Assembly (NCBI GenBank): GCA_026014725.1
Contig: JAOZHV010000052.1
Location: 177,259 to 241,258 of the forward strand
Direction of reading: 5' to 3'
Length of the DNA: 64,000 bases
From: Candidatus Bathyarchaeota archaeon
Lineage (GTDB): Archaea; Thermoproteota; Bathyarchaeia; Bathyarchaeales; Bathycorpusculaceae
Both the position numbers and the translations under genes were made by a program. Below the pieces are notes generated by a model, which saw nothing but the letters and a program-made list of their open reading frames with translations, ran no database searches and was not told where the DNA came from. Shown piece by piece: positions 1 through 64,000 of the stretch. Numbering within the stretch: the stretch's first letter is position 1; the number at the start of each line of letters is the position of its first letter.

Positions 1-1139
1 TCTTCAAGTTGGATGGGTTTTTCTTTGCTGCTGAGCCCCATGACGTTTTCTGCTATGGCGAGGACGTCGGCATCCATAACGCTTTTGCCTTTGTCGCCTA
101 GGTCTTTGATACGTTGGAAGATTTCTTTGAATTGTTCGTCTGTGGGTTTTATGCCCATGTATTGGAGGCTGTCTCGTATGGCGTGTGAACCTGAGTGTTT
201 GCCGGGTGAGAGGCGTCTTGTGCGTCCTACGAGTTCTGGTGTGATGGGTTCGTAGGTTAGGGGGTTTTGGAGTAGTCCTTGGGTGTGTATGCCTGATTCA
301 TGTGTGAAGGCGTTTTCGCCGACGATGGCTTTGTTGGGTTGTACATAGATGCCTGTTAGGCGTGAAACCAGTTGCGAGGTGCCGTAGAGGAGTTCGGTTT
401 TTATGTTTAGGTCTAGTTTGTAGAGTGCTTTTAGGGTAACTACGATTTCTTCTAGGGAAGCGTTTCCAGCGCGTTCGCCCAAGCCGTTTATGGTTGCGTG
501 TGCTTCTTGTGCTCCTGCGCCTAGTGCAGCGATTGTGTTGGCGACTGCCATGCCGAAGTCGTTGTGACAGTGAACTCCGACGGGGACTTCAAGTTGGTCT
601 ACTATTTTTGAGTAGAATTCAAACGAGCGGTCGGGTGTGAGGATGCCTACGGTGTCGCATGGGACGATGCGGTCTGCGCCTGCCTCTTGGGCGGCTTGGA
701 GGACTTTGGTTAGGTAGTCAAAGTCTGAGCGTGTTGCGTCTTCAGCTAGGTATTCTACGGTCAAGCCGTGTTTTTTGGCGTATGCGACGAGTTCTTTGGT
801 GGTGTTTAGTATGTCGTCTCGTGTCTTGTGGAGTTTGCACTCGATGTGCAAATCAGAGGTTGGGATAATCATGCTGATGCCCGAAGCACCGCTTTTGAGT
901 ACGGCATCGATGTCCCCTTTGGTACCTCTTGCGGCACTGTAGACTTGCGCTTTCAAGCCCTGCTTGGCGATTAGTTTGACGGCTTCAAGTTCGCCCTCAG
1001 AAACCGCCGCGAAACCAGCCTCAATGAAGTCTACGCCGAGCTCGTCTAGGCGCTGGGCTATTCTGAGTTTGGTTTCAGGTACAAGTGATACTCCGGGTGT
1101 TTGTTCACCATCACGCAGGGTGGTGTCTAAAAATTTTAT
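1..1139 (-). CDS. 2-isopropylmalate/citramalate/homocitrate synthase family protein (partial)
   Basis: Reading the minus strand gives about 379 residues of an acyl-CoA/2-oxoacid condensing enzyme; the C-terminus lies beyond the window edge. It has the TIM-barrel signature LDTTLRDGEQTPGVSL near the N-terminus, the metal-binding HCHNDFGMAVANT motif and GERAGNASLEEI. The C-terminal part contains GIHTQGLLQNP and SGSHAIRDSLQYMG, typical of the LeuA/CimA/homocitrate synthase communication region. Because this genome makes lysine by the DAP route, leucine (LeuA) or isoleucine (CimA) synthesis is likelier than homocitrate synthesis; this is inference. No ATG, GTG or TTG is in frame between the upstream stop (1181-1183) and the first motif. 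The listed start is an ATA at 1137-1139 that places the usual two or three residues before the motif. Confidence 0.85.
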   Translation of the reverse strand, partial: MKFLDTTLRDGEQTPGVSLVPETKLRIAQRLDELGVDFIEAGFAAVSEGELEAVKLIAKQGLKAQVYSAARGTKGDIDAVLKSGASGISMIIPTSDLHIECKLHKTRDDILNTTKELVAYAKKHGLTVEYLAEDATRSDFDYLTKVLQAAQEAGADRIVPCDTVGILTPDRSFEFYSKIVDQLEVPVGVHCHNDFGMAVANTIAALGAGAQEAHATINGLGERAGNASLEEIVVTLKALYKLDLNIKTELLYGTSQLVSRLTGIYVQPNKAIVGENAFTHESGIHTQGLLQNPLTYEPITPELVGRTRRLSPGKHSGSHAIRDSLQYMGIKPTDEQFKEIFQRIKDLGDKGKSVMDADVLAIAENVMGLSSKEKPIQLE

Positions 1140-1301
1140 TTTTTTAGGGAAGCGATTGAATAAAGCAATACCCCATTTAAATCACATCTCTCTTGAAGGC
1201 GTGTTGCGAAGATATAAGATTTATGGTGCAGCGATTCACTGTTGTGTGCCTTCTCTATCTTGGTGCGTCGTTTCTGTCTTAAGTAATGGGTTTTTGAAAA
1301 G

Positions 1302-1307
1302 TTTAAA
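1302..1307 (+). promoter_or_regulatory. TATA box of vapBC
   Basis: The AT-rich TTTAAA lies about 26 bases before the GTG at 1332. A transcript starting there would be leaderless, which is common in archaea and supports choosing the downstream GTG as the vapB start. Confidence 0.45.
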
Positions 1308-1331
1308 TGTGTGTTGTCCCACTCTATAGAT

Positions 1332-1589
1332 GTGGGAAATGTGGAAGAGCAGGTTACTCTAAAAATTGACTCAAAAGGCAGAATGTGTATCCCTAGCGAG
1401 TTCCGAGAAGAAATCGGAGATGTTGTCATCATGAAGAAAACCGCTGAAGGTTTCCTTATTCTGCCTGGTAAGCAAGAGAATTTCATTGAATCCTTCAACA
1501 AAATGATAACTTCTGAGCCTAAACGCAAAGGTAAACCCAAACTTGCAACACCTGAAGAAATGAAGTCGGTTTGGAGAACCGTCAAGTGA
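1332..1589 (+). CDS. vapB: AbrB-type antitoxin of a VapBC pair
   Basis: A protein of about 85 residues with an N-terminal SpoVT/AbrB swapped-hairpin DNA-binding domain (VTLKIDSKGRMCIPSEFREEIG region) and a basic, flexible C-terminus that would bind the toxin. The GTG at 1332 is preferred; an earlier GTG at 1311 would fall within about 5 bases of the presumed TATA box. Its TGA overlaps the GTG of the next gene by four bases, as expected for a translationally coupled antitoxin-toxin operon. The family represses its own operon together with the toxin; that is family knowledge, not shown here. Confidence 0.85.
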   Translation: MGNVEEQVTLKIDSKGRMCIPSEFREEIGDVVIMKKTAEGFLILPGKQENFIESFNKMITSEPKRKGKPKLATPEEMKSVWRTVK

Positions 1590-2023
1590 TAGTTGGCTTA
1601 GACACCAATATCCTTTGCTATGCCCTTGACCCAGCGTATCCTGAGCATGCAAAAGTCAAAAACCTGTTAACTAACTTATCGCCAGAAAACATGGTTGCCA
1701 TAAACCCAACCGTGCTCCATGAAGCCTACCACACGCTCGTTCACTATTTAGAATGGACGCCAGAAGAAGCTGCCAGACGTCTCTTGGCAATGCTAAAACA
1801 CCCCTACATCAAATTTTACAACCAAACCCAAAAAACCAGTCAAATCGCTCTGCACCTTGCAACAAAACATGGCTTAGACGGCAGAGATGCGCTCATAATA
1901 GCCAACTACGTAGCAAACAAAACCCCAACACTATGTACCCATGACAAACCCCTGCTAAAACTACAAAAAATAGCATGGAAAAACACCAACTTAACCCTAA
2001 AAGACCCACTAAACCAAAAATAA
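1586..2023 (+). CDS. vapC: PIN-domain ribonuclease toxin (VapC)
   Basis: About 145 residues of a PIN-domain nuclease. The conserved acidic residues are visible: Asp in GLDTNILCYALD at the N-terminus, Glu in LHEAYHTL, Asp in GLDGRDALIIANY and Asp in LCTHDKPL. VapC toxins cleave tRNA or rRNA when not held by VapB. The GTG at 1586 gives a GTGA overlap with vapB; the longer TTG start at 1571 would add five residues and is less likely. All catalytic residues are present, so the toxin looks intact. Confidence 0.88.
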   Translation: MIVGLDTNILCYALDPAYPEHAKVKNLLTNLSPENMVAINPTVLHEAYHTLVHYLEWTPEEAARRLLAMLKHPYIKFYNQTQKTSQIALHLATKHGLDGRDALIIANYVANKTPTLCTHDKPLLKLQKIAWKNTNLTLKDPLNQK

Positions 2024-2045
2024 GGTGTTCAGGTTTTTTTGCTGG

Positions 2046-2366
2046 TTAGGCTGTTTTTGGCAGTTTCACCACAAGAAACCTGAAAACGCCCTCTCCGGTG
2101 TTGCGAAGAAGATGCGGAATCCCCTTCGGACTGTCGATTATTGTGTCCTTTTCCACTTCTTGGGCTTCTTCGCCGACCTCAACAACACCCTTGCCCTCCA
2201 AAATGTAGAAGAACACGCCCTCAGGCGTAGTGTGCCGCTTAAGACTCTGACCAGCCCCCAAGGCCATGTGGATAACGTCAGCGTCTTTTGATTCAAAGAT
2301 TCTTCGCGCGTCAACCCCGTGAGCATTCGGGAAAGACTCAGTATCTTCAACCTTAACGATTCTCAT
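2046..2366 (-). CDS. Small single-domain cupin protein
   Basis: 106 residues folding as one cupin barrel. Motif 1 is in the GQSLKRHTTPEGVFFYILEG stretch and motif 2 in DSPKGIPHLLRNTGEG, so a partial metal-binding set (His and Glu in motif 1, His in motif 2) is present. Small archaeal cupins of this size have mixed roles (sugar isomerisation, metal-dependent dioxygenation, ligand sensing) and the sequence does not select among them. It is convergent with vapC and single-gene. Confidence 0.75.
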   Translation of the reverse strand: MRIVKVEDTESFPNAHGVDARRIFESKDADVIHMALGAGQSLKRHTTPEGVFFYILEGKGVVEVGEEAQEVEKDTIIDSPKGIPHLLRNTGEGVFRFLVVKLPKTA

Positions 2367-2640
2367 AACAACACACTAGGCGACAATAACAATTTAGAGT
2401 TTCCCCCTAACAACTAAGGGACACCTTTTACATTTTCACCCTACACACTTAATTGGCAAAGCGTGCTGTGAGCGACAGTTTGATGGTTGCTGCTTGCGGA
2501 TTTGGCTACAACCTGCCTGCAGTTTGGGGCTAACGCTGACGCAAAAAAGCAATCCATCGCAAAGTCTGCTGGTAGATGATGAGTAGGGCAGGCACTCTCT
2601 TCTTCTACTAATAAAAAAAACAAACCTAACCAAACGACTT

Positions 2641-2684
2641 AACCTACCCTATAGGGGATAGGGTATACGGCAAAGCAACAAACC
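2641..2684 (+). repeat. Conserved dispersed element, copy A (most diverged)
   Basis: Contains CCTATAGGGGATAGGGT and then GGCAAAGCAACAAACC, matching the order and spacing of copies B, C and D. In this copy TACCCTAT and ATAGGGTA form a perfect 8-base inverted repeat around AGGGG. It lies about 120 bases before the Elf1-like gene, which has its own TATA box at 2727-2735, so the element is not needed as that gene's core promoter. Confidence 0.6.
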
Positions 2685-2726
2685 ATCACACAAACAACCA
2701 TACAAAAAACAAAACCTAAACGGAAG

Positions 2727-2735
2727 ACTATATCT
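2727..2735 (+). promoter_or_regulatory. TATA box of the Elf1-like gene
   Basis: GACTATATC, with an expected transcript start near 2757, about ten bases before the ATG at 2768. Confidence 0.4.
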
Positions 2736-2767
2736 GCAACATCAAACCATCCATTGTTGAACCAAAC

Positions 2768-3049
2768 ATGAGTTCAGACAAGGAAATGCGCAAAATCCCA
2801 ACCAGCCGCATCAAAATCCTAACCAAAGACGCCAAACAAATGGTCAACGGACCATACTACTGCCCAAAATGCCGAAAAGAACTCCTACAAATCTACGCTG
2901 ACGTCAAAAACAAACAAGCCTACGCCATATGCAAATGCGGACTAGAATGGCAACTAACCTACGCCCCAGTCTTCCAACCCATTGACTACTACAACAAATT
3001 TCGAGACCTCTGGAAAAAACAAAGCTACGGCATAATCAAACAAAAATAA
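2768..3049 (+). CDS. Elf1-like zinc-ribbon protein
   Basis: 93 residues. The centre holds CPKC and, about 30 residues later, CKCG, a four-Cys zinc ribbon. It is followed by APVFQPIDYYNKFRDLW, resembling the conserved PIDxY..F/W.D tail of the archaeal/eukaryotic transcription elongation factor Elf1. Elf1 binds RNA polymerase near the DNA channel; assignment here rests on ribbon plus tail, not on full-length similarity. The second Cys pair is CxC rather than CxxC. A basic N-terminal arm precedes the ribbon. It is monocistronic, downstream of conserved element A. Confidence 0.6.
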   Translation: MSSDKEMRKIPTSRIKILTKDAKQMVNGPYYCPKCRKELLQIYADVKNKQAYAICKCGLEWQLTYAPVFQPIDYYNKFRDLWKKQSYGIIKQK

Positions 3050-3126
3050 ACCAAACACCACCTTAAACCGAAAACAACAAACCCCTATAAACAACCAACC
3101 GTTACTAAAAAAAGGGCAAACCCAAC

Positions 3127-3567
3127 TTGACCACCCAACAAAAACTTGAATTCACACGACCACTGCTCATTTTAGGAAACCTCACACTCTTAGGATGGCT
3201 TTTTTTAGCATTCCTCAGCGTGTACATATTCAATGAAATCTACGGCTACCTATACCTACTACTATTAACCATCACAATTTACGGAATCCTGCGCAGACTC
3301 GGCTGTAACAGTTGCTACATGTGCAAAACCTGCACCAGCGGATTCGGCAGGTTAGCTGGAGTATTCTTCGGCAAAGGTTTCGTGAAAAAGGAAAGCGCTG
3401 GCAACAGACGAGGAATGATAGCTTTTGTTTACTTTCTACTCTTTCCGTTACCAACCACGGTTTTAGCATTGACTATCTGGAACGCTTTCTCATTTACTGT
3501 TCTGGCAGTCTTTGCGTGCCTTTTGACAGTAGCGTTCTACAGCTTAACAACTTGGTTAAACCACTAA
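3127..3567 (+). CDS. Four-helix membrane protein with a CxxCxxCxxC loop
   Basis: 146 residues with a TTG start. Two hydrophobic segments near residues 13-33 and 37-55 are followed by a loop carrying CNSCYMCKTC, and two more segments lie at about 97-117 and 120-142. The evenly spaced four-Cys motif (CxxCxxCxxC) suggests metal or Fe-S binding at the membrane face. I do not recognise the family and assign no function. It lies between the zinc-ribbon protein and the transglutaminase-like gene on the same strand. Confidence 0.6.
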   Translation: MTTQQKLEFTRPLLILGNLTLLGWLFLAFLSVYIFNEIYGYLYLLLLTITIYGILRRLGCNSCYMCKTCTSGFGRLAGVFFGKGFVKKESAGNRRGMIAFVYFLLFPLPTTVLALTIWNAFSFTVLAVFACLLTVAFYSLTTWLNH

Positions 3568-3578
3568 TCCGCCTAAAA

Positions 3579-3588
3579 ATTATATAAT
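3579..3588 (+). promoter_or_regulatory. TATA box of the transglutaminase-like gene
   Basis: ATTATATAAT, predicting a transcript start near 3610. This is downstream of the ATG at 3605 and supports translation from the ATG at 3650. Confidence 0.5.
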
Positions 3589-3649
3589 TTGGGATAAGTT
3601 TTTAATGCCTCCTACCATAGTGTATCTATTCATTGCCGAAGATGAACAG

Positions 3650-4762
3650 ATGAGAAGCCCAATCAACCCCAAGCTTGTTAAACTAATAATTATTGTTGCT
3701 TTATCATTAATATTGGCTGTTCCCACGGTTTCTTTCACCAAGGTTGCCGCCCAAACAAGCGACCAATATTATGACAAATCTTTCGCTTGGGACTACAATG
3801 GAAACCACTGGAAATGGAACCTAAGCATCCCCAAGGCTCTCTACGATGCCTACAAGGAAGTGTCAATACGTTCCCGAACAAGAAATGGCCCGGATGGCTA
3901 TGGTTTTCTAACGACAACAAACGATTATTACTTAAGAGCCCTCGCGCAGAAACTGAACGAAACCGCAACATCGATGAACTACGGCACATATGACCAAGTC
4001 AGCTTCGTTCTTGCATTTGTCCAAAGCTTAACCTACACCTCCGACTCAGTAACCACTAGCTACGACGAATACCCAAGATTCCCCATCGAAACGCTAGTCG
4101 ATGAAGGCGGAGACTGCGAAGACACATCTATACTCTTTGCAACATTAACACTAATCTTGGGATACGGCACAGTCTACATTAATCCACCAAACCACTACGC
4201 CGTCGGAATTCTAGGAAATGGTCTTATAGGCGTCTCATGGACATACCCTAAAGACTCCAACAACACATACTATTATTGCGAAACAACAGGAAGCGGTTTC
4301 AAAATCGGCATGCTTCCCGAAGAATTCAGCGGTCTATCCGCTTATGTTTACCCAATAGACGAAAGAGAACAATATGTTCCTCCAATAGTAGTGATACCTA
4401 AAGCAACACCAACCCCGGGAGCAGCAATCTCAAAAACACCACTTCCCACAACTTCGTCATCCTCTAATGTTGGAGACCCAACTATTCAGCCAGTAATGCC
4501 CTTATCGCTTGACTTAATCAACAAAAACCCCGTTCTGTTTGCAATAATTATTGCTGCGATAGCGGGTTCAATCTTGATGGCTGTCATTTCGGTTAGAAAA
4601 CCTAAGAACCGAACGGTTTTGCTCACTGAGGAACCCAAAGAAGCTGCTTCCCAGAAATCCCTTGATGGTGGTTCGGAAACAGAGAAGTTCTGTATTTATT
4701 GTGGTCAAAACAACAAAGACTACGCCGTTTATTGCGAACGTTGCGGTAAACAAATTGCTTAA
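3650..4762 (+). CDS. Membrane-anchored transglutaminase-like protein with a cytoplasmic zinc ribbon
   Basis: About 370 residues. A signal peptide (hydrophobic run LIIIVALSLILAVP) leads to an external domain with the transglutaminase/cysteine-protease-like core: Cys156 in GGDCEDTS and His182 in PPNHYAVGI. A Thr/Ser/Pro-rich linker (about residues 255-285) precedes a transmembrane helix near 295-318. The last 22 residues form a CxxC...CxxC zinc ribbon that would face the cytoplasm. The start is placed at 3650 because a TATA box at 3579 predicts transcription from about 3610. The substrate is unknown; related domains act as peptidases or structural modules. Confidence 0.7.
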   Translation: MRSPINPKLVKLIIIVALSLILAVPTVSFTKVAAQTSDQYYDKSFAWDYNGNHWKWNLSIPKALYDAYKEVSIRSRTRNGPDGYGFLTTTNDYYLRALAQKLNETATSMNYGTYDQVSFVLAFVQSLTYTSDSVTTSYDEYPRFPIETLVDEGGDCEDTSILFATLTLILGYGTVYINPPNHYAVGILGNGLIGVSWTYPKDSNNTYYYCETTGSGFKIGMLPEEFSGLSAYVYPIDEREQYVPPIVVIPKATPTPGAAISKTPLPTTSSSSNVGDPTIQPVMPLSLDLINKNPVLFAIIIAAIAGSILMAVISVRKPKNRTVLLTEEPKEAASQKSLDGGSETEKFCIYCGQNNKDYAVYCERCGKQIA

Positions 4763-4770
4763 TCGGCCGC

Positions 4771-5316
4771 TCATTTGGCAGATTTTTCTAGTTCATTGAA
4801 GGTTTCTTCTGCAATTACGTAGAGCTTGTTTTTGGCGTAACCAACAATCGCTATTTCAAGCAAGACTATGACTGAAAGGAAAACCGCTAAGCCCCACGCT
4901 AAATTAATTAACGATTGAGTTGCCTGCAAATTTACATCGCCCTCAACGGTGACAATCCAGCTCCAAAAACTAGGAGCCCGTTCAGCCATAAAAGCGGTTA
5001 AATCATTAGCCATCCAAACGCACAAGCTTGCCAGTGCGACCGCTAAGATGCAGCCGATTATGGTGATGTTTTTCCAGTCAGAAGCTAAGTTGGAAGAAGC
5101 AGACAGTTTTGTTTGAGAACCCTGAGCTTCCAAATTAATTATTACCTTTTTCTTCGCGGTTCTTGGCGCTATACCCCAAAGTGACCCCTGCGAAAACTTG
5201 ATTTGTTTTGTTGGTTCTTCTGAGAGTATTTTGTAGCCTTTCGCTGTAAAGTTGTCTTTTAGTTTTGTGTAAGCTTCATCAATATTTAGACTGACAGTTC
5301 GCTCAAGCGTAGGCAT
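4771..5316 (-). CDS. Two-helix membrane protein of unknown function
   Basis: 181 residues. The N-terminal half (about 1-80) is a soluble alpha/beta region (MPTLERTVSLNIDEAYTKL...), and two hydrophobic helices lie near 87-107 and 137-160, separated by an external loop. A charged helix ends the protein. It resembles small archaeal proteins in which a soluble N-terminal domain faces the cytoplasm, but I do not recognise a family. It is in series with the zinc-finger gene upstream (22 bases apart), so the two may share a transcript. Confidence 0.55.
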   Translation of the reverse strand: MPTLERTVSLNIDEAYTKLKDNFTAKGYKILSEEPTKQIKFSQGSLWGIAPRTAKKKVIINLEAQGSQTKLSASSNLASDWKNITIIGCILAVALASLCVWMANDLTAFMAERAPSFWSWIVTVEGDVNLQATQSLINLAWGLAVFLSVIVLLEIAIVGYAKNKLYVIAEETFNELEKSAK

Positions 5317-5338
5317 AGCTTAAAGATAGCGTTTGTTG

Positions 5339-5995
5339 TTATTGTGGTTTTTCGTTAGGTTTGAAAAGTTTCTTTTGGTATTGTGATTTAGGCTTAAAAC
5401 CCCTAATTGGCTGGCGTACCATGGCTCGCTGTCGTTCAAGGTTTTTTATGCGTGCATAGAGCTTGGAGACTTTGGTTTTGGACGGCACTTTTGATTTTGG
5501 TTTATGAATTGGTACAGGCGTGAATGGTTGAGTGATTTCTAGCTTCGTCCGCTTGGATTTCTTGAATGGAGCATCACGCACTTTCTTGAATGTAACGTGC
5601 CCTTCTTTGAGGTTGACTTCCTGCACTTCCCAGCCTGCATTTAGCCAAGCCTTCGTGTGGATGCTTGATGAGTTGTTGCTCCACCATGCAGGGTCTCGGT
5701 AAGCGTTCATTGGGAGGTTGCTGCCGATTAAGCCGTCGATGCGTGCAAATGAAAGCTTCACTAGGTTTGTGAATGACGCTCGGAATTTTAGGTGGCTTTC
5801 AAGTCCAGCGTACTTGGATGCGGTTCGTGGTGAAACTATTCGTCTGGCGCAGTGCAGGCAAAGCATTTTGGTTGGGTCGCCTGTGGCAACATCTGGGGTC
5901 ATACAGTCTCGGCAGAACAGTTTTTTGCAACGTTCGCACTTGCGCATGTATGTAGTTTGTATTACTCTGCCGCATATGCCGCATTCATCTTTCAA
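5339..5995 (-). CDS. Treble-clef zinc-finger protein with a basic C-terminus
   Basis: 218 residues. The first 50 hold paired Cys motifs (CGIC, CERC, CRDC, CLHC), a cross-braced two-zinc arrangement like RING, LIM or AN1 fingers. The middle (about 70-150) is a possible alpha/beta domain. The rest is strongly basic (KPKSKVPSKTKVSKLYARI and on), suggesting nucleic-acid or ribosome contact. I cannot name the family. It lies just upstream of the membrane protein on the same strand. Confidence 0.6.
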   Translation of the reverse strand: MKDECGICGRVIQTTYMRKCERCKKLFCRDCMTPDVATGDPTKMLCLHCARRIVSPRTASKYAGLESHLKFRASFTNLVKLSFARIDGLIGSNLPMNAYRDPAWWSNNSSSIHTKAWLNAGWEVQEVNLKEGHVTFKKVRDAPFKKSKRTKLEITQPFTPVPIHKPKSKVPSKTKVSKLYARIKNLERQRAMVRQPIRGFKPKSQYQKKLFKPNEKPQ

Positions 5996-6313
5996 TGTTA
6001 CTGCACCTGTGACCTGTAGGAAGCCGTTACCATTACCTTTGCTTTTTTAGGGATATTAATTTTGACCTGTTTAAAGCTGCTTTTCTTTCTGAAATTGTGA
6101 TTATGGCGTTTTTATGGGTGTTTTCTTTTCTAGTAGTTGTTGTGTAGCCCCTCCCTCTTTCAACAATTAGCGGGATGTCTAAAGCGTTGTTTGTTGGTTT
6201 CTGTTTGTGGTTTGGGTTGCTGGTTGGTTGTGGATGTTGCACAAGCAGTAGGGTGAGTTTTGTGTTGCTTGCTTTTTTCTGTTTTTTCACCAACTGCGAT
6301 ATGGTAATATTGC
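5996..6313. other. Intergenic region
   Basis: 318 bases rich in T on the plus strand. The minus-strand frame across it encodes a low-complexity, Asn/Thr/Lys-rich string with no domain. I see no gene, RNA or repeat. Confidence 0.4.
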
Positions 6314-7603
6314 CTACGTGGTGGTTTGGTTCCAGTAGTAAACTGTCTTGTACTCTACTTTAGAGACTGGGTAAGCTGAATCCTCATAGACTATGTCTAG
6401 GCTGGTGCCATATTTTGCCAGCAGTTCACTCATGATTGTTGCGATTTGCTGTGTTTTATCGTCTGTTGACCAGAACCCCCAGATGGTGTCGTTGGGGTTG
6501 CGCATGCCCCACCCGTAATTGTGAGGCAAAACCAGCGCTACCTCAGGGCTACTTTTATCCACAAACTGTTTGTTGTTGATGTCGTTCCAGAACCGTTCAA
6601 GCGCAAGGTAATGTTGCTTAGTCATAGCTGCTGCGGTGTTGCCCTTATCATCTTTGGCGTAATTAAAAATCGTTATGTACTTGGCGCCTGCTTGATAGGC
6701 GCTGAGCATTTGGCTGTAAATTTTCTCTGGAGTATCAAGGAAAGGCACCTCATCGTACTTCCATGTAATCATGGCGCCCCACTCCTTATCCTGAAGCCGC
6801 GCTGCACCTTTCACTTGAGCTATCTGCTGAGCAACACTCGCATTCCACCCTAACTCAGCAAATAAAACATCGTATCCCCCTAAATAATCCCACCAATAGA
6901 GCCCATAATCAGAAGTGAAAGTGGTAATTCCTACAGCATTTAAGGTTGAAAGCCCCGGGTCACCATCACTTAACACTTCATTAATGAAAAATTCCGCTTC
7001 TAAATCATAGTTTTCAGGCTCAGTGCCATTATAGACGAAATCAAGCATTTTGAGATATATCTCATAGAGCGCTTGGAGTGCGGGATGGTCATGGCCGCTT
7101 AGGTTTTCTCCATAAGCTCTATACCAGTCTGCCCAGTACCCATCCAACTGGATTCCACCTGGTTCATCGTTGTAATACATACCAAGGAACTTGTCGCCCC
7201 AGCGTTGTGTCCAGTTCTGCTTGATGCTGTCCAGTGGTTCCAGCCAAAACCAAGTAGACTCGTTTTTTTCTATAACATCATAGATGCCTAAGTTAACTAT
7301 GATGCTTAATCCGTTTGCTACGGCGTAATCGCAGGCTTCATACACTGCAGACTGGTTCCTGCTCAACACGCTTCTGCCCGAATCTAAAATAAACAGGTTA
7401 GTGTACGCTTTTGTTCTGTCGATAAGCGCTTTCGCTTCAGCGGTGGTGTTTCCGCAAAAAGCAACCCCGACAAAAACGCCTGGGTCCGCTTTCACTCGGC
7501 TCCAGCCTAAATAGTACATGTGAAAGCCCAAGATTGAAACTGCCAGAACTGTAATCAGCAAGGCTCCAACAACATACTTACCAATTCTTTTGAACCCGCT
7601 CAC
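6314..7603 (-). CDS. Exported glycoside-hydrolase-like TIM-barrel protein
   Basis: 429 residues. A signal-anchor helix (about residues 9-30) is followed by a large external domain. The segments GVFVGVAFCGNTTAEAK, IIVNLGIYDVIEK, FLGMYYNDEPGGIQLDGYW and GAMITWKYDEVPFLDTPEKI read as successive strands of a barrel with acidic residues at strand ends, as in (beta/alpha)8 glycosidases. Repeated NxT/S sites (for example NTT, NES, NGT) suggest N-glycosylation. The family is not identified, and polysaccharide cleavage is inference. It is divergent from the beta-helix gene and shares a palindrome-rich intergenic region with it. Confidence 0.55.
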   Translation of the reverse strand: MSGFKRIGKYVVGALLITVLAVSILGFHMYYLGWSRVKADPGVFVGVAFCGNTTAEAKALIDRTKAYTNLFILDSGRSVLSRNQSAVYEACDYAVANGLSIIVNLGIYDVIEKNESTWFWLEPLDSIKQNWTQRWGDKFLGMYYNDEPGGIQLDGYWADWYRAYGENLSGHDHPALQALYEIYLKMLDFVYNGTEPENYDLEAEFFINEVLSDGDPGLSTLNAVGITTFTSDYGLYWWDYLGGYDVLFAELGWNASVAQQIAQVKGAARLQDKEWGAMITWKYDEVPFLDTPEKIYSQMLSAYQAGAKYITIFNYAKDDKGNTAAAMTKQHYLALERFWNDINNKQFVDKSSPEVALVLPHNYGWGMRNPNDTIWGFWSTDDKTQQIATIMSELLAKYGTSLDIVYEDSAYPVSKVEYKTVYYWNQTTT

Positions 7604-7693
7604 ACCTCGCTTTACATTAAAAATTCACGTGTACCCGCTTAAATCTTACGATAAAACCGCCAAAACACGCTCCGCCCGTAGAACAGCAGTATT

Positions 7694-7719
7694 GTTCCAG
7701 TTTTGGAACATAATGTTCC
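7694..7719. promoter_or_regulatory. Overlapping palindromes between divergent surface-protein genes
   Basis: GTTCCA-GTTT-TGGAAC (7694-7709) is a perfect inverted repeat, and GGAACAT-A-ATGTTCC (7705-7719) is a second perfect one sharing its right arm. A further GTAGAAC half-site follows at about 7724. Sitting between two divergently transcribed exported-protein genes, they look like a shared operator for a dimeric regulator. Confidence 0.5.
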
Positions 7720-7767
7720 TTCTGTAGAACTAAAAGCCCCTGCCCCATGGTACTGGTGGCGAGAGAA

Positions 7768-8940
7768 ATGAACAAATCAGTACCCACTATCATAATCATG
7801 GTAATTATAGCCGCCTCCAGCATACTCATGACTGAACCAGCAGAGGCAAGTGGCAACGTGATTGTTGTTCCAGACGATTTCCCAACTATAAATCAGGCAA
7901 TCCAGAACGCTACAGAAGGCGACACCATCCTCGTCAGACAGGGCATGTACAACGAAACCCTAGTAATCGACAAAGCCATAACACTGAAAGGAGAAGATAC
8001 AAACAAAACAATTATAAACGGAAACATGTCTGGAACTGTAATCCAAATCCTATACGACAACGTCGCAATAACAGGTTTCACCGTCACCTATTCAACAACG
8101 CCCAACACGCCAAGAAGATACTACCAGCATAACATTCCCCAAGAATGGCTTCCTATGACGCATAATGGCTGGGCGCTCTCAAGTGGCTACCCGCTGGATG
8201 GCGGCTACTTTGTCAGGAAGACCCAGTTTAGGCTATCAGGAATCCACATCCAAAACGCCAAAAACTGTCACATCTCTGGCAACAAAATATCTGACTGCGG
8301 TGTAGGCATGTGGCTTTGGAGAGCTTCTCAGAATAATATTACTGGAAATATCTTGGTTCAGAACGATTACGGTATGCAGGTTGAGTCCTCAAGAAACAAC
8401 AGCATTAGTGGCAACACCTTTTTGAATAATGGCGGTGGCGTATGGCTTCCACAACTCAACTGGATGAGCGGCTGGGGCACTGACAGAAAAACCGTCAACA
8501 ATACATTCACCGAAAACAACTTTATCGGCAACCAGAAAGCAATAGAGCCGCAGAGCCTAACAAACACCACAAACTACTGGGACAACGGCACAGTAGGAAA
8601 CTATTGGGAACTATACAACGGCACCGACAGCAACCAAGACGGAATCAGCGAAAAACCCTACCAAATTATCGGCGAATATTTTACAGGCGGATACCACCAA
8701 CACGGCATCTGGAAAGAGCAAGTCTACGGTGTAGATAACTATCCGCTTATGGAGCCCTTTAACACAACCAACATGTTTGTTGTTTACACACCGCCCCCAT
8801 CCTCACCACCAACGGAACAAAAGCCCCTAAACTTATCCGAGCACACCAAAACAACTCTCGCTATAGTTGCCACTGGCATAACCATAGCCGCTGTAGCAGG
8901 AATAGCAGTTCACTTTTACTTCAAAAAGCGCCAGCATTAA
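7768..8940 (+). CDS. Exported right-handed beta-helix (NosD-like) protein
   Basis: About 390 residues starting at the ATG preceded by GAGAG. A signal peptide (PTIIIMVIIAASSILM) is followed by the typical opening VVPDDFPTINQAIQNATEGD. Parallel beta-helix coils then repeat the N-x-I-S/T-G-N pattern (CHISGNKISDCGVGMWLW, NNITGNILVQNDYGMQV, NNSISGNTFLNNGGGVWL). A Pro-rich linker and a transmembrane helix (about residues 358-382) end the chain. Such helices bind or process polysaccharides on the cell surface. The earlier ATG at 7747 would add seven residues and has no ribosome-binding site. Many N-glycosylation sites are present. Confidence 0.72.
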   Translation: MNKSVPTIIIMVIIAASSILMTEPAEASGNVIVVPDDFPTINQAIQNATEGDTILVRQGMYNETLVIDKAITLKGEDTNKTIINGNMSGTVIQILYDNVAITGFTVTYSTTPNTPRRYYQHNIPQEWLPMTHNGWALSSGYPLDGGYFVRKTQFRLSGIHIQNAKNCHISGNKISDCGVGMWLWRASQNNITGNILVQNDYGMQVESSRNNSISGNTFLNNGGGVWLPQLNWMSGWGTDRKTVNNTFTENNFIGNQKAIEPQSLTNTTNYWDNGTVGNYWELYNGTDSNQDGISEKPYQIIGEYFTGGYHQHGIWKEQVYGVDNYPLMEPFNTTNMFVVYTPPPSSPPTEQKPLNLSEHTKTTLAIVATGITIAAVAGIAVHFYFKKRQH

Positions 8941-9013
8941 GGCTAAAGGCTATTTGTGTGTAAGTATTTTTAAGCAATTACAACATTATCAAACTCTAAG
9001 GGGAGAAAAACTG

Positions 9014-9382
9014 ATGGAACGCGCCAAAGTCGTAAAAGAAGAGCTCCTTGAACAGGACACACTTTTTTTGGCAGTTTATGTGGAGGCAAAAAACTCCATC
9101 ATGATAATGCTCAGTGAAAAAGAGGACAAGCTAGGAACAATGGCAATTGCTGTTCCCAAATTCAAAGATGTTGGTCAAGTTACTTCTTCAGTGCTTTTAG
9201 GAGACCGAAACGTTATCTCTGCGCGCATGTTTGCTGAGCACGTTGCTTCCAAGAAGGGCAAAATCGCCATGGTCTCCGTTTACCTGGAAAAGGTCGGAGA
9301 GATGCAGGCGCAATCATTCTTCATGCACCTCATAGACAAACTCATCAAAACAGATAGCCCCAAAGAATCCACTGCAATCTAA
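9014..9382 (+). CDS. PAC4/PSMG4-like proteasome assembly chaperone
   Basis: 122 residues from an ATG preceded by AGGGGAGA. The central stretch VTSSVLLGDRNVISARMFAEHVASKKGKI lines up well with what I recall of human PSMG4 (SLLGD followed by a helix ending LARKTNKQ), and the C-terminal FFMHLIDKLIKTD corresponds to its last helix. PAC3/PAC4-type proteins are small alpha/beta dimers that help build the 20S alpha ring. The assignment is by eye and needs a profile search. A proteasome alpha gene lies elsewhere in the window (56.2 kb). The start at 8954 would precede the likely TATA region. Confidence 0.55.
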   Translation: MERAKVVKEELLEQDTLFLAVYVEAKNSIMIMLSEKEDKLGTMAIAVPKFKDVGQVTSSVLLGDRNVISARMFAEHVASKKGKIAMVSVYLEKVGEMQAQSFFMHLIDKLIKTDSPKESTAI

Positions 9383-9405
9383 GCCAGCGCAGTAGCAGTG
9401 AAACC

Positions 9406-9891
9406 ATGATTCAAAAGCTTACAAACGCTGACTTTCAAACAATCCTAACCGTGGTAAACGATGCCGCCATCGCTTACAAGGGAAAAATCCCAGCCGACAG
9501 GTGGAAAGAACCCTACATGCCAGCGCAAGAATTAGAAGAGGAAATCGAAAGGGGTGTCCAATTCTACGGCTGGACAGAAAAAGGCACAACTATCGCTGTT
9601 ATGGGCATCCAGCTGGTAAACGATGTCACCTTAATACGGCATGCCTACACGCTTACGAGCCACCAGCGCAGAGGGTTCGGGGAAAAACTCCTAAACTACC
9701 TGCTAAGCTTAGCGCAAACCCGCAAGATTTTGGTGGGCACTTGGGCATCAGCGCCATGGGCAATTAGCTTCTACGAAAAACATGGCTTCAGACTGGTTTC
9801 AACAGAAGAAAAGAATAACTTGCTCCATAAGTACTGGAACATTCCAGAACGCCAAGTAGAAACATCAGTTGTACTTGAACTAAAAGGCTAA
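9406..9891 (+). CDS. GNAT-family N-acetyltransferase
   Basis: 161 residues with a complete GNAT fold. The acetyl-CoA-binding motif A is HQRRGFGEKLLNYLLSLA (R-R-G-F-G variant of Q/RxxGxG/A), followed by motif B SAPWAISFYEKHGFRLVS. The N-terminal half carries the substrate side (VVNDAAIAYKGKIPADRWKEPYM). Substrate unknown: candidates are small molecules or protein N-termini. It is separated by 23 bases from the PAC4-like gene and four bases from sua5, so all three are probably co-transcribed. Confidence 0.88.
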   Translation: MIQKLTNADFQTILTVVNDAAIAYKGKIPADRWKEPYMPAQELEEEIERGVQFYGWTEKGTTIAVMGIQLVNDVTLIRHAYTLTSHQRRGFGEKLLNYLLSLAQTRKILVGTWASAPWAISFYEKHGFRLVSTEEKNNLLHKYWNIPERQVETSVVLELKG

Positions 9892-9895
9892 AGCA

Positions 9896-10957
9896 ATGAA
9901 ACAAACCCTCGTGCTCAAAGTTAATGCAGAGAATCCAGAGCCAGCAAAAATACAAACCGCAGCCCAAATCATACAAAACGGTGGATTAGTAGCGTTCCCC
10001 ACAGAGACCGTTTACGGCTTAGGCGCAGACGCACTAAACCCCAAGGCGATTCTGGCTCTTTTTGAAGCTAAAAAACGACCATTGGATAATCCGCCAATAG
10101 TTCATGTGGCAAGCATAAGCGAGGTTTACCCGCTGGTTACAGGTGTCCCTGCTAAAGCTGAACTGCTAATGAAACAGTTTTGGCCTGGCCCCTTAACTCT
10201 CATTTTTAAACGCTCAAAATTGGTTCCGAGCGTGACAACCGCAGGCTTAGACACGGTAGCCATCCGCATGCCAAAACACAAAGTAGCCCTCGAACTTATC
10301 AAACAAAGCCGCCGCCCCATCGCGGCGCCAAGCGCAAACCTCGCAGGCAAACCCAGCCCAACCACCGCCAGCCACGTCTACGAAGACCTCAACGGAAGAA
10401 TCGACGCTATCATAGACGGAGGCGATACAAACATTGGTGTGGAATCCACGGTTTTGGATTTGAGTGTTGAACCCTCGATGCTTCTGCGTCCTGGGGGAAC
10501 GCCGTTTGAAGCCTTAAAGAGCGTGCTTGGCGACGTGAAACTTCACCCGTTTGTGCAAGCTGAACAGGAGCTACCCCTGCAGCAGATTCGTTCGCCTGGA
10601 ATGAAGCATAAGCATTATGCGCCGAGGACTGAAGTGATTCTTGTCGAGGGTAGCGTTCAGGCAGTAATTGGCAAAGTTAAGGAACTTGCAGAAGCCTACA
10701 AGCGTAAAGGCGCAAAGGTTGGCATACTTGCTACTGATGAAACCCAAAGCGCTTACAAAGCGAGCATAATTCGGTCTCTTGGCAGCCGCTTTAATTTGGC
10801 ATCTGTTGCCCAAAGCCTGTTTCGTTTACTGCGGGAAGTTGACGCTGAAAACGTTGATGTTATAATAGCTGAGGGTGTGCCTTCTGAGGGGCTTGGTTTA
10901 GCCGTGATGAATAGGCTCCGCAAAGCCTCAGGCTACCACATAATCAAAGTAGACTAA
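9896..10957 (+). CDS. sua5: L-threonylcarbamoyladenylate synthase (Sua5 type)
   Basis: 353 residues, the long two-domain form. Residues about 15-205 are the YrdC/TsaC domain with GGLVAFPTETVYGLGADA, KRPLDNPPIVHV and PSANLAGKPSPTTASHV. Residues about 220-353 are the Sua5 C-terminal domain beginning with PGMKHKHYAPRTEV. It makes threonylcarbamoyl-AMP from threonine, bicarbonate and ATP, which KEOPS transfers to A37 of ANN-decoding tRNAs; a Pcc1 subunit gene of KEOPS is at 60320. Synonymous codon choice changes abruptly near 10440 from C/A-ending to T/G-ending. Confidence 0.95.
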   Translation: MKQTLVLKVNAENPEPAKIQTAAQIIQNGGLVAFPTETVYGLGADALNPKAILALFEAKKRPLDNPPIVHVASISEVYPLVTGVPAKAELLMKQFWPGPLTLIFKRSKLVPSVTTAGLDTVAIRMPKHKVALELIKQSRRPIAAPSANLAGKPSPTTASHVYEDLNGRIDAIIDGGDTNIGVESTVLDLSVEPSMLLRPGGTPFEALKSVLGDVKLHPFVQAEQELPLQQIRSPGMKHKHYAPRTEVILVEGSVQAVIGKVKELAEAYKRKGAKVGILATDETQSAYKASIIRSLGSRFNLASVAQSLFRLLREVDAENVDVIIAEGVPSEGLGLAVMNRLRKASGYHIIKVD

Positions 10958-10963
10958 CTAGTT

Positions 10964-11863
10964 CTATCTGCGAATTTGTGACAAAAGCTTATCTAAACCA
11001 ATCGTGGCAACACAGAGCACGCTGTCTGCTCCACCATAATACACAAAGAGTTTGTCATCTATAATGATGTTGCCAGTGCTAAAAACTACGTTGGGCACTT
11101 TGCCGAACCGTTCATAATCCTCTTTTGGCGACAAAAGATACTCTTTTGAGCGAAACAGAACATGCTCAGGGTGCTCAGCATCAAGAAGAGCGAATCCTAA
11201 AAAGTACATTCGGTCAACACTAACTCCATGATATATGATTAACCATCCCTCGGTAATTTTCATGGGTGGTCCAGCGATGCCGATTTTCCAGTTGTCCCAA
11301 CTGTTAGCTCTTGGCCCCATAACCGCCATAATATCGCACCATCGCGTCAAATCATCAGAGTAAGCAATGCACATGTCCGGTTCAATGCGGTGAAGCATAG
11401 CGTATCTGCTGCCTATCTTTTGGGGAAAAACAACCGAGTTCTTGTTCCGTATTCCTGGAAAGGGAAGCCTGCGAGAGCCCCATTTCCATGTTCTGTTAAG
11501 AAAATCATCTTTCGAAATCGATGTTAGCGCTGCTTGGTAAACTTGTAAGTGGCTGTATTCTCTAAGTGCCGTGTAAGTTAGTATAAGCTGGTCGTCGATG
11601 TGAACTATTCTTGGGTCTTCGCACCCGTCCTTTTCAGGCTCTGTGGCTGGCTCAAAAACAGGGTCAGGTAAACGCTCCTCTATATGAAAACCGTCAGTCG
11701 ATGTTGCGTAGCCTATCCTTGAAACGTGGTCGTTACCGATGGCTCGGTAAAGAATATGGATTTTTCCGTCGAGATAAACCGCTGCGGCATTGAATACCTC
11801 GCGTGACTCCCAAGCATGCCCTTCTATCGCGGTTAAAATCGGGTTGCCTGAAAAGCGTTCCAT
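10964..11863 (-). CDS. GH130-family glycoside phosphorylase (copy 1)
   Basis: 299 residues of a five-bladed propeller. GNPILTAIEGHAWESREVFNAAA, YRAIGNDHVSRIGYATSTDG and DGCEDPRI are GH130 hallmarks, with the Asp in the STDG/CEDPR region near the general-acid site. The family cleaves beta-mannosides with phosphate to give mannose 1-phosphate. It is the last gene of the minus-strand cluster, 14 bases after the CBS gene. A paralog stands divergently at 14729 and shares long identical stretches (YRAIGNDHVSRIGYATSTDG). Whether the linkage is beta-1,2 or beta-1,4 cannot be read from the sequence. Confidence 0.88.
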   Translation of the reverse strand: MERFSGNPILTAIEGHAWESREVFNAAAVYLDGKIHILYRAIGNDHVSRIGYATSTDGFHIEERLPDPVFEPATEPEKDGCEDPRIVHIDDQLILTYTALREYSHLQVYQAALTSISKDDFLNRTWKWGSRRLPFPGIRNKNSVVFPQKIGSRYAMLHRIEPDMCIAYSDDLTRWCDIMAVMGPRANSWDNWKIGIAGPPMKITEGWLIIYHGVSVDRMYFLGFALLDAEHPEHVLFRSKEYLLSPKEDYERFGKVPNVVFSTGNIIIDDKLFVYYGGADSVLCVATIGLDKLLSQIRR

Positions 11864-11877
11864 GAAAAGTCAGCCTT

Positions 11878-12279
11878 TTACGTTGTGCCTGGCACTGGCG
11901 TTTTGATACCCATGATTTCGTCGAAGAATGCACGCAAAGAGAACATCCCAATCAATTTTCCCGTGGCATCCGTTACTGGTAGGTGCCGTATGTTATGCGA
12001 GAGCATGAGGTTTTTGGCTTCATCGAAGGATGCATCAAGAGTTACTGAAACGACATGCTTGCTCATGACACTACTTAACGGCTGATCCAACGCAAATTTG
12101 TGCGCTACAATTCGTATGGCATCTCGCTCGGTGAATATTCCTCTGCATTTTTCTTCATCATCAATAACGATTACTGAGCCGATATGTCTATCATAGAGGA
12201 GTTGTATGGCATCTTGGATGCTTAGGTCTTCTTTGGCTGTTATAACTTTTTTACACATTATATCTCGGACTTTTAGCAT
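11878..12279 (-). CDS. Two-CBS-domain protein
   Basis: About 133 residues comprising a single Bateman pair: MLKVRDIMCKKVITAKEDLS opens the first CBS motif and LSSVMSKHVVSVTLDASFDEA the second, ending LIGMFSLRAFFDEIMG. Such modules bind AMP, ATP or S-adenosyl compounds and report energy status to partner enzymes. Set between the GH130 phosphorylase and the (alpha/alpha)6 gene with 3-14 base gaps, it may sense nucleotide level for glycan turnover (inference). The ATG at 12277-12279 is preferred; a start at 12291 adds four residues. Confidence 0.85.
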   Translation of the reverse strand: MLKVRDIMCKKVITAKEDLSIQDAIQLLYDRHIGSVIVIDDEEKCRGIFTERDAIRIVAHKFALDQPLSSVMSKHVVSVTLDASFDEAKNLMLSHNIRHLPVTDATGKLIGMFSLRAFFDEIMGIKTPVPGTT

Positions 12280-12294
12280 GGGTTCACACATATT

Positions 12295-13389
12295 TCATCT
12301 CTCAAAACAGTTAATTTGAAGAGCCGTAGAACTGTCTCTTGGTTTTTCTCCGCCCTGGGCTCTTATGTTCAATTCTTCCAGTTTCAGTCGTGCCAGAAGG
12401 TAAGAAATGGATGATTCCGCCCCTTGATTCATGTTTACGCTGTTGTGGGTTATTCCATCAAAGCAACCAGCGGTTTCAGGGTCATACAGCATTAACTTCT
12501 GGCTATTTTTTCCCAGATACCATTGAAAAACAGTTCTAGCCACCCATAAGTAGCTCTCATCATGCGTGGCAAAATAGGCATCAACGGCGGTGTCAACCAT
12601 CGCTGACGCTTCCAGTGGTTGCTGGTCATAAAGCGCTCTTTTCCCATTCCGCTTGTACCAGCCATTATTGCCAATCGGCATAAAATTGCCGTCAACCATT
12701 TGGGTATTAAGCAGAAAACTCGTAGACTCTTTAGCAACATCCAAGTACCTGCCATTGCGGGTGATTGAATAAGCCTCAAAGAGCGCTTGAGGCAACCGAG
12801 AATTGTCATAAGTTAGGTAAGGTTCAAACCAGCGCCAATCATACTTTGATTGGTCATTGTAGGTTTCACAAAGAGAATTCGCCAGCCTTTCAATGCTATC
12901 TTTTAAATCGTCCACTCGATACGCACGGTAGTACTGTGAGAGCCCTAAAATCGAAAAAGCAAGCAACCGAAGCGAAGTTGACTTCCAAACGCATGGCAAA
13001 GCTTTATCAAAAATCTCCTTAGCAACCAGCTTCATGTACCTAGGCAAAATAGAATTAATCGTGCATCCGCAAGCCCACAGGCTTCGCCCCAAGCAATCCT
13101 CCGAGCCATCAACATCCATGTAAACCCGCTCGTAACTTAGGTAATTGTGGAAGTTGCCTTCAGGTTTCTGCATGTGATTGAGGAACGCCAAATAAACGTT
13201 CGCCAACGGCACTGTCCGTGGGTCATCCTGTAAACGGTGATATCTGGTGCAAACGATTAATGCGCGAGCGTTGTCGTCTGTTGTGTAGCCTTCGTTTCGT
13301 TTCGGAATACAATACTTCGCATGCTGAAAAACACCCGTGGAATCCGTCATTAACTCAAGATAATCAAGCTTTATAGGCGGAAGTTGCAC
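12295..13389 (-). CDS. (alpha/alpha)6-barrel glycosidase-like protein
   Basis: 364 residues, mostly helical. Features include NEGYTTDDNARALIV near residue 33, LGRSLWACGC, WRWFEPYLTYDNSRLPQALF and NMNQGAESSISYLLA near the end; alternating helices with aromatic and acidic inner residues suit a six-hairpin glycosidase fold. The 5' end overlaps the GT4 gene by 26 bases. Its position inside a GT4-CBS-GH130 operon suggests it trims or binds a mannose-type glycan. Substrate and catalytic residues are not established. Confidence 0.6.
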   Translation of the reverse strand: MQLPPIKLDYLELMTDSTGVFQHAKYCIPKRNEGYTTDDNARALIVCTRYHRLQDDPRTVPLANVYLAFLNHMQKPEGNFHNYLSYERVYMDVDGSEDCLGRSLWACGCTINSILPRYMKLVAKEIFDKALPCVWKSTSLRLLAFSILGLSQYYRAYRVDDLKDSIERLANSLCETYNDQSKYDWRWFEPYLTYDNSRLPQALFEAYSITRNGRYLDVAKESTSFLLNTQMVDGNFMPIGNNGWYKRNGKRALYDQQPLEASAMVDTAVDAYFATHDESYLWVARTVFQWYLGKNSQKLMLYDPETAGCFDGITHNSVNMNQGAESSISYLLARLKLEELNIRAQGGEKPRDSSTALQINCFER

Positions 13390-14587
13390 AGCACATTTCC
13401 TCCCAAGACCGCTTGGTTAATTCATCAAAGAGTTTGAGGTATTTTTTAGCAACTAAAGGCCACGTGAACTTTCTGCTGTATTTGTAGGCTTTGTGCTCAA
13501 GAGATTTTCTGAGATGCTTATTATCGATTATTTCTGTAACTTGGTCAGCTATGGAATCGGCATCGTTAAAATTGCAAAAGAGCCCTCGTCCCTCGCCCAA
13601 CGCTTCTTTTGCGTGAAGGTACGGTGTAGAAACAACAGCTTTCCCCGCAGCCAAAGCGTAAGATAATGTGCCGCTGCTGACTTGGTTGCGAGAAAGATAC
13701 GGCGTTATGTACACGTCTGTCGCTTGCAAGTAAGTAAAAAGCTCAGGCTTGGAAAGGAAACGATTCAAGAATTTCACGTGCCCACGGAGCCCAAGCTCTT
13801 TAGCCCTCCTCATCAACATGTTGCGGTAGGCTTCGCCCTCGGCTCTTTTAACTTGAGGATGCGTAACCCCAAGGACATAATACACTATGCGCGGTTCTCT
13901 TTTGAGAATTTTCGGAAGAGCATCAATGACGTACTCGATACCTTTACCTTTACTTAACAACCCAAAAGTGCACAGGACCACATGATTCTGTAAGCCTAAA
14001 ACAGGCTTCACTTTTACGCTGGGAACAAGCGGAAAATCAGGGCACCCATGCGGAATCAACTTCACTTTTCTTTGCGGAACACCATATTGCTTGAGCAGTG
14101 AACGCGTTGTTTTATTTAAAACTACAATAGCCGCGCTTCGGTCAATTATTTTGTGAAAAACTTCTTTTGTCTTTTTCTCAAAACTTGGCAGAACGGTATG
14201 CAGAGTTGTCGCCACGGGTTTCTTTACCCTATCAAGAAAATCACAAATGTATTCGCCTGATTCGCCGCCGAAAATTCCAAATTCATGTTGGATGTTAACC
14301 ACGTTGATGGCTGTATGATTAAGAAAATTCGCTGTTAAAGCGTAATCTTCTCTGGAGTCCCGACCAATGCGGTGTTGCCCCCCACCGTTCAACGATTTAA
14401 ACAGACGACGACCATCAATAGAGATAACCATTTGATCTCTCAGCCTGTTAAATTGACTAATAGAATTAACCAAATCGGACGTGAAAGTTGCTATTCCGCA
14501 CTTTCTAGGCGGAAAAGTGCTCACATAAGCAACTTCTTTGACGGTTGTCAATGGAGGGGTGCCTAGAATATACTTTGCCACCGACAA
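13364..14587 (-). CDS. GT4-family glycosyltransferase
   Basis: 407 residues with two Rossmann domains (GT-B fold). The N-terminal domain opens EVAYVSTFPPRKCGIATFTSDL, typical of mannosyl/glucosyl transferases of this kind. The C-terminal domain has CTFGLLSKGKGIEYVIDALP and the donor-binding DVYITPYLSRNQVSSGTLSYALAAGKAVVSTPY motif, including the usual glycine-rich and Ser/Thr region. It is probably a retaining transferase using a sugar nucleotide. It is the first gene of the minus-strand cluster and divergent from the second GH130, so synthesis and phosphorolysis are encoded side by side. Confidence 0.85.
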   Translation of the reverse strand: MSVAKYILGTPPLTTVKEVAYVSTFPPRKCGIATFTSDLVNSISQFNRLRDQMVISIDGRRLFKSLNGGGQHRIGRDSREDYALTANFLNHTAINVVNIQHEFGIFGGESGEYICDFLDRVKKPVATTLHTVLPSFEKKTKEVFHKIIDRSAAIVVLNKTTRSLLKQYGVPQRKVKLIPHGCPDFPLVPSVKVKPVLGLQNHVVLCTFGLLSKGKGIEYVIDALPKILKREPRIVYYVLGVTHPQVKRAEGEAYRNMLMRRAKELGLRGHVKFLNRFLSKPELFTYLQATDVYITPYLSRNQVSSGTLSYALAAGKAVVSTPYLHAKEALGEGRGLFCNFNDADSIADQVTEIIDNKHLRKSLEHKAYKYSRKFTWPLVAKKYLKLFDELTKRSWEEMCCATSAYKA

Positions 14588-14681
14588 ATCACGTCATATA
14601 TTGGGTTTTGGCTGTCTTTAAGCGCATGTGATTGTACACCGACAGTCACAAAGGCGAATTTTACCATATTTTTCCATGAAG

Positions 14682-14689
14682 TTTATATG
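14682..14689 (+). promoter_or_regulatory. TATA box of the second GH130 gene
   Basis: TTTATATG, predicting transcription from about 14710, which excludes an upstream in-frame ATG at 14687 and supports the ATG at 14729. Confidence 0.55.
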
Positions 14690-14728
14690 TATCTACAAAG
14701 CATGAGTGTTTTCAGAGGGAGAGGGGCT

Positions 14729-15622
14729 ATGAAACGATTTGAACATAATCCCATATTAAAACCAATCAAAGAGAACGCTTGGGAATCCGAAGCAGTGTTT
14801 AACGCTGCTGCTGTTTATAGCAACGGGCTAGTACATCTGTTATACCGCGCCATCGGTAACGACCACGTTTCAAGGATAGGCTACGCAACATCAACCGATG
14901 GATGCACCATCAAAGAACGGTTCGATGTGCCAGTTTTTAACCCAGTAAACCATGCTGAAAGAGACGGTTGCGAAGACCCGCGCCTTACAATAATCGGCGA
15001 CGAGTGCTTGATGGCTTATACAGCATTCCGAAACCACGATTACCCTATCATATTCCAAATCTCACTAACATCCATCAGCATGAACGATTTTCTCAACCGT
15101 AAATGGGACTGGAAAGAGCGCATTCTGCCGTTTCCAGGAATCCGCAATAAAGATGCTGTCATTCTGCCTGGAAAAGTTGATGGCAAATATGTTATGTTCC
15201 ACCGCATTGAACCGAGCATATGCGTAGCTTATTCGGAAGACCTCAAAAAATGGCATGGCTTTAAATCAATCATGGAGCCTCGGGATAAAATGTGGGATAG
15301 CCTAAAAATCGGTGCTGCTGGTACACCCATCGAACTCAACGAGGGTTACCTATTCATTTATCACGGCGTCGATGAGGCAAAGCGCTATTCGCTCGGTGCA
15401 GCCTTACTGGATAAGAGCAATCCAGAAAAAGTTCTCTACCGCTCAGATAAACCCATACTTACTCCTTGTGAAGGCTACGAATGCGTCGGTACTGTGCCTA
15501 ACGTCGTGTTCAGTTGTGGAAACGTGCAGTTAGACGACAAAGTCATAGTTTACTACGGCGGCGCTGACAGTGTTCTTTGCGGAGCAATCTATGAACTAAA
15601 CGAGTTGCTTCCAAGAAAATAA
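14729..15622 (+). CDS. GH130-family glycoside phosphorylase (copy 2)
   Basis: 297 residues after the strong ribosome site GAGGGAGAGGGG. It is a close paralog of the gene at 10964: the N-terminus, EAVFNAAAVYSNGLVHLLYR, IGYATSTDGCTIKERF and DGCEDPRLT all correspond, and both end with a YYGGADSVLC tail segment. The family releases mannose 1-phosphate from beta-mannosides. Being transcribed divergently from the GT4 operon, it can be controlled separately. Two copies may differ in chain-length or linkage preference (inference). Confidence 0.88.
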   Translation: MKRFEHNPILKPIKENAWESEAVFNAAAVYSNGLVHLLYRAIGNDHVSRIGYATSTDGCTIKERFDVPVFNPVNHAERDGCEDPRLTIIGDECLMAYTAFRNHDYPIIFQISLTSISMNDFLNRKWDWKERILPFPGIRNKDAVILPGKVDGKYVMFHRIEPSICVAYSEDLKKWHGFKSIMEPRDKMWDSLKIGAAGTPIELNEGYLFIYHGVDEAKRYSLGAALLDKSNPEKVLYRSDKPILTPCEGYECVGTVPNVVFSCGNVQLDDKVIVYYGGADSVLCGAIYELNELLPRK

Positions 15623-15859
15623 TTACAACACCGCTAAAATATCGGTCTCTTAGGATGCCTTTTTGGCACTCCACTTTTTGTATGGATGCTGTTGGCGTAG
15701 AATTACAGTCACATATTCTTAAATCATGGTCAAACTAGCAGTATCATGAGCTACGCGCCCACTGCACTCGTGGAGAGCAAAAGAAGTTTTGGGCGCTGAA
15801 AATTAAGCTGATTTTCACTGTTTGATAAACAATTAGTGATTAGTTAGGAAGGTGAAGTT

Positions 15860-16402
15860 GTGTCTGATTTCTCCATTCATGAAGAAAATAAAGTTGATTC
15901 ACCTCAGGCTGAGTCAAGAGACATGACAAGCGTAGATAAAGATTACATTACTGAAGATGCAACAGAAAGCGAAGATACAGAGGAAAGATGGGGCGCAGAG
16001 AAACAGTCGCCAGTAGCAGGCAGAATTTCTGGAACAATGGAGGAACTGGAAAGAATTCAAAGTGCAGAAACGATGACTATCGATGAGGTGCGTGAGTGTT
16101 TGAGGGATTCTTTGGATTGCTACCAGACATGCACAGAAACTACCGCAAAATGTTTGAGGATGGGCGGCAAGCATGCGGAACATAAGCATCTGAATCTTCT
16201 CATGGACTGCGCTAGAATCTGTAACATAAATGCTGATTTTATGCTAAGAAACTCAATCTATTACCCACAAACATGCGGTATAACCGCTGATATCTGCGAC
16301 GAATGCGCTGATGCTTGCGATAGGTTTGATGACGACTTCATGAAGAAATGCGCAAGCGTTTGTAGACGTTGCGCTGAATCATGCAGGGAAATGGCCAGAT
16401 AG
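15860..16402 (+). CDS. DUF326-type Cys-rich four-helix protein (copper-storage-like)
   Basis: 180 residues from a GTG with GGAAGGTGA upstream. Residues 1-70 are acidic and low complexity. The rest is a four-helix bundle with 14 Cys spaced to line the core (CYQTCTETTAKC, CARIC, CGITADICDECADACDRF, CASVCRRCAESC). Csp proteins of this family bind many Cu(I) ions; others are of unknown role. No export signal is seen, so it would be cytosolic. The hemerythrin gene follows after 53 bases on the same strand. The acidic N-terminal extension is not part of the usual domain. Confidence 0.75.
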   Translation: MSDFSIHEENKVDSPQAESRDMTSVDKDYITEDATESEDTEERWGAEKQSPVAGRISGTMEELERIQSAETMTIDEVRECLRDSLDCYQTCTETTAKCLRMGGKHAEHKHLNLLMDCARICNINADFMLRNSIYYPQTCGITADICDECADACDRFDDDFMKKCASVCRRCAESCREMAR

Positions 16403-16455
16403 CGTTTTGCCGCCGATTACTTGCATTTTCAGAACTACCAAGGAGGTGATTGTTA

Positions 16456-16935
16456 ATGGAAACTGAACTTGAAAAAGAAGTGGACAAAGAAAAGCAAAAG
16501 CTCAAGGAGAACGCTACAATCTACGACTTGCTTAAACTGGAGCATAAGGACGTTAAGAAGCTCTTCAAGCAGATTGTTGAGAATGAGAGTTATCAAGATA
16601 ACGTCTACAGTCAAATCAAGAAGGCACTAACGTTGCACATGGAAGGCGAAGAAAAACTGCTGTATCCACGGCTTGAGAACGATGAAGAAACGCGCTCAAG
16701 TATTCTCGAAGCGTATGAAGAGCATGATGTCGCCAAGAAAGTGATGAATGACATTGAGGACTCTTCGGATAATGATGCAAGGGTAGCCAAAGTTAAGGTG
16801 CTAAGCGACGTTGTTGACCACCACGTCGAAGAGGAAGAGGGTGAACTGTTCAAGAAAGCAAGAAAGATTCTATCGACTGATGATGAGCGTGAGATAGCTA
16901 GGAAATTCATGGATGAAAAAATGGCAAAAATGTAG
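16456..16935 (+). CDS. Hemerythrin-like HHE protein
   Basis: 159 residues starting at an ATG nine bases after AGGAGGTGA. The HHE iron-site ligands are spread over four helices: LLKLEHKDVKKLF, ALTLHMEGEEKLLYPRL, EEHDVAKKVM and VVDHHVEEEEGELFKKA, matching the H..HxxxE..H..HxxxE scheme. These proteins bind a di-iron site and sense or carry O2 or NO, or store iron. Together with the Cys-rich protein upstream the pair suggests metal or oxidative-stress handling (inference). Confidence 0.88.
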   Translation: METELEKEVDKEKQKLKENATIYDLLKLEHKDVKKLFKQIVENESYQDNVYSQIKKALTLHMEGEEKLLYPRLENDEETRSSILEAYEEHDVAKKVMNDIEDSSDNDARVAKVKVLSDVVDHHVEEEEGELFKKARKILSTDDEREIARKFMDEKMAKM

Positions 16936-16939
16936 TTGA

Positions 16940-16975
16940 ATGATTTCTTCATTTTCTTTTTTAATTTTCTGCTTT
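16940..16975 (+). terminator. T-rich terminator after the hemerythrin gene
   Basis: Runs of T (TTCATTTTCTTTTTTAATTTTC) directly after the stop codon fit an archaeal oligo-T terminator; a small gene begins only 15 bases later. Confidence 0.35.
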
Positions 16976-16990
16976 ATTGGTGGTGATTGT

Positions 16991-17149
16991 TTGCCTCCAA
17001 GGGGCGTCGAGAAATCAAAGAGAAAACGGAAGTACGAACACATTAAACTGTCAGAGCTTGAGCGGGGTGCATCTGAGCAGGATGTGAAGCGCATTGCTGC
17101 GGCAACGGTGAATAAGACTAGACGAGAGAAAGGTGAAACTAAAAGCTAG
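16991..17149 (+). CDS. Small conserved basic protein
   Basis: 52 residues from a TTG preceded by GGTGGTGA at 16979. The pattern KRKYEHIKLSELERGASEQD followed by VKRIAAATVNKTRREKG is one I recall from short conserved prokaryotic proteins annotated as plasmid-stabilisation-like, all with a KYEHI...RIAAATVNK core. The role is unknown. An upstream ATG at 16940 would add a hydrophobic stretch encoded by the T-rich terminator and is unlikely. It lies between the hemerythrin and thermosome genes. Confidence 0.55.
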   Translation: MPPRGVEKSKRKRKYEHIKLSELERGASEQDVKRIAAATVNKTRREKGETKS

Positions 17150-17209
17150 TTTTTCTGATATTATCATTTAAGAATTTTTAACGTATTGTAGTGTTTACGC
17201 TGAGAAAAA

Positions 17210-17220
17210 CTTATATTTTA
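17210..17220 (+). promoter_or_regulatory. TATA box of the thermosome gene
   Basis: CTTATATTTTA, with an expected transcript start near 17241 and a 29-base leader to the ATG at 17270. Confidence 0.5.
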
Positions 17221-17269
17221 AAGGTTGATTGTTCCGTCTAGAATTTCAAATTAAACTTTGGTGAAAAAT

Positions 17270-18946
17270 ATGTCTACAGGTGGAGGAAACATTCCCGTTC
17301 TAGTATTAAAAGAGGGCACAGGCAGAACAACTGGCCGAGAAGCCCAAAGAAACAACATTATGGCGGCAAAGATTGTTGCTGAAGCGGTGAAAACAACGCT
17401 TGGTCCATGCGGCATGGATAAGATGCTTGTCAGCAGCATGGGTGATGTTGCCATAACCAACGACGGTGCAACCATTATGAAGGAGCTTGATGTCCAGCAT
17501 CCAGCGGCAAAGATGCTCGTGGAAGTTGCAAAAGCACAGGATAACGAGGTCGGTGATGGAACAACAACAGCGGTGGTTTTATCTGGGGAATTACTTGCCA
17601 AAGCTGAAGCTTTACTCGACAAAAATGTACATCCGACAGTAATAATTGAGGGTTTCAAGAAAGCAAGCGAAAAAGCTCAGGAAATCTTGGAAAAAATCGC
17701 CATCCCCGTAGCCATAACCGATGACAAGACCCTGCGGATTCTTGCAACAACATCCCTGTCAGGCAAGAGCAACACAGTGTCATCTGAACATTTTGTTAAA
17801 TTAACTGTTGATGCTGTTAAGCAGGTTGCTGAAGAAGTTGACGGCAAATACAAAGCCGACATAGACTTAATTAAAGTTGTTAAGAAGCATGGCAAGAGCC
17901 TAGATGAAACAGAACTTGTTAAAGGCATGGTTATTGACAAGGAAGTCGCCAGCTCAGGCATGCCAAAACTCATTGATGACGCCAAAATCGCCCTGTTAAA
18001 CGCAAAGTTAGAGATTGAGAAAACCGAGTTTGACGCCAAAATAAACATTGAAAGCCCTGACCAAATGAAACTTTTCCTCGATGAAGAGGAACGCATGTTA
18101 AAGGACATGGTTAACTCAATCACTAAAGCAGGCGCTAACGTTATCTTCTGCGAGAAAGGCATCGACGACATGGCATTGCACTTTTTAGGAAAAGCTGGCG
18201 TTTTAGCGGTTAAGAGTGTAAGCAGCAGCGATATGGAGAAACTCGCCAGAGCAACAGGCGGTAGCATCATCGCAAGCGTCAAAGACTTAACCGCAGACGC
18301 GCTTGGCAGAGCTAAAAGGGTTGAAGAAGTCAAAATCGGCGATGACAAACTAATCTACATACGCGACTGCAAGAACCCCAAGGCCGTAACCATCGTCATC
18401 CGCGGTGCATCCAACCACGTAATCGACGAAGCAGAGCGCTCACTACACGACGGTTTATGCGTAGTCCGAAACGCAATTGAAGACGGCAAAATCGTCGCTG
18501 GCGCAGGTGCACCAGAGGCAGAATTAGCTAAGAACTTGCGAGCTTACGCTGTTAAAGTCGGCGGACGCGAGCAACTTGCAGTTGAAGCTTTCGCAGAAGC
18601 AGTTGAAGCTATCCCGCTAACGCTGGCTGAGAACGCTGGTTTAGACCCCATAGACGTTATGGTAGCCCTAAGAGCAGAGCATGAGAAAGCAGACAGCAAA
18701 TACTTCGGCATCGAAGTGACAACTGGCAAAATCAAAAACATGGTTGACCTGCAAGTTCTTGAGCCACTGCGAGTGAAGCAGCAAGTCATAAAGTCAGCCA
18801 CCGAAGCCACAAACATGATACTGAAAATCGATGATTTAATCAGTGTCAAAGGCGGCGGCAAAGCACCCCCAATGCCTCCAGGCGGAATGGGTGGCGGCAT
18901 GGGTGGAATGGGTGGCATGGGCGGTATGGGCGGAATGCCCTACTAA
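17270..18946 (+). CDS. thsA: Thermosome (group II chaperonin) subunit
   Basis: 558 residues with the full CCT/thermosome plan: an equatorial domain with [25 protein letters not shown] and the ATP-site [14 protein letters not shown], an apical domain in the middle, and the closing equatorial part with [13 protein letters not shown]. The tail is a glycine-methionine repeat (GGMGGMGG type), the usual flexible end inside the chamber. It folds proteins using ATP in a double ring. It is monocistronic with its own TATA box and a pyrimidine-rich terminator. The ATG at 17270 is chosen over a GTG 12 bases upstream because GGTGA sits just before it. Confidence 0.97.
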
Positions 18947-18954
18947 AAACCGAA

Positions 18955-19010
18955 CCCTTCCTTTTCCTTTTTGCTCTTTTGAAAATCCTTCAGTTTGTTT
19001 TTGTTTTTTG
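18955..19010 (+). terminator. Pyrimidine-rich terminator after the thermosome gene
   Basis: Repeated T runs (CCTTCCTTTTCCTTTTTGC, then GTTTTTGTTTTTTGG) follow the stop codon within 60 bases. Confidence 0.45.
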
Positions 19011-19063
19011 GTGTAAACTTATATGCATATTGGCTAGATTTATTGGGTGTCTGGTGTCTTTGA

Positions 19064-19789
19064 GTGAAGCATGTTAAGGTTAGCGCGTTTGATTGCCCTG
19101 ATGCATGGTTTAAAGCGTTAAACGCGATTTGGCGAGAAGGCGACCCTTTCCAAGTGGGTTACGGTTCAGAAGCCACCGATACCAAAAAGCTGAATTTATC
19201 CATCGAGATTGCTCATCCTGAAAACCGTCCGCTCGTCAGCGACAAAGCCCCTTGCGACATGAAGTACGTACAGTGGTACGCGCTCACGTATCTTTGGTGC
19301 GGAGAGGGCAAGCAGGATGAAACCTACACTTACGGTAGCCGACTCCGTGAACCAGTTGACCAAGTTGAACAAGCAATTAAAAATTATGTGAAGGAGCAGC
19401 GGGACAGGCAAGTGACTATGGTGGTTAGGCTTCCAGAGGACATCTACAAGGTCAACCTAAAAACGGGCGAGAAGCATGAACCGCCATGCCTAAGCCTGAT
19501 TGATACGGAAATCCTCGACAACAAAATGCACCTAACCTGCTACTTCCGCAGTTGGGACGCTTACGCTGGTCTGCCAGCCAACATCGCGGGGCTACAACTT
19601 TTCAATGAGGCGTTTGTGGCGGAAATCAACGAGCGCGCAAACCTTAGTTTAGAGACGGGTAAGCTTGTTTTTCACTCTAAAAACTGCCATATCTACCAGC
19701 GGTTATTTCCTCTTGTTAAAGAGCTCCTTGAGCCAAAACAAGGTTCAAAAGACTTGCCCGCTTCATTCACAGTCAGACACAAGTCATAG
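19064..19789 (+). CDS. thyA: Archaeal-type thymidylate synthase
   Basis: 241 residues with a GTG start. The catalytic Cys is in GEKHEPPCLSLIDTEI and the dUMP-binding stretch is LTCYFRSWDAYAGLPANIAGLQL, both diagnostic of the short archaeal ThyA class. It methylates dUMP to dTMP using a reduced folate or pterin. The N-terminus (HVKVSAFDCPDAWFKALNAIW) is the usual start of the archaeal form. No folate or thyX gene lies nearby, and it appears monocistronic. Confidence 0.9.
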   Translation: MKHVKVSAFDCPDAWFKALNAIWREGDPFQVGYGSEATDTKKLNLSIEIAHPENRPLVSDKAPCDMKYVQWYALTYLWCGEGKQDETYTYGSRLREPVDQVEQAIKNYVKEQRDRQVTMVVRLPEDIYKVNLKTGEKHEPPCLSLIDTEILDNKMHLTCYFRSWDAYAGLPANIAGLQLFNEAFVAEINERANLSLETGKLVFHSKNCHIYQRLFPLVKELLEPKQGSKDLPASFTVRHKS

Positions 19790-19910
19790 AAAGAAAAGAG
19801 CGGTAATTCATTCTCCCTTTCTGCCTATGTGGGGTAGCCGAACTTGTCCAAGCAACCATGCCGCCAAGTGCGTTGCTTGCATCTTTAATATTCTGTTTTC
19901 CACTGAGAGC

Positions 19911-21203
19911 TTAATCTTGCCAGTCTAAAAGCCGCTTTTCACCCTGCAACTTCTGGATGTCAGTCACATCCTGCACAACTTCCACGGTGCCCAAATACTT
20001 GCCCTCAGCGTCGCGGACTGCAAAGAAGCGGATAAAAATAACTCGTCCGTTAAGGTTTATCCAGAATTCAGCCACGTTCTTCTTGCCTGATTTAAAGGAG
20101 TCCACTATTCTGGTTACGGTGTCAAGGCTTTTTGCTGGGTGACAGTTTTGCACTTTTCTGCCAATAACTGATTTTGTGCGTACAAAAATCATTTTCTCTG
20201 GCTTATTAAAGTACTGTACAGTGTCGTTTTGGTCGATGAAGGTTATTTCCACGGGTAACGTGTTTAGTAATGCGTTTAGTTGCGTGTGGTTTAGGCTTCC
20301 GAAATCAAACGGCACGGTGCCTTCTGGTGCCTGCAGTTGCGCTTGAACAAGGGCTTTTTCTTCCTTAGGCGGCACTGTTAATTCTGGTGGCGTAAAGCAG
20401 CAGTAGCCTATCGCGTCGAATTCTTCGCGGATTTCTCGCCATTCCTGCTCAGTAATTATGCTGAGAGCGGCTGGGAATAGGATGTTGTTTTCCTTGTAGA
20501 AGTGGCTGGGTAGCAGGTTGCCGAGTTCCTTGGCAGAATCCCATAATTGCTGCTTGGAATTCTCAAAGTTAGCTGGGTCTGAGCCTTTGATTGCGGCTCG
20601 CAGTTTCTTTTTTGCTTCTCTTATTTGGTCATGCTCCATCCACATTACGGCTGGCGGCTCAGTGATGCCGTGTTTTTCCAGCGCTGGGAAAAGCACGTTT
20701 TCTTCACGCAGATAATGTTTCTCTGCGTCGGTGAAGTCGCTGATTAAGTGTTCTACTTGGTGAATGTCCTCTTTAACGTAGCGTATGTCGTTGACTCTGA
20801 GTATCTTGTTTGCTATTTTCAGGAGGTCTTCAGACATTTTGGTCATGATTTTGTGCTCTTCCATAAGAATGCTAATCGGCTGGCTAGGCTTGAGGTCAGG
20901 ATGTTGCTTTTCGATTTGTTCTCTAAAGATGGCTAAGTGAACATCGCAGAGCTTGCGCATTTCCTCTCGTTTCATGCCTTCCTTAGCCAGCTCTTCCTCG
21001 ATTTTAGCGATTTCTAATGAATCGGTGCCTTCGAAAACGTCTCGGAATTTTTCTTTGACCTCTTCAGGAGGCACACCCGCATGCAACTGGCGTATTGCCT
21101 CTTTAATTTGCGCTTTTTTATCCGCTGGCAAAATCACGTTTCCCTCTTTGCTAATTACAGAAATAGTGAGGGATTTATTTCTTTCCAAAACCGAAAAATT
21201 CAT
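19911..21203 (-). CDS. DUF438-hemerythrin-PAS sensor protein
   Basis: About 430 residues in three parts. Residues about 10-100 are DUF438 (LPADKKAQIKEAIRQLHAG, AKIEEELAKEGMKREEMRKL). Residues about 110-265 are a hemerythrin domain with H-rich helices (MEEHKIMTKM, FTDAEKHYLREENVLFPALEKHG, MWMEHDQIREAKKKL, LPSHFYKENNILFPAAL). The end is a PAS domain (LNTLPVEITFIDQNDTVQYF...GTVEVVQDVTDIQKLQGEK). It probably senses O2, NO or redox state through the di-iron site and the PAS pocket, but no output domain is seen. A start at 21224 adds seven residues. Confidence 0.85.
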   Translation of the reverse strand: MNFSVLERNKSLTISVISKEGNVILPADKKAQIKEAIRQLHAGVPPEEVKEKFRDVFEGTDSLEIAKIEEELAKEGMKREEMRKLCDVHLAIFREQIEKQHPDLKPSQPISILMEEHKIMTKMSEDLLKIANKILRVNDIRYVKEDIHQVEHLISDFTDAEKHYLREENVLFPALEKHGITEPPAVMWMEHDQIREAKKKLRAAIKGSDPANFENSKQQLWDSAKELGNLLPSHFYKENNILFPAALSIITEQEWREIREEFDAIGYCCFTPPELTVPPKEEKALVQAQLQAPEGTVPFDFGSLNHTQLNALLNTLPVEITFIDQNDTVQYFNKPEKMIFVRTKSVIGRKVQNCHPAKSLDTVTRIVDSFKSGKKNVAEFWINLNGRVIFIRFFAVRDAEGKYLGTVEVVQDVTDIQKLQGEKRLLDWQD

Positions 21204-21253
21204 GATTAACTCTTTATAGCGCAAGGTGCCTATGCAATAGAGAGGAATATGTT

Positions 21254-21763
21254 ATGGGTCACAATTTGGCAACATGGAAAACACTTGAAGATTTAATGAT
21301 TGAACTGCGAAAGAAAGGCGTCAGTGTTCCCTCAAATGTGGTTGAGGATTTGAGGGCGGCTAGGTCCATGATTAAACTAACATCCATGGAGGACAGCCGA
21401 GGCGAGGTTTTCCAGAAAGCTGAAGAGTATCTTGCAAACGTTGAAGCTTACCTCATAACTGAAGCACAGAAAGTCTTCGGTTCCGAAAAGACGGATGAGT
21501 GGTTCAAACGTTTAGAGGAAGCCAGTGCCCAAGTTTGTGAAGAGCTAAAAGAGGAAGACAAGTTCATCACTGGTGTTCCAAGAGACCAAAAATGGATTCG
21601 TGTGGAACCCATCGACAACCTGCCTGCGGAGCGGATACAGCAAATCGCTAAAGAACACAACCTTGGCGTTAAGCCACAAAATAATGGTCGGCTGGTGGTT
21701 TTCGGTCAACCTGAAGATATTAAACAGTTTCTCAAGGCGATGGCACCGCAAAAAACCAGCTAA
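21254..21763 (+). CDS. DUF2096-family archaeal protein
   Basis: 169 residues. WKTLEDLMIELRKKGVSVPSNVVEDLRAAR at the N-terminus, KAEEYLANVEAYLITEAQ in the middle and an alpha/beta C-terminal domain (VEPIDNLPAERIQQIAKEHN..GRLVVFGQ) match what I recall of DUF2096, an archaea-specific family without assigned function. It is divergent from the DUF438 gene, with about 50 bases between the starts and a weak TATA-like CTTTATA at 21212. Confidence 0.65.
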   Translation: MGHNLATWKTLEDLMIELRKKGVSVPSNVVEDLRAARSMIKLTSMEDSRGEVFQKAEEYLANVEAYLITEAQKVFGSEKTDEWFKRLEEASAQVCEELKEEDKFITGVPRDQKWIRVEPIDNLPAERIQQIAKEHNLGVKPQNNGRLVVFGQPEDIKQFLKAMAPQKTS

Positions 21764-21850
21764 ACCATGGTTATCTGCTCCATAACCATAAAGGTTTGCA
21801 TGTGAAGGTTGAGGAAAAATTTTATATGATTAGCCGCAGTCTTTTCAGGC

Positions 21851-22534
21851 ATGGCTCCCCATAGAAGACCTAAAGTAGTAAAGCGCAAGTCTCACACATC
21901 TCTGTATCTTGCAGTAGGCATAATCGTAATAGTCCTAATCATCGTTGGTGCTTACGTTGCAATAGGACAATTCGGCAGTCAAAATGTTCCAACACCGACG
22001 CCAACGCCAACAGCTACTCCGACGACAACTCCGACAACGTCACCATCAGGTGCTGACTCCGAGTATGAAAATGCAACTAAAGTTCTCTTGCACACAAGCA
22101 TGGGCGACATAACCATCGCATTGCGAAATGATATGCCCATAACTACAGGCAACTTCATCAACCTTGTCAAGCAAGGAGTTTACAACGGCACAATATTCCA
22201 CCGAGTAATAGCTGACTTTATGATTCAAGGTGGCGACCCGACAGGAACAGGATACGGCGACCCATCAATTCCAACAATACAGGACGAGTTTACAAGCAAC
22301 AACCATAACTACAATGGAACAATAGCGATGGCAAACACGGGGGACCCAAACACTGGAAGTAGCCAATTCTTCATCAACGTCAAATACAACAGCCACCTTG
22401 ACACTAAGCATCCAGTCTTCGGAAAAGTCATATCAGGAATGGATGTTGTCATGGCGATTTCAAAAGTGCAGACTAATTCAGCTGATAAACCGTTGCAAGA
22501 CGTTACCTTAATTAGTGCAACAATCTTGCCCTAA
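21851..22534 (+). CDS. Membrane-anchored cyclophilin-type peptidyl-prolyl isomerase
   Basis: 227 residues. A short basic N-terminus, one transmembrane helix (LAVGIIVIVLIIVGAYVAIG) and a Thr/Pro linker lead to an external cyclophilin domain. The domain has MGDITIALRNDMPITTGNFINL, YNGTIFHRVIADFMIQGGDP (catalytic Arg and Phe/Gln) and GTIAMANTGDPNTGSSQFFINV. It would accelerate proline isomerisation in exported proteins; several exported proteins are encoded nearby. Confidence 0.92.
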   Translation: MAPHRRPKVVKRKSHTSLYLAVGIIVIVLIIVGAYVAIGQFGSQNVPTPTPTPTATPTTTPTTSPSGADSEYENATKVLLHTSMGDITIALRNDMPITTGNFINLVKQGVYNGTIFHRVIADFMIQGGDPTGTGYGDPSIPTIQDEFTSNNHNYNGTIAMANTGDPNTGSSQFFINVKYNSHLDTKHPVFGKVISGMDVVMAISKVQTNSADKPLQDVTLISATILP

Positions 22535-22555
22535 AAATTGGGGTAAATATTACCT

Positions 22556-22750
22556 TTATTTCTTTTCCACTTTTGGCTTAGAACCGATTTCTACAACTTG
22601 GATGCTTACTTGGTACTTTTTTCCTCCAGCAACCATTTTGCCCGTGCCGTAGTATCCTCTACTGCCCGTTTTGAAGTCTTTCTTATCAATAATAAAATTC
22701 TGTTTATCACCGTTTAATTGTATAGTCGCTATGTTTGGTTGTTCACTCAT
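22556..22750 (-). CDS. Small conserved protein of unknown function
   Basis: 64 residues, predicted mostly beta (ATIQLNGDKQNFIIDKKDF, GYYGTGKMVAGGKKYQVSIQ). The YYGTGKM...KKYQV pattern resembles small archaeal single-domain proteins of unknown role. The ATG overlaps the end of the membrane-protein gene by eight bases, so the two are co-translated. I can assign no function. Confidence 0.55.
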   Translation of the reverse strand: MSEQPNIATIQLNGDKQNFIIDKKDFKTGSRGYYGTGKMVAGGKKYQVSIQVVEIGSKPKVEKK

Positions 22751-23348
22751 TCGCTTTCACCTTCTTTGGATTATTGTCCTTGTTGCTTTTCACCTTTTCG
22801 CTTTGGGGCTCTGAAACATTTTTTGGCTCTTCACTTTTGCTGTAGAATTCGTCGGTTAACTCTTTGACTTTGGTTTCATTTTGTTTGCGTTTTTTTCTTC
22901 CGCGGAAATCTATAGCGAGCATGACAAGTATGGGCAGTGAAAGGTAGAAGGCTGCAAAGAAAACGTTAGTGAACAATTGAGTAACGGGATTAGAGAACAG
23001 CACTTCTGTGCTTGTGAGGTTAATACCGTAAACTTTGTTGAGCACGTCGATTAGTATGATTCCTGTTAATGCCAGCGTTAAGCAAACAATGAACTGAACC
23101 ATAACGCCTCTGTCCTTGCCTAAAAGGAGACTAGGGATGATGGATGACAAAACAAATACCCATGCAAAAGAATAAACAAACACAACAATATCCATTCTCT
23201 CAAGCAACCATGCGCCAACAACTGGTAAGACTGGGCATAGGACAGATACAACCGTGGTTACGGCTGTTTGGGTGAAAATTTGGTAGCTTACCATTAAAAC
23301 CCAAGCTACTGACAAATATAACGGAGTTATCAGGATAGCTTTCACCAA
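22743..23348 (-). CDS. Multi-pass membrane protein with charged tail
   Basis: 201 residues with about five hydrophobic helices (for example LYLSVAWVLMVSYQIF, VVSVLCPVLPVVGAWLL, IVVFVYSFAWVFVLSSIIP, FIVCLTLALTGIILI, LFTNVFFAAFYLSLPILVML). A basic/acidic cytoplasmic tail of about 50 residues follows, rich in Lys, Glu and Ser. It is unrecognised. It starts the two-gene minus-strand operon that ends with the 64-residue protein. Confidence 0.6.
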   Translation of the reverse strand: MVKAILITPLYLSVAWVLMVSYQIFTQTAVTTVVSVLCPVLPVVGAWLLERMDIVVFVYSFAWVFVLSSIIPSLLLGKDRGVMVQFIVCLTLALTGIILIDVLNKVYGINLTSTEVLFSNPVTQLFTNVFFAAFYLSLPILVMLAIDFRGRKKRKQNETKVKELTDEFYSKSEEPKNVSEPQSEKVKSNKDNNPKKVKANE

Positions 23349-23470
23349 GCATGGGCCACCTTGATTAAAGTATGGGCAGTTTTTTTATAACGTTTACGCT
23401 CCACCGATTCAGATTACCTAACAACAAATAACCATCCAAATATATAACTGAACAAAAAAAGAGAAGAAAT

Positions 23471-24289
23471 TTAGAAACTCTTACTTAAGCCAGTATTAAC
23501 TGCGCGCTGACTTCCACTTAACCGCTTTCGTAATAGGAAGACGCTACCTATGATTGCGATAGTCGACAAAGCGATAACAGCTAATATTGATGGCGATTCA
23601 GGAATTGTTTCGGTGGTACCAGTCTCCAGTCCCCAGTTGGCTGGATTGTTATTCGAGTTAAGCGGCCAAACTTGGACTCCTGCTCCAGAATTACTTGCGT
23701 CATATACTCCAACTTGGATTCCCGGCGAATATCCTGAACCGCTAATGTCGAAATTTTCATTTGACTTGTTTATGGTGATTTCAAAAACCCAGTGTTGATT
23801 ACTATTTAGCGGTGAAGTAGTCAATGTATCTGCTCCAACAACGGTTCCCGCTGGAAGACCTGTGAACTGTGTCCATCCTGTTCCATTGCCTTTGTAGACT
23901 TTTAATCCTGAACTGCTGTGCCCTTTCCACTCAATTTTGATGTCGTCTGCTTGAGGGGCGGCTCCGCCGTCTGCGTTGCGGTCATAGCAGATTTGATAGT
24001 AGTCCTCTGTGTTATTGGTGCTGTCAGTAAAGAATTCAATTAATATATGCTGGTTTATATCACCTGGCCATGTCCATTTTTCTCTCCAAGCGAAATTTGT
24101 GGGTGGATTTGTGGGAACGCCGGCATCTGTCCACTCGTTAGAGGCAGTCCATTTTCCATCTATGGTGGGTGTTACTATTGCCGAGTAGTTGGTACATCCG
24201 TATCCTGTAGCGATAGCACTTACGATTGCTGGTAGTGACAGGCTAAAAAGCGCAACTATAAGTAGAGTGCCCAATACAACTTTTTTCAT
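23471..24289 (-). CDS. Exported CBM9/DOMON-like protein with PEF-type C-terminal anchor
   Basis: About 272 residues. A signal peptide (MKKVVLGTLLIVALFSLSLP) precedes a beta-sandwich-like region beginning TPTIDGKWTASNEWTDAG, a pattern found in CBM9- and DOMON-type sugar or heme binding domains. The end is IPESPSILAVIALSTIAIIG plus an LRKR basic stop, a PEF/PGF-like sorting signal and membrane anchor. The shorter ATG is preferred over 24331 because it begins the signal peptide. It would sit on the outer cell surface and bind glycans (inference). Confidence 0.6.
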   Translation of the reverse strand: MKKVVLGTLLIVALFSLSLPAIVSAIATGYGCTNYSAIVTPTIDGKWTASNEWTDAGVPTNPPTNFAWREKWTWPGDINQHILIEFFTDSTNNTEDYYQICYDRNADGGAAPQADDIKIEWKGHSSSGLKVYKGNGTGWTQFTGLPAGTVVGADTLTTSPLNSNQHWVFEITINKSNENFDISGSGYSPGIQVGVYDASNSGAGVQVWPLNSNNNPANWGLETGTTETIPESPSILAVIALSTIAIIGSVFLLRKRLSGSQRAVNTGLSKSF

Positions 24290-24361
24290 GTTTAATCTAT
24301 TCTCCTCTAAAGTTTTTTTAACTGTATTCAAGCTTTAACCTTAAATAATTTGCCATGCCCC

Positions 24362-24919
24362 TTATGTTGGCAACTTAGCTTCTACAAGACGGGATGCAGT
24401 TAATTCGCCCAGTACCGCCAAGTCTTCAGTTGGCAAATAGCAACTTGCTGATTCATCAAAAAGTACACTTGCTTCCGCTGGAAACACGCTTTCCTCCCAT
24501 AGAATAATAACCAGCGGCACATGCGGCAAACTGAACAATTCTACTGCAGAATCGCCATAAGTTCTCTTAACTCCGCCAAGCAGTCTCGCGGATTCAACGA
24601 GCTTCTCTGGGGTTTTGCCAAATTCGTAAGCAATCGGTTGAACAGCCCTAGTCAAAAAAGCCTTTTCGTACGCTTGACCTCCAGGTAAACTCGCAAACCT
24701 TGTCAGTTGTCCAACTCTCTCAACCTTTTTTGCACTACTATAATGACACAGCACTGTCTCTATTACTCCAAGCACCGTCTTTGCAGGCTCTGCCTTCTTT
24801 AGCGAATCACGGATATCTCCAGAACACAAATCTACACGATAGCCTAAGAACTCAAACTGGTTCTCGCCAACCAATGACCTTAACCCGTTGATTACGTTTT
24901 CTCCTAAATTAAGTCGCAA
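24362..24919 (-). CDS. DUF3786-family protein
   Basis: 185 residues. The C-terminal signature LPHVPLVIILWEESVFPAEASVLFDESASCYLPTEDLAVLGEL matches what I recall of DUF3786, a family found in anaerobes, often near corrinoid or metal-cofactor genes. Here the neighbours give no such clue: an exported protein on one side and an ATPase on the other. Function unknown. An ATTTTCTCC stretch (minus-strand GGAGAAAAC) lies just inside the 5' end, so the exact start is uncertain. Confidence 0.65.
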   Translation of the reverse strand: MRLNLGENVINGLRSLVGENQFEFLGYRVDLCSGDIRDSLKKAEPAKTVLGVIETVLCHYSSAKKVERVGQLTRFASLPGGQAYEKAFLTRAVQPIAYEFGKTPEKLVESARLLGGVKRTYGDSAVELFSLPHVPLVIILWEESVFPAEASVLFDESASCYLPTEDLAVLGELTASRLVEAKLPT

Positions 24920-25017
24920 AGGCTTTCATAAGTTAAGAACCTGTTGCAGTATAAAAATTGAATAATCACCTATCTATTCAAGGGGGAGAATTTGGTGTGG
25001 AAGAGTCATTTTACTCG

Positions 25018-26241
25018 TTATTTTTCGCTATTTGTTGTCATCCACCGCCAGACAGAATTTACTGTTACAGTTTTTCCAGACACTTCCAATCTGTCCTCCT
25101 GATTAGCGGTTAATATAAGACCGCGTGTTAAACCGACTTTTTCTAGTGCTTCTGTTAAGCCGTCAATCTCGCGCTTTTTATTATCTTCATTTAGTTCATA
25201 ACAAACCTGAATAGCCTGAGTGATCACATTTTTTTCTTTGATGAGGAAGTCGCATTCATTACGACCCTTGAAATAGAAAACTTGCTTTCCGTTTCTCCGT
25301 AAGTGCAGAAAAACGGAGTTTTCAAGCATTCTTCCTTTATTTGCAGAAAACGATACTGAGTTAACATCAGCCAATCCATTGTCTATAACGTAGATTTTTT
25401 TCGGATTTACTGCTTGCTTCTTTAAGGAATAGTCGAACTTGGAGACTGTAAATAAGAGGTAGCTTTCTTCCAGATATGAGACGTAAGCAGTTGCGCTGTT
25501 GGTAGAGCCAAGGTTGAATGTCCTTGCGAGGCTGTTGTATGAAAATTCTGTGCCAACGTTTGAAAGCAAATAGAGCGCCATTTCCTTTATTGCTCGGGGA
25601 CTTCTCAGCTTATGCCGTACTACGATATCCCTTAAAACTATGTCATTGAAAAGCTCCTGCAGAATATCGCTCTTGTTATATTTTAGATATTCTGGAAAGC
25701 CACCGCGCTGTAGGTATTCACTAAATGAGTCAATATTCGCCGTTTTTGAGGCGAAATCAAGAAACTCTGCATAAGAAAACGGAAATAGTTCATATTTTAG
25801 ATGCCTTCCAGTGAGCCTTGTCCCAAGTTCTCGACTCATTAGTGAAGCATTTGACCCTGTTAACAGGAAATGTTTTTTTCTATCCAGCAATGTTCTCACA
25901 AAGAGCTCCCATTTATCGACGTTTTGTATTTCATCAAAAAAATAGCAATCACTTTCTCCAAACTCCTCTCTAAAAACCTCATCAAGCTTTTGAAAGTCAC
26001 TAAGCTCAAAGCCTGTTGCTCTTGGATCTTCGAAATTAAAGTAGTATAAACCCTTCTGGGATCTCATAACTTGCCGCAAAAGCGTGCTCTTGCCGCAGCG
26101 TCGTATGCCAGATAAAACTAGGGCAAATGGGAGTTTGAACTCAATTTTTTTGGTCAGCGCTCTTTCTATTCCATACTCTAAAGTCTCACGCTCTTTTTTT
26201 TGGGTTGCTACGATGGCTCTTAAGGTTTCTTTAAGCAACAT
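25018..26241 (-). CDS. AAA ATPase with DUF4143 domain
   Basis: 407 residues. Walker A is GIRRCGKSTLLRQ (about residue 44) and Walker B is CYFFDEIQNV, with sensor motif HFLLTGSNASLMSRELGTRLTGRH. The C-terminal DUF4143 part has NGLADVNSVSFSANKGRMLENSVFLHLRR and a restriction-endonuclease-like core (NECDFLIKEKN). These archaeal ORC/STAND-like ATPases are very common and of unclear function, possibly mobile or defence-linked. A TATA box at 26264-26272 suggests a leaderless transcript from the ATG itself. Confidence 0.88.
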   Translation of the reverse strand: MLLKETLRAIVATQKKERETLEYGIERALTKKIEFKLPFALVLSGIRRCGKSTLLRQVMRSQKGLYYFNFEDPRATGFELSDFQKLDEVFREEFGESDCYFFDEIQNVDKWELFVRTLLDRKKHFLLTGSNASLMSRELGTRLTGRHLKYELFPFSYAEFLDFASKTANIDSFSEYLQRGGFPEYLKYNKSDILQELFNDIVLRDIVVRHKLRSPRAIKEMALYLLSNVGTEFSYNSLARTFNLGSTNSATAYVSYLEESYLLFTVSKFDYSLKKQAVNPKKIYVIDNGLADVNSVSFSANKGRMLENSVFLHLRRNGKQVFYFKGRNECDFLIKEKNVITQAIQVCYELNEDNKKREIDGLTEALEKVGLTRGLILTANQEDRLEVSGKTVTVNSVWRWMTTNSEK

Positions 26242-26263
26242 ATGTTTAAAGTGTGCATTATTA

Positions 26264-26272
26264 AAATATAAA
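26264..26272 (-). promoter_or_regulatory. TATA box of the ATPase gene
   Basis: On the minus strand TTTATATTTTAA lies about 26 bases before the ATG at 26241, predicting leaderless transcription. Confidence 0.45.
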
Positions 26273-26357
26273 CTTATGCATTACTAATGCACAGTATAGC
26301 GCCGACGAGAAAAGCCCAGGATGACAAAAATCGCTCCTGAATAAGCAAAATATTAAG

Positions 26358-26436
26358 TGGTGCGGTCGCCGGGATTTGAACCCGGGATCATTAGCTTGGA
26401 AGGCTAATGTCCTAAACCAGACTAGACGACGACCGC
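26358..26436 (-). tRNA. tRNA-Gly(UCC)
   Basis: The minus strand gives a full cloverleaf. The acceptor stem is GCGGTCG/CGACCGC with discriminator A and an encoded CCA (26358-26360). The anticodon stem TTAGC/GCTAA closes the loop CTTCCAA, anticodon TCC. The T arm is CCGGG-TTCAAAT-CCCGG. The D arm is short (GTC/GAC). No intron is present. It decodes GGA and GGG glycine codons. Confidence 0.95.
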
Positions 26437-26720
26437 ACACAGTACTGCTTGTACTTTTTCATTAACCAAGTTTGATTTAAGGGTATTGCAACATCACATA
26501 CAAGATTCAAACGCTTAAGCAGAATTAGTTAACCATAGTGCCTAACTTTTTAATGTTAAGAATTGGAAAGGGGCAAAGTGGTTCCTTTTCCCCTGTGAGA
26601 AGCTCTCCTTTCTCCTCAAACAACAAGAAAGCGTTTATCGCTTAAAAGGGATGTTTCCAGCAAAGGAATATGTCGAAGGTTAATCTTTTTTCTTTGTACT
26701 GCTCAATTTTTCTAGGACTA

Positions 26721-26812
26721 AACCGCTTTATATAGGGGGATAGGTTCTACTGGCAGAGCAACAAACCTTTCCCTAACATAACACCATTGCGTCTCAAAAT
26801 GCAATAGCGCAA
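26721..26812 (+). repeat. Conserved dispersed element, copy B (possible small-RNA gene)
   Basis: CCGCTTTATATAGGGGGAT, then ...CTACTGGCAGAGCAACAAA, then a hairpin ATTGC/GCAAT at 26786-26805 and CAATAGCGC. The 39 bases from the TATA box (26727) to ACAAA match copy D at 38 positions, although D lies 34 kb away on the other strand. The distal CAATAGCGC is also shared with D. A promoter at the TATA box would start RNA near AGAGCAACAAACC. The downstream gene has its own TATA box at 26839. Confidence 0.7.
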
Positions 26813-26838
26813 GAATAACCCAAATTCAAAGCACATAA

Positions 26839-26848
26839 GATATAAGGA
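26839..26848 (+). promoter_or_regulatory. TATA box of the zinc-finger/aEF1B operon
   Basis: AGATATAAGG, giving an expected transcript start near 26870 and a short leader to the ATG at 26884. Confidence 0.4.
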
Positions 26849-26883
26849 AGCCTTACAATATCAACCCGAAAGAAGTGTTCCTA

Positions 26884-27063
26884 ATGTCAGAAAAACTCTC
26901 ATTAGTCACATGCACCAGTTGCGGCAAACCAATCCCACCAGTCAGCGAATCCACCAAATTCCTCTGCCCCAATTGCGGTGAAATCCAGATAAAACGCGAC
27001 GGAAAATGCCGCAAATTCGGCAGACTCTACAAATGCCCAAAATGCGGATTTACAGGACCATAA
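26884..27063 (+). CDS. Small double zinc-finger protein (HVO_2753-like)
   Basis: 59 residues with four CxxC knuckles: CTSC, CPNC, a CRKFG segment with its Cys pair, and CPKC ending CGFTGP. The layout and GKCRKFGRLYKCPKCGFTGP end match the two-zinc archaeal family I know from Haloferax HVO_2753. It probably contacts RNA, as the family is linked to swarming and translation in haloarchaea. It is 14 bases upstream of aEF1B and likely co-transcribed with it. Confidence 0.8.
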   Translation: MSEKLSLVTCTSCGKPIPPVSESTKFLCPNCGEIQIKRDGKCRKFGRLYKCPKCGFTGP

Positions 27064-27077
27064 AGGTGAAATAGACA

Positions 27078-27353
27078 ATGGGTAGCGTAATAGTAACCTA
27101 CAAAGTCTTCCCAGAAGACATCGTCATAAGCTTTGATGACTTAAAAACGAAAATCCAAGCCATTCTACCTGCAGACTCAACCATCGAAGGATGGGGCGAA
27201 GAACCCATAGCATTCGGCCTCAAAGCACTCCTCTTACAAGCCAGATTCCCAGAAGAAAAATCAGGCATCGTTGACGAATTCGAAACAGCCCTTGCCAAAA
27301 TCCCAGGAGTTAGCCAAGCACAAACCTTCATGGTGCGAAGGTCAAGCCGCTAA
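27078..27353 (+). CDS. ef1b: Translation elongation factor aEF1B (EF-1 beta)
   Basis: 91 residues, the standard archaeal length. VIVTYKVFPEDIVISFDDLKTKIQ is the first strand-helix unit and GWGEEPIAFGLKALLLQARFPEEK is the conserved guanine-exchange core, ending VSQAQTFMVRRSSR. It recharges EF1A with GTP. An AAGGTGA ribosome site lies 9-15 bases before the ATG. Confidence 0.95.
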   Translation: MGSVIVTYKVFPEDIVISFDDLKTKIQAILPADSTIEGWGEEPIAFGLKALLLQARFPEEKSGIVDEFETALAKIPGVSQAQTFMVRRSSR

Positions 27354-27442
27354 GCAACTTCCAACAGCCATTTCTTTACTCAAAAACCCCTCAATTATCT
27401 CACAAATAAGCACCTGAAAGTTTCAACCTTTACGCTTTAAAG

Positions 27443-27450
27443 TTTATATA
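27443..27450 (+). promoter_or_regulatory. TATA box of cdc48
   Basis: A textbook TTTATATA, giving a transcript start near 27473 and a leader of about 44 bases before the ATG at 27517. Confidence 0.55.
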
Positions 27451-27516
27451 ATCAAAAAACGTTTCTTTCAACCACATACTCAAACTAAACATAACCATTA
27501 CTTGGAGAAATTCTGC

Positions 27517-29688
27517 ATGAGCGAAGTACAACTCCGTGTTGGAGACGCAAGACAAAGAGATGTAGGCAGAGGAATAGCCCGCATCGACCAGCGAACCATG
27601 CAAAAACTAGGCATAAGCGCAGGAGACGTTATCGAAATCGTAAACAAACGTACAACCAGCGCCATCGCATGGCCAGCATACAGCGAAGACCAAAACCGCG
27701 ACATCATCCGCATCGACGGTTTTACACGCAAAAACTGCGGTGTAGCAATTAACGAATACGTGGTCGTGCGTCCAGCAAAAGTGAAAACAGCCCTCTCCAT
27801 AACGCTTGCACCCGTGGACATGAGGCTAAACGTTGACGAAGACTTCACTAATTTTGTTAAAAACCGCCTCATGGAACGCACCCTAGTCGAAGGCGACACA
27901 ACCCTAGTCATGATGCTAGGACACGCCATACCATTCACAGTGTCAAAAACCAGACCCCACGGCATCATTAAAGTAACAACTGAAACACGCCTAACCATCC
28001 TAAACGAACCTGCACCAGAAGGCAAAGGCTTACCACGCACAACATACGAAGACATAGGAGGACTCCACGAAGAAATCCAACGCGTCCGCGAAATGGTAGA
28101 ACTCCCACTTCGCCACCCAGAACTCTTCCAACGCTTAGGAATCGAACCGCCAAAAGGCGTACTCCTTCATGGTCCACCTGGCTGCGGCAAAACACTCCTT
28201 GCACGGGCGGTAGCTAATGAGTCAGAAGCAAACTTCTACTCCATTAACGGACCAGAAATCATGAGCAAATTCTACGGCGAATCCGAAGCACGTTTACGTG
28301 AGATTTTCCAGCAAGCCCAACAGAATGCACCGAGCATTATATTTGTTGATGAGTTGGACGCTATAGCGCCTAAACGTGAAGAAGTCACAGGCGAAGTTGA
28401 AAGACGCGTTGTTGCACAACTGCTCGCACTTATGGATGGCTTATCAGGCAGAGGAAACGTAATCGTCATCGGCGCAACTAACCGTCCTGGCGCGCTTGAC
28501 CCAGCACTAAGACGCCCAGGAAGGTTTGACCGCGAAATAGAAATTGCTGTTCCAGACAAAAAAGGACGCTACGAAGTACTTCAAATTCACACACGCGGCA
28601 TGCCACTGGCTGAGGATGTTGATTTAAAGAAGCTTTCAGAGATGACTCACGGCTACACGGGCGCAGACCTTTCCGCGTTGAGCAGAGAAACAGCTATGAA
28701 AGCGCTTCGCAGGTATCTGCCACAGATTAACCTTGAGGAAGAGCGTATTCCGCCTGCTGTTTTGGAAAAGATGGAAGTCAAGATGAACGACTTCATTGAC
28801 GCTTACAAGGAAGTCACGCCGACAGCTATGCGGGAAGTCTACATAGAAGTTTCCACGGTTCACTGGGAAGACGCTGGCGGCCTAGAAGAAGTAAAGCAGC
28901 ACCTCAAAGAAGCAGTTGAGTGGCCCCTAAAGAGCCCTGAAATTTTCAGCCGCTTAGGAATCAGACCGCCAAAAGGCATACTACTTTATGGTCCACCTGG
29001 CTGCGGCAAAACACTGCTAGCTCGCGCAGTCGCGACCGAGAGTGAGGCGAACTTTATTTCCATTAAGGGACCTGAAGTTTTCTCCAAATGGGTTGGTGAA
29101 TCAGAGAAAGCTATCCGCGAAGTTTTCCGTAAGGCACGGATGGCTGCTCCAGCAGTGATTTTCCTAGACGAGATTGATTCTCTAACGCCAAGGCGCGGTT
29201 TAGGCATGAGTGACAGCGGCGTTTCAGAGCGTGTCATTAGCCAGTTGCTGACAGAAATGGACGGCATAACAACCTTGCAGGACATTGTAGTCATCGCCGC
29301 AACCAACCGCCCAGACATGGTGGATTCCGCCGTTTTGCGTCCCGGCAGGTTTGACAGGTTGATTTATGTGCCTGAGCCTGATGAGAAGAGTCGTTTGCAG
29401 GTCTTCAAGATTTACACTAAGGGTATGCCGATTAGTAGCGATGTGGATTTGAACCAGTTGGCATTGATGACTAAGTATTATTCTGGTGCTGACATTGAAT
29501 CTTTGTGCCGGGAAGCTGCGATGCATGCATTGAGACGCGATGTGAATTCCCGTGAGGTTACGATGAAGGATTTCCAAGATGCCATGAAAGAGATGGGGCC
29601 GTCAATCACGCCTGACATGGAGAAGTGGTATAAGAGTTTCATGCAGCAAATCCGACAAGTACAAAAGCCAGCAACCCCTGTAGCTTAG
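27517..29688 (+). CDS. cdc48: CDC48/VCP-type AAA ATPase
   Basis: 723 residues. The N-domain ([22 protein letters not shown]...) is followed by two AAA rings: D1 with [18 protein letters not shown] (about 218) and [11 protein letters not shown], and D2 with the same P-loop (about 491) and [14 protein letters not shown] arginines occur in [13 protein letters not shown] and [12 protein letters not shown]. This hexameric unfoldase feeds the archaeal proteasome. The ATG at 27517 is chosen since GGAGA precedes it; a TTG at 27502 is also in frame. Codon choice shifts from C/A- to T/G-ending around 28570. No HbYX tail is visible at the C-terminus (ATPVA). Confidence 0.96.
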
Positions 29689-29703
29689 CGAGAAGATTAG
29701 CGT

Positions 29704-29934
29704 ATGCCACAAATGAAAACTTGGAAAACACGCCCCGACTACTTCGTTCTCTTAGAGATTCTTAATAAGAAGGGTGACATGACTGACGATGACCTCTTTG
29801 ATCAGTTGAAAAATGAGTTTGAAGATTTAGGTTTTAAAGACTTCAACGAATTACTACTAAAGCTTGAGGTAAGCGGCAAAATCCGCACTTCCTCGATGGC
29901 GAGAGGCAAACGAAGAATCGAACTCGTCCAGTAG
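29704..29934 (+). CDS. Small winged-helix protein
   Basis: 76 residues with a winged-helix pattern: RPDYFVLLEILNKKGDMTDDDLFDQLKN, then a recognition-like helix (DFNELLLKLEVSGKIRTSSM) and a basic end. It lies 15 bases after cdc48 on the same strand and is probably in its operon. Its target is unknown; similar small winged-helix proteins sit next to archaeal translation and protein-turnover genes. Confidence 0.65.
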   Translation: MPQMKTWKTRPDYFVLLEILNKKGDMTDDDLFDQLKNEFEDLGFKDFNELLLKLEVSGKIRTSSMARGKRRIELVQ

Positions 29935-29937
29935 AGA

Positions 29938-29990
29938 TCACTTTCCTCTCTTGTTTGAATTTTTTAATTTGTTATTTTTAATCAGCATTT
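29938..29990 (+). terminator. T-rich terminator after the winged-helix gene
   Basis: TTGAATTTTTTAATTTGTTA and TTTTTAATC runs follow the stop codon. Confidence 0.35.
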
Positions 29991-30060
29991 TATTTTGTGA
30001 AAATTCTTTAAAAGCTCGATTTCCCCAGCGATAGGTATCAAACTATGGTGGGTTGTCATT

Positions 30061-30513
30061 GTGCGAGGTAAAAAATGGACAGCAAAGCAGGAAGCCCAGC
30101 TGAAAACGCTTGTCGAGGCAAATGCGAGTATCGGAGAGATTGCCGCGATGTTTCAAAAGACGCCTGGCGCAATAATTGTGAAGTGTCAACGTTTAGGCTT
30201 GCCGTTAGAAACGAAGGACTACGTGAAATCCCAGATTTCTCTCCCAAGGGAACTGTCTAGTGTCGAAGAAGCGCTGAAAATATTGGCTGGTGCCCTGAAA
30301 GCTGCGGTTAAGCCTGGTTTAGAAAAAGTTGAGGTTCAGCGCCTGCAAGCCATTGCGACTATTTCTAAGACCTACAAGGAGCTGCTGGCTGACTACATCA
30401 ACTATCGAGAGATTGAAGCTAAACTAAAAGAAATGGAAGAGCAAAATGCGCAACTACTCAGAGAAAGAAGCCCGAGCCCTACGCCCCAACAAGATACTGC
30501 CACGGTGGCATGA
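30061..30513 (+). CDS. Terminase small-subunit-like DNA-binding protein
   Basis: 150 residues from a GTG with GGTGGG upstream. The N-terminus (KKWTAKQEAQLKTLVEANASIGEIAAMFQKTPGAIIVKCQRLG) is a helix-turn-helix of the SANT/GcrA type. The rest is a helical, coiled-coil oligomerisation region ending Pro-rich. It overlaps the large-terminase gene by 68 bases and sits where a small terminase subunit (TerS) would be. TerS assignment is mainly by context. No capsid, portal or tail gene is nearby. Confidence 0.6.
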   Translation: MRGKKWTAKQEAQLKTLVEANASIGEIAAMFQKTPGAIIVKCQRLGLPLETKDYVKSQISLPRELSSVEEALKILAGALKAAVKPGLEKVEVQRLQAIATISKTYKELLADYINYREIEAKLKEMEEQNAQLLRERSPSPTPQQDTATVA

Positions 30514-31900
30514 ACTTCGGCATAGTAGTAGCCGACTTCGGCGAACAGTTGAGCAGAAAATCCAAGAGTTAAGCGATGACCCCGCCGAATTTTTTGAGCA
30601 AACATTGGGTTTTAAACCCTATGATTATCAAAAAGAGTTTGCTCAAATGTTTGAGAGTAATCAGTTTACTGCTGCTCGCTGGTGTAGGCAAAGCGGCAAA
30701 ACCCAAACCATATCTGCACTGCTGCTGAAGTATGCAGTAAAGCACCCCAACGTTGCAATAGGCATAGTTGGGCCATCATGGCGGCAAACCAAGCGCATCA
30801 TAGCGCGCATAGCCGCGTTGAGCAGGAAGCTTCCGTTGGGGATTGCGTTTAAGCCTCAGAAAACCCAAATTCACTTTGCGAACGGAAGCAGCATAGAAGC
30901 TTTCCCGAATAACCCTGAAACAATCCGCGGACCCACCCTCCACGTGGTGTATGCTGACGAGTTTAACTTTGTGGCTAACGACCAAGAACTCTACGACGCC
31001 ATACTCTATACGCTTGGCACAACTGACGGCAAATTTGTCTGTAGCAGCACGCCGTGGCATAGCGATAGTTTATTTTTCAAGATTTTCAACCACAAAGACT
31101 TTTGTGATTTCAAAACCAGCCACGTCACCGTTGAGCGGGCTCTTAGTCCAAACGGTCCTCTCAAGCCCAATATTATTCAGCGGATTAAGACTCAGATGGG
31201 TGATGACCCAACACGTTGGCGCAGAGAAATGATGGCAGAATGGGTGGAAGACGACAACGTTTGGCTAACACAGAGCCTGATTGCTTCTTGCATTGGCACG
31301 CAACAGAACTGTGGGCAGGAGCTTCGTGAATTTGACCCGCAAACGCTCAAGAGAGGGGTCTTTTTTGCTGGGTTGGACTTGGCTCAAACACGCGATTACA
31401 GTGTCCTATCAATAGTTGAACGCGATGTCGATAGGCTCTTTCTTAGGCACCTCAAAATCTTCCCCCAACCCACAGTCTACGCCACAGTACTGGGCTACAT
31501 CAAGGCACTGCAAGACCGCTGGAACGGCTTCAGACGGATTCGCGTTGATTTTACACGCGAAGGACCAAGCTTCATCGCAGACATGGAAGACGCTGGCATC
31601 AGGAACGCCGAAGGCGTCAACTTTAGCGTGCCACGCAAAAGCGAAATGGCAAGCCTGCTAAAACAAAGAATGTTAAACAAACAATTCTACTATCCACTGC
31701 TGAACTGGGAGCGACCCTACCGAGGAGACATCTGCATTGAACTCAATGTTGAGCGTTACGATTTGCGCAGGGACGGCAACGTTGGCTTCTCGCATCCGTG
31801 GGGCACACATGACGACGTTTTCTGGAGCATTGCGCTTGCGGTTTATGCGACGGCAGACATGGGACCCGAACCATTCCTAGCAGTAATCCCGCGAGAATAA
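30446..31900 (+). CDS. Phage/virus-type terminase large subunit
   Basis: 484 residues with both TerL domains. The ATPase has Walker A at residues 80-87 (CRQSGKTQ), Walker B VVYADEFNFV (Asp171-Glu172) and coupling motif CSSTPWHSD. The RNase H-like nuclease domain has Asp311 in AGLDLAQTRDYSVLSIVE and the Asp pair in GTHDDVFWSIALA near the end. In viruses this motor packages DNA into capsids and cuts it. Here it is intact but stands alone with TerS between cellular genes, so it may be a provirus relic or a domesticated motor. Confidence 0.92.
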   Translation: MRNYSEKEARALRPNKILPRWHELRHSSSRLRRTVEQKIQELSDDPAEFFEQTLGFKPYDYQKEFAQMFESNQFTAARWCRQSGKTQTISALLLKYAVKHPNVAIGIVGPSWRQTKRIIARIAALSRKLPLGIAFKPQKTQIHFANGSSIEAFPNNPETIRGPTLHVVYADEFNFVANDQELYDAILYTLGTTDGKFVCSSTPWHSDSLFFKIFNHKDFCDFKTSHVTVERALSPNGPLKPNIIQRIKTQMGDDPTRWRREMMAEWVEDDNVWLTQSLIASCIGTQQNCGQELREFDPQTLKRGVFFAGLDLAQTRDYSVLSIVERDVDRLFLRHLKIFPQPTVYATVLGYIKALQDRWNGFRRIRVDFTREGPSFIADMEDAGIRNAEGVNFSVPRKSEMASLLKQRMLNKQFYYPLLNWERPYRGDICIELNVERYDLRRDGNVGFSHPWGTHDDVFWSIALAVYATADMGPEPFLAVIPRE

Positions 31901-31907
31901 TTCAAAA

Positions 31908-31953
31908 TGTCAGGTAGAGAAAGATTTGAATCTCCGTCTCTTGAGTGCAGGTC
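31908..31953 (-). other. tRNA 3'-half-like fragment between terminase and restriction gene
   Basis: The minus strand reads GACCTGCACTCAAGAGACGG, then AGATTCAAATCTTTCTCT, then ACCTGACA. This resembles a tRNA anticodon loop, a T loop (TTCAAAT) and an acceptor end with discriminator A, but stems pair poorly and no 5' half precedes it. AGAT/ATCT and AGAGA/TCTCT also form a hairpin that could act as a terminator between the convergent genes. Confidence 0.25.
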
Positions 31954-31973
31954 AAGCATTAAACAAATAATTC

Positions 31974-32951
31974 TTAATGAAGCTGTGTCTGAGACTTGTC
32001 GCGATATTGAAATACTATATGCTCGCCATTTCTCTTGTGTTTTATAGTAAAAACTTCCATATTCGATATGCGGTTGCAAAGGTGTTTCTTTAATTCAATT
32101 GCTTCCTTTGTTGATTGAAGGATGAGATTAAAGCTGCGTTCTTTTATTTGTGGATAAAATGAGCTATGTGGGTTTCCTTCACTATGAACCTCTGCCATGA
32201 TTCTTAACCGTGGTCTGACTGAAGCCTTTTCAATATCCTGTGAGCAGGCTATTATTGTTTGGTCGTCTATACATCGCAGAGCCTTTTCTACTTCTTCCAT
32301 TGTCTTTTTTGATGTACTGATACCTTTCTTTTCTAGATGGCGGTGATAAACATGGAGAAGCATTTCATGGAATAAGCGTTGTTTGGGTAATGTTTCAAAG
32401 AAAGCTCCATCGATTATTGAAATTTTAACTCTTTTGCTTCCCTTATTTGTTCTTACTAAGTAAAAGCATCTTCGATCAAATTTCATATATTGTTCTGTTG
32501 GCGGTAATTCTCCGTCAATAATGCTTGCTATTTTTGATACTATGTTCTTGCCATTTATGATGTCTATCTCTTCGAGAGTTTTAGTTTTTGTAGGAATTGT
32601 CGAATTGAAGGATGCAATGCTAGCGCTCTTTGAGTCCTTCAGTTCTAATAAGCTTCCACAGGAGTAAGTTGCTCCAATTTTAGTTTTAAATAAGAAATCT
32701 GGAAATCGCTGCGATTGAGAGTAAAGGATGTTTTCATTTAGCCCTTGTTTTATCAGTAGGTCGAGATTGATATTTTTCCAAAGATCACAGCCATAACTTT
32801 TTGCTTCTTTACGATTGTCTACATAAGCAAACTTTTGGTCACCGCTTTTCAAAGCTATCTCTTCAAGAGGCGAGTTAAGAATTAATTTTCCACTCTTGAG
32901 ATTATTTACAATGTTAACGTATAGTTCAGCTACATCAGACAGGTCTATCAT
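31974..32951 (-). CDS. Probable restriction endonuclease (PD-(D/E)xK)
   Basis: 325 residues. A nuclease core is visible: Pro84-Asp85 in RFPDFLFKTKIG and, 18 residues later, Glu103-x-Lys105 in LLELKDSKSA. Its ATG overlaps the TGA of the DNA methyltransferase gene by four bases (ATGA), so it is almost certainly the cleaving partner of a restriction-modification pair. I do not recognise a particular specificity family. It converges on the terminase gene with 73 bases between. Confidence 0.75.
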   Translation of the reverse strand: MIDLSDVAELYVNIVNNLKSGKLILNSPLEEIALKSGDQKFAYVDNRKEAKSYGCDLWKNINLDLLIKQGLNENILYSQSQRFPDFLFKTKIGATYSCGSLLELKDSKSASIASFNSTIPTKTKTLEEIDIINGKNIVSKIASIIDGELPPTEQYMKFDRRCFYLVRTNKGSKRVKISIIDGAFFETLPKQRLFHEMLLHVYHRHLEKKGISTSKKTMEEVEKALRCIDDQTIIACSQDIEKASVRPRLRIMAEVHSEGNPHSSFYPQIKERSFNLILQSTKEAIELKKHLCNRISNMEVFTIKHKRNGEHIVFQYRDKSQTQLH

Positions 32952-33868
32952 AGCAACTTCTTCTGCTCAAGGTTAGCGCTTTTAACATTCCAAATAGTGT
33001 TAAGGTTATCCGTGAATTTGTAGTAATCCCTGTATTTTTCGACTCTATCTGGTGGTCTTATAAAGTTCAATCTCTTTTTAATCAAAGCTACATGCGCTGG
33101 ATCAAGTTCCAACCCAATTGAGTTACGTTCGAGCTGCTTTGCTACTACCAGTGTTGTGCCCGTTCCTGCAGTAGGGTCGAGGACAACATCGCCAGGTAAG
33201 CTAGATGAAAGAATTATTCTGAGAAGCAAGGAAATTGGGCTTTGTTGGGTGTGAATTCTCTTGCCTTCTTCATTTCTTATTGCTTCGTCGCCTGCAAAAT
33301 AGCCCGATGTCATTTCTCTTATATCATCCCAAACATCAGTCAAATAAATTCCGTTTTCATGCTTATACTTATGCCAAGGAAGGGCTGGAGGGTCGATGCG
33401 AAGTTTATTGAATACCCTAGGCTTGTTCCCCTTTATCGCATACGCGATTATTTGATATTGTTTAGAGAAGCGAGAACCACATGGGACAGCAGACGTTTTT
33501 TTCTTCCATATTATCAGGTTCTGAAATTTCCAATTCGTCCTTCTCAGAACAGATAGGACATTTTCGACGTTTTTTTCTCGATGCATGAAATAGATCGCTC
33601 CGCCTAGCTGAGTGATTTCATATACACCTTTGAGTATCTCTTCTACCCACTCCCAGTATTTTTCGTCAGGTTGGTTGTCATCAAAAAAGCGGTAGTCTTT
33701 TCCCTGGTTATACGGTGGATCAAAGAACGTTAAATCGACATTTCCTAAAGCGCTTGGAATGAGGTATTTAATGCAGTCTCCTTCGATTACTCTGTGCCAG
33801 AGATTTTGAACTTGTTTTATTTCACTCTTATTTTCTTTGGTTTCTTCTGAAACTTCGACCATAGGCAC
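32948..33868 (-). CDS. DNA methyltransferase (beta class, amino-methylating)
   Basis: 306 residues. The catalytic motif IV DPPY is at residues 50-53 (FFDPPYNQGKDY), and the AdoMet-binding motif I comes late (VVLDPTAGTGTTLVVAKQL, about residue 235). This order defines the beta class that makes N6-methyladenine or N4-methylcytosine. ALPWHKYKHENGIYLTDVWDDIREM resembles the target-recognition and motif III area of type II and III enzymes. With the overlapping endonuclease gene it forms a type II-like system. The recognition sequence cannot be read. Confidence 0.92.
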   Translation of the reverse strand: MPMVEVSEETKENKSEIKQVQNLWHRVIEGDCIKYLIPSALGNVDLTFFDPPYNQGKDYRFFDDNQPDEKYWEWVEEILKGVYEITQLGGAIYFMHREKNVENVLSVLRRTNWKFQNLIIWKKKTSAVPCGSRFSKQYQIIAYAIKGNKPRVFNKLRIDPPALPWHKYKHENGIYLTDVWDDIREMTSGYFAGDEAIRNEEGKRIHTQQSPISLLLRIILSSSLPGDVVLDPTAGTGTTLVVAKQLERNSIGLELDPAHVALIKKRLNFIRPPDRVEKYRDYYKFTDNLNTIWNVKSANLEQKKLL

Positions 33869-34329
33869 TTCAGCTTAGGTTTATTTACACAGATGTTGTA
33901 TATATTTTCAGTTCCATTAATTATAACTTCTTTATTATAGCTTGAAGTGAAGCATGTCAGTAGCAGAGGTATTCAAAGTTCTTCGTTTAAAGCGGCATTT
34001 TTGGTTCCAATTTTTGCCTTTGCAGAATGTGTTTTTATGCGAATTTGGTATTTTTGTATACTGGCGATGTGTGTTGACGCTTAAGCCGTTAGCCGTGCGC
34101 GTCCTATATGCTCTTTTTGAGATGTGAAAACAAAAACAAACCCAACATGCCCTCACAACCACAACCAGCCGCCCCAACATAGAATCATGTATCACTTGTG
34201 AAGAAAAAACCGCATCACACAACCTAACAGACCAAGAAAAACAACGCAAAAACAAAACACAACCCAATCCACAAGCAGACATGTGACAGGATTAAAACAA
34301 AATTTCTCACACAAAGAAAACAAACAACA
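33869..34329. other. 461-base intergenic region
   Basis: A TATA-like AAATATATAC on the minus strand (about 33899-33908) suits the methyltransferase promoter. The right half (34130-34310) is rich in A and C on the plus strand. The only long frame (minus, 115 codons) has no domain pattern and I reject it. No repeat or RNA is evident. Confidence 0.4.
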
Positions 34330-34944
34330 CTAAAGAACCTTAACCAACGTATCCAAATTAAAAATGGTGTTTGCACAACCATTCTTAATCAAAGGTATAG
34401 CCTGCCCAGCAACATCCATACCATTCAAAAGCGGAGCCATCATCTTCATCTCCTCCCCACAAGCAACCCCAATAATACCCTCATACCGCGCATTTTTAAG
34501 AATCTTCGGAATACAAGAACCACCAGGCACAACATAAACATCATAACCCTTATTTTCAGCCAACCGCGCTGCCTTATTCACCAAACAATCCTCAGAACAA
34601 TGCGCACACACATACGACGGAACATCAGCATCAAACGTCGCCCTGCAACGAGAATCCATATATTTCCGAGAACAATGCGGCAGAAAAACCGCCCTCTTCT
34701 TAGTTTCCAAAAACTTGCCCCTCTGCATACTGTTAATGGCCTGCAAATCAATCAAATCCTGAAGCAAAACAATCGCATCAGAAATATTCAAACCCGTAGC
34801 TTCCTGAATCTTAAACTTAAGAATCAAATCATTGAGCGTTTTAAGAAAACTCTTATGCATACCCTTCTGATAACTAACCATAGCAATCTCACTAAAGAAG
34901 AACCGAGGAACCTGCGACAGATCAAAGGTAAATTTATAGGGCAT
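34330..34944 (-). CDS. DUF116-family protein
   Basis: 204 residues. The DUF116 core is clear: RAVFLPHCSRKYMDSRC, then YVCAHCSEDCLVNKAARLA, GYDVYVVPGGSCIPKILK and GIIGVACGEEMKMMAPLL. The Cys set (C in PHC, SRC, CAHC, EDC) suggests a metal or Fe-S cluster. The family is widespread in anaerobes and archaea without a settled function. Strong C/A-ending codons make this gene look different from the adjoining restriction genes. Confidence 0.8.
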   Translation of the reverse strand: MPYKFTFDLSQVPRFFFSEIAMVSYQKGMHKSFLKTLNDLILKFKIQEATGLNISDAIVLLQDLIDLQAINSMQRGKFLETKKRAVFLPHCSRKYMDSRCRATFDADVPSYVCAHCSEDCLVNKAARLAENKGYDVYVVPGGSCIPKILKNARYEGIIGVACGEEMKMMAPLLNGMDVAGQAIPLIKNGCANTIFNLDTLVKVL

Positions 34945-34991
34945 AGCTTAGCATAAAGAATAACACGCTTAATAAAAATACCTATGTAGCA

Positions 34992-35282
34992 TCAAGAACT
35001 TGCATGATCTTGTTTTTCGAAGTTTAACCCTAAAAGCTCCCTGAGAGCTTTAATCTCCTGCCTTAATTGTTTAACTTCAACCTCAAGGTTACTGGCTCGT
35101 GTTTCCGCGTCTTTCTTAAAATTCTCAATATCAAGGAGTAATTTAGGCTCTGAGTTGATTACTTCTAAATGTTTATGCAAATCCGCCAAGTTCTGTCTAA
35201 GCCCAAACTGTATTTTTTCAAGTTTACTGATCGCCGCTTCTATTTTTACAGTCTCGGAAGCGTTATTGGTGGAATGAGCCAT
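34992..35282 (-). CDS. Small coiled-coil protein
   Basis: About 96 residues, nearly all helical, with heptad patterns (AAISKLEKIQFGLRQNLADLHKHLEVI and LEVEVKQLRQEIKALRELLGL). The ATG at 35282 sits seven bases after GAGGGGAGC; a GTG two codons earlier is also in frame. It directly follows tfb on the same strand and may be co-transcribed with it. Function unknown; it may be a partner of transcription machinery (inference from position only). Confidence 0.55.
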   Translation of the reverse strand: MAHSTNNASETVKIEAAISKLEKIQFGLRQNLADLHKHLEVINSEPKLLLDIENFKKDAETRASNLEVEVKQLRQEIKALRELLGLNFEKQDHASS

Positions 35283-35307
35283 TTTCACGCTCCCCTCAAA
35301 AAAAGGG

Positions 35308-36282
35308 TTAGATGCTTATTTCAAACATCAACCGTTCAACAAGTTCCTTGTACCTATTTCGAATGGTAACCTCAGTCACTTGGGCAATTTCAGCAATTTC
35401 CCTCTGAGTCTTGCGCTCACCCGTCAAAACCGAAGCAACATAACTCGCTGCTGCCGCTATGCCTGTTGGTCCTCTGCCAGAGGTAAGTTTGAGATCTTTT
35501 GCCGCAGTCAAAATTTTATGTGCAATTTCTTCTACTTTTCCCTGCATCGTCAACTGGTTGGAAAACTTGGTTATGTACTGGTTTGGTCTTAGCGGTGGGA
35601 TTGAATAGTTTAGCTCTCTAATTAAGAAACGGTAACTTCTGCCAACTTCTTTCTTGTTAACCGTCGAGCACTGAGAAATTTCATCCAAAGTCCTAGGCAA
35701 CCCACATTGCCTGCAAGCCAAATAGATCGCCGCCGAAGTAACACCCTGAATAGACCTGCCCCTAATCAGGCGCTCTTTAACAGCTTTACGATAAATAACT
35801 GAGGCTGTTTCAAGAATATTCTTCGGAAGATTCAAATTATTAGAAATCTTGGTAATCTCTGAGAGGGCAAAAGCCAAGTTTCTCTCAGTCGCGTCTGAAA
35901 CCCTGATACGCCTTTGCCATTTACGCAGACGATAAACCTGCGCTTTCTGTCCAGGCGAGAGACTTTTACCATAGATATCGCGGTCATGCCAATCAATCGT
36001 CGTTGACAAGCCCTTGTCATGAATAGTATACGTTAAAGGAGCTCCAACACGAGTTCTCTTTGACCTCTGCTCATCATCAAAAGCTCTCCATTCAGGTCCT
36101 CGGTCAGCGATTTTTTGTTGCACAACAAAGCCGCAGTCCATGCAAACTTTTTCAGCACATTCATAGTCTCTCATAATTCGGGTGCTACCACATTCAGGGC
36201 ATGCCTCAACTTTAGACGGTTCAACTCTTGGCGCAACATCTTTTTCTATTGCTTTTTCATGTAACTTGCTATCTCTAATCAT
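35308..36282 (-). CDS. tfb: Transcription initiation factor B (TFB)
   Basis: 324 residues. The N-terminal zinc ribbon ([26 protein letters not shown], about 29-54), the B-finger/linker ([21 protein letters not shown]) and two cyclin folds are all present, ending with ISLKT-type helix-turn-helix [19 protein letters not shown]. It recruits RNA polymerase to TATA promoters with TBP. It overlaps gar1 by eight bases, a pair often linked in archaea. Only one tfb is in this window. Confidence 0.97.
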
Positions 36283-36556
36283 ACCTTTTTTTACTCCGTT
36301 TCGTTTTCGAGAGAAGCAAGTACAATGGTTTATTCACCAGTGTAGCGGGTTCCCTGACGGTTGACTTAACAACTGCATAAGGTGAAGACACTGGACCAAT
36401 GATGTCGAAAACTCTGCCCACAACTTTCAGGTTCTCGTCAACAACTTCTAGGCCAATTTTCGGGGGGTTTGCTGTTTTTATTATAATATTTCCCGATGGA
36501 GTCACATTTGACGCCTTGCCCAATTTTTGCAAACGCAGTCCCCTCTCGAAAAACAT
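36275..36556 (-). CDS. gar1: H/ACA RNP protein Gar1
   Basis: 93 residues, standard for archaeal Gar1: [50 protein letters not shown] (the conserved G-x-V-x-D-I-F-GP motif) and a basic end. It supports Cbf5-guided pseudouridylation of rRNA. The 3' end overlaps tfb. The ATG at 36556 starts [13 protein letters not shown]. Confidence 0.93.
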
Positions 36557-36694
36557 GTAGGTGACCGTAATAGCGTATTTAAAGCTTTCTAAGTTGTGTT
36601 TTGGCTGAAAGTTCAGGACTTGCTTTTTACAGTAGAAAGCTTCTTAAATAAGAAGTGTTGATAAGACTGTGCCTTGAAAAAGGGTGAGGCTAAT

Positions 36695-37075
36695 ATGTCA
36701 AAACCATTCTATGTAAAATATGAAGTCCCCAAAGAACTCGTAGATGCAGCCTATGAAGCCCTAACGATTGCTTCAAAATCAGGATCAGTTAGGAAAGGAA
36801 CCAACGAAGCTACAAAAGCTGTAGAACGCTCACAAGCAAAACTGGTCGTCATAGCTGAAGATGTTGATCCACCAGAAGTCATAGCACACCTACCGCTACT
36901 CTGCGACGAAAGAAAAATTCCATACGTCTTTGTCCCAAGCAAAGAACAACTCGGCAAATCAATCGGCATCGATGTCCCGTGTGCAGCGGCATGCATCATG
37001 AGGGAAGGAGAAGCCGCAGGATTAATCAAAGAAATCATCACACGCATTGATCAGGTTAAACGAGGAACTCAGTAA
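36695..37075 (+). CDS. rpl7ae: Ribosomal protein L7Ae / K-turn binding protein
   Basis: About 126 residues: [43 protein letters not shown] is the K-turn-binding core and [13 protein letters not shown] the following loop. It binds K-turns in the large subunit, in box C/D and H/ACA sRNPs and in RNase P. GGGTGAGG before the ATG at 36695 supports this start over a TTG-initiated frame at 36674. First gene of a ribosomal operon; its TAA overlaps the ATG of eS28. Confidence 0.96.
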
Positions 37076-37296
37076 TGAGCAGTAAAGAAGCGGCAGAACA
37101 ACTAATTCCCTCAGAAGTTATTCAAATCATTGGTCGCACCGGCGTCACAGGCGAAATTACACAAGTTAGAGTGCGCATAATGGAAGGCAAAGACAAGGGC
37201 AGAATCATCACACGCAACGTTAAAGGACCAGTTAGAGTACAAGATATTCTGATGCTGCGAGAAACTGAAAGAGAAGCAAAGAAAATCACAAGATAA
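37075..37296 (+). CDS. rps28e: Ribosomal protein eS28
   Basis: 73 residues with the typical [24 protein letters not shown] core and [28 protein letters not shown] end. It is a small-subunit protein near the mRNA exit channel. The start overlaps the L7Ae stop (TAATG). Confidence 0.97.
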
Positions 37297-37314
37297 AAAC
37301 GGAGAGAAAGTGTC

Positions 37315-37512
37315 ATGCCAAAACCTAGAAAATGTTCGTTCTGTGGTGCTGATTTCCCAGCTGGCACAGGCATGATGTACGTTAAGAACGATGGCTCTAT
37401 TCTATGGTTTGATTCAAACAAATGCAAGAAAAGCAGCTTATCATTCAAACGTGACGCTCGTAAGCTGAAGTGGACTAAGTACTTCGGTAAAGAAGAGAAG
37501 GGCAAAGGGTAG
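37315..37512 (+). CDS. rpl24e: Ribosomal protein eL24
   Basis: 65 residues with the CSFCGADFPAGTGMMYVKNDGS zinc-knuckle start, NKCKKSSL second Cys pair region and RKLKWTKYFGK end typical of archaeal eL24. Large-subunit protein. It is 18 bases after eS28. A T-rich stretch (CCCATTTTTTCCTATTTTTC at 37539-37558) follows the gene as a terminator. Confidence 0.97.
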   Translation: MPKPRKCSFCGADFPAGTGMMYVKNDGSILWFDSNKCKKSSLSFKRDARKLKWTKYFGKEEKGKG

Positions 37513-37621
37513 AAAGCAATCCTTCTACGTGTTTCAACCCATTTTTTCCTATTTTTCAAAAGTTATTCGTTTTTCGACTGAAATCTTATTTACATAGTTT
37601 TTAATCCAAATTAGGTGCAAA

Positions 37622-37945
37622 ATGCCTCTCCTTAGGACAAAAAAAGAAATATTCGAATGGTTAAAACAAGGCAAAAAAACTATTGACGTGAGAAAAGGCA
37701 AGCCTTACCGTGGAGAATTCGCCTATTTTCAATCAGGTCAACAGATGTTGCGTCTAAGGATAATCAAGAGGGAAACTGGGAGATTAACTGATCTTGTGCA
37801 TGGGGGCAATTACTGGTTGGTTATTCCTTCAGCTGAGACTTTGGAGGATGCGGTAGTCTATCTGCAGGTGCTTTATGGCAACTGTGATGGTTTTTTTACT
37901 GCTTATTACGTTAAGCCGGCAACTGATGTGCGAAATCATTTGTAA
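37622..37945 (+). CDS. ASCH/PUA-like domain protein
   Basis: 107 residues. The opening KKEIFEWLKQGKKTIDVRKGKPYRGEF is close to the ASCH signature (a helix, then G-x-K-T-I-E-x-R) and the rest has strands consistent with a small PUA-like barrel. ASCH domains bind RNA or modified nucleosides; its role here is unknown. It sits between the ribosomal operon and the lysine operon. Confidence 0.65.
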   Translation: MPLLRTKKEIFEWLKQGKKTIDVRKGKPYRGEFAYFQSGQQMLRLRIIKRETGRLTDLVHGGNYWLVIPSAETLEDAVVYLQVLYGNCDGFFTAYYVKPATDVRNHL

Positions 37946-38014
37946 CAGATAATTTATCGCTGTTTTAGCCTAATATTTGTCTGTTTTTCGTAATAAAAGT
38001 GCAATAAACGTAAC

Positions 38015-38023
38015 GCTTAAATA
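38015..38023 (+). promoter_or_regulatory. TATA box of the lysine operon
   Basis: GCTTAAATA, with an expected transcript start near 38045 and a leader of about 19 bases to the ATG at 38064. No lysine riboswitch could fit there. Confidence 0.5.
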
Positions 38024-38063
38024 GTCTTATTTACATTTCTTTGCCACACAATGAGGAATAAAA

Positions 38064-39101
38064 ATGCAAACATTCAATGGATGCTACACTGCATTAATAA
38101 CACCCATGACCCGTAATCGTCAAGTCGATTACGAAGGATTACAGCAATTGGTAGATTTCCAAATTAAAAACGGTGTGCAGGGTTTACTTGCCGTAGGCAC
38201 AACCGGCGAGAGCCCAACTTTAGACTGGATTGAGCACAGTAAAGTAATAGAAAAAGTACATGAATATTCAAGAGGAAAAGTCCTGACCATTGCGGGGACA
38301 GGCAGTAACTCAACTCAAGAAGCCATAGAAGGCACAGAACACGCCCAAAACGTTGGTGTAAACTGTGTTCTTTTAGTTGACCCATACTATAATGGTCCGA
38401 GCTCGCTGGAAATTCGCAGAGAATACATTGAGCCTATTGCACGCAAGTTTCCTGAAGTGCAAGTAATTCCATACATTATACCGGGCAGGACTGGAACACA
38501 GTTGTATCCCCAAGACTTAGCTATCTTGCATCAGCAGTATGCCAATGTTCGGTGCGTGAAGGAAGCTACAGGCGACCTCAAGAACATGGAGTTAACAAGG
38601 CAACTTTGCGGCGAAGACTTTACTATTCTGTCAGGTGATGATGATAAAACATACACAATGATGGTTTCACCAGATATTCGTGCAAGTGGAGTCATATCAG
38701 TCGTATCTAACGTTGCACCAAGAGCAGTCACTGACATGACACATTACATACTTGACGGTAACGAGGAAGCAGCCAGCGTAATTGCTCAAGCCCTCCAACC
38801 GCTTTTCAGCATTGTAACGGTGAAAACCCAAGAACAAACACCATACGGACAAGTAACATGCAAAGCCCGCAATCCATTAGCTTACAAGGCACTGATGAAT
38901 GTGTTAGGCATGCCCGCGGGACCATGCAGGCAACCCTTAGGCAAAATGACACGCACAGGCTTAGAAGTAGTCCTTGCAAACGCAAGAAAAGTCTATGAAG
39001 CCAACCCGCAGGTTCTCGAACCCGTTGCTGATTTCTTTGGCGTAGACATAGACGACCGTCTCTACAATGAGAAGTATTTGGAGGGACTTTTCTATGCTTA
39101 A
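38064..39101 (+). CDS. dapA: 4-Hydroxy-tetrahydrodipicolinate synthase
   Basis: 345 residues, some 50 more than usual because of a C-terminal extension (VLANARKVYEANPQVLEPVADFF... to the end). GLLAVGTTGESPTLDW binds pyruvate/semialdehyde phosphates, VDPYYNGPS and YIIPGRTGTQLY are the conserved loops, and Lys of CVKEATGDL is the Schiff-base residue. It condenses pyruvate with aspartate semialdehyde. First gene of the operon; dapB overlaps its 3' end by eight bases. Confidence 0.92.
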   Translation: MQTFNGCYTALITPMTRNRQVDYEGLQQLVDFQIKNGVQGLLAVGTTGESPTLDWIEHSKVIEKVHEYSRGKVLTIAGTGSNSTQEAIEGTEHAQNVGVNCVLLVDPYYNGPSSLEIRREYIEPIARKFPEVQVIPYIIPGRTGTQLYPQDLAILHQQYANVRCVKEATGDLKNMELTRQLCGEDFTILSGDDDKTYTMMVSPDIRASGVISVVSNVAPRAVTDMTHYILDGNEEAASVIAQALQPLFSIVTVKTQEQTPYGQVTCKARNPLAYKALMNVLGMPAGPCRQPLGKMTRTGLEVVLANARKVYEANPQVLEPVADFFGVDIDDRLYNEKYLEGLFYA

Positions 39102-39888
39102 GTTCTGTGTTGCAGGTGCAGCGGGCAGAATGGGCAACGCCATTATCACTGAAGCCACCGCCAGAGGGCATCAAATTATAGGCGCAGTAGAAGCCCCCAA
39201 CATGCCCTGTGTCGGTAAAAGCCTCAAAGAACTCGGAGTCAGCCATTCAGACACAAGAATACTAAGCTCCGACAGGTTAACCGAAGCTGTGCAAAATGCA
39301 GATGTTTACGTCAGTTTCACCACGCCAGACGCTGACTTAAAAAATATTCCAGTCGTCGCTAACCTTGGCAAACGCATTATCCTTGGAACCACAGGCTTTA
39401 CACCAGAGCAAAACCGCCAAGTTGTAGCCGCCATGACAGGCAAAGTTCCAGCAGTCTTCTCACCCAACTACAGCGTAGGCGTCAACATACTCTTCAAACT
39501 CGCAGAGGCGCTCAAAGCGTTTCCAGCAGGCTATGACTTTAGCATAAACGAAATTCACCATACGGGAAAAAAAGATGCTCCAAGCGGCACAGCCAAAAAA
39601 CTCGCTGAAATCATCGCTAATGCGCGCGGTTACAAGAAAACCGTTCACGGCAGAGAAGGCATAAGCCCGCGCCAAAGTGAAGAACTCGAAGTCACTGCAC
39701 TGCGCGCTGGAGGAGTTGCAGGAGTACACGACTTAATAGTTGCAGGACAAAACGAAATGCTACGCATCGAACACACTGCATTCTCACGTAATGTGTTTGC
39801 TCAAGGCGCTGTCTTGGCTGCTGAATGGTTAAGCAAACAAACCGAGCCGAAAGTGTACAGTATGGCTGATGTCTTAGGGTTATCTTAA
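39094..39888 (+). CDS. dapB: 4-Hydroxy-tetrahydrodipicolinate reductase
   Basis: 264 residues. The N-terminal Rossmann part is KFCVAGAAGRMGNAII, and the C-terminal part has FSPNYSVGVNILFKL and the substrate motif EIHHTGKKDAPSGTAKKLAEII. It reduces the DapA product with NADH or NADPH. The start at 39094 overlaps dapA; a longer start 27 bases upstream is unlikely. Confidence 0.95.
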   Translation: MLKFCVAGAAGRMGNAIITEATARGHQIIGAVEAPNMPCVGKSLKELGVSHSDTRILSSDRLTEAVQNADVYVSFTTPDADLKNIPVVANLGKRIILGTTGFTPEQNRQVVAAMTGKVPAVFSPNYSVGVNILFKLAEALKAFPAGYDFSINEIHHTGKKDAPSGTAKKLAEIIANARGYKKTVHGREGISPRQSEELEVTALRAGGVAGVHDLIVAGQNEMLRIEHTAFSRNVFAQGAVLAAEWLSKQTEPKVYSMADVLGLS

Positions 39889-39958
39889 CTGAAAAATTAC
39901 CATTAACTTTTTTATCAAGGAACAAATAAAGTGAAAAGGTCAAAGGAAGAAAAAGAAA

Positions 39959-41017
39959 ATGTCAAATAAACGTAAAGTCGCCGTGTTAGGCGCAACAGGG
40001 GCCGTTGGACAACGGTTCATTCAACTCTTGCAGGGGCACCCATGGTTCGAAATTGAGGTGCTCGCCGCTTCAGAGCGGTCAGCAGGCAAAAAGTTCAAGG
40101 ATGCATGCAACTGGGTCATGGAGACTGATATGCCAAAGGAAATCGGTGAGATGCCAGTGGCAAACGTTGATGTAGCGTCCGTAGAGAAGGTGGGTAAAGT
40201 AGACTTGGTATTTTCATCGTTGCCAGGCGATTTGGCGGGTCCCGTTGAAGCAGAATTTGCAGCTAAGTACCCAGTGTTCAGTAAGGCAAGTGCTCACCGC
40301 ATGGAAAAGGATGTGCCCTTAATTGTTCCAGAAATCAACCCTGACCACGCAGAGTTGGTTAAGGTTCAGCAGAAGGCACGTGGTTGGAAGGGTTTCATCA
40401 CTACTGACCCTAACTGTAGTACCATTCAAATGGCGATTACGTTAAAGCCGCTGATGCAGTTTGGTTTGAGGCAAGTTGTTGTTTCAACTATGCAAGCCTT
40501 GAGCGGTGCAGGTTACCCAGGCGTGGCTTCACTTGACATAATCGACAATGTGGTTCCTTTCATTTCTGGAGAGGAGGACAAGATGGAGTCAGAAGCCCTC
40601 AAGATTCTTGGAACCTTCAACGGCAAGGCAGTGCAGAACGCCGATTTCAAGATTAGCGCAAGCTGCAACAGAGTCCACGTTAAGGATGGCCACTTAGAGG
40701 TAGTCTTTGTCAAGCTGGACCAAAATCCATCGCTTGAGGAAATCGAGGCGGCATTTGCCAACTTTAAGGGTGAACCTCAACGGTTAAAGTTGCCCTCTGC
40801 ACCGGAGCACCCGATTGTTGTTCGGCATGAAAAGAACCGACCCCAACCTCGCTATGACCGCGACGCAGAAGGCGGCATGAGTGCTGTCGTCGGTAGGATA
40901 CGTAAGGATCCGATTATGACTTTCAAGTACCTCTGTCTTGGGCATAACACGATTCGTGGGGCTGCAGGCGGTGGCATTCTAAGTGCGGAGTTGTATGTGG
41001 CTAAAGGTTTAGCTTAA
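39959..41017 (+). CDS. asd: Aspartate-semialdehyde dehydrogenase
   Basis: 352 residues of the archaeal/fungal-type enzyme: AVLGATGAVGQRFIQLL is the NADP site, DPNCSTIQMAITLKPL has the catalytic Cys and MQALSGAGYPGV follows it. It makes aspartate semialdehyde from aspartyl phosphate, supplying dapA and homoserine. Located 70 bases after dapB. No aspartokinase gene is in the operon. Confidence 0.95.
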   Translation: MSNKRKVAVLGATGAVGQRFIQLLQGHPWFEIEVLAASERSAGKKFKDACNWVMETDMPKEIGEMPVANVDVASVEKVGKVDLVFSSLPGDLAGPVEAEFAAKYPVFSKASAHRMEKDVPLIVPEINPDHAELVKVQQKARGWKGFITTDPNCSTIQMAITLKPLMQFGLRQVVVSTMQALSGAGYPGVASLDIIDNVVPFISGEEDKMESEALKILGTFNGKAVQNADFKISASCNRVHVKDGHLEVVFVKLDQNPSLEEIEAAFANFKGEPQRLKLPSAPEHPIVVRHEKNRPQPRYDRDAEGGMSAVVGRIRKDPIMTFKYLCLGHNTIRGAAGGGILSAELYVAKGLA

Positions 41018-41057
41018 GGCAGGCGCGCAAACACAAACTAACTAGACGGTGTAACTA

Positions 41058-42347
41058 ATGGTTAAGAGAAAGCTTCGTGAACCCTTAGAAGAACGAAAGG
41101 GCAACCTGTTCTTTGACGGTTTCTCAGTTAAGGAACTGGCACAAAAGTATGATACGCCACTGTATGTGATAAGCGAGAAGTGTATCCGCGATAACTATGA
41201 CCGTCTCCACACAGCACTGATTAACAATTACAAGTACGTGCGCATTTACTATGCGGCAAAAGCAAACACTAATCTTGCTGTTCTACGGATTCTGCAGTCA
41301 CAAGGCGCATACTTAGACACTGTTAGCCCCGGCGAAGTCTTCATGGCACTAAGTAGCGGTTTCACACCTGACCGCATCCTCTTCACTGGCACAAGCGTAA
41401 GAAACGATGAGCTCAAGATGCTGGCTGACGCCAACATAACCATAAACGTGGATTCACAATCAGAGCTTGACCGATTGCTAAAGATTTCTGTGCCGCAGAT
41501 TCTGTCAGTGCGGGTTAATCCAGAAATCGGCGCGGGGCACCATAGTCACTGCATTACTGCTGGTTCAGAGTCAAAGTTTGGGCTTTGGGAAGAAGAAACC
41601 ATTCAAGCTTTTGCCATTGCTCAAAGGGCAAGGGTGGAACGCTTCGGCATCCACATGCATATTGGTTCAGGTATCCTAGACGTTGAGCCATACGTTTTAG
41701 CGGTTGAAAAGCTGCTCAAGATAGCCAAGCGTGTTCACGATGAAGTTGGCATTGACTTTGAATTCATAGACATTGGCGGTGGGCTTGGTGTTCCTTACAA
41801 GCCAGAGGATAAGGAATTGGATTTGACAGAGTTCTCCAGCAAGGTCGTGGGTCTGTTCAAGAGCAAGGTTAAGGAGTACGGTTTAGGCAAGCCGTTCTTA
41901 TGTGTTGAGCCTGGCAGATACTTGGTTTGTGACGCCAGCATCCTCTTGACATCGGTTAATACTGTCAAGGTTACACCAGCCAAGAAATTTGTTGGTGTGG
42001 ACGCTGGCTTCAATACGCTTCTTCGCCCGACAATGTACGGCTCGTACCATCCAATCTTGGTTGCTAACAAGCTTGGTTTAGCAGACAAGGAAACCTACGA
42101 TGTGGTTGGTCCAATCTGTGAGTCAGGTGATGCCTTAGCCAAGGATAGGAAGTTGCCTAATGTTGAAGAGGGCGATTTAATTGCGGTACTTAACGCTGGT
42201 GCTTACGGTTTTAGTATGAGTTCACAGTATAACTCGCGTCCAAGAGCGGCAGAGGTTATGATTCGGCAGGGCAAGGCAGTCTTGGTTAGGGAACGTGAGC
42301 AACTTAAAGATTTGATTTCAAGTCAGCGGGTGGCAAGTGACCTTTGA
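41058..42347 (+). CDS. lysA: Diaminopimelate decarboxylase
   Basis: 429 residues, a fold-III PLP enzyme. YYAAKANTNLAVLRIL carries the PLP lysine, HMHIGSGILDVEPYV and EPGRYLVCDASILL are further PLP/substrate sites and CESGDALAKDR is the active-site Cys/Asp motif. It converts meso-DAP to lysine, the last step. Its TGA overlaps the dapF ATG (TGATG). Confidence 0.95.
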   Translation: MVKRKLREPLEERKGNLFFDGFSVKELAQKYDTPLYVISEKCIRDNYDRLHTALINNYKYVRIYYAAKANTNLAVLRILQSQGAYLDTVSPGEVFMALSSGFTPDRILFTGTSVRNDELKMLADANITINVDSQSELDRLLKISVPQILSVRVNPEIGAGHHSHCITAGSESKFGLWEEETIQAFAIAQRARVERFGIHMHIGSGILDVEPYVLAVEKLLKIAKRVHDEVGIDFEFIDIGGGLGVPYKPEDKELDLTEFSSKVVGLFKSKVKEYGLGKPFLCVEPGRYLVCDASILLTSVNTVKVTPAKKFVGVDAGFNTLLRPTMYGSYHPILVANKLGLADKETYDVVGPICESGDALAKDRKLPNVEEGDLIAVLNAGAYGFSMSSQYNSRPRAAEVMIRQGKAVLVREREQLKDLISSQRVASDL

Positions 42348-43180
42348 TGCGCTTCTGGAAGATGCACGGCTTAGGCAACGATTATGTTGTAATTGATAAT
42401 AGAGACCAAAAAATCAGTGACAAGCACGCTTCTGCTTTGGCTAAGCGGCTTTGCGAGAGACGTTTTTCCGTTGGCGCAGACGGGCTTTTGTTGGTTTATG
42501 CCTCCAAGAATGCGGATGTGAAGATGAGGATTTTTAATGCGGACGGCAGCGAAGCAGAAATGTGCGGCAACGGCATAAGGTGCTTTGCTAAGTACTGCTA
42601 CGAAAACGGCATCGCCAAGAAAACAGAGTTCTCGGTAGAAACGCTCGCGGGCATGAAGCACGTATGGTTAACACTTGACGGAAGTGAAGTAACGGCAGTC
42701 AAGGTTGACATGGGTGCTCCCAACTGGCAGCGTTCATCTCTTCCAATGCTTGGACACGGTACAGCCATAAACGAGGACTTGGAAGTTGACGGAAAATCCT
42801 ACATTGTGACCTGCCTGTCCATGGGCAACCCCCACTGCGTCACATTCGTCGAAAACGTCAACAACTTCCCAGTCGCGACTGTTGGTCCACTTATCGAAAA
42901 CCACAAGGCTTTCCCAAAAAGAACTAACGTTGGCTTTGTTCAAGTTCTCAACCGCAACGAGCTTCGAGTGCGAGTTTGGGAGCGCGGTTGCGGAGAAACG
43001 CTTGCCTGTGGTACAGGAACATGTGCTGCTGTTGCTGCGGCAAACAAGCTTGGCAGAATAGGCAACAAGGTTACGGTTCACGTGCTTGGCGGCGACTTGC
43101 AAGTTGAAGTGAGCGAGACCCTGTTCTTGAGCGGGCCAGCTGAGAAAGTCTATGAAGGCACATTATTCAAGGAGAACTGA
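42347..43180 (+). CDS. dapF: Diaminopimelate epimerase
   Basis: 277 residues. Both catalytic Cys motifs are present: NADGSEAEMCGNGIRCFAKYC and ACGTGTCAAVAAAN (with RGCGETLACG before it). It interconverts LL- and meso-DAP without cofactor. Start MRFWKMHGLGNDYVV is canonical. Confidence 0.96.
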   Translation: MRFWKMHGLGNDYVVIDNRDQKISDKHASALAKRLCERRFSVGADGLLLVYASKNADVKMRIFNADGSEAEMCGNGIRCFAKYCYENGIAKKTEFSVETLAGMKHVWLTLDGSEVTAVKVDMGAPNWQRSSLPMLGHGTAINEDLEVDGKSYIVTCLSMGNPHCVTFVENVNNFPVATVGPLIENHKAFPKRTNVGFVQVLNRNELRVRVWERGCGETLACGTGTCAAVAAANKLGRIGNKVTVHVLGGDLQVEVSETLFLSGPAEKVYEGTLFKEN

Positions 43181-43183
43181 AAA

Positions 43184-44344
43184 ATGACGTTTGAATACGC
43201 AGAACGAATAAAGCGGCTACCACCCTACCTGTTTGCCCAACTTGAAAAACTTATGAGAGAAAAGAAGTGTTGTGGAGTTGATCTCATATCGCTTAGCATC
43301 GGAGACCCTGACCTTCCACCGCCAGACTTTGTTGTGGAGGCGCTAAAAGAAGAAGTTGCCAACCTCAAGAACCATAACTACTCTTTCAGCCAAGGGGAAC
43401 CCGACTTTCGCGCTGCAGTGACGGGTTGGTGCAAGAAACGCTTCAATGTTGACCTTGAGCATGAACAAGTCGTCGCGCTCTTAGGTTCCAAAGAAGGTCT
43501 TGCAAACGTTGCACGAGCGTTCATAAACCCAGGCGACAAGGTTATGGTTCCAGACCCCGCTTACCCCGTTTACGCAAACGGCAGCACAATTCTCTGCGAC
43601 GGCATCGCCGTGCCCATGCCTCTTTTGGAAGAAAACGGTTTCAAGCCTGATTTTGACGCCATCGATGCGCAGGGCGCCAAAATGATGTTTCTCAACTACC
43701 CAAACAACCCAACCGCCGCAACCGTTGACAAGAAGTTTCTCAAAGAAGCTGTAGATTTCGCCAAAGACAACAACCTGATACTATGCTACGACAACGCTTA
43801 CTCTGAAATCACCTACGACGGCTACACCGCCCCGAGCATACTGGAAGTTGATGGTGCCATGGATGTTGCCATTGAATTTCACTCGCTCTCCAAAACCTTC
43901 AACATGACAGGCGACCGCATTGGCTTCGCTGTAGGCAACAAGAAGCTTATAGATGGCTTAACTCAAGTCAAAACCCAAATCGACAGTGGACCACCAGTTT
44001 ACACTCAGAGAGCTGCCGTCAAAGCTTTGGCATCCTATAAGAGCCGTGACCCACCAGAGTTTCTGCAGAAAAACAATCAAATCCTAAAGGAACGCCGCGA
44101 CCTGCTTGTCGATACACTCTGCAAAATTGGCTATGAAGTTGAGCGGACTAAAGCAACCTTCTATGTATGGGTTAACTGCAAGTGTAGTTCGATGGAGTTT
44201 GCGGCTAAACTCCTTGATGTTGGCGTTGCTGTTACTCCCGGCATCGGCTTTGGCAAATACGGTGAAGGCTACATCAGAATAACTTTCACTCAGCCTAAAG
44301 AACGCATAAAGGAAGCCTGCGACCGAATAGCCAGTGCCTTCTAA
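43184..44344 (+). CDS. dapL: LL-diaminopimelate aminotransferase
   Basis: 386 residues, a class I/II PLP aminotransferase. Visible are SLSIGDPDLPPPDFV, MFLNYPNNPTAATVDKKFL, CYDNAYSEITYDGYTAPS and the PLP lysine in EFHSLSKTFNMTGDRIGFAVG. It directly transaminates tetrahydrodipicolinate to LL-DAP, bypassing the acyl-blocked steps, and matches the absence of dapC/D/E in the operon. It is followed by a convergent zinc-ribbon gene. Confidence 0.9.
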   Translation: MTFEYAERIKRLPPYLFAQLEKLMREKKCCGVDLISLSIGDPDLPPPDFVVEALKEEVANLKNHNYSFSQGEPDFRAAVTGWCKKRFNVDLEHEQVVALLGSKEGLANVARAFINPGDKVMVPDPAYPVYANGSTILCDGIAVPMPLLEENGFKPDFDAIDAQGAKMMFLNYPNNPTAATVDKKFLKEAVDFAKDNNLILCYDNAYSEITYDGYTAPSILEVDGAMDVAIEFHSLSKTFNMTGDRIGFAVGNKKLIDGLTQVKTQIDSGPPVYTQRAAVKALASYKSRDPPEFLQKNNQILKERRDLLVDTLCKIGYEVERTKATFYVWVNCKCSSMEFAAKLLDVGVAVTPGIGFGKYGEGYIRITFTQPKERIKEACDRIASAF

Positions 44345-44345
44345 A

Positions 44346-44597
44346 TCACTTTTTATTTTTCCATTCTTCTTGGAGCTTCTCAGCCATGTTGCCGTCTTCT
44401 AGGATGACGGGTCCTCGGTAACCGCAATTTCTGCACTGCCATAACGACCAGAACTGGGGCATCCCCTGAGCCCAAAAAACATCGGTTGACCCGCACTGAG
44501 GACAGAACTTTAATGAAAATCTCTTCCGTTTATTCGTGGTAGAAGACTTGCTTTTCAAATGGAATTCCTCAACTGGATATATAGGGGCAAAATACAT
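44346..44597 (-). CDS. Zinc-ribbon protein
   Basis: About 83 residues if begun at MYFAPIYPVEEF; a longer frame reaches 44690. The core FCPQCGSTDVFWAQGMPQFWSLWQCRNCGYRGPV holds two CxxC pairs and is typical of small archaeal zinc-ribbon proteins. Function unknown. The start is uncertain because the N-terminal part before the ribbon is not conserved in form. Confidence 0.6.
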   Translation of the reverse strand: MYFAPIYPVEEFHLKSKSSTTNKRKRFSLKFCPQCGSTDVFWAQGMPQFWSLWQCRNCGYRGPVILEDGNMAEKLQEEWKNKK

Positions 44598-44730
44598 TAA
44601 ACTTGTTTTTGGCGAATCTGCGCCTTCTTTTGTACACGTAATAAAAAGCTTTTCAGGGTTACGTTTTTTTATGTGAAGTAGCATTAGCAAGGTGTCGAGT
44701 TATCTATCCCAAAAACAGGTAGGTCACTGT

Positions 44731-45954
44731 ATGGTTGAAAACGTCAAAGAACTCCTAAAACTTCACGAAGGCATAACACATGAGGTTTATTTGGACAATG
44801 AGAACTCCAGCATAGTGCCCCAAGAAGTAGTAGACGCCATGTTACCTTACTTCAACAATAAAGCCTACGGAAACCCAACGTTGACGCATAAGCCAGGATG
44901 GGAAGCCTTCGAAACCATAATGACCAGTCTAACAAAAATCAGCCGTTTCATGGGCGCAAAAAATCCTGAAGAAATCACGTTGGCTCCAAGCGAAACAGAA
45001 GCAAACAACCTAGCCATCATGGGCTCAGCGTTCGCACAAAAAAGTAAAGGCAACAAAATAGTCATTTCGGAAGTTGAGCCCATAAATGTGTTGCAAGTTG
45101 CAGAGATGATGAAAAAATTCGGTTTTTCAACCACCAAAATCCCAGTTGACCGCGAAGGCTTCATCAACCTTGAAAAGCTAAAGGGCGCCGTAGACAACCA
45201 AACCGTTCTCGTAAGCATTTCAGCGGTAAACAATGAACTTGGAACAATTCAACCCCTCAAGGAAGCTGTTGATATTGTTAAAGCCAAAAACCCGCAAGCC
45301 CTTTTTCATACTGATGCCTCAGACGCTTATGGCAGAATCCCTCTCAATGTGCAGGACTTAAACGTTGACTTAGCAACCGTGAGCAGCTATAAGATTCAGG
45401 GTCCACGCGGCATGGGCGCTATGTACCTGCGGGAAGGCTTAAACATGGAACGCATACTCGAAGGGCAAATCGGGACGCAAAGGCTCTGGCCAGGCATAGA
45501 GAACACTCCACTAATCGTAGGCTTTACAAAGGCTTCTGAGTTGGCGTTCGAGAACTTTGAGGCAACCACCACAAAGATGCGAACATTGCGCGACAAGCTT
45601 GTTGACGGCATATTCAGTGAACTAACTGATCTGCGTTTTAACGGTCCAAAGGGCGACAAACGCTCACCAGACAACGCCAACATAAGTGTCCTGCGCTGTG
45701 AAGGCGAAGCCCTAACCATTGAACTTAGCCTCAAAGGTGTCTACGTTTCCAGCGGGAGCGCATGTAGCCGAAGACTACTTCAGCCAAGCCATGTGTTGGT
45801 TGCTATTGGGCGCCAGTTTAGCGAGGCGCATGGCAGTATTCTTATGAAGACTACGCGGTACCATACAGAAGAGGATATAGCTTACGTTTTAGAAGTCTTA
45901 CCAGTAGCCGTGAACCGTATCCGAGGGATAGTCGGCTCAACAGGAGTTGAATAA
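44731..45954 (+). CDS. Cysteine-desulfurase-like PLP enzyme (IscS/NifS branch, divergent)
   Basis: About 407 residues. The PLP-enzyme frame is clear: VYLDNENSSIVPQEVVDAM, LAPSETEANNLAIMGSA, the PLP lysine in SSYKIQGPRGMGAMYL and Cys in YVSSGSACSRRLL. Usual IscS residues differ: a Tyr replaces the His before the lysine, and the substrate-carboxylate motif R-x-S-x-GR after AHGSI is ILMKTTRYHTEED instead. It leads an operon with IscU and SufS. It may still make persulfide, or may serve another thiolation. GTG at 44692 is an alternative start. Confidence 0.75.
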   Translation: MVENVKELLKLHEGITHEVYLDNENSSIVPQEVVDAMLPYFNNKAYGNPTLTHKPGWEAFETIMTSLTKISRFMGAKNPEEITLAPSETEANNLAIMGSAFAQKSKGNKIVISEVEPINVLQVAEMMKKFGFSTTKIPVDREGFINLEKLKGAVDNQTVLVSISAVNNELGTIQPLKEAVDIVKAKNPQALFHTDASDAYGRIPLNVQDLNVDLATVSSYKIQGPRGMGAMYLREGLNMERILEGQIGTQRLWPGIENTPLIVGFTKASELAFENFEATTTKMRTLRDKLVDGIFSELTDLRFNGPKGDKRSPDNANISVLRCEGEALTIELSLKGVYVSSGSACSRRLLQPSHVLVAIGRQFSEAHGSILMKTTRYHTEEDIAYVLEVLPVAVNRIRGIVGSTGVE

Positions 45955-46461
45955 ATGTCACGTATACCTCTACCTTACAACCCCAAAGTAATGGACTTAT
46001 TCCGCAACCCCAAGAATTTGGGCAAAATGGAAGATGCCACAGTAGTTGCAGTAGCCGGCAACCCGGCTTGCGGAGACATGATTACGTTTTATTTAAAAAT
46101 TAATGAGCAGGAAATAATTGAGAAGGCAACGTTTGAGAGCTATGGGTGCGCCGCCAACATTGCTACTTCCAGCATAGTCACCGAAATGATTAAAGGCTTA
46201 AGCTTAGAGGCAGCATGGAAAAACATTACTTGGCAGAAGGTTACTGAGGAAATCGGCGGCTTGCCAAGCGTCAAATTCCACTGCGGGGTCCTTGCTGTCG
46301 GTGCACTAAAACGTGCTATAAGGCAATACTACACGCAAAAGGGCGTAGCTGCTCCCACTTGGTTGCCTAGTGAAAACACTTTTGAGGAAAAACAAGCCTT
46401 AGAGGAAGAACAGCTTGCAAAAATGCTTTCCAAGAGGATGAAAACTGAGGCAGAAAAGTAA
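45955..46461 (+). CDS. iscU: IscU/NifU-type Fe-S scaffold protein
   Basis: 168 residues. The scaffold domain shows all three Cys: VAGNPACGDMITFYL, YGCAANIATSSIVTEM and KFHCGVLAVGALKRAI. It builds Fe-S clusters with sulfur from a desulfurase. A charged helical tail of about 40 residues follows the domain. It is placed between two desulfurase genes, starting right at the stop of the first. Confidence 0.9.
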   Translation: MSRIPLPYNPKVMDLFRNPKNLGKMEDATVVAVAGNPACGDMITFYLKINEQEIIEKATFESYGCAANIATSSIVTEMIKGLSLEAAWKNITWQKVTEEIGGLPSVKFHCGVLAVGALKRAIRQYYTQKGVAAPTWLPSENTFEEKQALEEEQLAKMLSKRMKTEAEK

Positions 46462-46463
46462 CC

Positions 46464-47699
46464 GTGGATATTCAAGCGATTCGCAGCGACTTTCCTATTC
46501 TGAAAAGGACAATTAACGGCAATCCACTAATCTACTTTGACAACGCTGCCACAACTCAAAAGCCTCGTCAAGTCATCGACGCCGTAACCGATTACTATCA
46601 AAACCACAATGGTAATGTACACCGTGCAGTCCACACGCTTTCTATGGAGGCAACTGACCTGTATGAGAAGGCACGGGAGAAAGTCGCAAAATTTATCAAC
46701 GCCAAAGACCCAGCTGAAATCGTTTTCGTCAGGGGCACAACTGAAGCAATAAACTTGGTAGCGTACTCTTGGGGGCTAAGCAACCTTGGCAAGGGTGACG
46801 AAGTTCTAGTTTCTCTTATGGAGCATCACAGCAATATAGTTCCGTGGGAAGTCACTTCTAAACGAGGGGATTTCACCGTAAAATACGCCGACTTAAACGA
46901 GGACGGCACGCTCAACTACACAGATTTCGAGAACGAGTTCTCCAGCAAAACAAAGATTGTTAGCTTAAGCCACGTCTCAAACGTCACAGGCGCAATAAAC
47001 GACATTAAAAGAATTGCCAAGATCGCCCATGACAATGGCGCTTTGGTATTGGCTGATGGTGCCCAGTCTGTTCCACACATGCCTGTGAACGTTCAGGATT
47101 TAGGTGTAGATTTCTTGGTGTTTTCAGGTCATAAAATGCTCGGACCCACAGGCATCGGAGTTCTCTACGGCAAAAAAGAACTTTTGGAAAAAATGCCGCC
47201 TTTCGAGGGCGGAGGCGAAATGATACGGGAAGTCGAGTTTAGCCAAGATAGTGGGCGCTGTAGTGTTTCTTTTAATGATTTGCCTTGGAAGTTTGAGGCT
47301 GGTACACCTAACATTGCAGGTGCCGTCGGTTTAGGCGCAGCAATAGCATACTTGGAGGGCTTGGGCATGGATAACATTTTGAGTCATGAAAAAGCGCTCA
47401 CTAAATATGCAGTTGAGCGCATGAGGGAGTGCAGTAAAGTTACCGTTTATGGTCCAAGTGACCTCTCAAAAAAATGCGGCATTATTCCTTTCAGCGTTAA
47501 GGGAATGTCCTCGCATGACGTTGCGTTATTCTGCGATAACTTTGGCATAATGATGCGGAGCGGCTACCACTGTGCACAACCTCTGCATCAACAAATTCTC
47601 AAGTTGCATTCCTCAGCTAGGGCAAGCTTTTACTTATACAATACAACCGAGGAAATTGACCGCTTCATTGAAGTCCTAAAGGAGCTGGACAAACTCTAA
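46464..47699 (+). CDS. sufS: SufS-type cysteine desulfurase
   Basis: 411 residues of the group II type, GTG start. PIYFDNAATTQKP-like opening (IYFDNAATTQKPRQVIDAV), VRGTTEAINLVAYSWG, the PLP lysine in VFSGHKMLGPTGIGVLYG and the catalytic Cys in MRSGYHCAQPLHQ are all present. It delivers sulfur, here probably to IscU. Its TAA overlaps the next ATG. Confidence 0.93.
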   Translation: MDIQAIRSDFPILKRTINGNPLIYFDNAATTQKPRQVIDAVTDYYQNHNGNVHRAVHTLSMEATDLYEKAREKVAKFINAKDPAEIVFVRGTTEAINLVAYSWGLSNLGKGDEVLVSLMEHHSNIVPWEVTSKRGDFTVKYADLNEDGTLNYTDFENEFSSKTKIVSLSHVSNVTGAINDIKRIAKIAHDNGALVLADGAQSVPHMPVNVQDLGVDFLVFSGHKMLGPTGIGVLYGKKELLEKMPPFEGGGEMIREVEFSQDSGRCSVSFNDLPWKFEAGTPNIAGAVGLGAAIAYLEGLGMDNILSHEKALTKYAVERMRECSKVTVYGPSDLSKKCGIIPFSVKGMSSHDVALFCDNFGIMMRSGYHCAQPLHQQILKLHSSARASFYLYNTTEEIDRFIEVLKELDKL

Positions 47700-47968
47700 T
47701 GCCCTCAATTGATGACTATGTGGCGCGCATTGAAGGAACATGCGGTGCAGAAAGCGACGTAATTGTTGTTTTCAAGTATGAAAAGAAGGATGAAGCCATC
47801 GCCAACATCTTAAAGAAAGCCAAACTCAAGAACACGATTGCAGGCATAATTTTTGAATTAACCTTTCAAGACATGTCTTTCCGCCTCTACACGAGTGGAA
47901 AAGCAATTTTTCGAGGCGTAAAAACAAGGCAAGATTTGAATAACCTTTTGGCTGGTCTTCTACTTTAG
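47699..47968 (+). CDS. Small protein of the sulfur operon, unknown
   Basis: 89 residues, with an alpha/beta pattern (VIVVFKYEKKDEAIANILKKAKLK, GIIFELTFQDMSFRLYTSGKAIFRG). Translationally coupled to sufS (TAATG) and ending nine bases inside the convergent next gene. I do not recognise the family. Position suggests a role in Fe-S assembly or tRNA thiolation. Confidence 0.6.
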   Translation: MPSIDDYVARIEGTCGAESDVIVVFKYEKKDEAIANILKKAKLKNTIAGIIFELTFQDMSFRLYTSGKAIFRGVKTRQDLNNLLAGLLL

Positions 47969-49489
47969 TTTCTTTAGGCGCAGTTTAAGCCATACTTTGG
48001 TCCTGCTTACCCAGTTAACAATTGGAAAAAGCGGATACTTAATTGAACTCGGCAAGGCATCTTTTAGTTCCCTATGTAACCCCAAGCGTACGGCTGTTCT
48101 GCCTTTGCTTGTAAGCGGTATGTAGTAGCGGTTTATGGGAAACTTGACGAAGCCATGGTTGTTTTTGAACTTGTCAAGCGAGGGGTGATTGCCTATTCTG
48201 CCATACATAAGCCACCGTTCGCCTTTGGATGCGCAGACTTCAACTGCTTTTGCTAACAGAGCGTTGTTTAGGGCTTTATCCCAATGCTTCTGTAATGAAA
48301 GTATGTTTGAGACGATTGCGATGTGGTCGCCGTAGAGCAACTGGATGAAACCCAAGATTTCCCCGTCTAATACAGCAGTGATGAATGTGTTGTTCTGGGC
48401 GGCGTACATGTTAACACGTACGGTTTCGAGTGATTCACCGTAATGGGGGAACGCGCGTTCTTGGCGGATTGGCGTTTCATTATAGATTTTATAGATGCCC
48501 ACAGCTAATTCTTCGCTGGGTTCCACAACAGAGACGCTTACACCACTTTTCTCAGCTTTGCGTACCATGTTGCGGGTTTTTTTGCCGGTGTCACTCCACC
48601 ACTTCTCATAATCAGTTATCTCTAGTAATGCAACGTTGTCTTCTTCTCGTATCCAGTCGGCCGATGGGTTACTAATGGGGCAGCACCATCGGCGGTCCAA
48701 AAATGTAAGGATATCTACGCCTCGGCCTCGCAGTTTCTCAATCAACGCTGGTGTCACGTTAAGGTCGTATAGGTATTCTTGGATGTTACGTGCAACCCGC
48801 GCGAAAAACCTCTTGTGTATATGTATGTTTTTGAGTTCTTCGTCTACCGCTAAAACGCTCCTTAGAACCTCATAGTAAGGTGGTCGGCGACCTTTTTTTT
48901 GGAATAGCCATTCTGGATGAATAGACAAAATAAAATTTTTCTTAATCCACTCTTCCGCTATCCTTTTGCTTTCTTCCACATCGTGATTACTAAGTATTGC
49001 GTCCACTCCAAACGTTTTACCGACTTTTTCTGCGTCATGGAAAGAAATGAGTGGGAAATCAGGAGGGATTTTGGCTTGGCTCTCGTCTAGTTTGCGTCCC
49101 CACAGTATCCGCATAATCAGGTGCTTGGTGCCGTGGATAGTGTAATATTTGATTGTTCGGTTGGTTTCTTTCTCTAGGGTTTTCCACTCCTCATAGGGGC
49201 GAGTGGCAACATGCAACGCTACCTCATGACGCTCAGGGTTAAGCAAATCAAGCAGGCGTTTATCAGGAATAGTGTAGGGTGTGAAGAACCAGTAGGCATG
49301 CACTTTTTTTGGCGAATCGTTAATCATTGTAGCGATGACACGAGCGTTTTGAAGATAGGCTGGGCTTGTTTTGCTTTTTCGCCTAAGCGCTACCGCTAAG
49401 AAGCTTTTCGGTCGGGACGCGTAGGGGTAATCAACGTCTATGCGGATTCTTATGTTTGCTTCCTGCGTAGCCACAAAGGTTTTCTCCAT
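47960..49489 (-). CDS. NodB-like deacetylase fused to a FemAB/GNAT-type acyltransferase
   Basis: 509 residues. The N-terminal half reads as a polysaccharide-deacetylase barrel: IRIRIDVDYPYASRP, YWFFTPYTIPD, HEVALHVATRPYEEW and SFHDAEKVGKTFGVDAIL. The C-terminal half (from about 290) is a GNAT/FemAB-like fold: NMVRKAEKSGVSVSVVEP, ITAVLDGEILGFIQLLYGD and LMYGRIGNHPSLDKFKNNHGF. The combination suggests modification of cell-surface sugars or peptides. It sits at the edge of a glycosyltransferase cluster. Confidence 0.65.
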   Translation of the reverse strand: MEKTFVATQEANIRIRIDVDYPYASRPKSFLAVALRRKSKTSPAYLQNARVIATMINDSPKKVHAYWFFTPYTIPDKRLLDLLNPERHEVALHVATRPYEEWKTLEKETNRTIKYYTIHGTKHLIMRILWGRKLDESQAKIPPDFPLISFHDAEKVGKTFGVDAILSNHDVEESKRIAEEWIKKNFILSIHPEWLFQKKGRRPPYYEVLRSVLAVDEELKNIHIHKRFFARVARNIQEYLYDLNVTPALIEKLRGRGVDILTFLDRRWCCPISNPSADWIREEDNVALLEITDYEKWWSDTGKKTRNMVRKAEKSGVSVSVVEPSEELAVGIYKIYNETPIRQERAFPHYGESLETVRVNMYAAQNNTFITAVLDGEILGFIQLLYGDHIAIVSNILSLQKHWDKALNNALLAKAVEVCASKGERWLMYGRIGNHPSLDKFKNNHGFVKFPINRYYIPLTSKGRTAVRLGLHRELKDALPSSIKYPLFPIVNWVSRTKVWLKLRLKKLK

Positions 49490-49639
49490 TTTTCTTGCAA
49501 ATGAGGTTTGAATTTATTGTTTATTGTGTTGGTTTATGAAAATTTATCTATTCCTCTTAAACAGCATGGAATCCAATACACGATAATACTTGTTTTGCCC
49601 ACAAAACTGCAACATCATAGATTTGTTCATCTTGTTGGG

Positions 49640-50776
49640 TTAGGGTTGTTGTATTAAAGATTCCACATGACTCCAAATATTGTTCTCAAAGGTTTTGGGG
49701 TTTAGAATCGAGATTTTACTCCACAATTGTTTGCGTTTGTTTTCCCAATTCTCGCTTGACTGTTCGGTTACATTGTTGAGAATTTTCGCTTTTAAGTCCT
49801 CATAGGTATCCCAGCGGTACTCGTCAGGTAAAAATTCCTCCATGCCGCCGCTGTTATGCACCAAGGTGACGCATCCGCTGGCTAACCCTTCAATGGGTGC
49901 GATGCCGAAGTGTTCCCCCTCCATAAGATGCACGTAGACACGGGAATTTTGAAGCGTTTCTACGAGTTCGACACTGGGCAGATTTGTCTTCAAAGTGTAG
50001 TTGGGTGGCATGTCCTTTGAGAATGCTTCCAGCCACGGCTTGTCGCCTTCAATGACGCCTCCGATGCTGACGAACTCGATGTCGGGCAAGTCGCCTGCTA
50101 AGCGTTTGAGGATTTCATGCCGTTTGGCAGGAATGAAGCGGGCAACGTATACGACGCGTCTGTGCCTCTGGTTAAGCGGCTTGTCACACCAGAACTTGTC
50201 CAGATTTACGGGCGGATATACGACAAGGGGTTCTTTGACGCCGTGGCTGCGCCAATATTTCATGATGGCTTCTTTGGTGTAGCTGCTGTTGCAGAAGACC
50301 ATGTCCAACTTGCCGATGCCTTGCTCAACCCACCGCTTGAACAGCCAAAGGTAAACTTTCCTTTTCAATCCTGAGCGAGCATAGTCATGGTGAATTTCTG
50401 GGAAGTGGACGTATGCTATGTTCTTTTTGGCTTTGTTTAAGAATACAGGTTCAAACGGAGAAGATGACTGTGTTGAGAACAGGTAATCATAGTCTATCTG
50501 GTTGCGGAATTTTTTTAGTAGCTTGACAAAGTTGCGGTGTCTTTTGTAGATGGTGAAGGGCGGTTTGGTTTCTATGCGTTTGCCTAATGAGTGAATGGTC
50601 ACCTCTTCGGGGAATGGTTCGCCCACAATATCCTTGTATCTTGACGCGTCGAAGTCAAAAGTTAGTAGTTCCACGTTTTGCCCATGGGTGAGTAGAGTTT
50701 TTATGACGTTATGGCAGACTCTTTCGCCTCCCCCATAAATGTCAAGGTATGCGTGAACCACAAGGAATTTCGTCAA
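49640..50776 (-). CDS. GT4-family glycosyltransferase (ALG11-like, copy 1)
   Basis: 378 residues. HAYLDIYGGGERVCHNVIKTL is the glycine-rich N-terminal loop, NIAYVHFPEIHHDYA and RRVVYVARFIPAKRHEILKRL follow, and the donor site is YVHLMEGEHFGIAPIEGLASGCVTLVHNSGG. This resembles ALG11-type mannosyltransferases using GDP-mannose (inference). It is a tandem paralog of the next gene. Confidence 0.85.
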   Translation of the reverse strand: MTKFLVVHAYLDIYGGGERVCHNVIKTLLTHGQNVELLTFDFDASRYKDIVGEPFPEEVTIHSLGKRIETKPPFTIYKRHRNFVKLLKKFRNQIDYDYLFSTQSSSPFEPVFLNKAKKNIAYVHFPEIHHDYARSGLKRKVYLWLFKRWVEQGIGKLDMVFCNSSYTKEAIMKYWRSHGVKEPLVVYPPVNLDKFWCDKPLNQRHRRVVYVARFIPAKRHEILKRLAGDLPDIEFVSIGGVIEGDKPWLEAFSKDMPPNYTLKTNLPSVELVETLQNSRVYVHLMEGEHFGIAPIEGLASGCVTLVHNSGGMEEFLPDEYRWDTYEDLKAKILNNVTEQSSENWENKRKQLWSKISILNPKTFENNIWSHVESLIQQP

Positions 50777-50904
50777 GGTGCTTCAACCTGATTGTTGTTA
50801 GCGTTATTTTAGTTGAAGTTAATGAAGCTTTACTAACATGCTAAACTATCCGAGCAAACTCGGTAAGTATAGACTTTCATCAATCCTTCAACTTTGACAT
50901 TTTT

Positions 50905-52053
50905 TTATGGTGCATCGTTTTTCTGTGTGCGCAGGAGCGATTGCGTGTGTGACCATATCTGATCCTGAAAATGCTGTGGTTTTAAGATTGAGATTTTCTC
51001 CCGTAATTCCTGTTTTTTGTTCTTCCACAACGCTGGCTCGTTGGGTGAAGAGGTCAATTGGCTTATTTTTTCTTTCAAGTCCTCGAACGTTGTCCATCGG
51101 AATTCTTCTGGTATAAGCTCTCTGCTGCCTCCGCTGTTGTGGACCAGTGTTATGCATCCACTTGCTATGGCTTCCATTGGGGCGATGCCGAAGTGTTCTC
51201 CCTCCATTAGGTGGCAGTAAATCCTTGAATCATGCAGAAGTTTGATTAAGTCGTCTCCAAGCAGGTTGGGTTTTAGCACATAGTTTGCAGGCGTGTTTTT
51301 TGAGAACTCGGCAAACCATGCTTCTTCTGTATCTCTTAACGCTCCAATGCTCATAAACTCCCAATCTGGAAAACTGAGTGCTAACTGCTTCATCAACTCA
51401 TGCCTCTTGCGTGGAACAAAACGGCCAATGTACATTATCCGTTTAGCTCGCTCTTCTATCGGCTTGGTGCTCCAGAAACGGTCTTCCACGGGCGGGTAAG
51501 CAACGATGGGTTCGCTGATTCCGAATTTGCCCCAGTACTTCTGCGTCATTTCTTTGGTGTAGGTGCTGTTGCAGAAAACCATGTCCAACTTACCGATGCC
51601 GCGTTCAAGCCATTTTTTGTAGAGCCACAGATAGATTCTTTTACTTAGTTTAGAATGTGCGTAATCGTAGTGGATTTCTGGAAAGTGAACATATGCTAAA
51701 TTCTTTTTGGCTTTGTCTAAGAGTTCAGCCTCAAAGGCAGAGAAAGTTTGTGTTGAAAAAGTGTAATCATAAATGCTGTTTTGCTTGAATTTCCTTAGTT
51801 CCTTGATTATTTTTCGTCGTCTTTTGTAAACTGAAAAAGGCGGCTCGGCTTCTATTCTTTTGCCTAAGTCATGAACCTTTATTTGAGGGAATTTGTCGCC
51901 TAAAATCTGTTCATATTGTTTTTTGTCAAACTCAAACGTCAACAGTTCTACATCCTGCCCGTGAGTTGCCAAGGCTTTGAGTATGTGGTGAGCAACGCGT
52001 TCGCCGCCGCCGTAAATGTCAATGTTCGGATGGATAACGAGGAATTTTGCCAT
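50905..52053 (-). CDS. GT4-family glycosyltransferase (ALG11-like, copy 2)
   Basis: 382 residues, colinear with copy 1: HPNIDIYGGGERVAHHILKAL, NLAYVHFPEIHYDYA, RIMYIGRFVPRKRHELMKQL and YCHLMEGEHFGIAPMEAIASGCITLVHNSGG. The two are clearly an old tandem duplication with divergence throughout. Likely adds successive sugars to a surface glycan lipid carrier. Confidence 0.85.
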   Translation of the reverse strand: MAKFLVIHPNIDIYGGGERVAHHILKALATHGQDVELLTFEFDKKQYEQILGDKFPQIKVHDLGKRIEAEPPFSVYKRRRKIIKELRKFKQNSIYDYTFSTQTFSAFEAELLDKAKKNLAYVHFPEIHYDYAHSKLSKRIYLWLYKKWLERGIGKLDMVFCNSTYTKEMTQKYWGKFGISEPIVAYPPVEDRFWSTKPIEERAKRIMYIGRFVPRKRHELMKQLALSFPDWEFMSIGALRDTEEAWFAEFSKNTPANYVLKPNLLGDDLIKLLHDSRIYCHLMEGEHFGIAPMEAIASGCITLVHNSGGSRELIPEEFRWTTFEDLKEKISQLTSSPNEPALWKNKKQELREKISILKPQHFQDQIWSHTQSLLRTQKNDAP

Positions 52054-52157
52054 AGGTTTCCCTGTTTAAGGGGAAAATCGTTTGGTATGCAATTTAAGAT
52101 TTCCTATTTATTCCTGTTAACTCGTGGGCATTTTTGTTTTCGCTGACAAAGTAGCAA

Positions 52158-52165
52158 AATATATA
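52158..52165 (+). promoter_or_regulatory. TATA box of the radical SAM gene
   Basis: AAATATAT. A start of transcription near 52188 rules out an ATG at 52173 and supports 52218. Confidence 0.45.
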
Positions 52166-52217
52166 CGCCTGCATGGAAAGTACGTTATGGAATGCACTTT
52201 CGGTGAAAGAACAAAAC

Positions 52218-53609
52218 ATGGCGCCTAATGAGAAGAAGCTTAAGGTTGTTTTTGCTGACCCGCCGTTTGGTCGTGAATCCAAAGGCGAAGCCGTCACCGA
52301 ATCACCTAACCTTGGAATTCTCTATATTATCGGCTACGCCAAAGAGCGCTTGCCAAATGTGGAGTTTTATTATCTTGAACCTTTTCTTTCTATGAAAGAA
52401 CACTTGCAAAAGGTTAGGGAAATCCAGCCTGATGTTTACGCCATATCCTTCAGTACACCCAGAAAAGAACTTGCATACGAAACTATAAGCAAGGTCAAAG
52501 GTTTGGGTCAGAAAATGCTCATGGTTGCGGGCGGAGCACACCCAACTGTTGACCCCCAAGATGTGCTAAATACCGCTAAAGTTGATGTTTGCATCATCGG
52601 CGAAGGCGAAGAAACCACCACTGAACTGCTCAAAAAATTCATGGCAAAAGAACCCATAACCGATATCGCGGGAACCGTTAACCAACAGAAAAACAACGGC
52701 GTCCGACCGTTACTAGAAGACATAGATTTTTTCCCAGCTTGGGAAATGGTGGATTTTGACAACTACGACATAGCAGTAAGCAAGAAGCGACGCATGGCTT
52801 ATCTTTTGCCGATTCGCGGTTGCCCTAACTACTGCACTTTCTGCTCCAATCCCGTGTGGAAGCTTGAGAAACCGTGGATTAGGAAACGGTCGCCCCAGAA
52901 CATTGCTCAAGAAGTTAAATATCTCTATGATAGGGGTATTCGAGAAATCTATCTGCGGTCAGATACTTTTAACGTGGATATTAAGTGGTGCATGGAAGTC
53001 TGCCATGAGATTGAGAAGTTGAACCTAAAAGGCATGGTGTTCCAATGCAACCTCAGAGCTGATAAGCTAACTGATGAGCTTGCGCAGAAGTTGCGCGCCA
53101 TCAATGTTTGGCTGGTTCACATCGGCATAGAATCTGCCAATGATAGGGTTCTAGCGGGCATAGGCAAGAATATTACTCATGCGGATACTGAGAGGACTTT
53201 GGCGCTTTTAAAGAAGTACGGTATCAAGGTTTACGGGTTCTTAATGCTCTACAACGCGTGGGAGGCAAACGGCAAACTGGAATATGAAACGCCTGAAGAA
53301 GTTAACAATACGCTAGAGTTTGCTCGCAAGTGCCTCAGAGAGAACCTAATTGAATACATTTCTTGGTCAATAACTAACCCTATCATAGGCTCGAAGCTAC
53401 ATGATATTGCTAAGAAGTTTGGTGTGGCAAGCTTTAACGTTAAAATCGGCAATTGCATGCGGTTACCAAACGTTAGTGAAGAGCAGATGGTTGAGCACGT
53501 GAAGCAAGGCATGATTCTGCAACTGCTCAATGGCATTCAGAAAGGCATGATTACAAAGAGAAGCTACAAGCGGGCTGCTCAAAAAGCTACGAAAATCTTA
53601 AACATGTAA
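52218..53609 (+). CDS. B12-binding radical SAM protein
   Basis: 463 residues. The N-terminal cobalamin-binding-like domain runs from VVFADPPFGRESKGEAVTES to VCIIGEGEETTTELLKKF. The radical SAM core has the 4Fe-4S motif CPNYCTFC (IRGCPNYCTFCSNPVW), GIREIYLRSDTFNV and the VHIGIESANDRVLAGIGK strand. Members methylate, ring-modify or rearrange substrates such as lipids and glycans. No specific substrate can be named; it is flanked by glycosyltransferases. Confidence 0.85.
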   Translation: MAPNEKKLKVVFADPPFGRESKGEAVTESPNLGILYIIGYAKERLPNVEFYYLEPFLSMKEHLQKVREIQPDVYAISFSTPRKELAYETISKVKGLGQKMLMVAGGAHPTVDPQDVLNTAKVDVCIIGEGEETTTELLKKFMAKEPITDIAGTVNQQKNNGVRPLLEDIDFFPAWEMVDFDNYDIAVSKKRRMAYLLPIRGCPNYCTFCSNPVWKLEKPWIRKRSPQNIAQEVKYLYDRGIREIYLRSDTFNVDIKWCMEVCHEIEKLNLKGMVFQCNLRADKLTDELAQKLRAINVWLVHIGIESANDRVLAGIGKNITHADTERTLALLKKYGIKVYGFLMLYNAWEANGKLEYETPEEVNNTLEFARKCLRENLIEYISWSITNPIIGSKLHDIAKKFGVASFNVKIGNCMRLPNVSEEQMVEHVKQGMILQLLNGIQKGMITKRSYKRAAQKATKILNM

Positions 53610-53692
53610 GTTTCGGCTGGTCTCTCAGCCGCATTAAACATACGCCCATTGCGACAAACTATTTTAACTGCCAGACAAAACATATTGCCATT

Positions 53693-54421
53693 ATGCCATC
53701 CTGCTCCGACACAGACATGAAAGTTGATGTTGTGGTGCCTTCAAGAGACGAAGCCAACCCAACTCTGATGCGTATCCTCAGACGTATGCCTTGTGTAGGG
53801 CAGATAATTAACACTCATGAGAAACCGCTTAGCATTGCACGTAAGCATGGGGTTTTGCAGGCGAAGACTGAGTGGGTGGCGATGGTTGACGACGACATGC
53901 TCCTGCCTGACAACTGGCTCCAGTTGGTCACTCAAGCAATCGAGCCTGATGTTGGCGCTATCGGTACAGTTGCCGTGCACAAGAATAAGCATGCCGCAGC
54001 TTATGAGCGGGTTGTAGGTACAGTGTATAACCTAAGCAAACTGGACACTAATCCACACATCAACAACATCATCATTCGAAGAGAACTCATGGAGAACTAT
54101 AATCCGCCGAAGGTGTTTTTCGGTGAAGACCAGTACTTTAAACGTTATGTGCTGAAGACGGGTTACCGCTGGAAAGTGCTGCCTTTTTTGGGCGCGACTC
54201 ATCTGGGAACATCTAAGAACTATGTTACAACAGGCATTTCGTATCGGCGGTATGGACACTTTAGGCTTTTCCAGCTCATCCGACGAATCGTTGCGAGATT
54301 CATCTTTACGCCCTATGCAGCGCTCGTAAACACCAGTTTAGAAACGCTCGTCTACCTAACCAAGCTTAATGTTGAGTTCATCGCTGGCTGGGCAAAAGAA
54401 ACAGTGGCTGAAAAACTGTAG
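53693..54421 (+). CDS. GT2-family glycosyltransferase
   Basis: 242 residues (or 234 if begun at ATG 53717). VDVVVPSRDEANPTLMRILRR, the nucleotide-binding DDD of EWVAMVDDDMLLPDNW, and a distal FFGEDQYFKRYVLKTG acidic motif define a GT-A enzyme. No membrane helix is obvious, though the C-terminus is somewhat hydrophobic. It likely belongs to the surface-glycan region. Confidence 0.82.
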   Translation: MPSCSDTDMKVDVVVPSRDEANPTLMRILRRMPCVGQIINTHEKPLSIARKHGVLQAKTEWVAMVDDDMLLPDNWLQLVTQAIEPDVGAIGTVAVHKNKHAAAYERVVGTVYNLSKLDTNPHINNIIIRRELMENYNPPKVFFGEDQYFKRYVLKTGYRWKVLPFLGATHLGTSKNYVTTGISYRRYGHFRLFQLIRRIVARFIFTPYAALVNTSLETLVYLTKLNVEFIAGWAKETVAEKL

Positions 54422-54450
54422 AGATAAAGCCTCTAAAAGAGGCTCAGTTG

Positions 54451-55167
54451 CTATATGTGTTTTGCTTTTTCCCAGTAATAGAGAAAAAGGTCTTTAGCCC
54501 AAGTGCGGAACGCTTGGTCGTCTCCAAAAAAGCTGGCATAGTCTACTTTTCCCCCAATCAAGCGAAAACACACTGCAGCTTGTTTTTCAGTAACTGCCAT
54601 ACTTAGAGGGGGGTCGCTGAGAGTTCTGCTTTCAAGGTTTGGTAGTTTTGCTGGCGGTTGAGGTGAAAGGATTCTGTACTCAGCGCCCTTTGGTACTTCT
54701 TTTGAAATGAAATCGAACTGTTGAACAAGCGGTTCGGGGGAGATTCCCCACATGTACTGTTTAGCTTGCCCTATCATGGTCGAAATTTTTGTGGTGCTTT
54801 CAACCATGCCTAGAATCAATTCCGTTTGTGATAGCTCATCTATCCTCATTATGAACTGATGGGGAAGTTGGCTTAGGTCATGCGCCAAGAAGTACTGTTT
54901 GTTTTTGAGTAGGAACGCTAAAGGTGATGTGAATTCCAAGAGGAGTCTGCCGTATTCGGTGATAGTGTAGGTACCTTCAGGCTGTTTTTTCGTGAGGGCG
55001 GCATCGCTTAAGCGTTGCAGTTGCCTAAAAGTCTCCGTTGTGGTTAAGTCTAGTTTGCGGGCGATGTCATTCATCTTCCAATCTTTCTCTTTTAGCTCTT
55101 GGAGGATGCTGAATCTGCTTTCGCTTGCAAGTTCATAGAATAAGCCTGCGATGTCTGGGTTCTTCAT
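54451..55167 (-). CDS. Winged-helix transcriptional regulator (DUF1724 type)
   Basis: About 238 residues. The N-terminal ArsR-like winged helix is FYELASESRFSILQELKEKDWKMNDIARKLDLTTTETFRQLQRL. The C-terminal domain (about 90-238) is the DUF1724 ligand-binding-like region common in archaeal regulators next to stress or surface genes. The ATG at 55167 is preferred over a start at 55227. A CAATATTG palindrome lies at about 55195 in its upstream region. Confidence 0.75.
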   Translation of the reverse strand: MKNPDIAGLFYELASESRFSILQELKEKDWKMNDIARKLDLTTTETFRQLQRLSDAALTKKQPEGTYTITEYGRLLLEFTSPLAFLLKNKQYFLAHDLSQLPHQFIMRIDELSQTELILGMVESTTKISTMIGQAKQYMWGISPEPLVQQFDFISKEVPKGAEYRILSPQPPAKLPNLESRTLSDPPLSMAVTEKQAAVCFRLIGGKVDYASFFGDDQAFRTWAKDLFLYYWEKAKHI

Positions 55168-55262
55168 CTTTTCATCGCCGTTGTTAATGCTTTCACAATA
55201 TTGTATATCATTGCACATTGTAAGCAAATAAAGGTAATCAGTTTTCGCGCCAAGTTAATAGT

Positions 55263-55526
55263 GTGAAAAAAATGAAAGTAAACCAAGAAACAGAGCTTTT
55301 CTTCTCTATAGAACTCAATTCAAAGTCTGACCTTAAAACTATCCAGTTAGGTAATGATTGCAAGGATAAGGTTCTGGTTGAAGGCACGATAGGCAAGCTG
55401 GTGCAAGCCGCTTTCGCAGATGACGTTATTCTTGAAATTATCGGTGACAAGGGAACTTTGAGGATTAATTTGAGAAAGAATTTGCTCAAAGAATTAAAGC
55501 AGGAGGTGAAACAATGCAAGCAATAG
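55263..55526 (+). CDS. Small unknown protein
   Basis: 87 residues (or 84 from ATG 55272). SIELNSKSDLKTIQLGNDCKDKVLVEGTIGKLVQAAFADDVILEIIGDKGTLRINL is a beta-rich domain, followed by a basic helix. Unrecognised. It overlaps the next gene by 13 bases, so both are translated together, divergently from the regulator, which may control them. Confidence 0.55.
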   Translation: MKKMKVNQETELFFSIELNSKSDLKTIQLGNDCKDKVLVEGTIGKLVQAAFADDVILEIIGDKGTLRINLRKNLLKELKQEVKQCKQ

Positions 55527-55720
55527 CAATCGTTGTGTACGTTGTCCTCTTCATCTTAGTCATTGCCGCCGTCAAAACTCTAATACCAAACGAGCAAGCA
55601 AGCAAACCTTGCCTTTTAGGCTACAAAGCCGCCTGCTCCTTCACGCCAATAAGCACCATAATCTTGATTACAATAGCCATCGGCATATTCCTGATTACCA
55701 AAGAGACAATTGCCAGATGA
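55514..55720 (+). CDS. Small two-helix membrane protein
   Basis: 68 residues with helices near 2-23 and 43-62 (IAIVVYVVLFILVIAAVKTL and ISTIILITIAIGIFLITKE) and a short Cys-containing loop. AGGAGGTGA sits seven bases before its ATG. Unknown; probably an assembly partner of the 87-residue protein. Confidence 0.55.
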   Translation: MQAIAIVVYVVLFILVIAAVKTLIPNEQASKPCLLGYKAACSFTPISTIILITIAIGIFLITKETIAR

Positions 55721-55740
55721 CAATCCAAACAACAACCTTT

Positions 55741-55940
55741 TTTTTGGCATATTTGCCGCCTATTAGGATATCTATGCAGAAACTATAGAGGGGTCTGTTT
55801 TTGCGAGCCTATTTGTATCCTATTAGTGGTTCTATGTTGAAACCTATAGGGGGTAGGTATTTTTTTATGCCACTCTGCTACCTGCCCAGCATATTTGGAT
55901 CCTAATAGTCAACCATTGCACTACACCTATAGGGGGTCTA
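55741..55940 (+). repeat. Three degenerate tandem repeats, about 60-80 bases apart
   Basis: Copies at 55741-55800, 55801-55860 and 55882-55940. They share TATTTG, an ATCCTATTAG-like stretch, a TCTATGTTGAAAC-like stretch and end in ACCTATAGGGGGT (ACTATAGAGGGGT in the first). The first two are in exact 60-base register. The TATAGGGGG core is the same as in conserved elements A-D, which suggests a common origin. Confidence 0.65.
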
Positions 55941-55980
55941 TCCTGTTGGCGCTTTTTCAATCCAAAAGCATGTTGAAATC

Positions 55981-56100
55981 GCCGCTTTATATAGGGGGAT
56001 GGGGGTAGCTGCAGAGCAACAAACCGCGCCCTCTTTATAGTATAAATAAGGGGGGTATAGAAAAAAAGAAAGCCATCGTTCCAAACGATGAATCTTTAAT
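55981..56100 (+). repeat. Conserved dispersed element, copy C
   Basis: CCGCTTTATATAGGGGGAT (TATA box 55986-55993), then GTAGCTGCAGAGCAACAAACC. Downstream is a hairpin CATCGTT-CCA-AACGATG at 56074-56090 followed by a T-rich run, which would suit the end of a short RNA. It lies about 250 bases before psmA, which has its own TATA box. Confidence 0.65.
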
Positions 56101-56183
56101 GCTTTTATATGCTGGAATCAGCCGCAAACAGCCGAACTTGAACAAATTAATTTTTGCTTTTATAGGAAAGGTTTTTAGTGTAG

Positions 56184-56193
56184 TTATTATATG
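56184..56193 (+). promoter_or_regulatory. TATA box of the proteasome-exosome operon
   Basis: TTATTATATG, predicting transcription from about 56214 and a short leader to the ATG at 56233. Confidence 0.45.
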
Positions 56194-56232
56194 AGACTGT
56201 GAAAAAGTCAAGAGTCTAAATGAGGTTAAATT

Positions 56233-56961
56233 ATGTCCGTATTTGCAGCACCAGGAGCATATGACCGCGCAATAACCGTTTTTTCACCAGACGGAAGACT
56301 CTTCCAAGTCGAATACGCAATGGAACTAGTCAACCGAGGAGCCACCATAATAGGCATCCAAACATCCGAAGGACTAGTTCTAGGCTCCGAAGAAAACATA
56401 GAAGTCCTCGAAGAAGCAGGCTACTCATGGAAAATCTTTCGAGTAGATGACCACATAGGAGCAGCCATCGTCGGCTTAAGCTCAGATGCAAGAATCCTAA
56501 TCGACCAAGCACGAATCTACGCTCAAAGCAACAAACTAACCTACGATGAACCCATCGATGTAGAAGTCGTAACCAAACGCATCTGCGATATCCAACAAAT
56601 GTACACCCAACACGCAGGAGTCAGACCATTCGGCGTAAGCATCATCTTCGGAGGAGTCGACAAAACAGGCACACGCGTATTCGGAACACACCCAAGCGGA
56701 ACCTACAGAGGCTACAAAGCCACCGCACTAGGCGCAGGAAGAGACACCGTCATAAACATCCTAAAAGACGAATACAAAGAAGACCTAACCCTAGACAAAA
56801 GCATAAAACTAGCCGTAAAATGCCTAGTCAAAGCCCTCGAGGCACGCCAATTGCCACCAAGAATCAAAATAGCAATCATACCCTCAGCAACAAAGAAAAT
56901 GGAAATGCTAAACGACAGTACTGTAGACGACTACATCAAAGAGCTGGGTTCAAGCAAGTGA
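56233..56961 (+). CDS. psmA: Proteasome subunit alpha
   Basis: 242 residues. YDRAITVFSPDGRLFQVEYAMELVNRGATIIGIQ is the H0 helix and first strands of archaeal alpha subunits, and the conserved GGVDKTGTRVFGTHPSGTYRGYKATALG stretch follows. It forms the outer ring of the 20S core, gating substrate entry. First gene of the conserved proteasome/exosome superoperon. Codon use is strongly C/A-ending. Confidence 0.97.
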   Translation: MSVFAAPGAYDRAITVFSPDGRLFQVEYAMELVNRGATIIGIQTSEGLVLGSEENIEVLEEAGYSWKIFRVDDHIGAAIVGLSSDARILIDQARIYAQSNKLTYDEPIDVEVVTKRICDIQQMYTQHAGVRPFGVSIIFGGVDKTGTRVFGTHPSGTYRGYKATALGAGRDTVINILKDEYKEDLTLDKSIKLAVKCLVKALEARQLPPRIKIAIIPSATKKMEMLNDSTVDDYIKELGSSK

Positions 56962-56968
56962 AAACCTA

Positions 56969-57658
56969 ATGAGTGAAAAGTTCACTGTTGCACGTCTCAC
57001 AAGAGAGAATGAGCATTTTGAGATTCTAATCAAACCTCAAAAAGCACTAGATTATCGCAACGGTAAACTTTCCTCAATAACAGACGTTCTAGCAGCAGAC
57101 ATAATCTTCTCAGACGCCAACAAAGGCACTAAAGTCTCAGAAGAATCAATGCGCAAAGCCTTCAAAACAGTAGATACCCTAAAAATCGCAGATGAAATCC
57201 TCAAAAAAGGAACCCTGCAACTAACAACCGACCAAAGACGCAAAATGGTCGAAGACAAACGAAAACAAGTAGTAGACTTCATCTCCCGCCAAGCAGTAGA
57301 CCCAAAAACCAACCTGCCACACCCACCCATGCGCATAGAAAACGCCATGGAACAAATCCGCTACCAAATCGACCCCTACAAACCAGTAGAAGAACAAGCC
57401 AGAGACATAGTCAAACTCCTAAGACCCATCCTGCCCCTCAAAATAGAACAAATAACAGTAGCCGTCAGAATCCCAGCCGAACACTCAGCAAGAGCTTATG
57501 GCACAATCAAAACCTTAGGAACCATAAAACGGGAAGAATGGCGCTCAGACGGCTCATGGTATGGCGAACTAGAATTGCCAGCTGGGTCATACGCTTCGTT
57601 GCTAAACAAACTCGGCAACGTAACCAAAGGAAGTGGAGAAGCAAAAATAATTTCATAA
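56969..57658 (+). CDS. sbds: Ribosome maturation factor SBDS/Sdo1
   Basis: 229 residues, three domains: KFTVARLTRENEHFEILIKPQKALDYR (FYSH domain), a helical middle with DQRRKMVEDKRKQVVDFISRQAVDPKTNLPHPPMRIENA, and a C-terminal ferredoxin-like fold (LPLKIEQITVAVRIPAEHSARAYGTIKTLG). It releases anti-association factor aIF6 from the large subunit. It is seven bases after psmA. Confidence 0.95.
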   Translation: MSEKFTVARLTRENEHFEILIKPQKALDYRNGKLSSITDVLAADIIFSDANKGTKVSEESMRKAFKTVDTLKIADEILKKGTLQLTTDQRRKMVEDKRKQVVDFISRQAVDPKTNLPHPPMRIENAMEQIRYQIDPYKPVEEQARDIVKLLRPILPLKIEQITVAVRIPAEHSARAYGTIKTLGTIKREEWRSDGSWYGELELPAGSYASLLNKLGNVTKGSGEAKIIS

Positions 57659-57688
57659 AAAATTAATGGAAAACGAAGGTGAAATTTT

Positions 57689-58402
57689 ATGCCAACATTC
57701 TTTGAAAAAAAACAGCTCGTAACGCCTGGGGAATTACTCGCTGAAGGCGATTACTTACCAGGCGAAAACACGTATATGGAAGCAAACAAAATCTACGCCC
57801 AAAGAATTGGACTTGTAGACAGCGACAATAAAAAAATAAACGTTGTTGCACTTCGGGCTTTTTACGTGCCCAAAGTAGGTGACATAGTTATAGGAACAGT
57901 CGTCGAAGTCGGATTCAACGGCTGGACAGTCGACATCAGATCACCCTACAGCGCACTCCTACGTGCATCAGACGTTTTAAGCAGGCCATTTAAGCCTCAA
58001 AACGATGAACTATCCCAAGTCCTAAACGCAGGAGACCTAATTGTGGCAAAAATAGCTTCCTACGACAGAGCCCACGACCCACAACTCACAGTTGGGGAAC
58101 CGGGATTAGGAAAAATAACACGTGGGCAAATCCTCAGAGTGACACCAACCAAGATTCCTAGAGTGATAGGCCGAAAAGGCTCCATGATTTCAATGATAAA
58201 ACAGGAGACAAACTGCCAAATTATTCTAGGACTCAACGGAGTTGTACTAGTCACAGGAAAAAACATAGAAGACGAAGAACTCGCAATTGCCGCAATCAAA
58301 AAAATCGAGGAAGAATCCCATACGAGCGGTCTAACAGATCGCATCACACAGTTGCTGAAAGAACACAAATCAGTTAAAGTGGAGGAAAATAGTAATGAAT
58401 GA
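57689..58402 (+). CDS. rrp4: Exosome subunit Rrp4
   Basis: 237 residues: N-terminal domain ([20 protein letters not shown]), S1 domain ([29 protein letters not shown]) and KH domain ([29 protein letters not shown]). It caps the Rrp41-Rrp42 ring and binds RNA. Overlaps rrp41 by eight bases. Confidence 0.96.
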
Positions 58403-59132
58403 GAAAAAAATTGAAAAATTAATTGATAAAAAAGGCATCCGTTCAGATGGCAGAAAAGCGGATGAACTTCGACCTGTAAAACTTCAAGTAGGCGTACTTT
58501 CAAACGCTGATGGATCAGCCTATGTTGAACACGGAAAAAACAAGATCTTAGCGGCTGCATTTGGTCCAAGAGAAATGCATCCTAAACACTTAGCACAGCC
58601 AGACCGCATGGTTCTACGCTGCAGATACCACATGGCGCCATTCTCCGTACAGGAACGAAAATCACCTGCACCATCCAGACGAGAAGTTGAACTATCCAAA
58701 GTCATAAAAGAATCATTAGAACCAGCACTATTTTTGGAACTTTACCCAAGAACAGGCGTAGATGTTTTCGTGGAAGTCCTGCAAGCAGACGGCGGAACAA
58801 GATGCGCAAGTATCACTGCAGCAGCCCTAGCAATCGCTGATGCTGGTGTTCCCATGCGCGACTTGGTTGTTGCTTGTGCCGCTGGCAAAGTTGATGACAC
58901 AGTGGTTGTTGACCTTTACGATGCTGAAGACAAGCTTGGTGCCGCAGATGTTCCTTTTGCTTTCATGCCTAGTTTGAATGCTGTTACACTTCTCCAGATG
59001 GATGGCATTCTTACGCCCGCTGAATTTGAAAAAGCAGTGAACATGGCTATGGATGGTTGCAAGAAGATCTATGAGCTCCAGAAGGAAGCGTTAAAAACAA
59101 AGTACATGGTGGTTAAGGAGGTTGAAGAGTAA
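58395..59132 (+). CDS. rrp41: Exosome subunit Rrp41 (catalytic)
   Basis: 245 residues, an RNase PH-like fold. [52 protein letters not shown] and [24 protein letters not shown] match the catalytic Rrp41 subunit, with phosphate-binding Gly-Gly-Thr-Arg residues. It degrades or adds tails to RNA 3' ends with phosphate. Codon style changes around 58830. Confidence 0.97.
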
Positions 59133-59923
59133 TGTCATCACTTGTAACTAAGGTTAGACTAAAGCAGATTGAACAACTCCTTGAAAAAGGAAAACGTCTA
59201 GACGACAGAGGACTGCGCGATTACCGAGAAATCAAAATCGAACAAGGACTAATTGAACGCGCTGAAGGTTCAGCTAGAGTCTTACTTGGAAAAACTGAAG
59301 TTATTGTTGGAGTAAAAGTAGAAACTGGCGAACCATTCCCAGACACACCAAACGAAGGCGTTTTAACCGTAAACGCCGAGCTAGTGCCGCTTGCTTCACC
59401 GACCTTTGAGCCAGGTCCACCAGACGAAAACTCTATCGAATTAGCACGAGTAGTTGACAGAGGAATCAGAGAGTCAAAAGCCATCGACAGTGAAAAGTTA
59501 TGCATTGAGCCAGGCAAGAAAGTTTTCGTTGTTTTCGTGGACGTTTATGTACTCAATTATGACGGAAACTTGATTGATGCTTCTGCATTAGCAGCTATGG
59601 CTGCACTTATGAATACAAAGATGCCTAACTACGAGATTAAAGATGGCGAGCTAACAATCAAGCAGGGTTACACTCCGCTACCGATTAAAAGTCACCCCAT
59701 AACGGTTACTATTGGCAAGATTAACAATAACCTAATTGTTGACCCTTGGCTAGAAGAAGAACAAGTTATGGATTCACGAATTACTTTTGCTATCAATGAA
59801 GACGGTAACATCTGTGCCATTCAGAAAGGTGGCTCAAGCTATTTCACACCACAACAGATTTTAGAAGCCTTAAAGATTGCTCAAGACAAAGCAGCTGAAC
59901 TGCGCAAGAAACTCAACTGGTGA
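59132..59923 (+). CDS. rrp42: Exosome subunit Rrp42
   Basis: 263 residues, an inactive RNase PH-like partner: GKRLDDRGLRDYREIKIEQG, AEGSARVLLGKTEVIVGVKVE and KVFVVFVDVYVLNYDGNLIDASALAAMAAL. It forms the hexamer with Rrp41. The ATG overlaps the rrp41 stop by one base. Confidence 0.96.
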   Translation: MSSLVTKVRLKQIEQLLEKGKRLDDRGLRDYREIKIEQGLIERAEGSARVLLGKTEVIVGVKVETGEPFPDTPNEGVLTVNAELVPLASPTFEPGPPDENSIELARVVDRGIRESKAIDSEKLCIEPGKKVFVVFVDVYVLNYDGNLIDASALAAMAALMNTKMPNYEIKDGELTIKQGYTPLPIKSHPITVTIGKINNNLIVDPWLEEEQVMDSRITFAINEDGNICAIQKGGSSYFTPQQILEALKIAQDKAAELRKKLNW

Positions 59924-60246
59924 AAAAGTTGCCGAAAACAAAAAAAGTTGGTCCAACAAGAGGTTTAGGAACACGTTACGGTGCCACAGTAAGAAAACGC
60001 TATGTTAAAGTAATCACTGAACTCAAGAGACCACACAGGTGCCCACAATGCGGCTTTGTACGTGTAAGACGTCAAAGCGTTGGGGTCTGGAAATGCCAGA
60101 AATGCAGTTTCACTTTTGCAGGCGGAGCATACACTCCAACAACCAAACTGGGCGCTGTGGCTAAACGTGCAGCAAAAGGTGCGCCAGTTGAAGAAGAATT
60201 GAAATCTGCTGGCGTTGAATCGGCAACTGAAGAAGAAGTCGAATAA
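59920..60246 (+). CDS. rpl37ae: Ribosomal protein eL43 (L37Ae) with an acidic tail
   Basis: 108 residues from a GTG overlapping the rrp42 stop (GTGA). The zinc-finger CPQCGFVRVRRQSVGVWKCQKCSFTFAGGAYTP is the standard core. About 20 extra residues at the C-terminus are alanine- and glutamate-rich (APVEEELKSAGVESATEEEVE), unlike the usual basic end. A T-rich terminator (TTCTTATTTCCTTTTTTTAG) follows at 60253-60272. Confidence 0.93.
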   Translation: MKKLPKTKKVGPTRGLGTRYGATVRKRYVKVITELKRPHRCPQCGFVRVRRQSVGVWKCQKCSFTFAGGAYTPTTKLGAVAKRAAKGAPVEEELKSAGVESATEEEVE

Positions 60247-60319
60247 ACCATTTTCTTATTTCCTTTTTTTAGTTTTAATTTATTACCATGATCAACTTCC
60301 CTTCTAGAGGGGGCACTGG

Positions 60320-60583
60320 ATGGTAACAAGCGCAAAGGCTAATGTATGCTTAAAGTTTACCTCAGAAAAACAATTAACCACGCTTCTTAATGCCCTAAAA
60401 CCAGAAGCAGATGTTCCACCAACCAGAAGAGCGAACGTAAAACTAGAAAAAGACGGCTTGGTGCTTCTGTTGAAGGTTGAGGCAGACGACACGGTTGCCC
60501 TGCGTGCAACATTAAACGCTTATTTAAGGTGGATAAACTCCACAAACAGCATCATCAAAGTTATTGAGACTGGCTCAAACTGA
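60320..60583 (+). CDS. pcc1: KEOPS complex subunit Pcc1
   Basis: 87 residues. SAKANVCLKFTSEKQLTTLLNALKPEADVPPTRRANVKLEKDG and LRATLNAYLRWINSTNSIIKVIE match the small dimerising Pcc1 subunit. KEOPS makes t6A in tRNA with the Sua5 product (gene at 9896). The gene follows eL43 after 73 bases; GAGGGGG precedes the ATG at 60320. Confidence 0.85.
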   Translation: MVTSAKANVCLKFTSEKQLTTLLNALKPEADVPPTRRANVKLEKDGLVLLLKVEADDTVALRATLNAYLRWINSTNSIIKVIETGSN

Positions 60584-60892
60584 CTCTTTATATGTTTCTC
60601 ATTAAAGCCTAAAAGGCGCTATTGTAGACAATTTGTTGCTCTGCCAGTAGAGCCTATCCCCCTATATAAATCACTTTTTTATTCTCGTTTTTGCTTATTT
60701 GAAGCACTATGCGGTTTTTTACGGGTTGTTTTTTGGGTGACAAAATTCTATGTGCAGTTGCATTTTTTTATTTATCATTATTTTCAATCAATTGTCATAA
60801 CACTTATAAATCCAAAATAGTGATTATATAGTCAGCCAAGCAATATTTCGCATAGCTTTTGCTTGGTTAACCAATTTAGGGAGAAAATAAAA
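60584..60892. other. 309-base intergenic region
   Basis: Holds conserved element D on the minus strand and a plus-strand TATA box (CTTATAAAT at about 60803) for the next gene. No other coding frame is convincing. Confidence 0.5.
60612..60670 (-). repeat. Conserved dispersed element, copy D (inverted)
   Basis: Read on the minus strand: TTTATATAGGGGGATAGG, then CTCTACTGGCAGAGCAACAAA, then ATTGT/ACAAT hairpin and CAATAGCGC. It agrees with copy B over 38 of 39 bases, and the one difference (C for T) keeps a GYTCT/AGAGC stem. Downstream GCCTTTTAGGC plus TTT looks like a short terminator hairpin. Nothing is encoded in this direction before Pcc1's opposite strand. Confidence 0.7.
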
Positions 60893-63424
60893 ATGCACTT
60901 TAAGAAAACAATAGCAGTGCTGTTACTTTTCGCTTTTGTATCAACGATAGTTACAACTTTACCAATAACTGTCAATGCACAGGCAACACCTACCATGAAA
61001 ACCTATCCTATCATCGAAGCCATTCCAAACCCAGTCGGGCGAGGCGAGCAAACCTTAATCAGAACAGGGATTCTGCAGCAAGCAGCATCCGTAAACTACG
61101 GTTGGACAGGTGTAACAGTAACCGTTGTTAGACCTGACAATACAACAGAGACGCTCGGGCCGTTCAAAACTGACTCAACAGGCGCAACCTTCACAATATA
61201 TACACCTACACAGGTCGGAACATATAAGCTGACAACACACTTCCCACAGCAAACAAACCCTGTAGGTTTCCTCAACTATGAATCAGGCGCGTTTATCGCT
61301 GCAGGCACTATAATGCAAGCAAGTACGAGTGAAACGATAGATCTTATTGTAAATGAAGAACCAACACGATTCTATCCAGATCAACCTCTTCCAGCAGAAT
61401 ACTGGAGCCGACCAATAGACCCACAACTAAGGTCGTGGTACTCAATCTCAGGCAACTGGGTTGAAAGACCAGACAACTCGCTAGCCCTCTACAACGACGA
61501 TGCACCAGAAACTGCTCACGTTCTATGGGCAAGACCATTGACAACTGGAGGCTTAGCAGGAGGCCTGTTTGGCGAAGACGGAATTCCAGCAACATCTGAG
61601 ACAGGAGACGCTTACGAAGGCAAATTCCCAGGCTCAGTGATTCTAAACGGAATCCTCTACTACCAAAGAACAGACAGCAGAAGGGAAACTGCCCCAGCAA
61701 TCATCGCAATTGATCTGCACACTGGCGAAGAATGGTTGTTCAGAAACAACACTGTACTATCTTTCGGTCAAGTATTCTGGTTCGACAGCTACAACTATGA
61801 CGGTGTATTCACCTACATCTGGTCAGTCGTTGGTAACACTTGGATTGCATATGACCCCTTCACTGGCAATGAACAGATGAGAATTACAAACATGCCTTCA
61901 GGCGTTAGAGCACGTGGTCCAAAGGGTGAAATCCTACTCTACCAAATTGACTATGCTAATCGCTGGTTAGCTCTTTGGAACTCAACTGACTGCGGTCTTC
62001 AGAATGCGGTTATCGGTACTCCTGACTATGGCAGTTGGGGCAACACAGCACACGGAGGATCATTGAATACAACGAAAGGATTAGTTGGAACAGACCCGAG
62101 AAGCTACTCATGGAACGTTACTATCCCAGCCGGATTAGCAGCTAGCTCATCATTCTTTACACCAATATTGAAGGTTTTTCCAGACAGAGTAATGTCAGTG
62201 GTATTCAATCTTACACAGGTACGAGTATGGGCAGTAAGCACTGAACCAGGACGACGCGGCCAATTGTTATTTGACAAAACATGGAAAGCACCAGCTGAAT
62301 GGCTAGAAGGCTCCAACACTCTACACTACGTAGGCGCAACGAACGAAGCTAAAAACGGCGTCATTGCAATATGGAACAAAGAACTCAGAAAGCACTATGC
62401 CTTTAGCACTGAAACCGGAGAATACCTGTGGCAAACCGAATCAGAACACTACGCAAACGCCTATGGATGGGGCAACGTCGAACACACATGGTACTTTGCT
62501 TATGACCACCTCTACTCAACAGGTGTCTCAGGCATACTATATGCCTACGACCTCAAGACAGGCAAAACAGACTGGACATATGAACTGACAGACCCATACA
62601 ATGAACCAGTCACCGGCGAGAACTGGTGGGGCTGGATATCCTTGATTGCCGACGGAAAACTTTACGTTGGTACTCTTGAACACTCAGCTGAGAACCCACT
62701 ACCGCGCGGTGCACCATTCATCTGCCTAAATGCTACTGATGGTAGCGTAATTTGGCGTGTTAATGGTATGTTCCGTCAGACTCGTTGGGGTGGCAACGCG
62801 ATTATCGGCGACAGCATCATAGCAACCATGGACACCTATGACCAACGCGTGTACGCTATCGGTAAAGGCCCAAGCGCAATAACCGCTACTGCACCGGATG
62901 TTTCAGTAGAACTCGGCAAATCTGTCATCATAAAAGGCACCGTCACTGACATTTCCCCAGGCACCAAGGACTCGGCTATAGCAATGCGGTTCCCCAATGG
63001 TGTTGCAGCAGTTTCTGACGAGAGCCAAAGCGACTGGATGCTATACGTCTACAAACAATTCAGTTGCCCAGCAAATGTAACCGGAGTCCCAGTAACTATC
63101 GATGTCATCGACGCTAACGGCAACTATAGAAACATCGGCACCACAACAAGCGATGGAACTGGCTTCTACAGTTTCGCTTGGGAACCAGATATTCCAGGCA
63201 AGTACACTGTACTAGCAACATTCGGTGGATCTAAAGCGTATTATCCATCGACTGCTCAGACTGCTTTCGTTGTTGACGAAGCACCACCAGCTAGCGCTGC
63301 ACCAACTGAAACGCCGCCATCAGTAGCTGACATGTACTTCATACCGATGTCAATCGGTATTTTAGTGGCAATAATAGTAATAGGCGCAATCCTAGCACTG
63401 CTACTATTAAGGAAACGACCATAA
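60893..63424 (+). CDS. Exported PQQ-like beta-propeller surface protein
   Basis: 843 residues. Signal peptide (KKTIAVLLLFAFVSTIVTTLP), an Ig-like domain (about 30-145), a propeller with repeated strands around GEEWLFRNN, AYDPFTGNEQMR, GEYLWQTESEHY, LYAYDLKTGKTDW and FICLNATDGSVIWRVNG (about 170-660), an Ig-like domain near the end and a Pro/Thr linker leading to the anchor ADMYFIPMSIGILVAIIVIG + RKRP. Such proteins form large surface families in some archaea. Function likely structural or carbohydrate/redox cofactor binding. The ATG at 60893 follows GGGAGAAA. Confidence 0.8.
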   Translation: MHFKKTIAVLLLFAFVSTIVTTLPITVNAQATPTMKTYPIIEAIPNPVGRGEQTLIRTGILQQAASVNYGWTGVTVTVVRPDNTTETLGPFKTDSTGATFTIYTPTQVGTYKLTTHFPQQTNPVGFLNYESGAFIAAGTIMQASTSETIDLIVNEEPTRFYPDQPLPAEYWSRPIDPQLRSWYSISGNWVERPDNSLALYNDDAPETAHVLWARPLTTGGLAGGLFGEDGIPATSETGDAYEGKFPGSVILNGILYYQRTDSRRETAPAIIAIDLHTGEEWLFRNNTVLSFGQVFWFDSYNYDGVFTYIWSVVGNTWIAYDPFTGNEQMRITNMPSGVRARGPKGEILLYQIDYANRWLALWNSTDCGLQNAVIGTPDYGSWGNTAHGGSLNTTKGLVGTDPRSYSWNVTIPAGLAASSSFFTPILKVFPDRVMSVVFNLTQVRVWAVSTEPGRRGQLLFDKTWKAPAEWLEGSNTLHYVGATNEAKNGVIAIWNKELRKHYAFSTETGEYLWQTESEHYANAYGWGNVEHTWYFAYDHLYSTGVSGILYAYDLKTGKTDWTYELTDPYNEPVTGENWWGWISLIADGKLYVGTLEHSAENPLPRGAPFICLNATDGSVIWRVNGMFRQTRWGGNAIIGDSIIATMDTYDQRVYAIGKGPSAITATAPDVSVELGKSVIIKGTVTDISPGTKDSAIAMRFPNGVAAVSDESQSDWMLYVYKQFSCPANVTGVPVTIDVIDANGNYRNIGTTTSDGTGFYSFAWEPDIPGKYTVLATFGGSKAYYPSTAQTAFVVDEAPPASAAPTETPPSVADMYFIPMSIGILVAIIVIGAILALLLLRKRP

Positions 63425-63846
63425 GCATGGCATAAACAAAACTTCCCTCCCCTTTTTTAGTTTCAATAACATCTCTAAATTTATCTAGTTAGCTAACTGA
63501 CCCAACACTGTTCTAATAATATCCAAGTTTTCAGCATTCACCTCTGGAGGCGCAGACAAAGTCAAGCTGATACCCATACTATTTCAATCGCATTCGTCTC
63601 ACCAGATTTCTGAACTTTTCATCGACTCCGCAATATCAATAATTGAAAGAGAAACCTATATGGTGACGGTGACTCCTTTTCGGTTTAATTATTTCAGTCA
63701 ATCACCCATCTATACATGATTTGGTGACCTGCAAATTAGAATAACTCTTCTACAAATTTCGGGATAAACAAACACCAAACCTGATAAATACTGGCTCAAG
63801 ATGTCAAAAACAAAAAAGGGGAAATGTTGTTTTTGTTGTGTGTTTT
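63425..63846. other. 422-base convergent intergenic region
   Basis: Between two convergent paralogous surface-protein genes. A T-rich terminator (CCTTTTTTAGTTTC, about 63454-63467) serves the left gene, and the minus-strand T run of CCCCTTTTTTGTTTTTGAC (63809-63827) the right one. I see no gene or repeat in the middle. Confidence 0.45.
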
Positions 63847-64000
63847 TTATGGGCGTTTTTTGAGCAGTAGTAGTGCTAGGATTGCGCCAACTACTATGAT
63901 TGCGATTATTACTCCGGCCATTGCGGGCACAAAGTACATGTCAGCTACTGATGGCGGCGTTTCTGTGGGCGCGGCAGTGGCTTCTGGCTGTGGACTGACG
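63847..64000 (-). CDS. C-terminal part of a second surface protein (partial)
   Basis: About 50 residues at the window edge: a Pro/Thr-rich linker, APTETPPSVADMYFVPAMAG, a transmembrane helix (VIIAIIVVGAILALLLL) and KKRP before the stop. The tail equals that of the 843-residue protein in nearly every residue, so it is a convergent paralog whose body lies beyond the window. Confidence 0.8.
   Translation of the reverse strand, partial: VSPQPEATAAPTETPPSVADMYFVPAMAGVIIAIIVVGAILALLLLKKRP

Follow-up and report, generated by a model that had tools for sequence, protein, structure and literature searches.

The window, meaning the whole stretch of 64,000 nucleotides analysed here, carries four copies (A to D) of a short element at about 2641, 26721, 55981 and, on the minus strand, 60670, all of them at the places given in the original prediction. 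The cores listed below were matched with R1, a sequence-only model of the 43-base core built from 31 copies.

2535..2634, plus strand: upstream module of copy A, with a CTTCTTCTACTAATAAAAA stretch (found by eye; borders approximate)
2651..2684, plus strand: core of copy A (R1, E 3.1e-8; contig C52:179909-179942, model positions 9-43)
26725..26767, plus strand: core of copy B, with TTTATATA octamer, G-rich spacer and GCAGAGCAACAAA at 26753-26765 (R1, E 1.4e-13)
26802..26810, plus strand: CAATAGCGC after copy B, common to copy D (sequence comparison)
55888..55983, plus strand: upstream module U1 of copy C (CATATTTGG...TGCA...CCTATAGGGGG...GTTGGCGC...CATGTTGAAATCGC; alignment A3 row L009 and repeat depth map; borders approximate)
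55984..56025, plus strand: core of copy C, with TTTATATA octamer (R1, E 4.8e-12)
56034..56066, plus strand: downstream D module of copy C (TTTATAGTATAAATAAGGGGGGTATAGAAAAAA): another A/T box and, after it, a G-run (borders approximate)
60632..60670, minus strand: core of copy D, with TTTATATA octamer (R1, E 1.0e-12)
60616..60624, minus strand: CAATAGCGC after copy D (sequence comparison)

Copy A lies 83 bp ahead of an Elf1-like gene (2768-3049; PF05129), copy B is followed by an open reading frame of 62 aa (26875-27063), and copy C stands 207 bp ahead of psmA (56233; PF00227). Copy D aims at the 3' end of a Pcc1-like gene on the opposite strand (60320-60583; PF09341), 48 bp away. A TATA box had been claimed for all four; copies B, C and D have the full octamer, and copy A has the CCCTATAGGGG form without it, so that R1 matches it only from position 9 (35 bits). 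By eye, the upstream module of copy A also occurs in other copies, several of them of the same short-TATA form. This core subclass, CCCTATAGGG, appears tied to a different upstream module with CTTCTTCTACTAATAAAAA, as in the window (2535-2684), at L011 (E047) and at L087 in genome G006.

The stretch from TTTATATA to ACAAA bears out the reported identity of copies B and D, with 38 of 39 bases in agreement. Both then carry CAATAGCGC, 36 bases further on in B and 7 bases further on in D, a length difference of 29 and not of 30 as had been stated. The shared CAATAGCGC is likely to be a remnant of the downstream D module, which reads CAATAGCGCCTATATAATAGGGGG in another copy; copy C has both U1 and a D module, and copies B and D have only this putative remnant, with no upstream module seen at B. 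When TTTATATAGGGGGATRGG was searched with up to three mismatches, the window gave 4 matches against 0.02 expected, too many to be due to chance: copies B, C and D and one at 6871 that is not among the R1 hits. The window also holds other repeats: near its end an inverted repeat (63284-63339 and 63932-63987; 56 bases, 84% complementary, 592 bases apart), and two direct repeats of 72% identity, 50208-50491/51488-51771 (284 bases) and 28116-28309/28935-29128 (194 bases), which are perhaps internal gene duplications.

The element had been described as a family of four members, and it is far larger. Across the whole genome holding the window (G000; 2.56 Mb, 63 contigs), a strict two-part pattern gave 11 matches and its reversed control none, while GGCARAGCAACAAA with at most one mismatch gave 69 matches against 1 for the reversed pattern. 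Model R1 finds at least 106 matches at E<=1 and at least 85 at E<1e-5 (best 150 of 1450 candidates scored); since each genome search scored at most 150 first-look candidates, all copy numbers given here are lower bounds. The core consensus is GC-TTT[AT][AT]ATA-GGGGGATAGGGTCTAT-GGCAGAGCAACAAAC. The suggested course of building a position model from the copies and scanning the genome and its relatives with it has thus shown the family well beyond the window, with its copies outside predicted genes.

The depth map and the sequences show many cores standing alone, and others with one or more longer modules upstream and a shorter module downstream. The U1 module has the motif CATATTTGG..CTATTAG..TGCAGAAACCTATAGGGGGTAGG; a palindrome seen in it by eye was considered as a conserved RNA hairpin and rejected, since RNAalifold gave 3 pairs, none with a double change. 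In the D module an A/T box, a G-run and CTATAG recur. The U2/U3 modules form a nested double inverted repeat (e.g. L005 and L004, upstream of the core) with arms of TACTACGTACA or TACTACGACCA, of which there are 69 genome-wide. Nested arm pairs in the G000 DNA examined for context (413,950 bases, window included) have the same form in 42 of 42 cases, where 0.57 would be expected if the arms were independent, and 13 of 28 clusters have the order FFRR; the matching forms may go back to one ancient division into two subfamilies. For single copies, folding gives z -5.7 in one form and -4.7 in the other. Two copies in G000, E031 and E032 (L099 and L100), share a near-identical downstream stretch with CGTACAT repeats that is unlike the usual D module.

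All of the best 98 matches in G000 lie outside predicted genes, as do 70 of 71 in the related genome G018, the genes having been called with a crude codon-frequency script that missed the 62-aa frame after copy B. The next gene is on the same strand as the element in 49 of 91 cases and on the opposite strand in 42 (32 and 36 in G018), and where both neighbours were called in G000 the setting is divergent 25 times, convergent 17 times and tandem 42 times. Direction is therefore balanced with respect to neighbouring genes and the element, as a class, is not the promoter of the next gene, which bears out the earlier view that the copies are not simply core promoters of the genes behind them. That those genes have a TATA box of their own also agrees with the counts: a TATA-like hexamer is found ahead of sense-downstream genes as often as ahead of others (10/32 and 21/79).

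The copies facing gene ends raise the question of whether the signal belongs to the other strand, as a pyrimidine-rich signal for 3'-end formation or termination at the gene that ends beside the element. Opposite-strand downstream genes end less than 100 bp from the core in 24 of 42 cases, compared with 5 of 49 same-strand genes that start within that distance, and the copy beside aspS lies within about 30 bp of the stop codon in several species. Gene ends tolerate closer neighbours than gene starts in any case, however, 49 copies have a gene start and not an end on that side, and the exchange of A for T within the octamer described below would be left unexplained. We regard a terminator as very improbable.

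The genes downstream of the copies bear on a further proposal, that the element is a shared control element for translation and proteasome genes. Its wider form is a growth regulon that takes in ribosomal proteins, RNA polymerase, TBP, elongation factors, proteasome and chaperones; the element would be its shared promoter or control element, and copies facing the other way would be by-products. Pfam searches of sense-downstream genes within 400 bp (31 of 32 tested) found, among others, aEF1B, RpoH, S8e, TBP, Elf1, L15e, L3, prefoldin, PsmA and Hsp20; the targets L3, RpoH, S8e, L15e and TBP count in favour of such a regulon. Divergent genes within 600 bp (29 of 32 tested) included one growth gene (S12; MetRS was present and not counted), and opposite-strand downstream genes (30 of 33 tested) none, with AspS, a tRNA ligase, RtcB and Pcc1 present. 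With a growth class that was drawn after seeing the gene list and excludes tRNA synthetases and TrmI, the contrast in G000 is 10/31 sense-downstream against 1/29 divergent genes (Fisher p 0.006), and 7/28 against 1/29 (p 0.025) once the three window genes behind the proposal are set aside. For a strict set of ribosomal, RNA polymerase, TBP and elongation factor genes, however, p is 0.053, or 0.10 without the window genes. The hint seen in G000 was not repeated in G018, where the counts are 2/15 and 0/15 (the 15 best-ranked matches among 22 and among 29 genes, the shared gene of a palindromic pair left out) and both growth genes lie at sites orthologous to G000 ones. The 42 copies that face gene ends, nearly as many as the 49 facing starts, and the ordinary frequency of TATA-like boxes at the target genes themselves also speak against a growth regulon, which we consider improbable.

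The octamer of the core was itself unscored in the alignment, so that one-base shifts are possible. Of its letters in G000, 650 of 680 are A or T, and the minority letters are A/T 141 times (some of which may be one-base shifts) against G/C 30 times; at the A positions of GCAGAGCAACAAA, by comparison, T is the replacement in 10 cases and G/C in 26. The best 60 of the 71 hits in G018 have 434 of 479 octamer letters A or T, minority letters 120 A/T against 45 G/C, and the A positions of GCAGAGCAACAAA changed 6 times to T against 22 times to G/C. The commonest octamers in G000 are TTTAAATA (25 of 79), TTTATATA (24) and TTTTTATA (19). The distance from the end of the octamer to GCAGAG is 15-18 nt in 79 of 79 copies in G000 and in 50 of 54 in G018, by a regular expression that needs five A/T letters and dropped 6 of 85 copies in G000 and 6 of the best 60 of 71 hits in G018. 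Archaeal TATA boxes lie about 26 nucleotides from the transcription start, and the predicted start of the element therefore falls within the conserved block. The element is, as had been noted for the window copies, unusually constrained, and it is so genome-wide and between genes. In the spacer, the form GAT[AG]G occurs in 75 of 85 copies in G000 and 15 of the best 60 of 71 hits in G018, and species have different spacer forms even where they share a site.

Ordinary genes of G000 give a point of reference. TTATAT and TTAAAT are among the hexamers enriched ahead of them, and TATA-like hexamers peak at -50 to -41 from the start codon (28 of 72 hits, at 122 starts), with no peak after genes (18 hits at 88 ends). 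Ahead of ordinary genes there is no enrichment of the exact octamer TTTWWATA, which was counted 10 times at 201 gene starts and 11 times at 159 gene ends. Archaeal core promoters have a purine-rich BRE before the TATA box. No purine-rich BRE is seen at the element, which mostly has GC or CC just before the octamer and low information further up. Changes to the BRE left activity unaffected in repeats of the halovirus HF2 (PMC8707807). What the element shares with an archaeal core promoter is an A/T-only box with free exchange of A and T, at a fixed distance from a start-like region.

The genes flanking G018 copies were searched in the G000 DNA around G000 copies. A hit was obtained for 43, and 22 of them have the G000 element on the same side and in the same direction (19 of 71 G018 elements); 18 of these hits, at 16 elements, have at least 58% identity. 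Only 3 of the 43 are on the same side in the opposite direction, one being the second half of a palindromic pair and two having less than 27% identity. A further 6 are on the other side, and 12 are near no element in the 413,950 bases of G000 searched, which does not amount to absence. Scans of 30 loci for each of aspS and cysE found an antisense core at most about 30 bp past the aspS stop in G000, G018, G011 (18.7 bits), G006 (14.5 bits) and G022 (11.6 bits, filters off), the last three being weak, and an antisense core after cysE in G000, G043 and G018. The remaining loci scanned gave no such match at the thresholds used. A decayed copy suspected by eye after aspS in G024 was rejected, as the model with filters off finds none there. 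G043 has a core 1.3 kb past aspS, and in G011 a weak match (16.1 bits) in the other direction lies 146 bp past cysE. The G018 site after cysE, orthologous to E003 of G000, holds two back-to-back cores on one TTATATAA box, a palindromic and bidirectional arrangement (L394 2480-2545, the same as L257 2514-2578).

At these sites the core is kept and its surroundings are not: from one species to another, the modules before and after it change. Among 16 hand-picked orthologous pairs (6/E070, 46/E056 and those below 58% identity, i.e. elements 14, 20 and 59 and the pair 22/E031, were left out), identity is 0.70 in the core and 0.43 and 0.46 in the 40-base upstream and downstream flanks, compared with 0.69, 0.43 and 0.43 in 200 random cross-genome pairs. 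Core identity is not raised in orthologous pairs over the other cross-genome pairs of this set (0.699 against 0.696; 810 of 2000 permutations reach the observed mean), while it is 0.755 within G000 and 0.705 within G018. On the simplest reading the sites are old, and a common constraint, or copying from one copy to another, holds the core to a form that prevails across the genome. As orthologous copies are not set apart by likeness, separate arrivals at shared sites are also possible.

The loss of likeness beyond the core weighs on the earlier suggestion of independent short RNA genes, in which each member of a discrete family would have this promoter and a short product. Such genes would suit the 42 of 91 copies with no same-direction gene behind the core, and one downstream stretch (GCAGAGC...TTCTGC and a D module, locus L018, copy E038) folds at z -3.1. 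Conservation, however, ends at the core or soon after, and the 40 bases behind orthologous cores are about as unlike as random ones (0.46 against 0.43). Small hairpins had been reported after copies B, C and D; folding covered B and D, where shuffled sequence folds just as well (z -0.47 and -0.07). There is no terminator-like enrichment of T-runs after the core, no tRNA or known RNA was found at the elements examined, and Rfam gave no match in the window elements or at 20 loci. The evidence thus argues against a small-RNA family, and we think it hardly probable.

The element is restricted to close relatives of the window genome. The nearest named relatives, among the matches listed for psmA, are SRBZ_4 and palsa_989 (Bathyarchaeota / Candidatus Bathycorpusculum), at 95% identity. 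R1 has more than one match only within the genus in 40 relatives searched, and in the 16 genomes from the order's other genera it has at most 1 match at E<=0.1. R2, a second and wider model built on 48 copies taken from 8 genomes, was run at E<=0.01 on 32 genomes of the genus and gave at least 98 matches in G000, at least 86 in G018, and 61, 53, 53, 37, 20, 12 and 6 in others; two further genomes have 1 and 2 matches and 21 of the 32 have none, and the element looks dispensable accordingly. As one genome in 3 contigs (G007) has 2 weak hits, absence is not only an effect of assembly. A tree of the psmA block (29 genomes, G018 left out) places all eight carriers in one half of 17 genomes, with none among the other 12; the split has support of 86/76, and the carrier labels need 5 changes (11 of 500 shuffles are as low).

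Across 45 psmA loci a clear upstream copy is present only in G000 and G043 (27.0 bits, E 1.1e-6), a further point against a growth regulon, and weak copies are present in G013/fen_992 (17.3 bits) and G011 (15.3 bits). Copy C had seemed private to G000 with the narrow model (best 13.7 and 10.9 bits), which was rejected when the wider model found the G043 copy. The sites of copies B and D each have one weak match in relatives, in G011 (17.4 bits) and at L167 (13.9 bits) respectively. G018 (90% complete) yielded no orthologue of the window psmA; the only psmA found there (L384) is 76% identical and resembles the second copy of other genomes. Synteny breaks at both edges of the psmA block, leaving no clean empty site and no readable insertion point.

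Taking these observations together, we give about an even chance to the reading that the core of a dispersed, modular, intergenic repeat works as a stand-alone archaeal promoter, with transcription predicted from sequence features. This reading is preferred because of the A/T octamer, the fixed spacing, the conserved start-like block, and the place and direction that are kept; the set of observations behind it is made up of copy number, location outside genes, balanced direction, mostly A/T-for-A/T change in the octamer, fixed spacing, the matched subset kept in a relative, and the modules that change beside it at those places. The octamer is a predicted TBP site, and GCAGAGCAACAAA would hold the transcription start. 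From about half of the copies transcription would run toward a gene start, which would gain an additional start site upstream; from about half it would run into the 3' end of an opposite gene, giving antisense RNA. The family probably spread in the ancestor of one part of the genus and was then inherited in place, its copies being held near one genome-wide form by a common constraint or by copying between them.

The same balanced direction fits equally well a repeat without promoter function. A BOX- or ERIC-like modular interspersed repeat of this kind would play no role in transcription, being selfish or structural, tolerated, spread long ago and now decaying. Modules exchanged at fixed sites, the genus-limited and patchy distribution, nested inverted-repeat modules nearby, and a close likeness to pneumococcal BOX elements, which are modular, intergenic, slow-moving and not tied to functional classes (PMC3049150), all point the same way. 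Exchange of A for T in the octamer together with fixed spacing, and a core that is kept at orthologous sites where the flanks are random-like, are features that such a repeat leaves without a reason. A silent repeat is possible, if somewhat doubtful. The promoter reading may also be taken further, to 50-100 free-standing promoters at fixed places and directions as old as the clade, driving a layer of transcription both antisense to genes and upstream of them, with a dedicated factor to read them. Such a factor is suggested because the spacer form differs between species at the same sites, as if following a drifting protein; we think this extension unlikely.

Known repeats offer parallels to both the promoter and its setting. 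Intergenic repeats of halovirus HF2 have a TATA box at -26, a start within a conserved motif, reporter activity, and conserved place and orientation (PMC8707807). The 58-bp class I repeats of HF2 resemble the present element in being intergenic, with a TATA box and a conserved start-region motif, and in keeping place and orientation among relatives, which here is seen for a subset of copies (22 against 3 of 43 flank hits). They differ in belonging to a virus and in that nine repeats were reporter-tested (PMC8707807), whereas here about 85 copies on a cellular chromosome are known from sequence, embedded in other repeats and with nearly half facing gene ends. A viral origin was rejected, as two core patterns had 0 matches in viral_contigs.

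BOX elements of Streptococcus pneumoniae share optional or repeated modules, intergenic location, about 100 copies (BOX 125), predicted stem-loops, slow turnover at shared sites and limitation to close relatives (PMC3049150). Many intergenic copies of separable modules are likewise found here. No TATA promoter core is described for BOX in the sections consulted, and BOX has terminal inverted repeats and target duplications (PMC3049150), whereas the synteny breaks at the psmA edges left no such ends readable. ERIC, Correia and other prokaryotic MITEs are similar in being intergenic and multicopy with copy numbers that vary by species, and Correia carries promoters (PMC10969869). In contrast to MITEs, no terminal inverted repeat, target duplication or transposase could be linked to the core, the transposase search having covered the Y1 family only.

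REP elements are short intergenic repeats with palindromes and GTAG-like words, and are associated with RAYT (Y1) transposases. Short intergenic repeats with palindromes and GTAG-like words nearby are seen here too, but a REP/RAYT repeat was rejected, as PF01797 has 0 matches in G000 and is present in 5 of 14 control genomes. A search of titles and abstract beginnings in the open-licence PMC literature found no description of the family. On the best reading it is a BOX-like modular repeat whose core is a putative stand-alone archaeal promoter, by analogy with what has been demonstrated for the HF2 repeats.

If the element is transcribed, this would be a cellular archaeon with genome-wide, repeat-borne promoters, nearly half of them aimed into gene ends; antisense transcription would be explained by descent from one repeat family, and it would be seen how repeats can rewire archaeal regulation. 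If it is not, it is a well-marked modular repeat family in a little-studied lineage and a source of rearrangement markers. The latter use is suggested because G000 and G018 differ by a reciprocal exchange (L122 and L128 against L252 and L265) with breakpoints at elements and core direction kept. G000 has C44-left/E070/C44-right and C1-left/E063/C1-right, and G018 has C44-left/core/C1-right (L265) and C1-left/core/C44-right (L252). A second such exchange junction is suggested at L300, where the flanks match E021 and E034.
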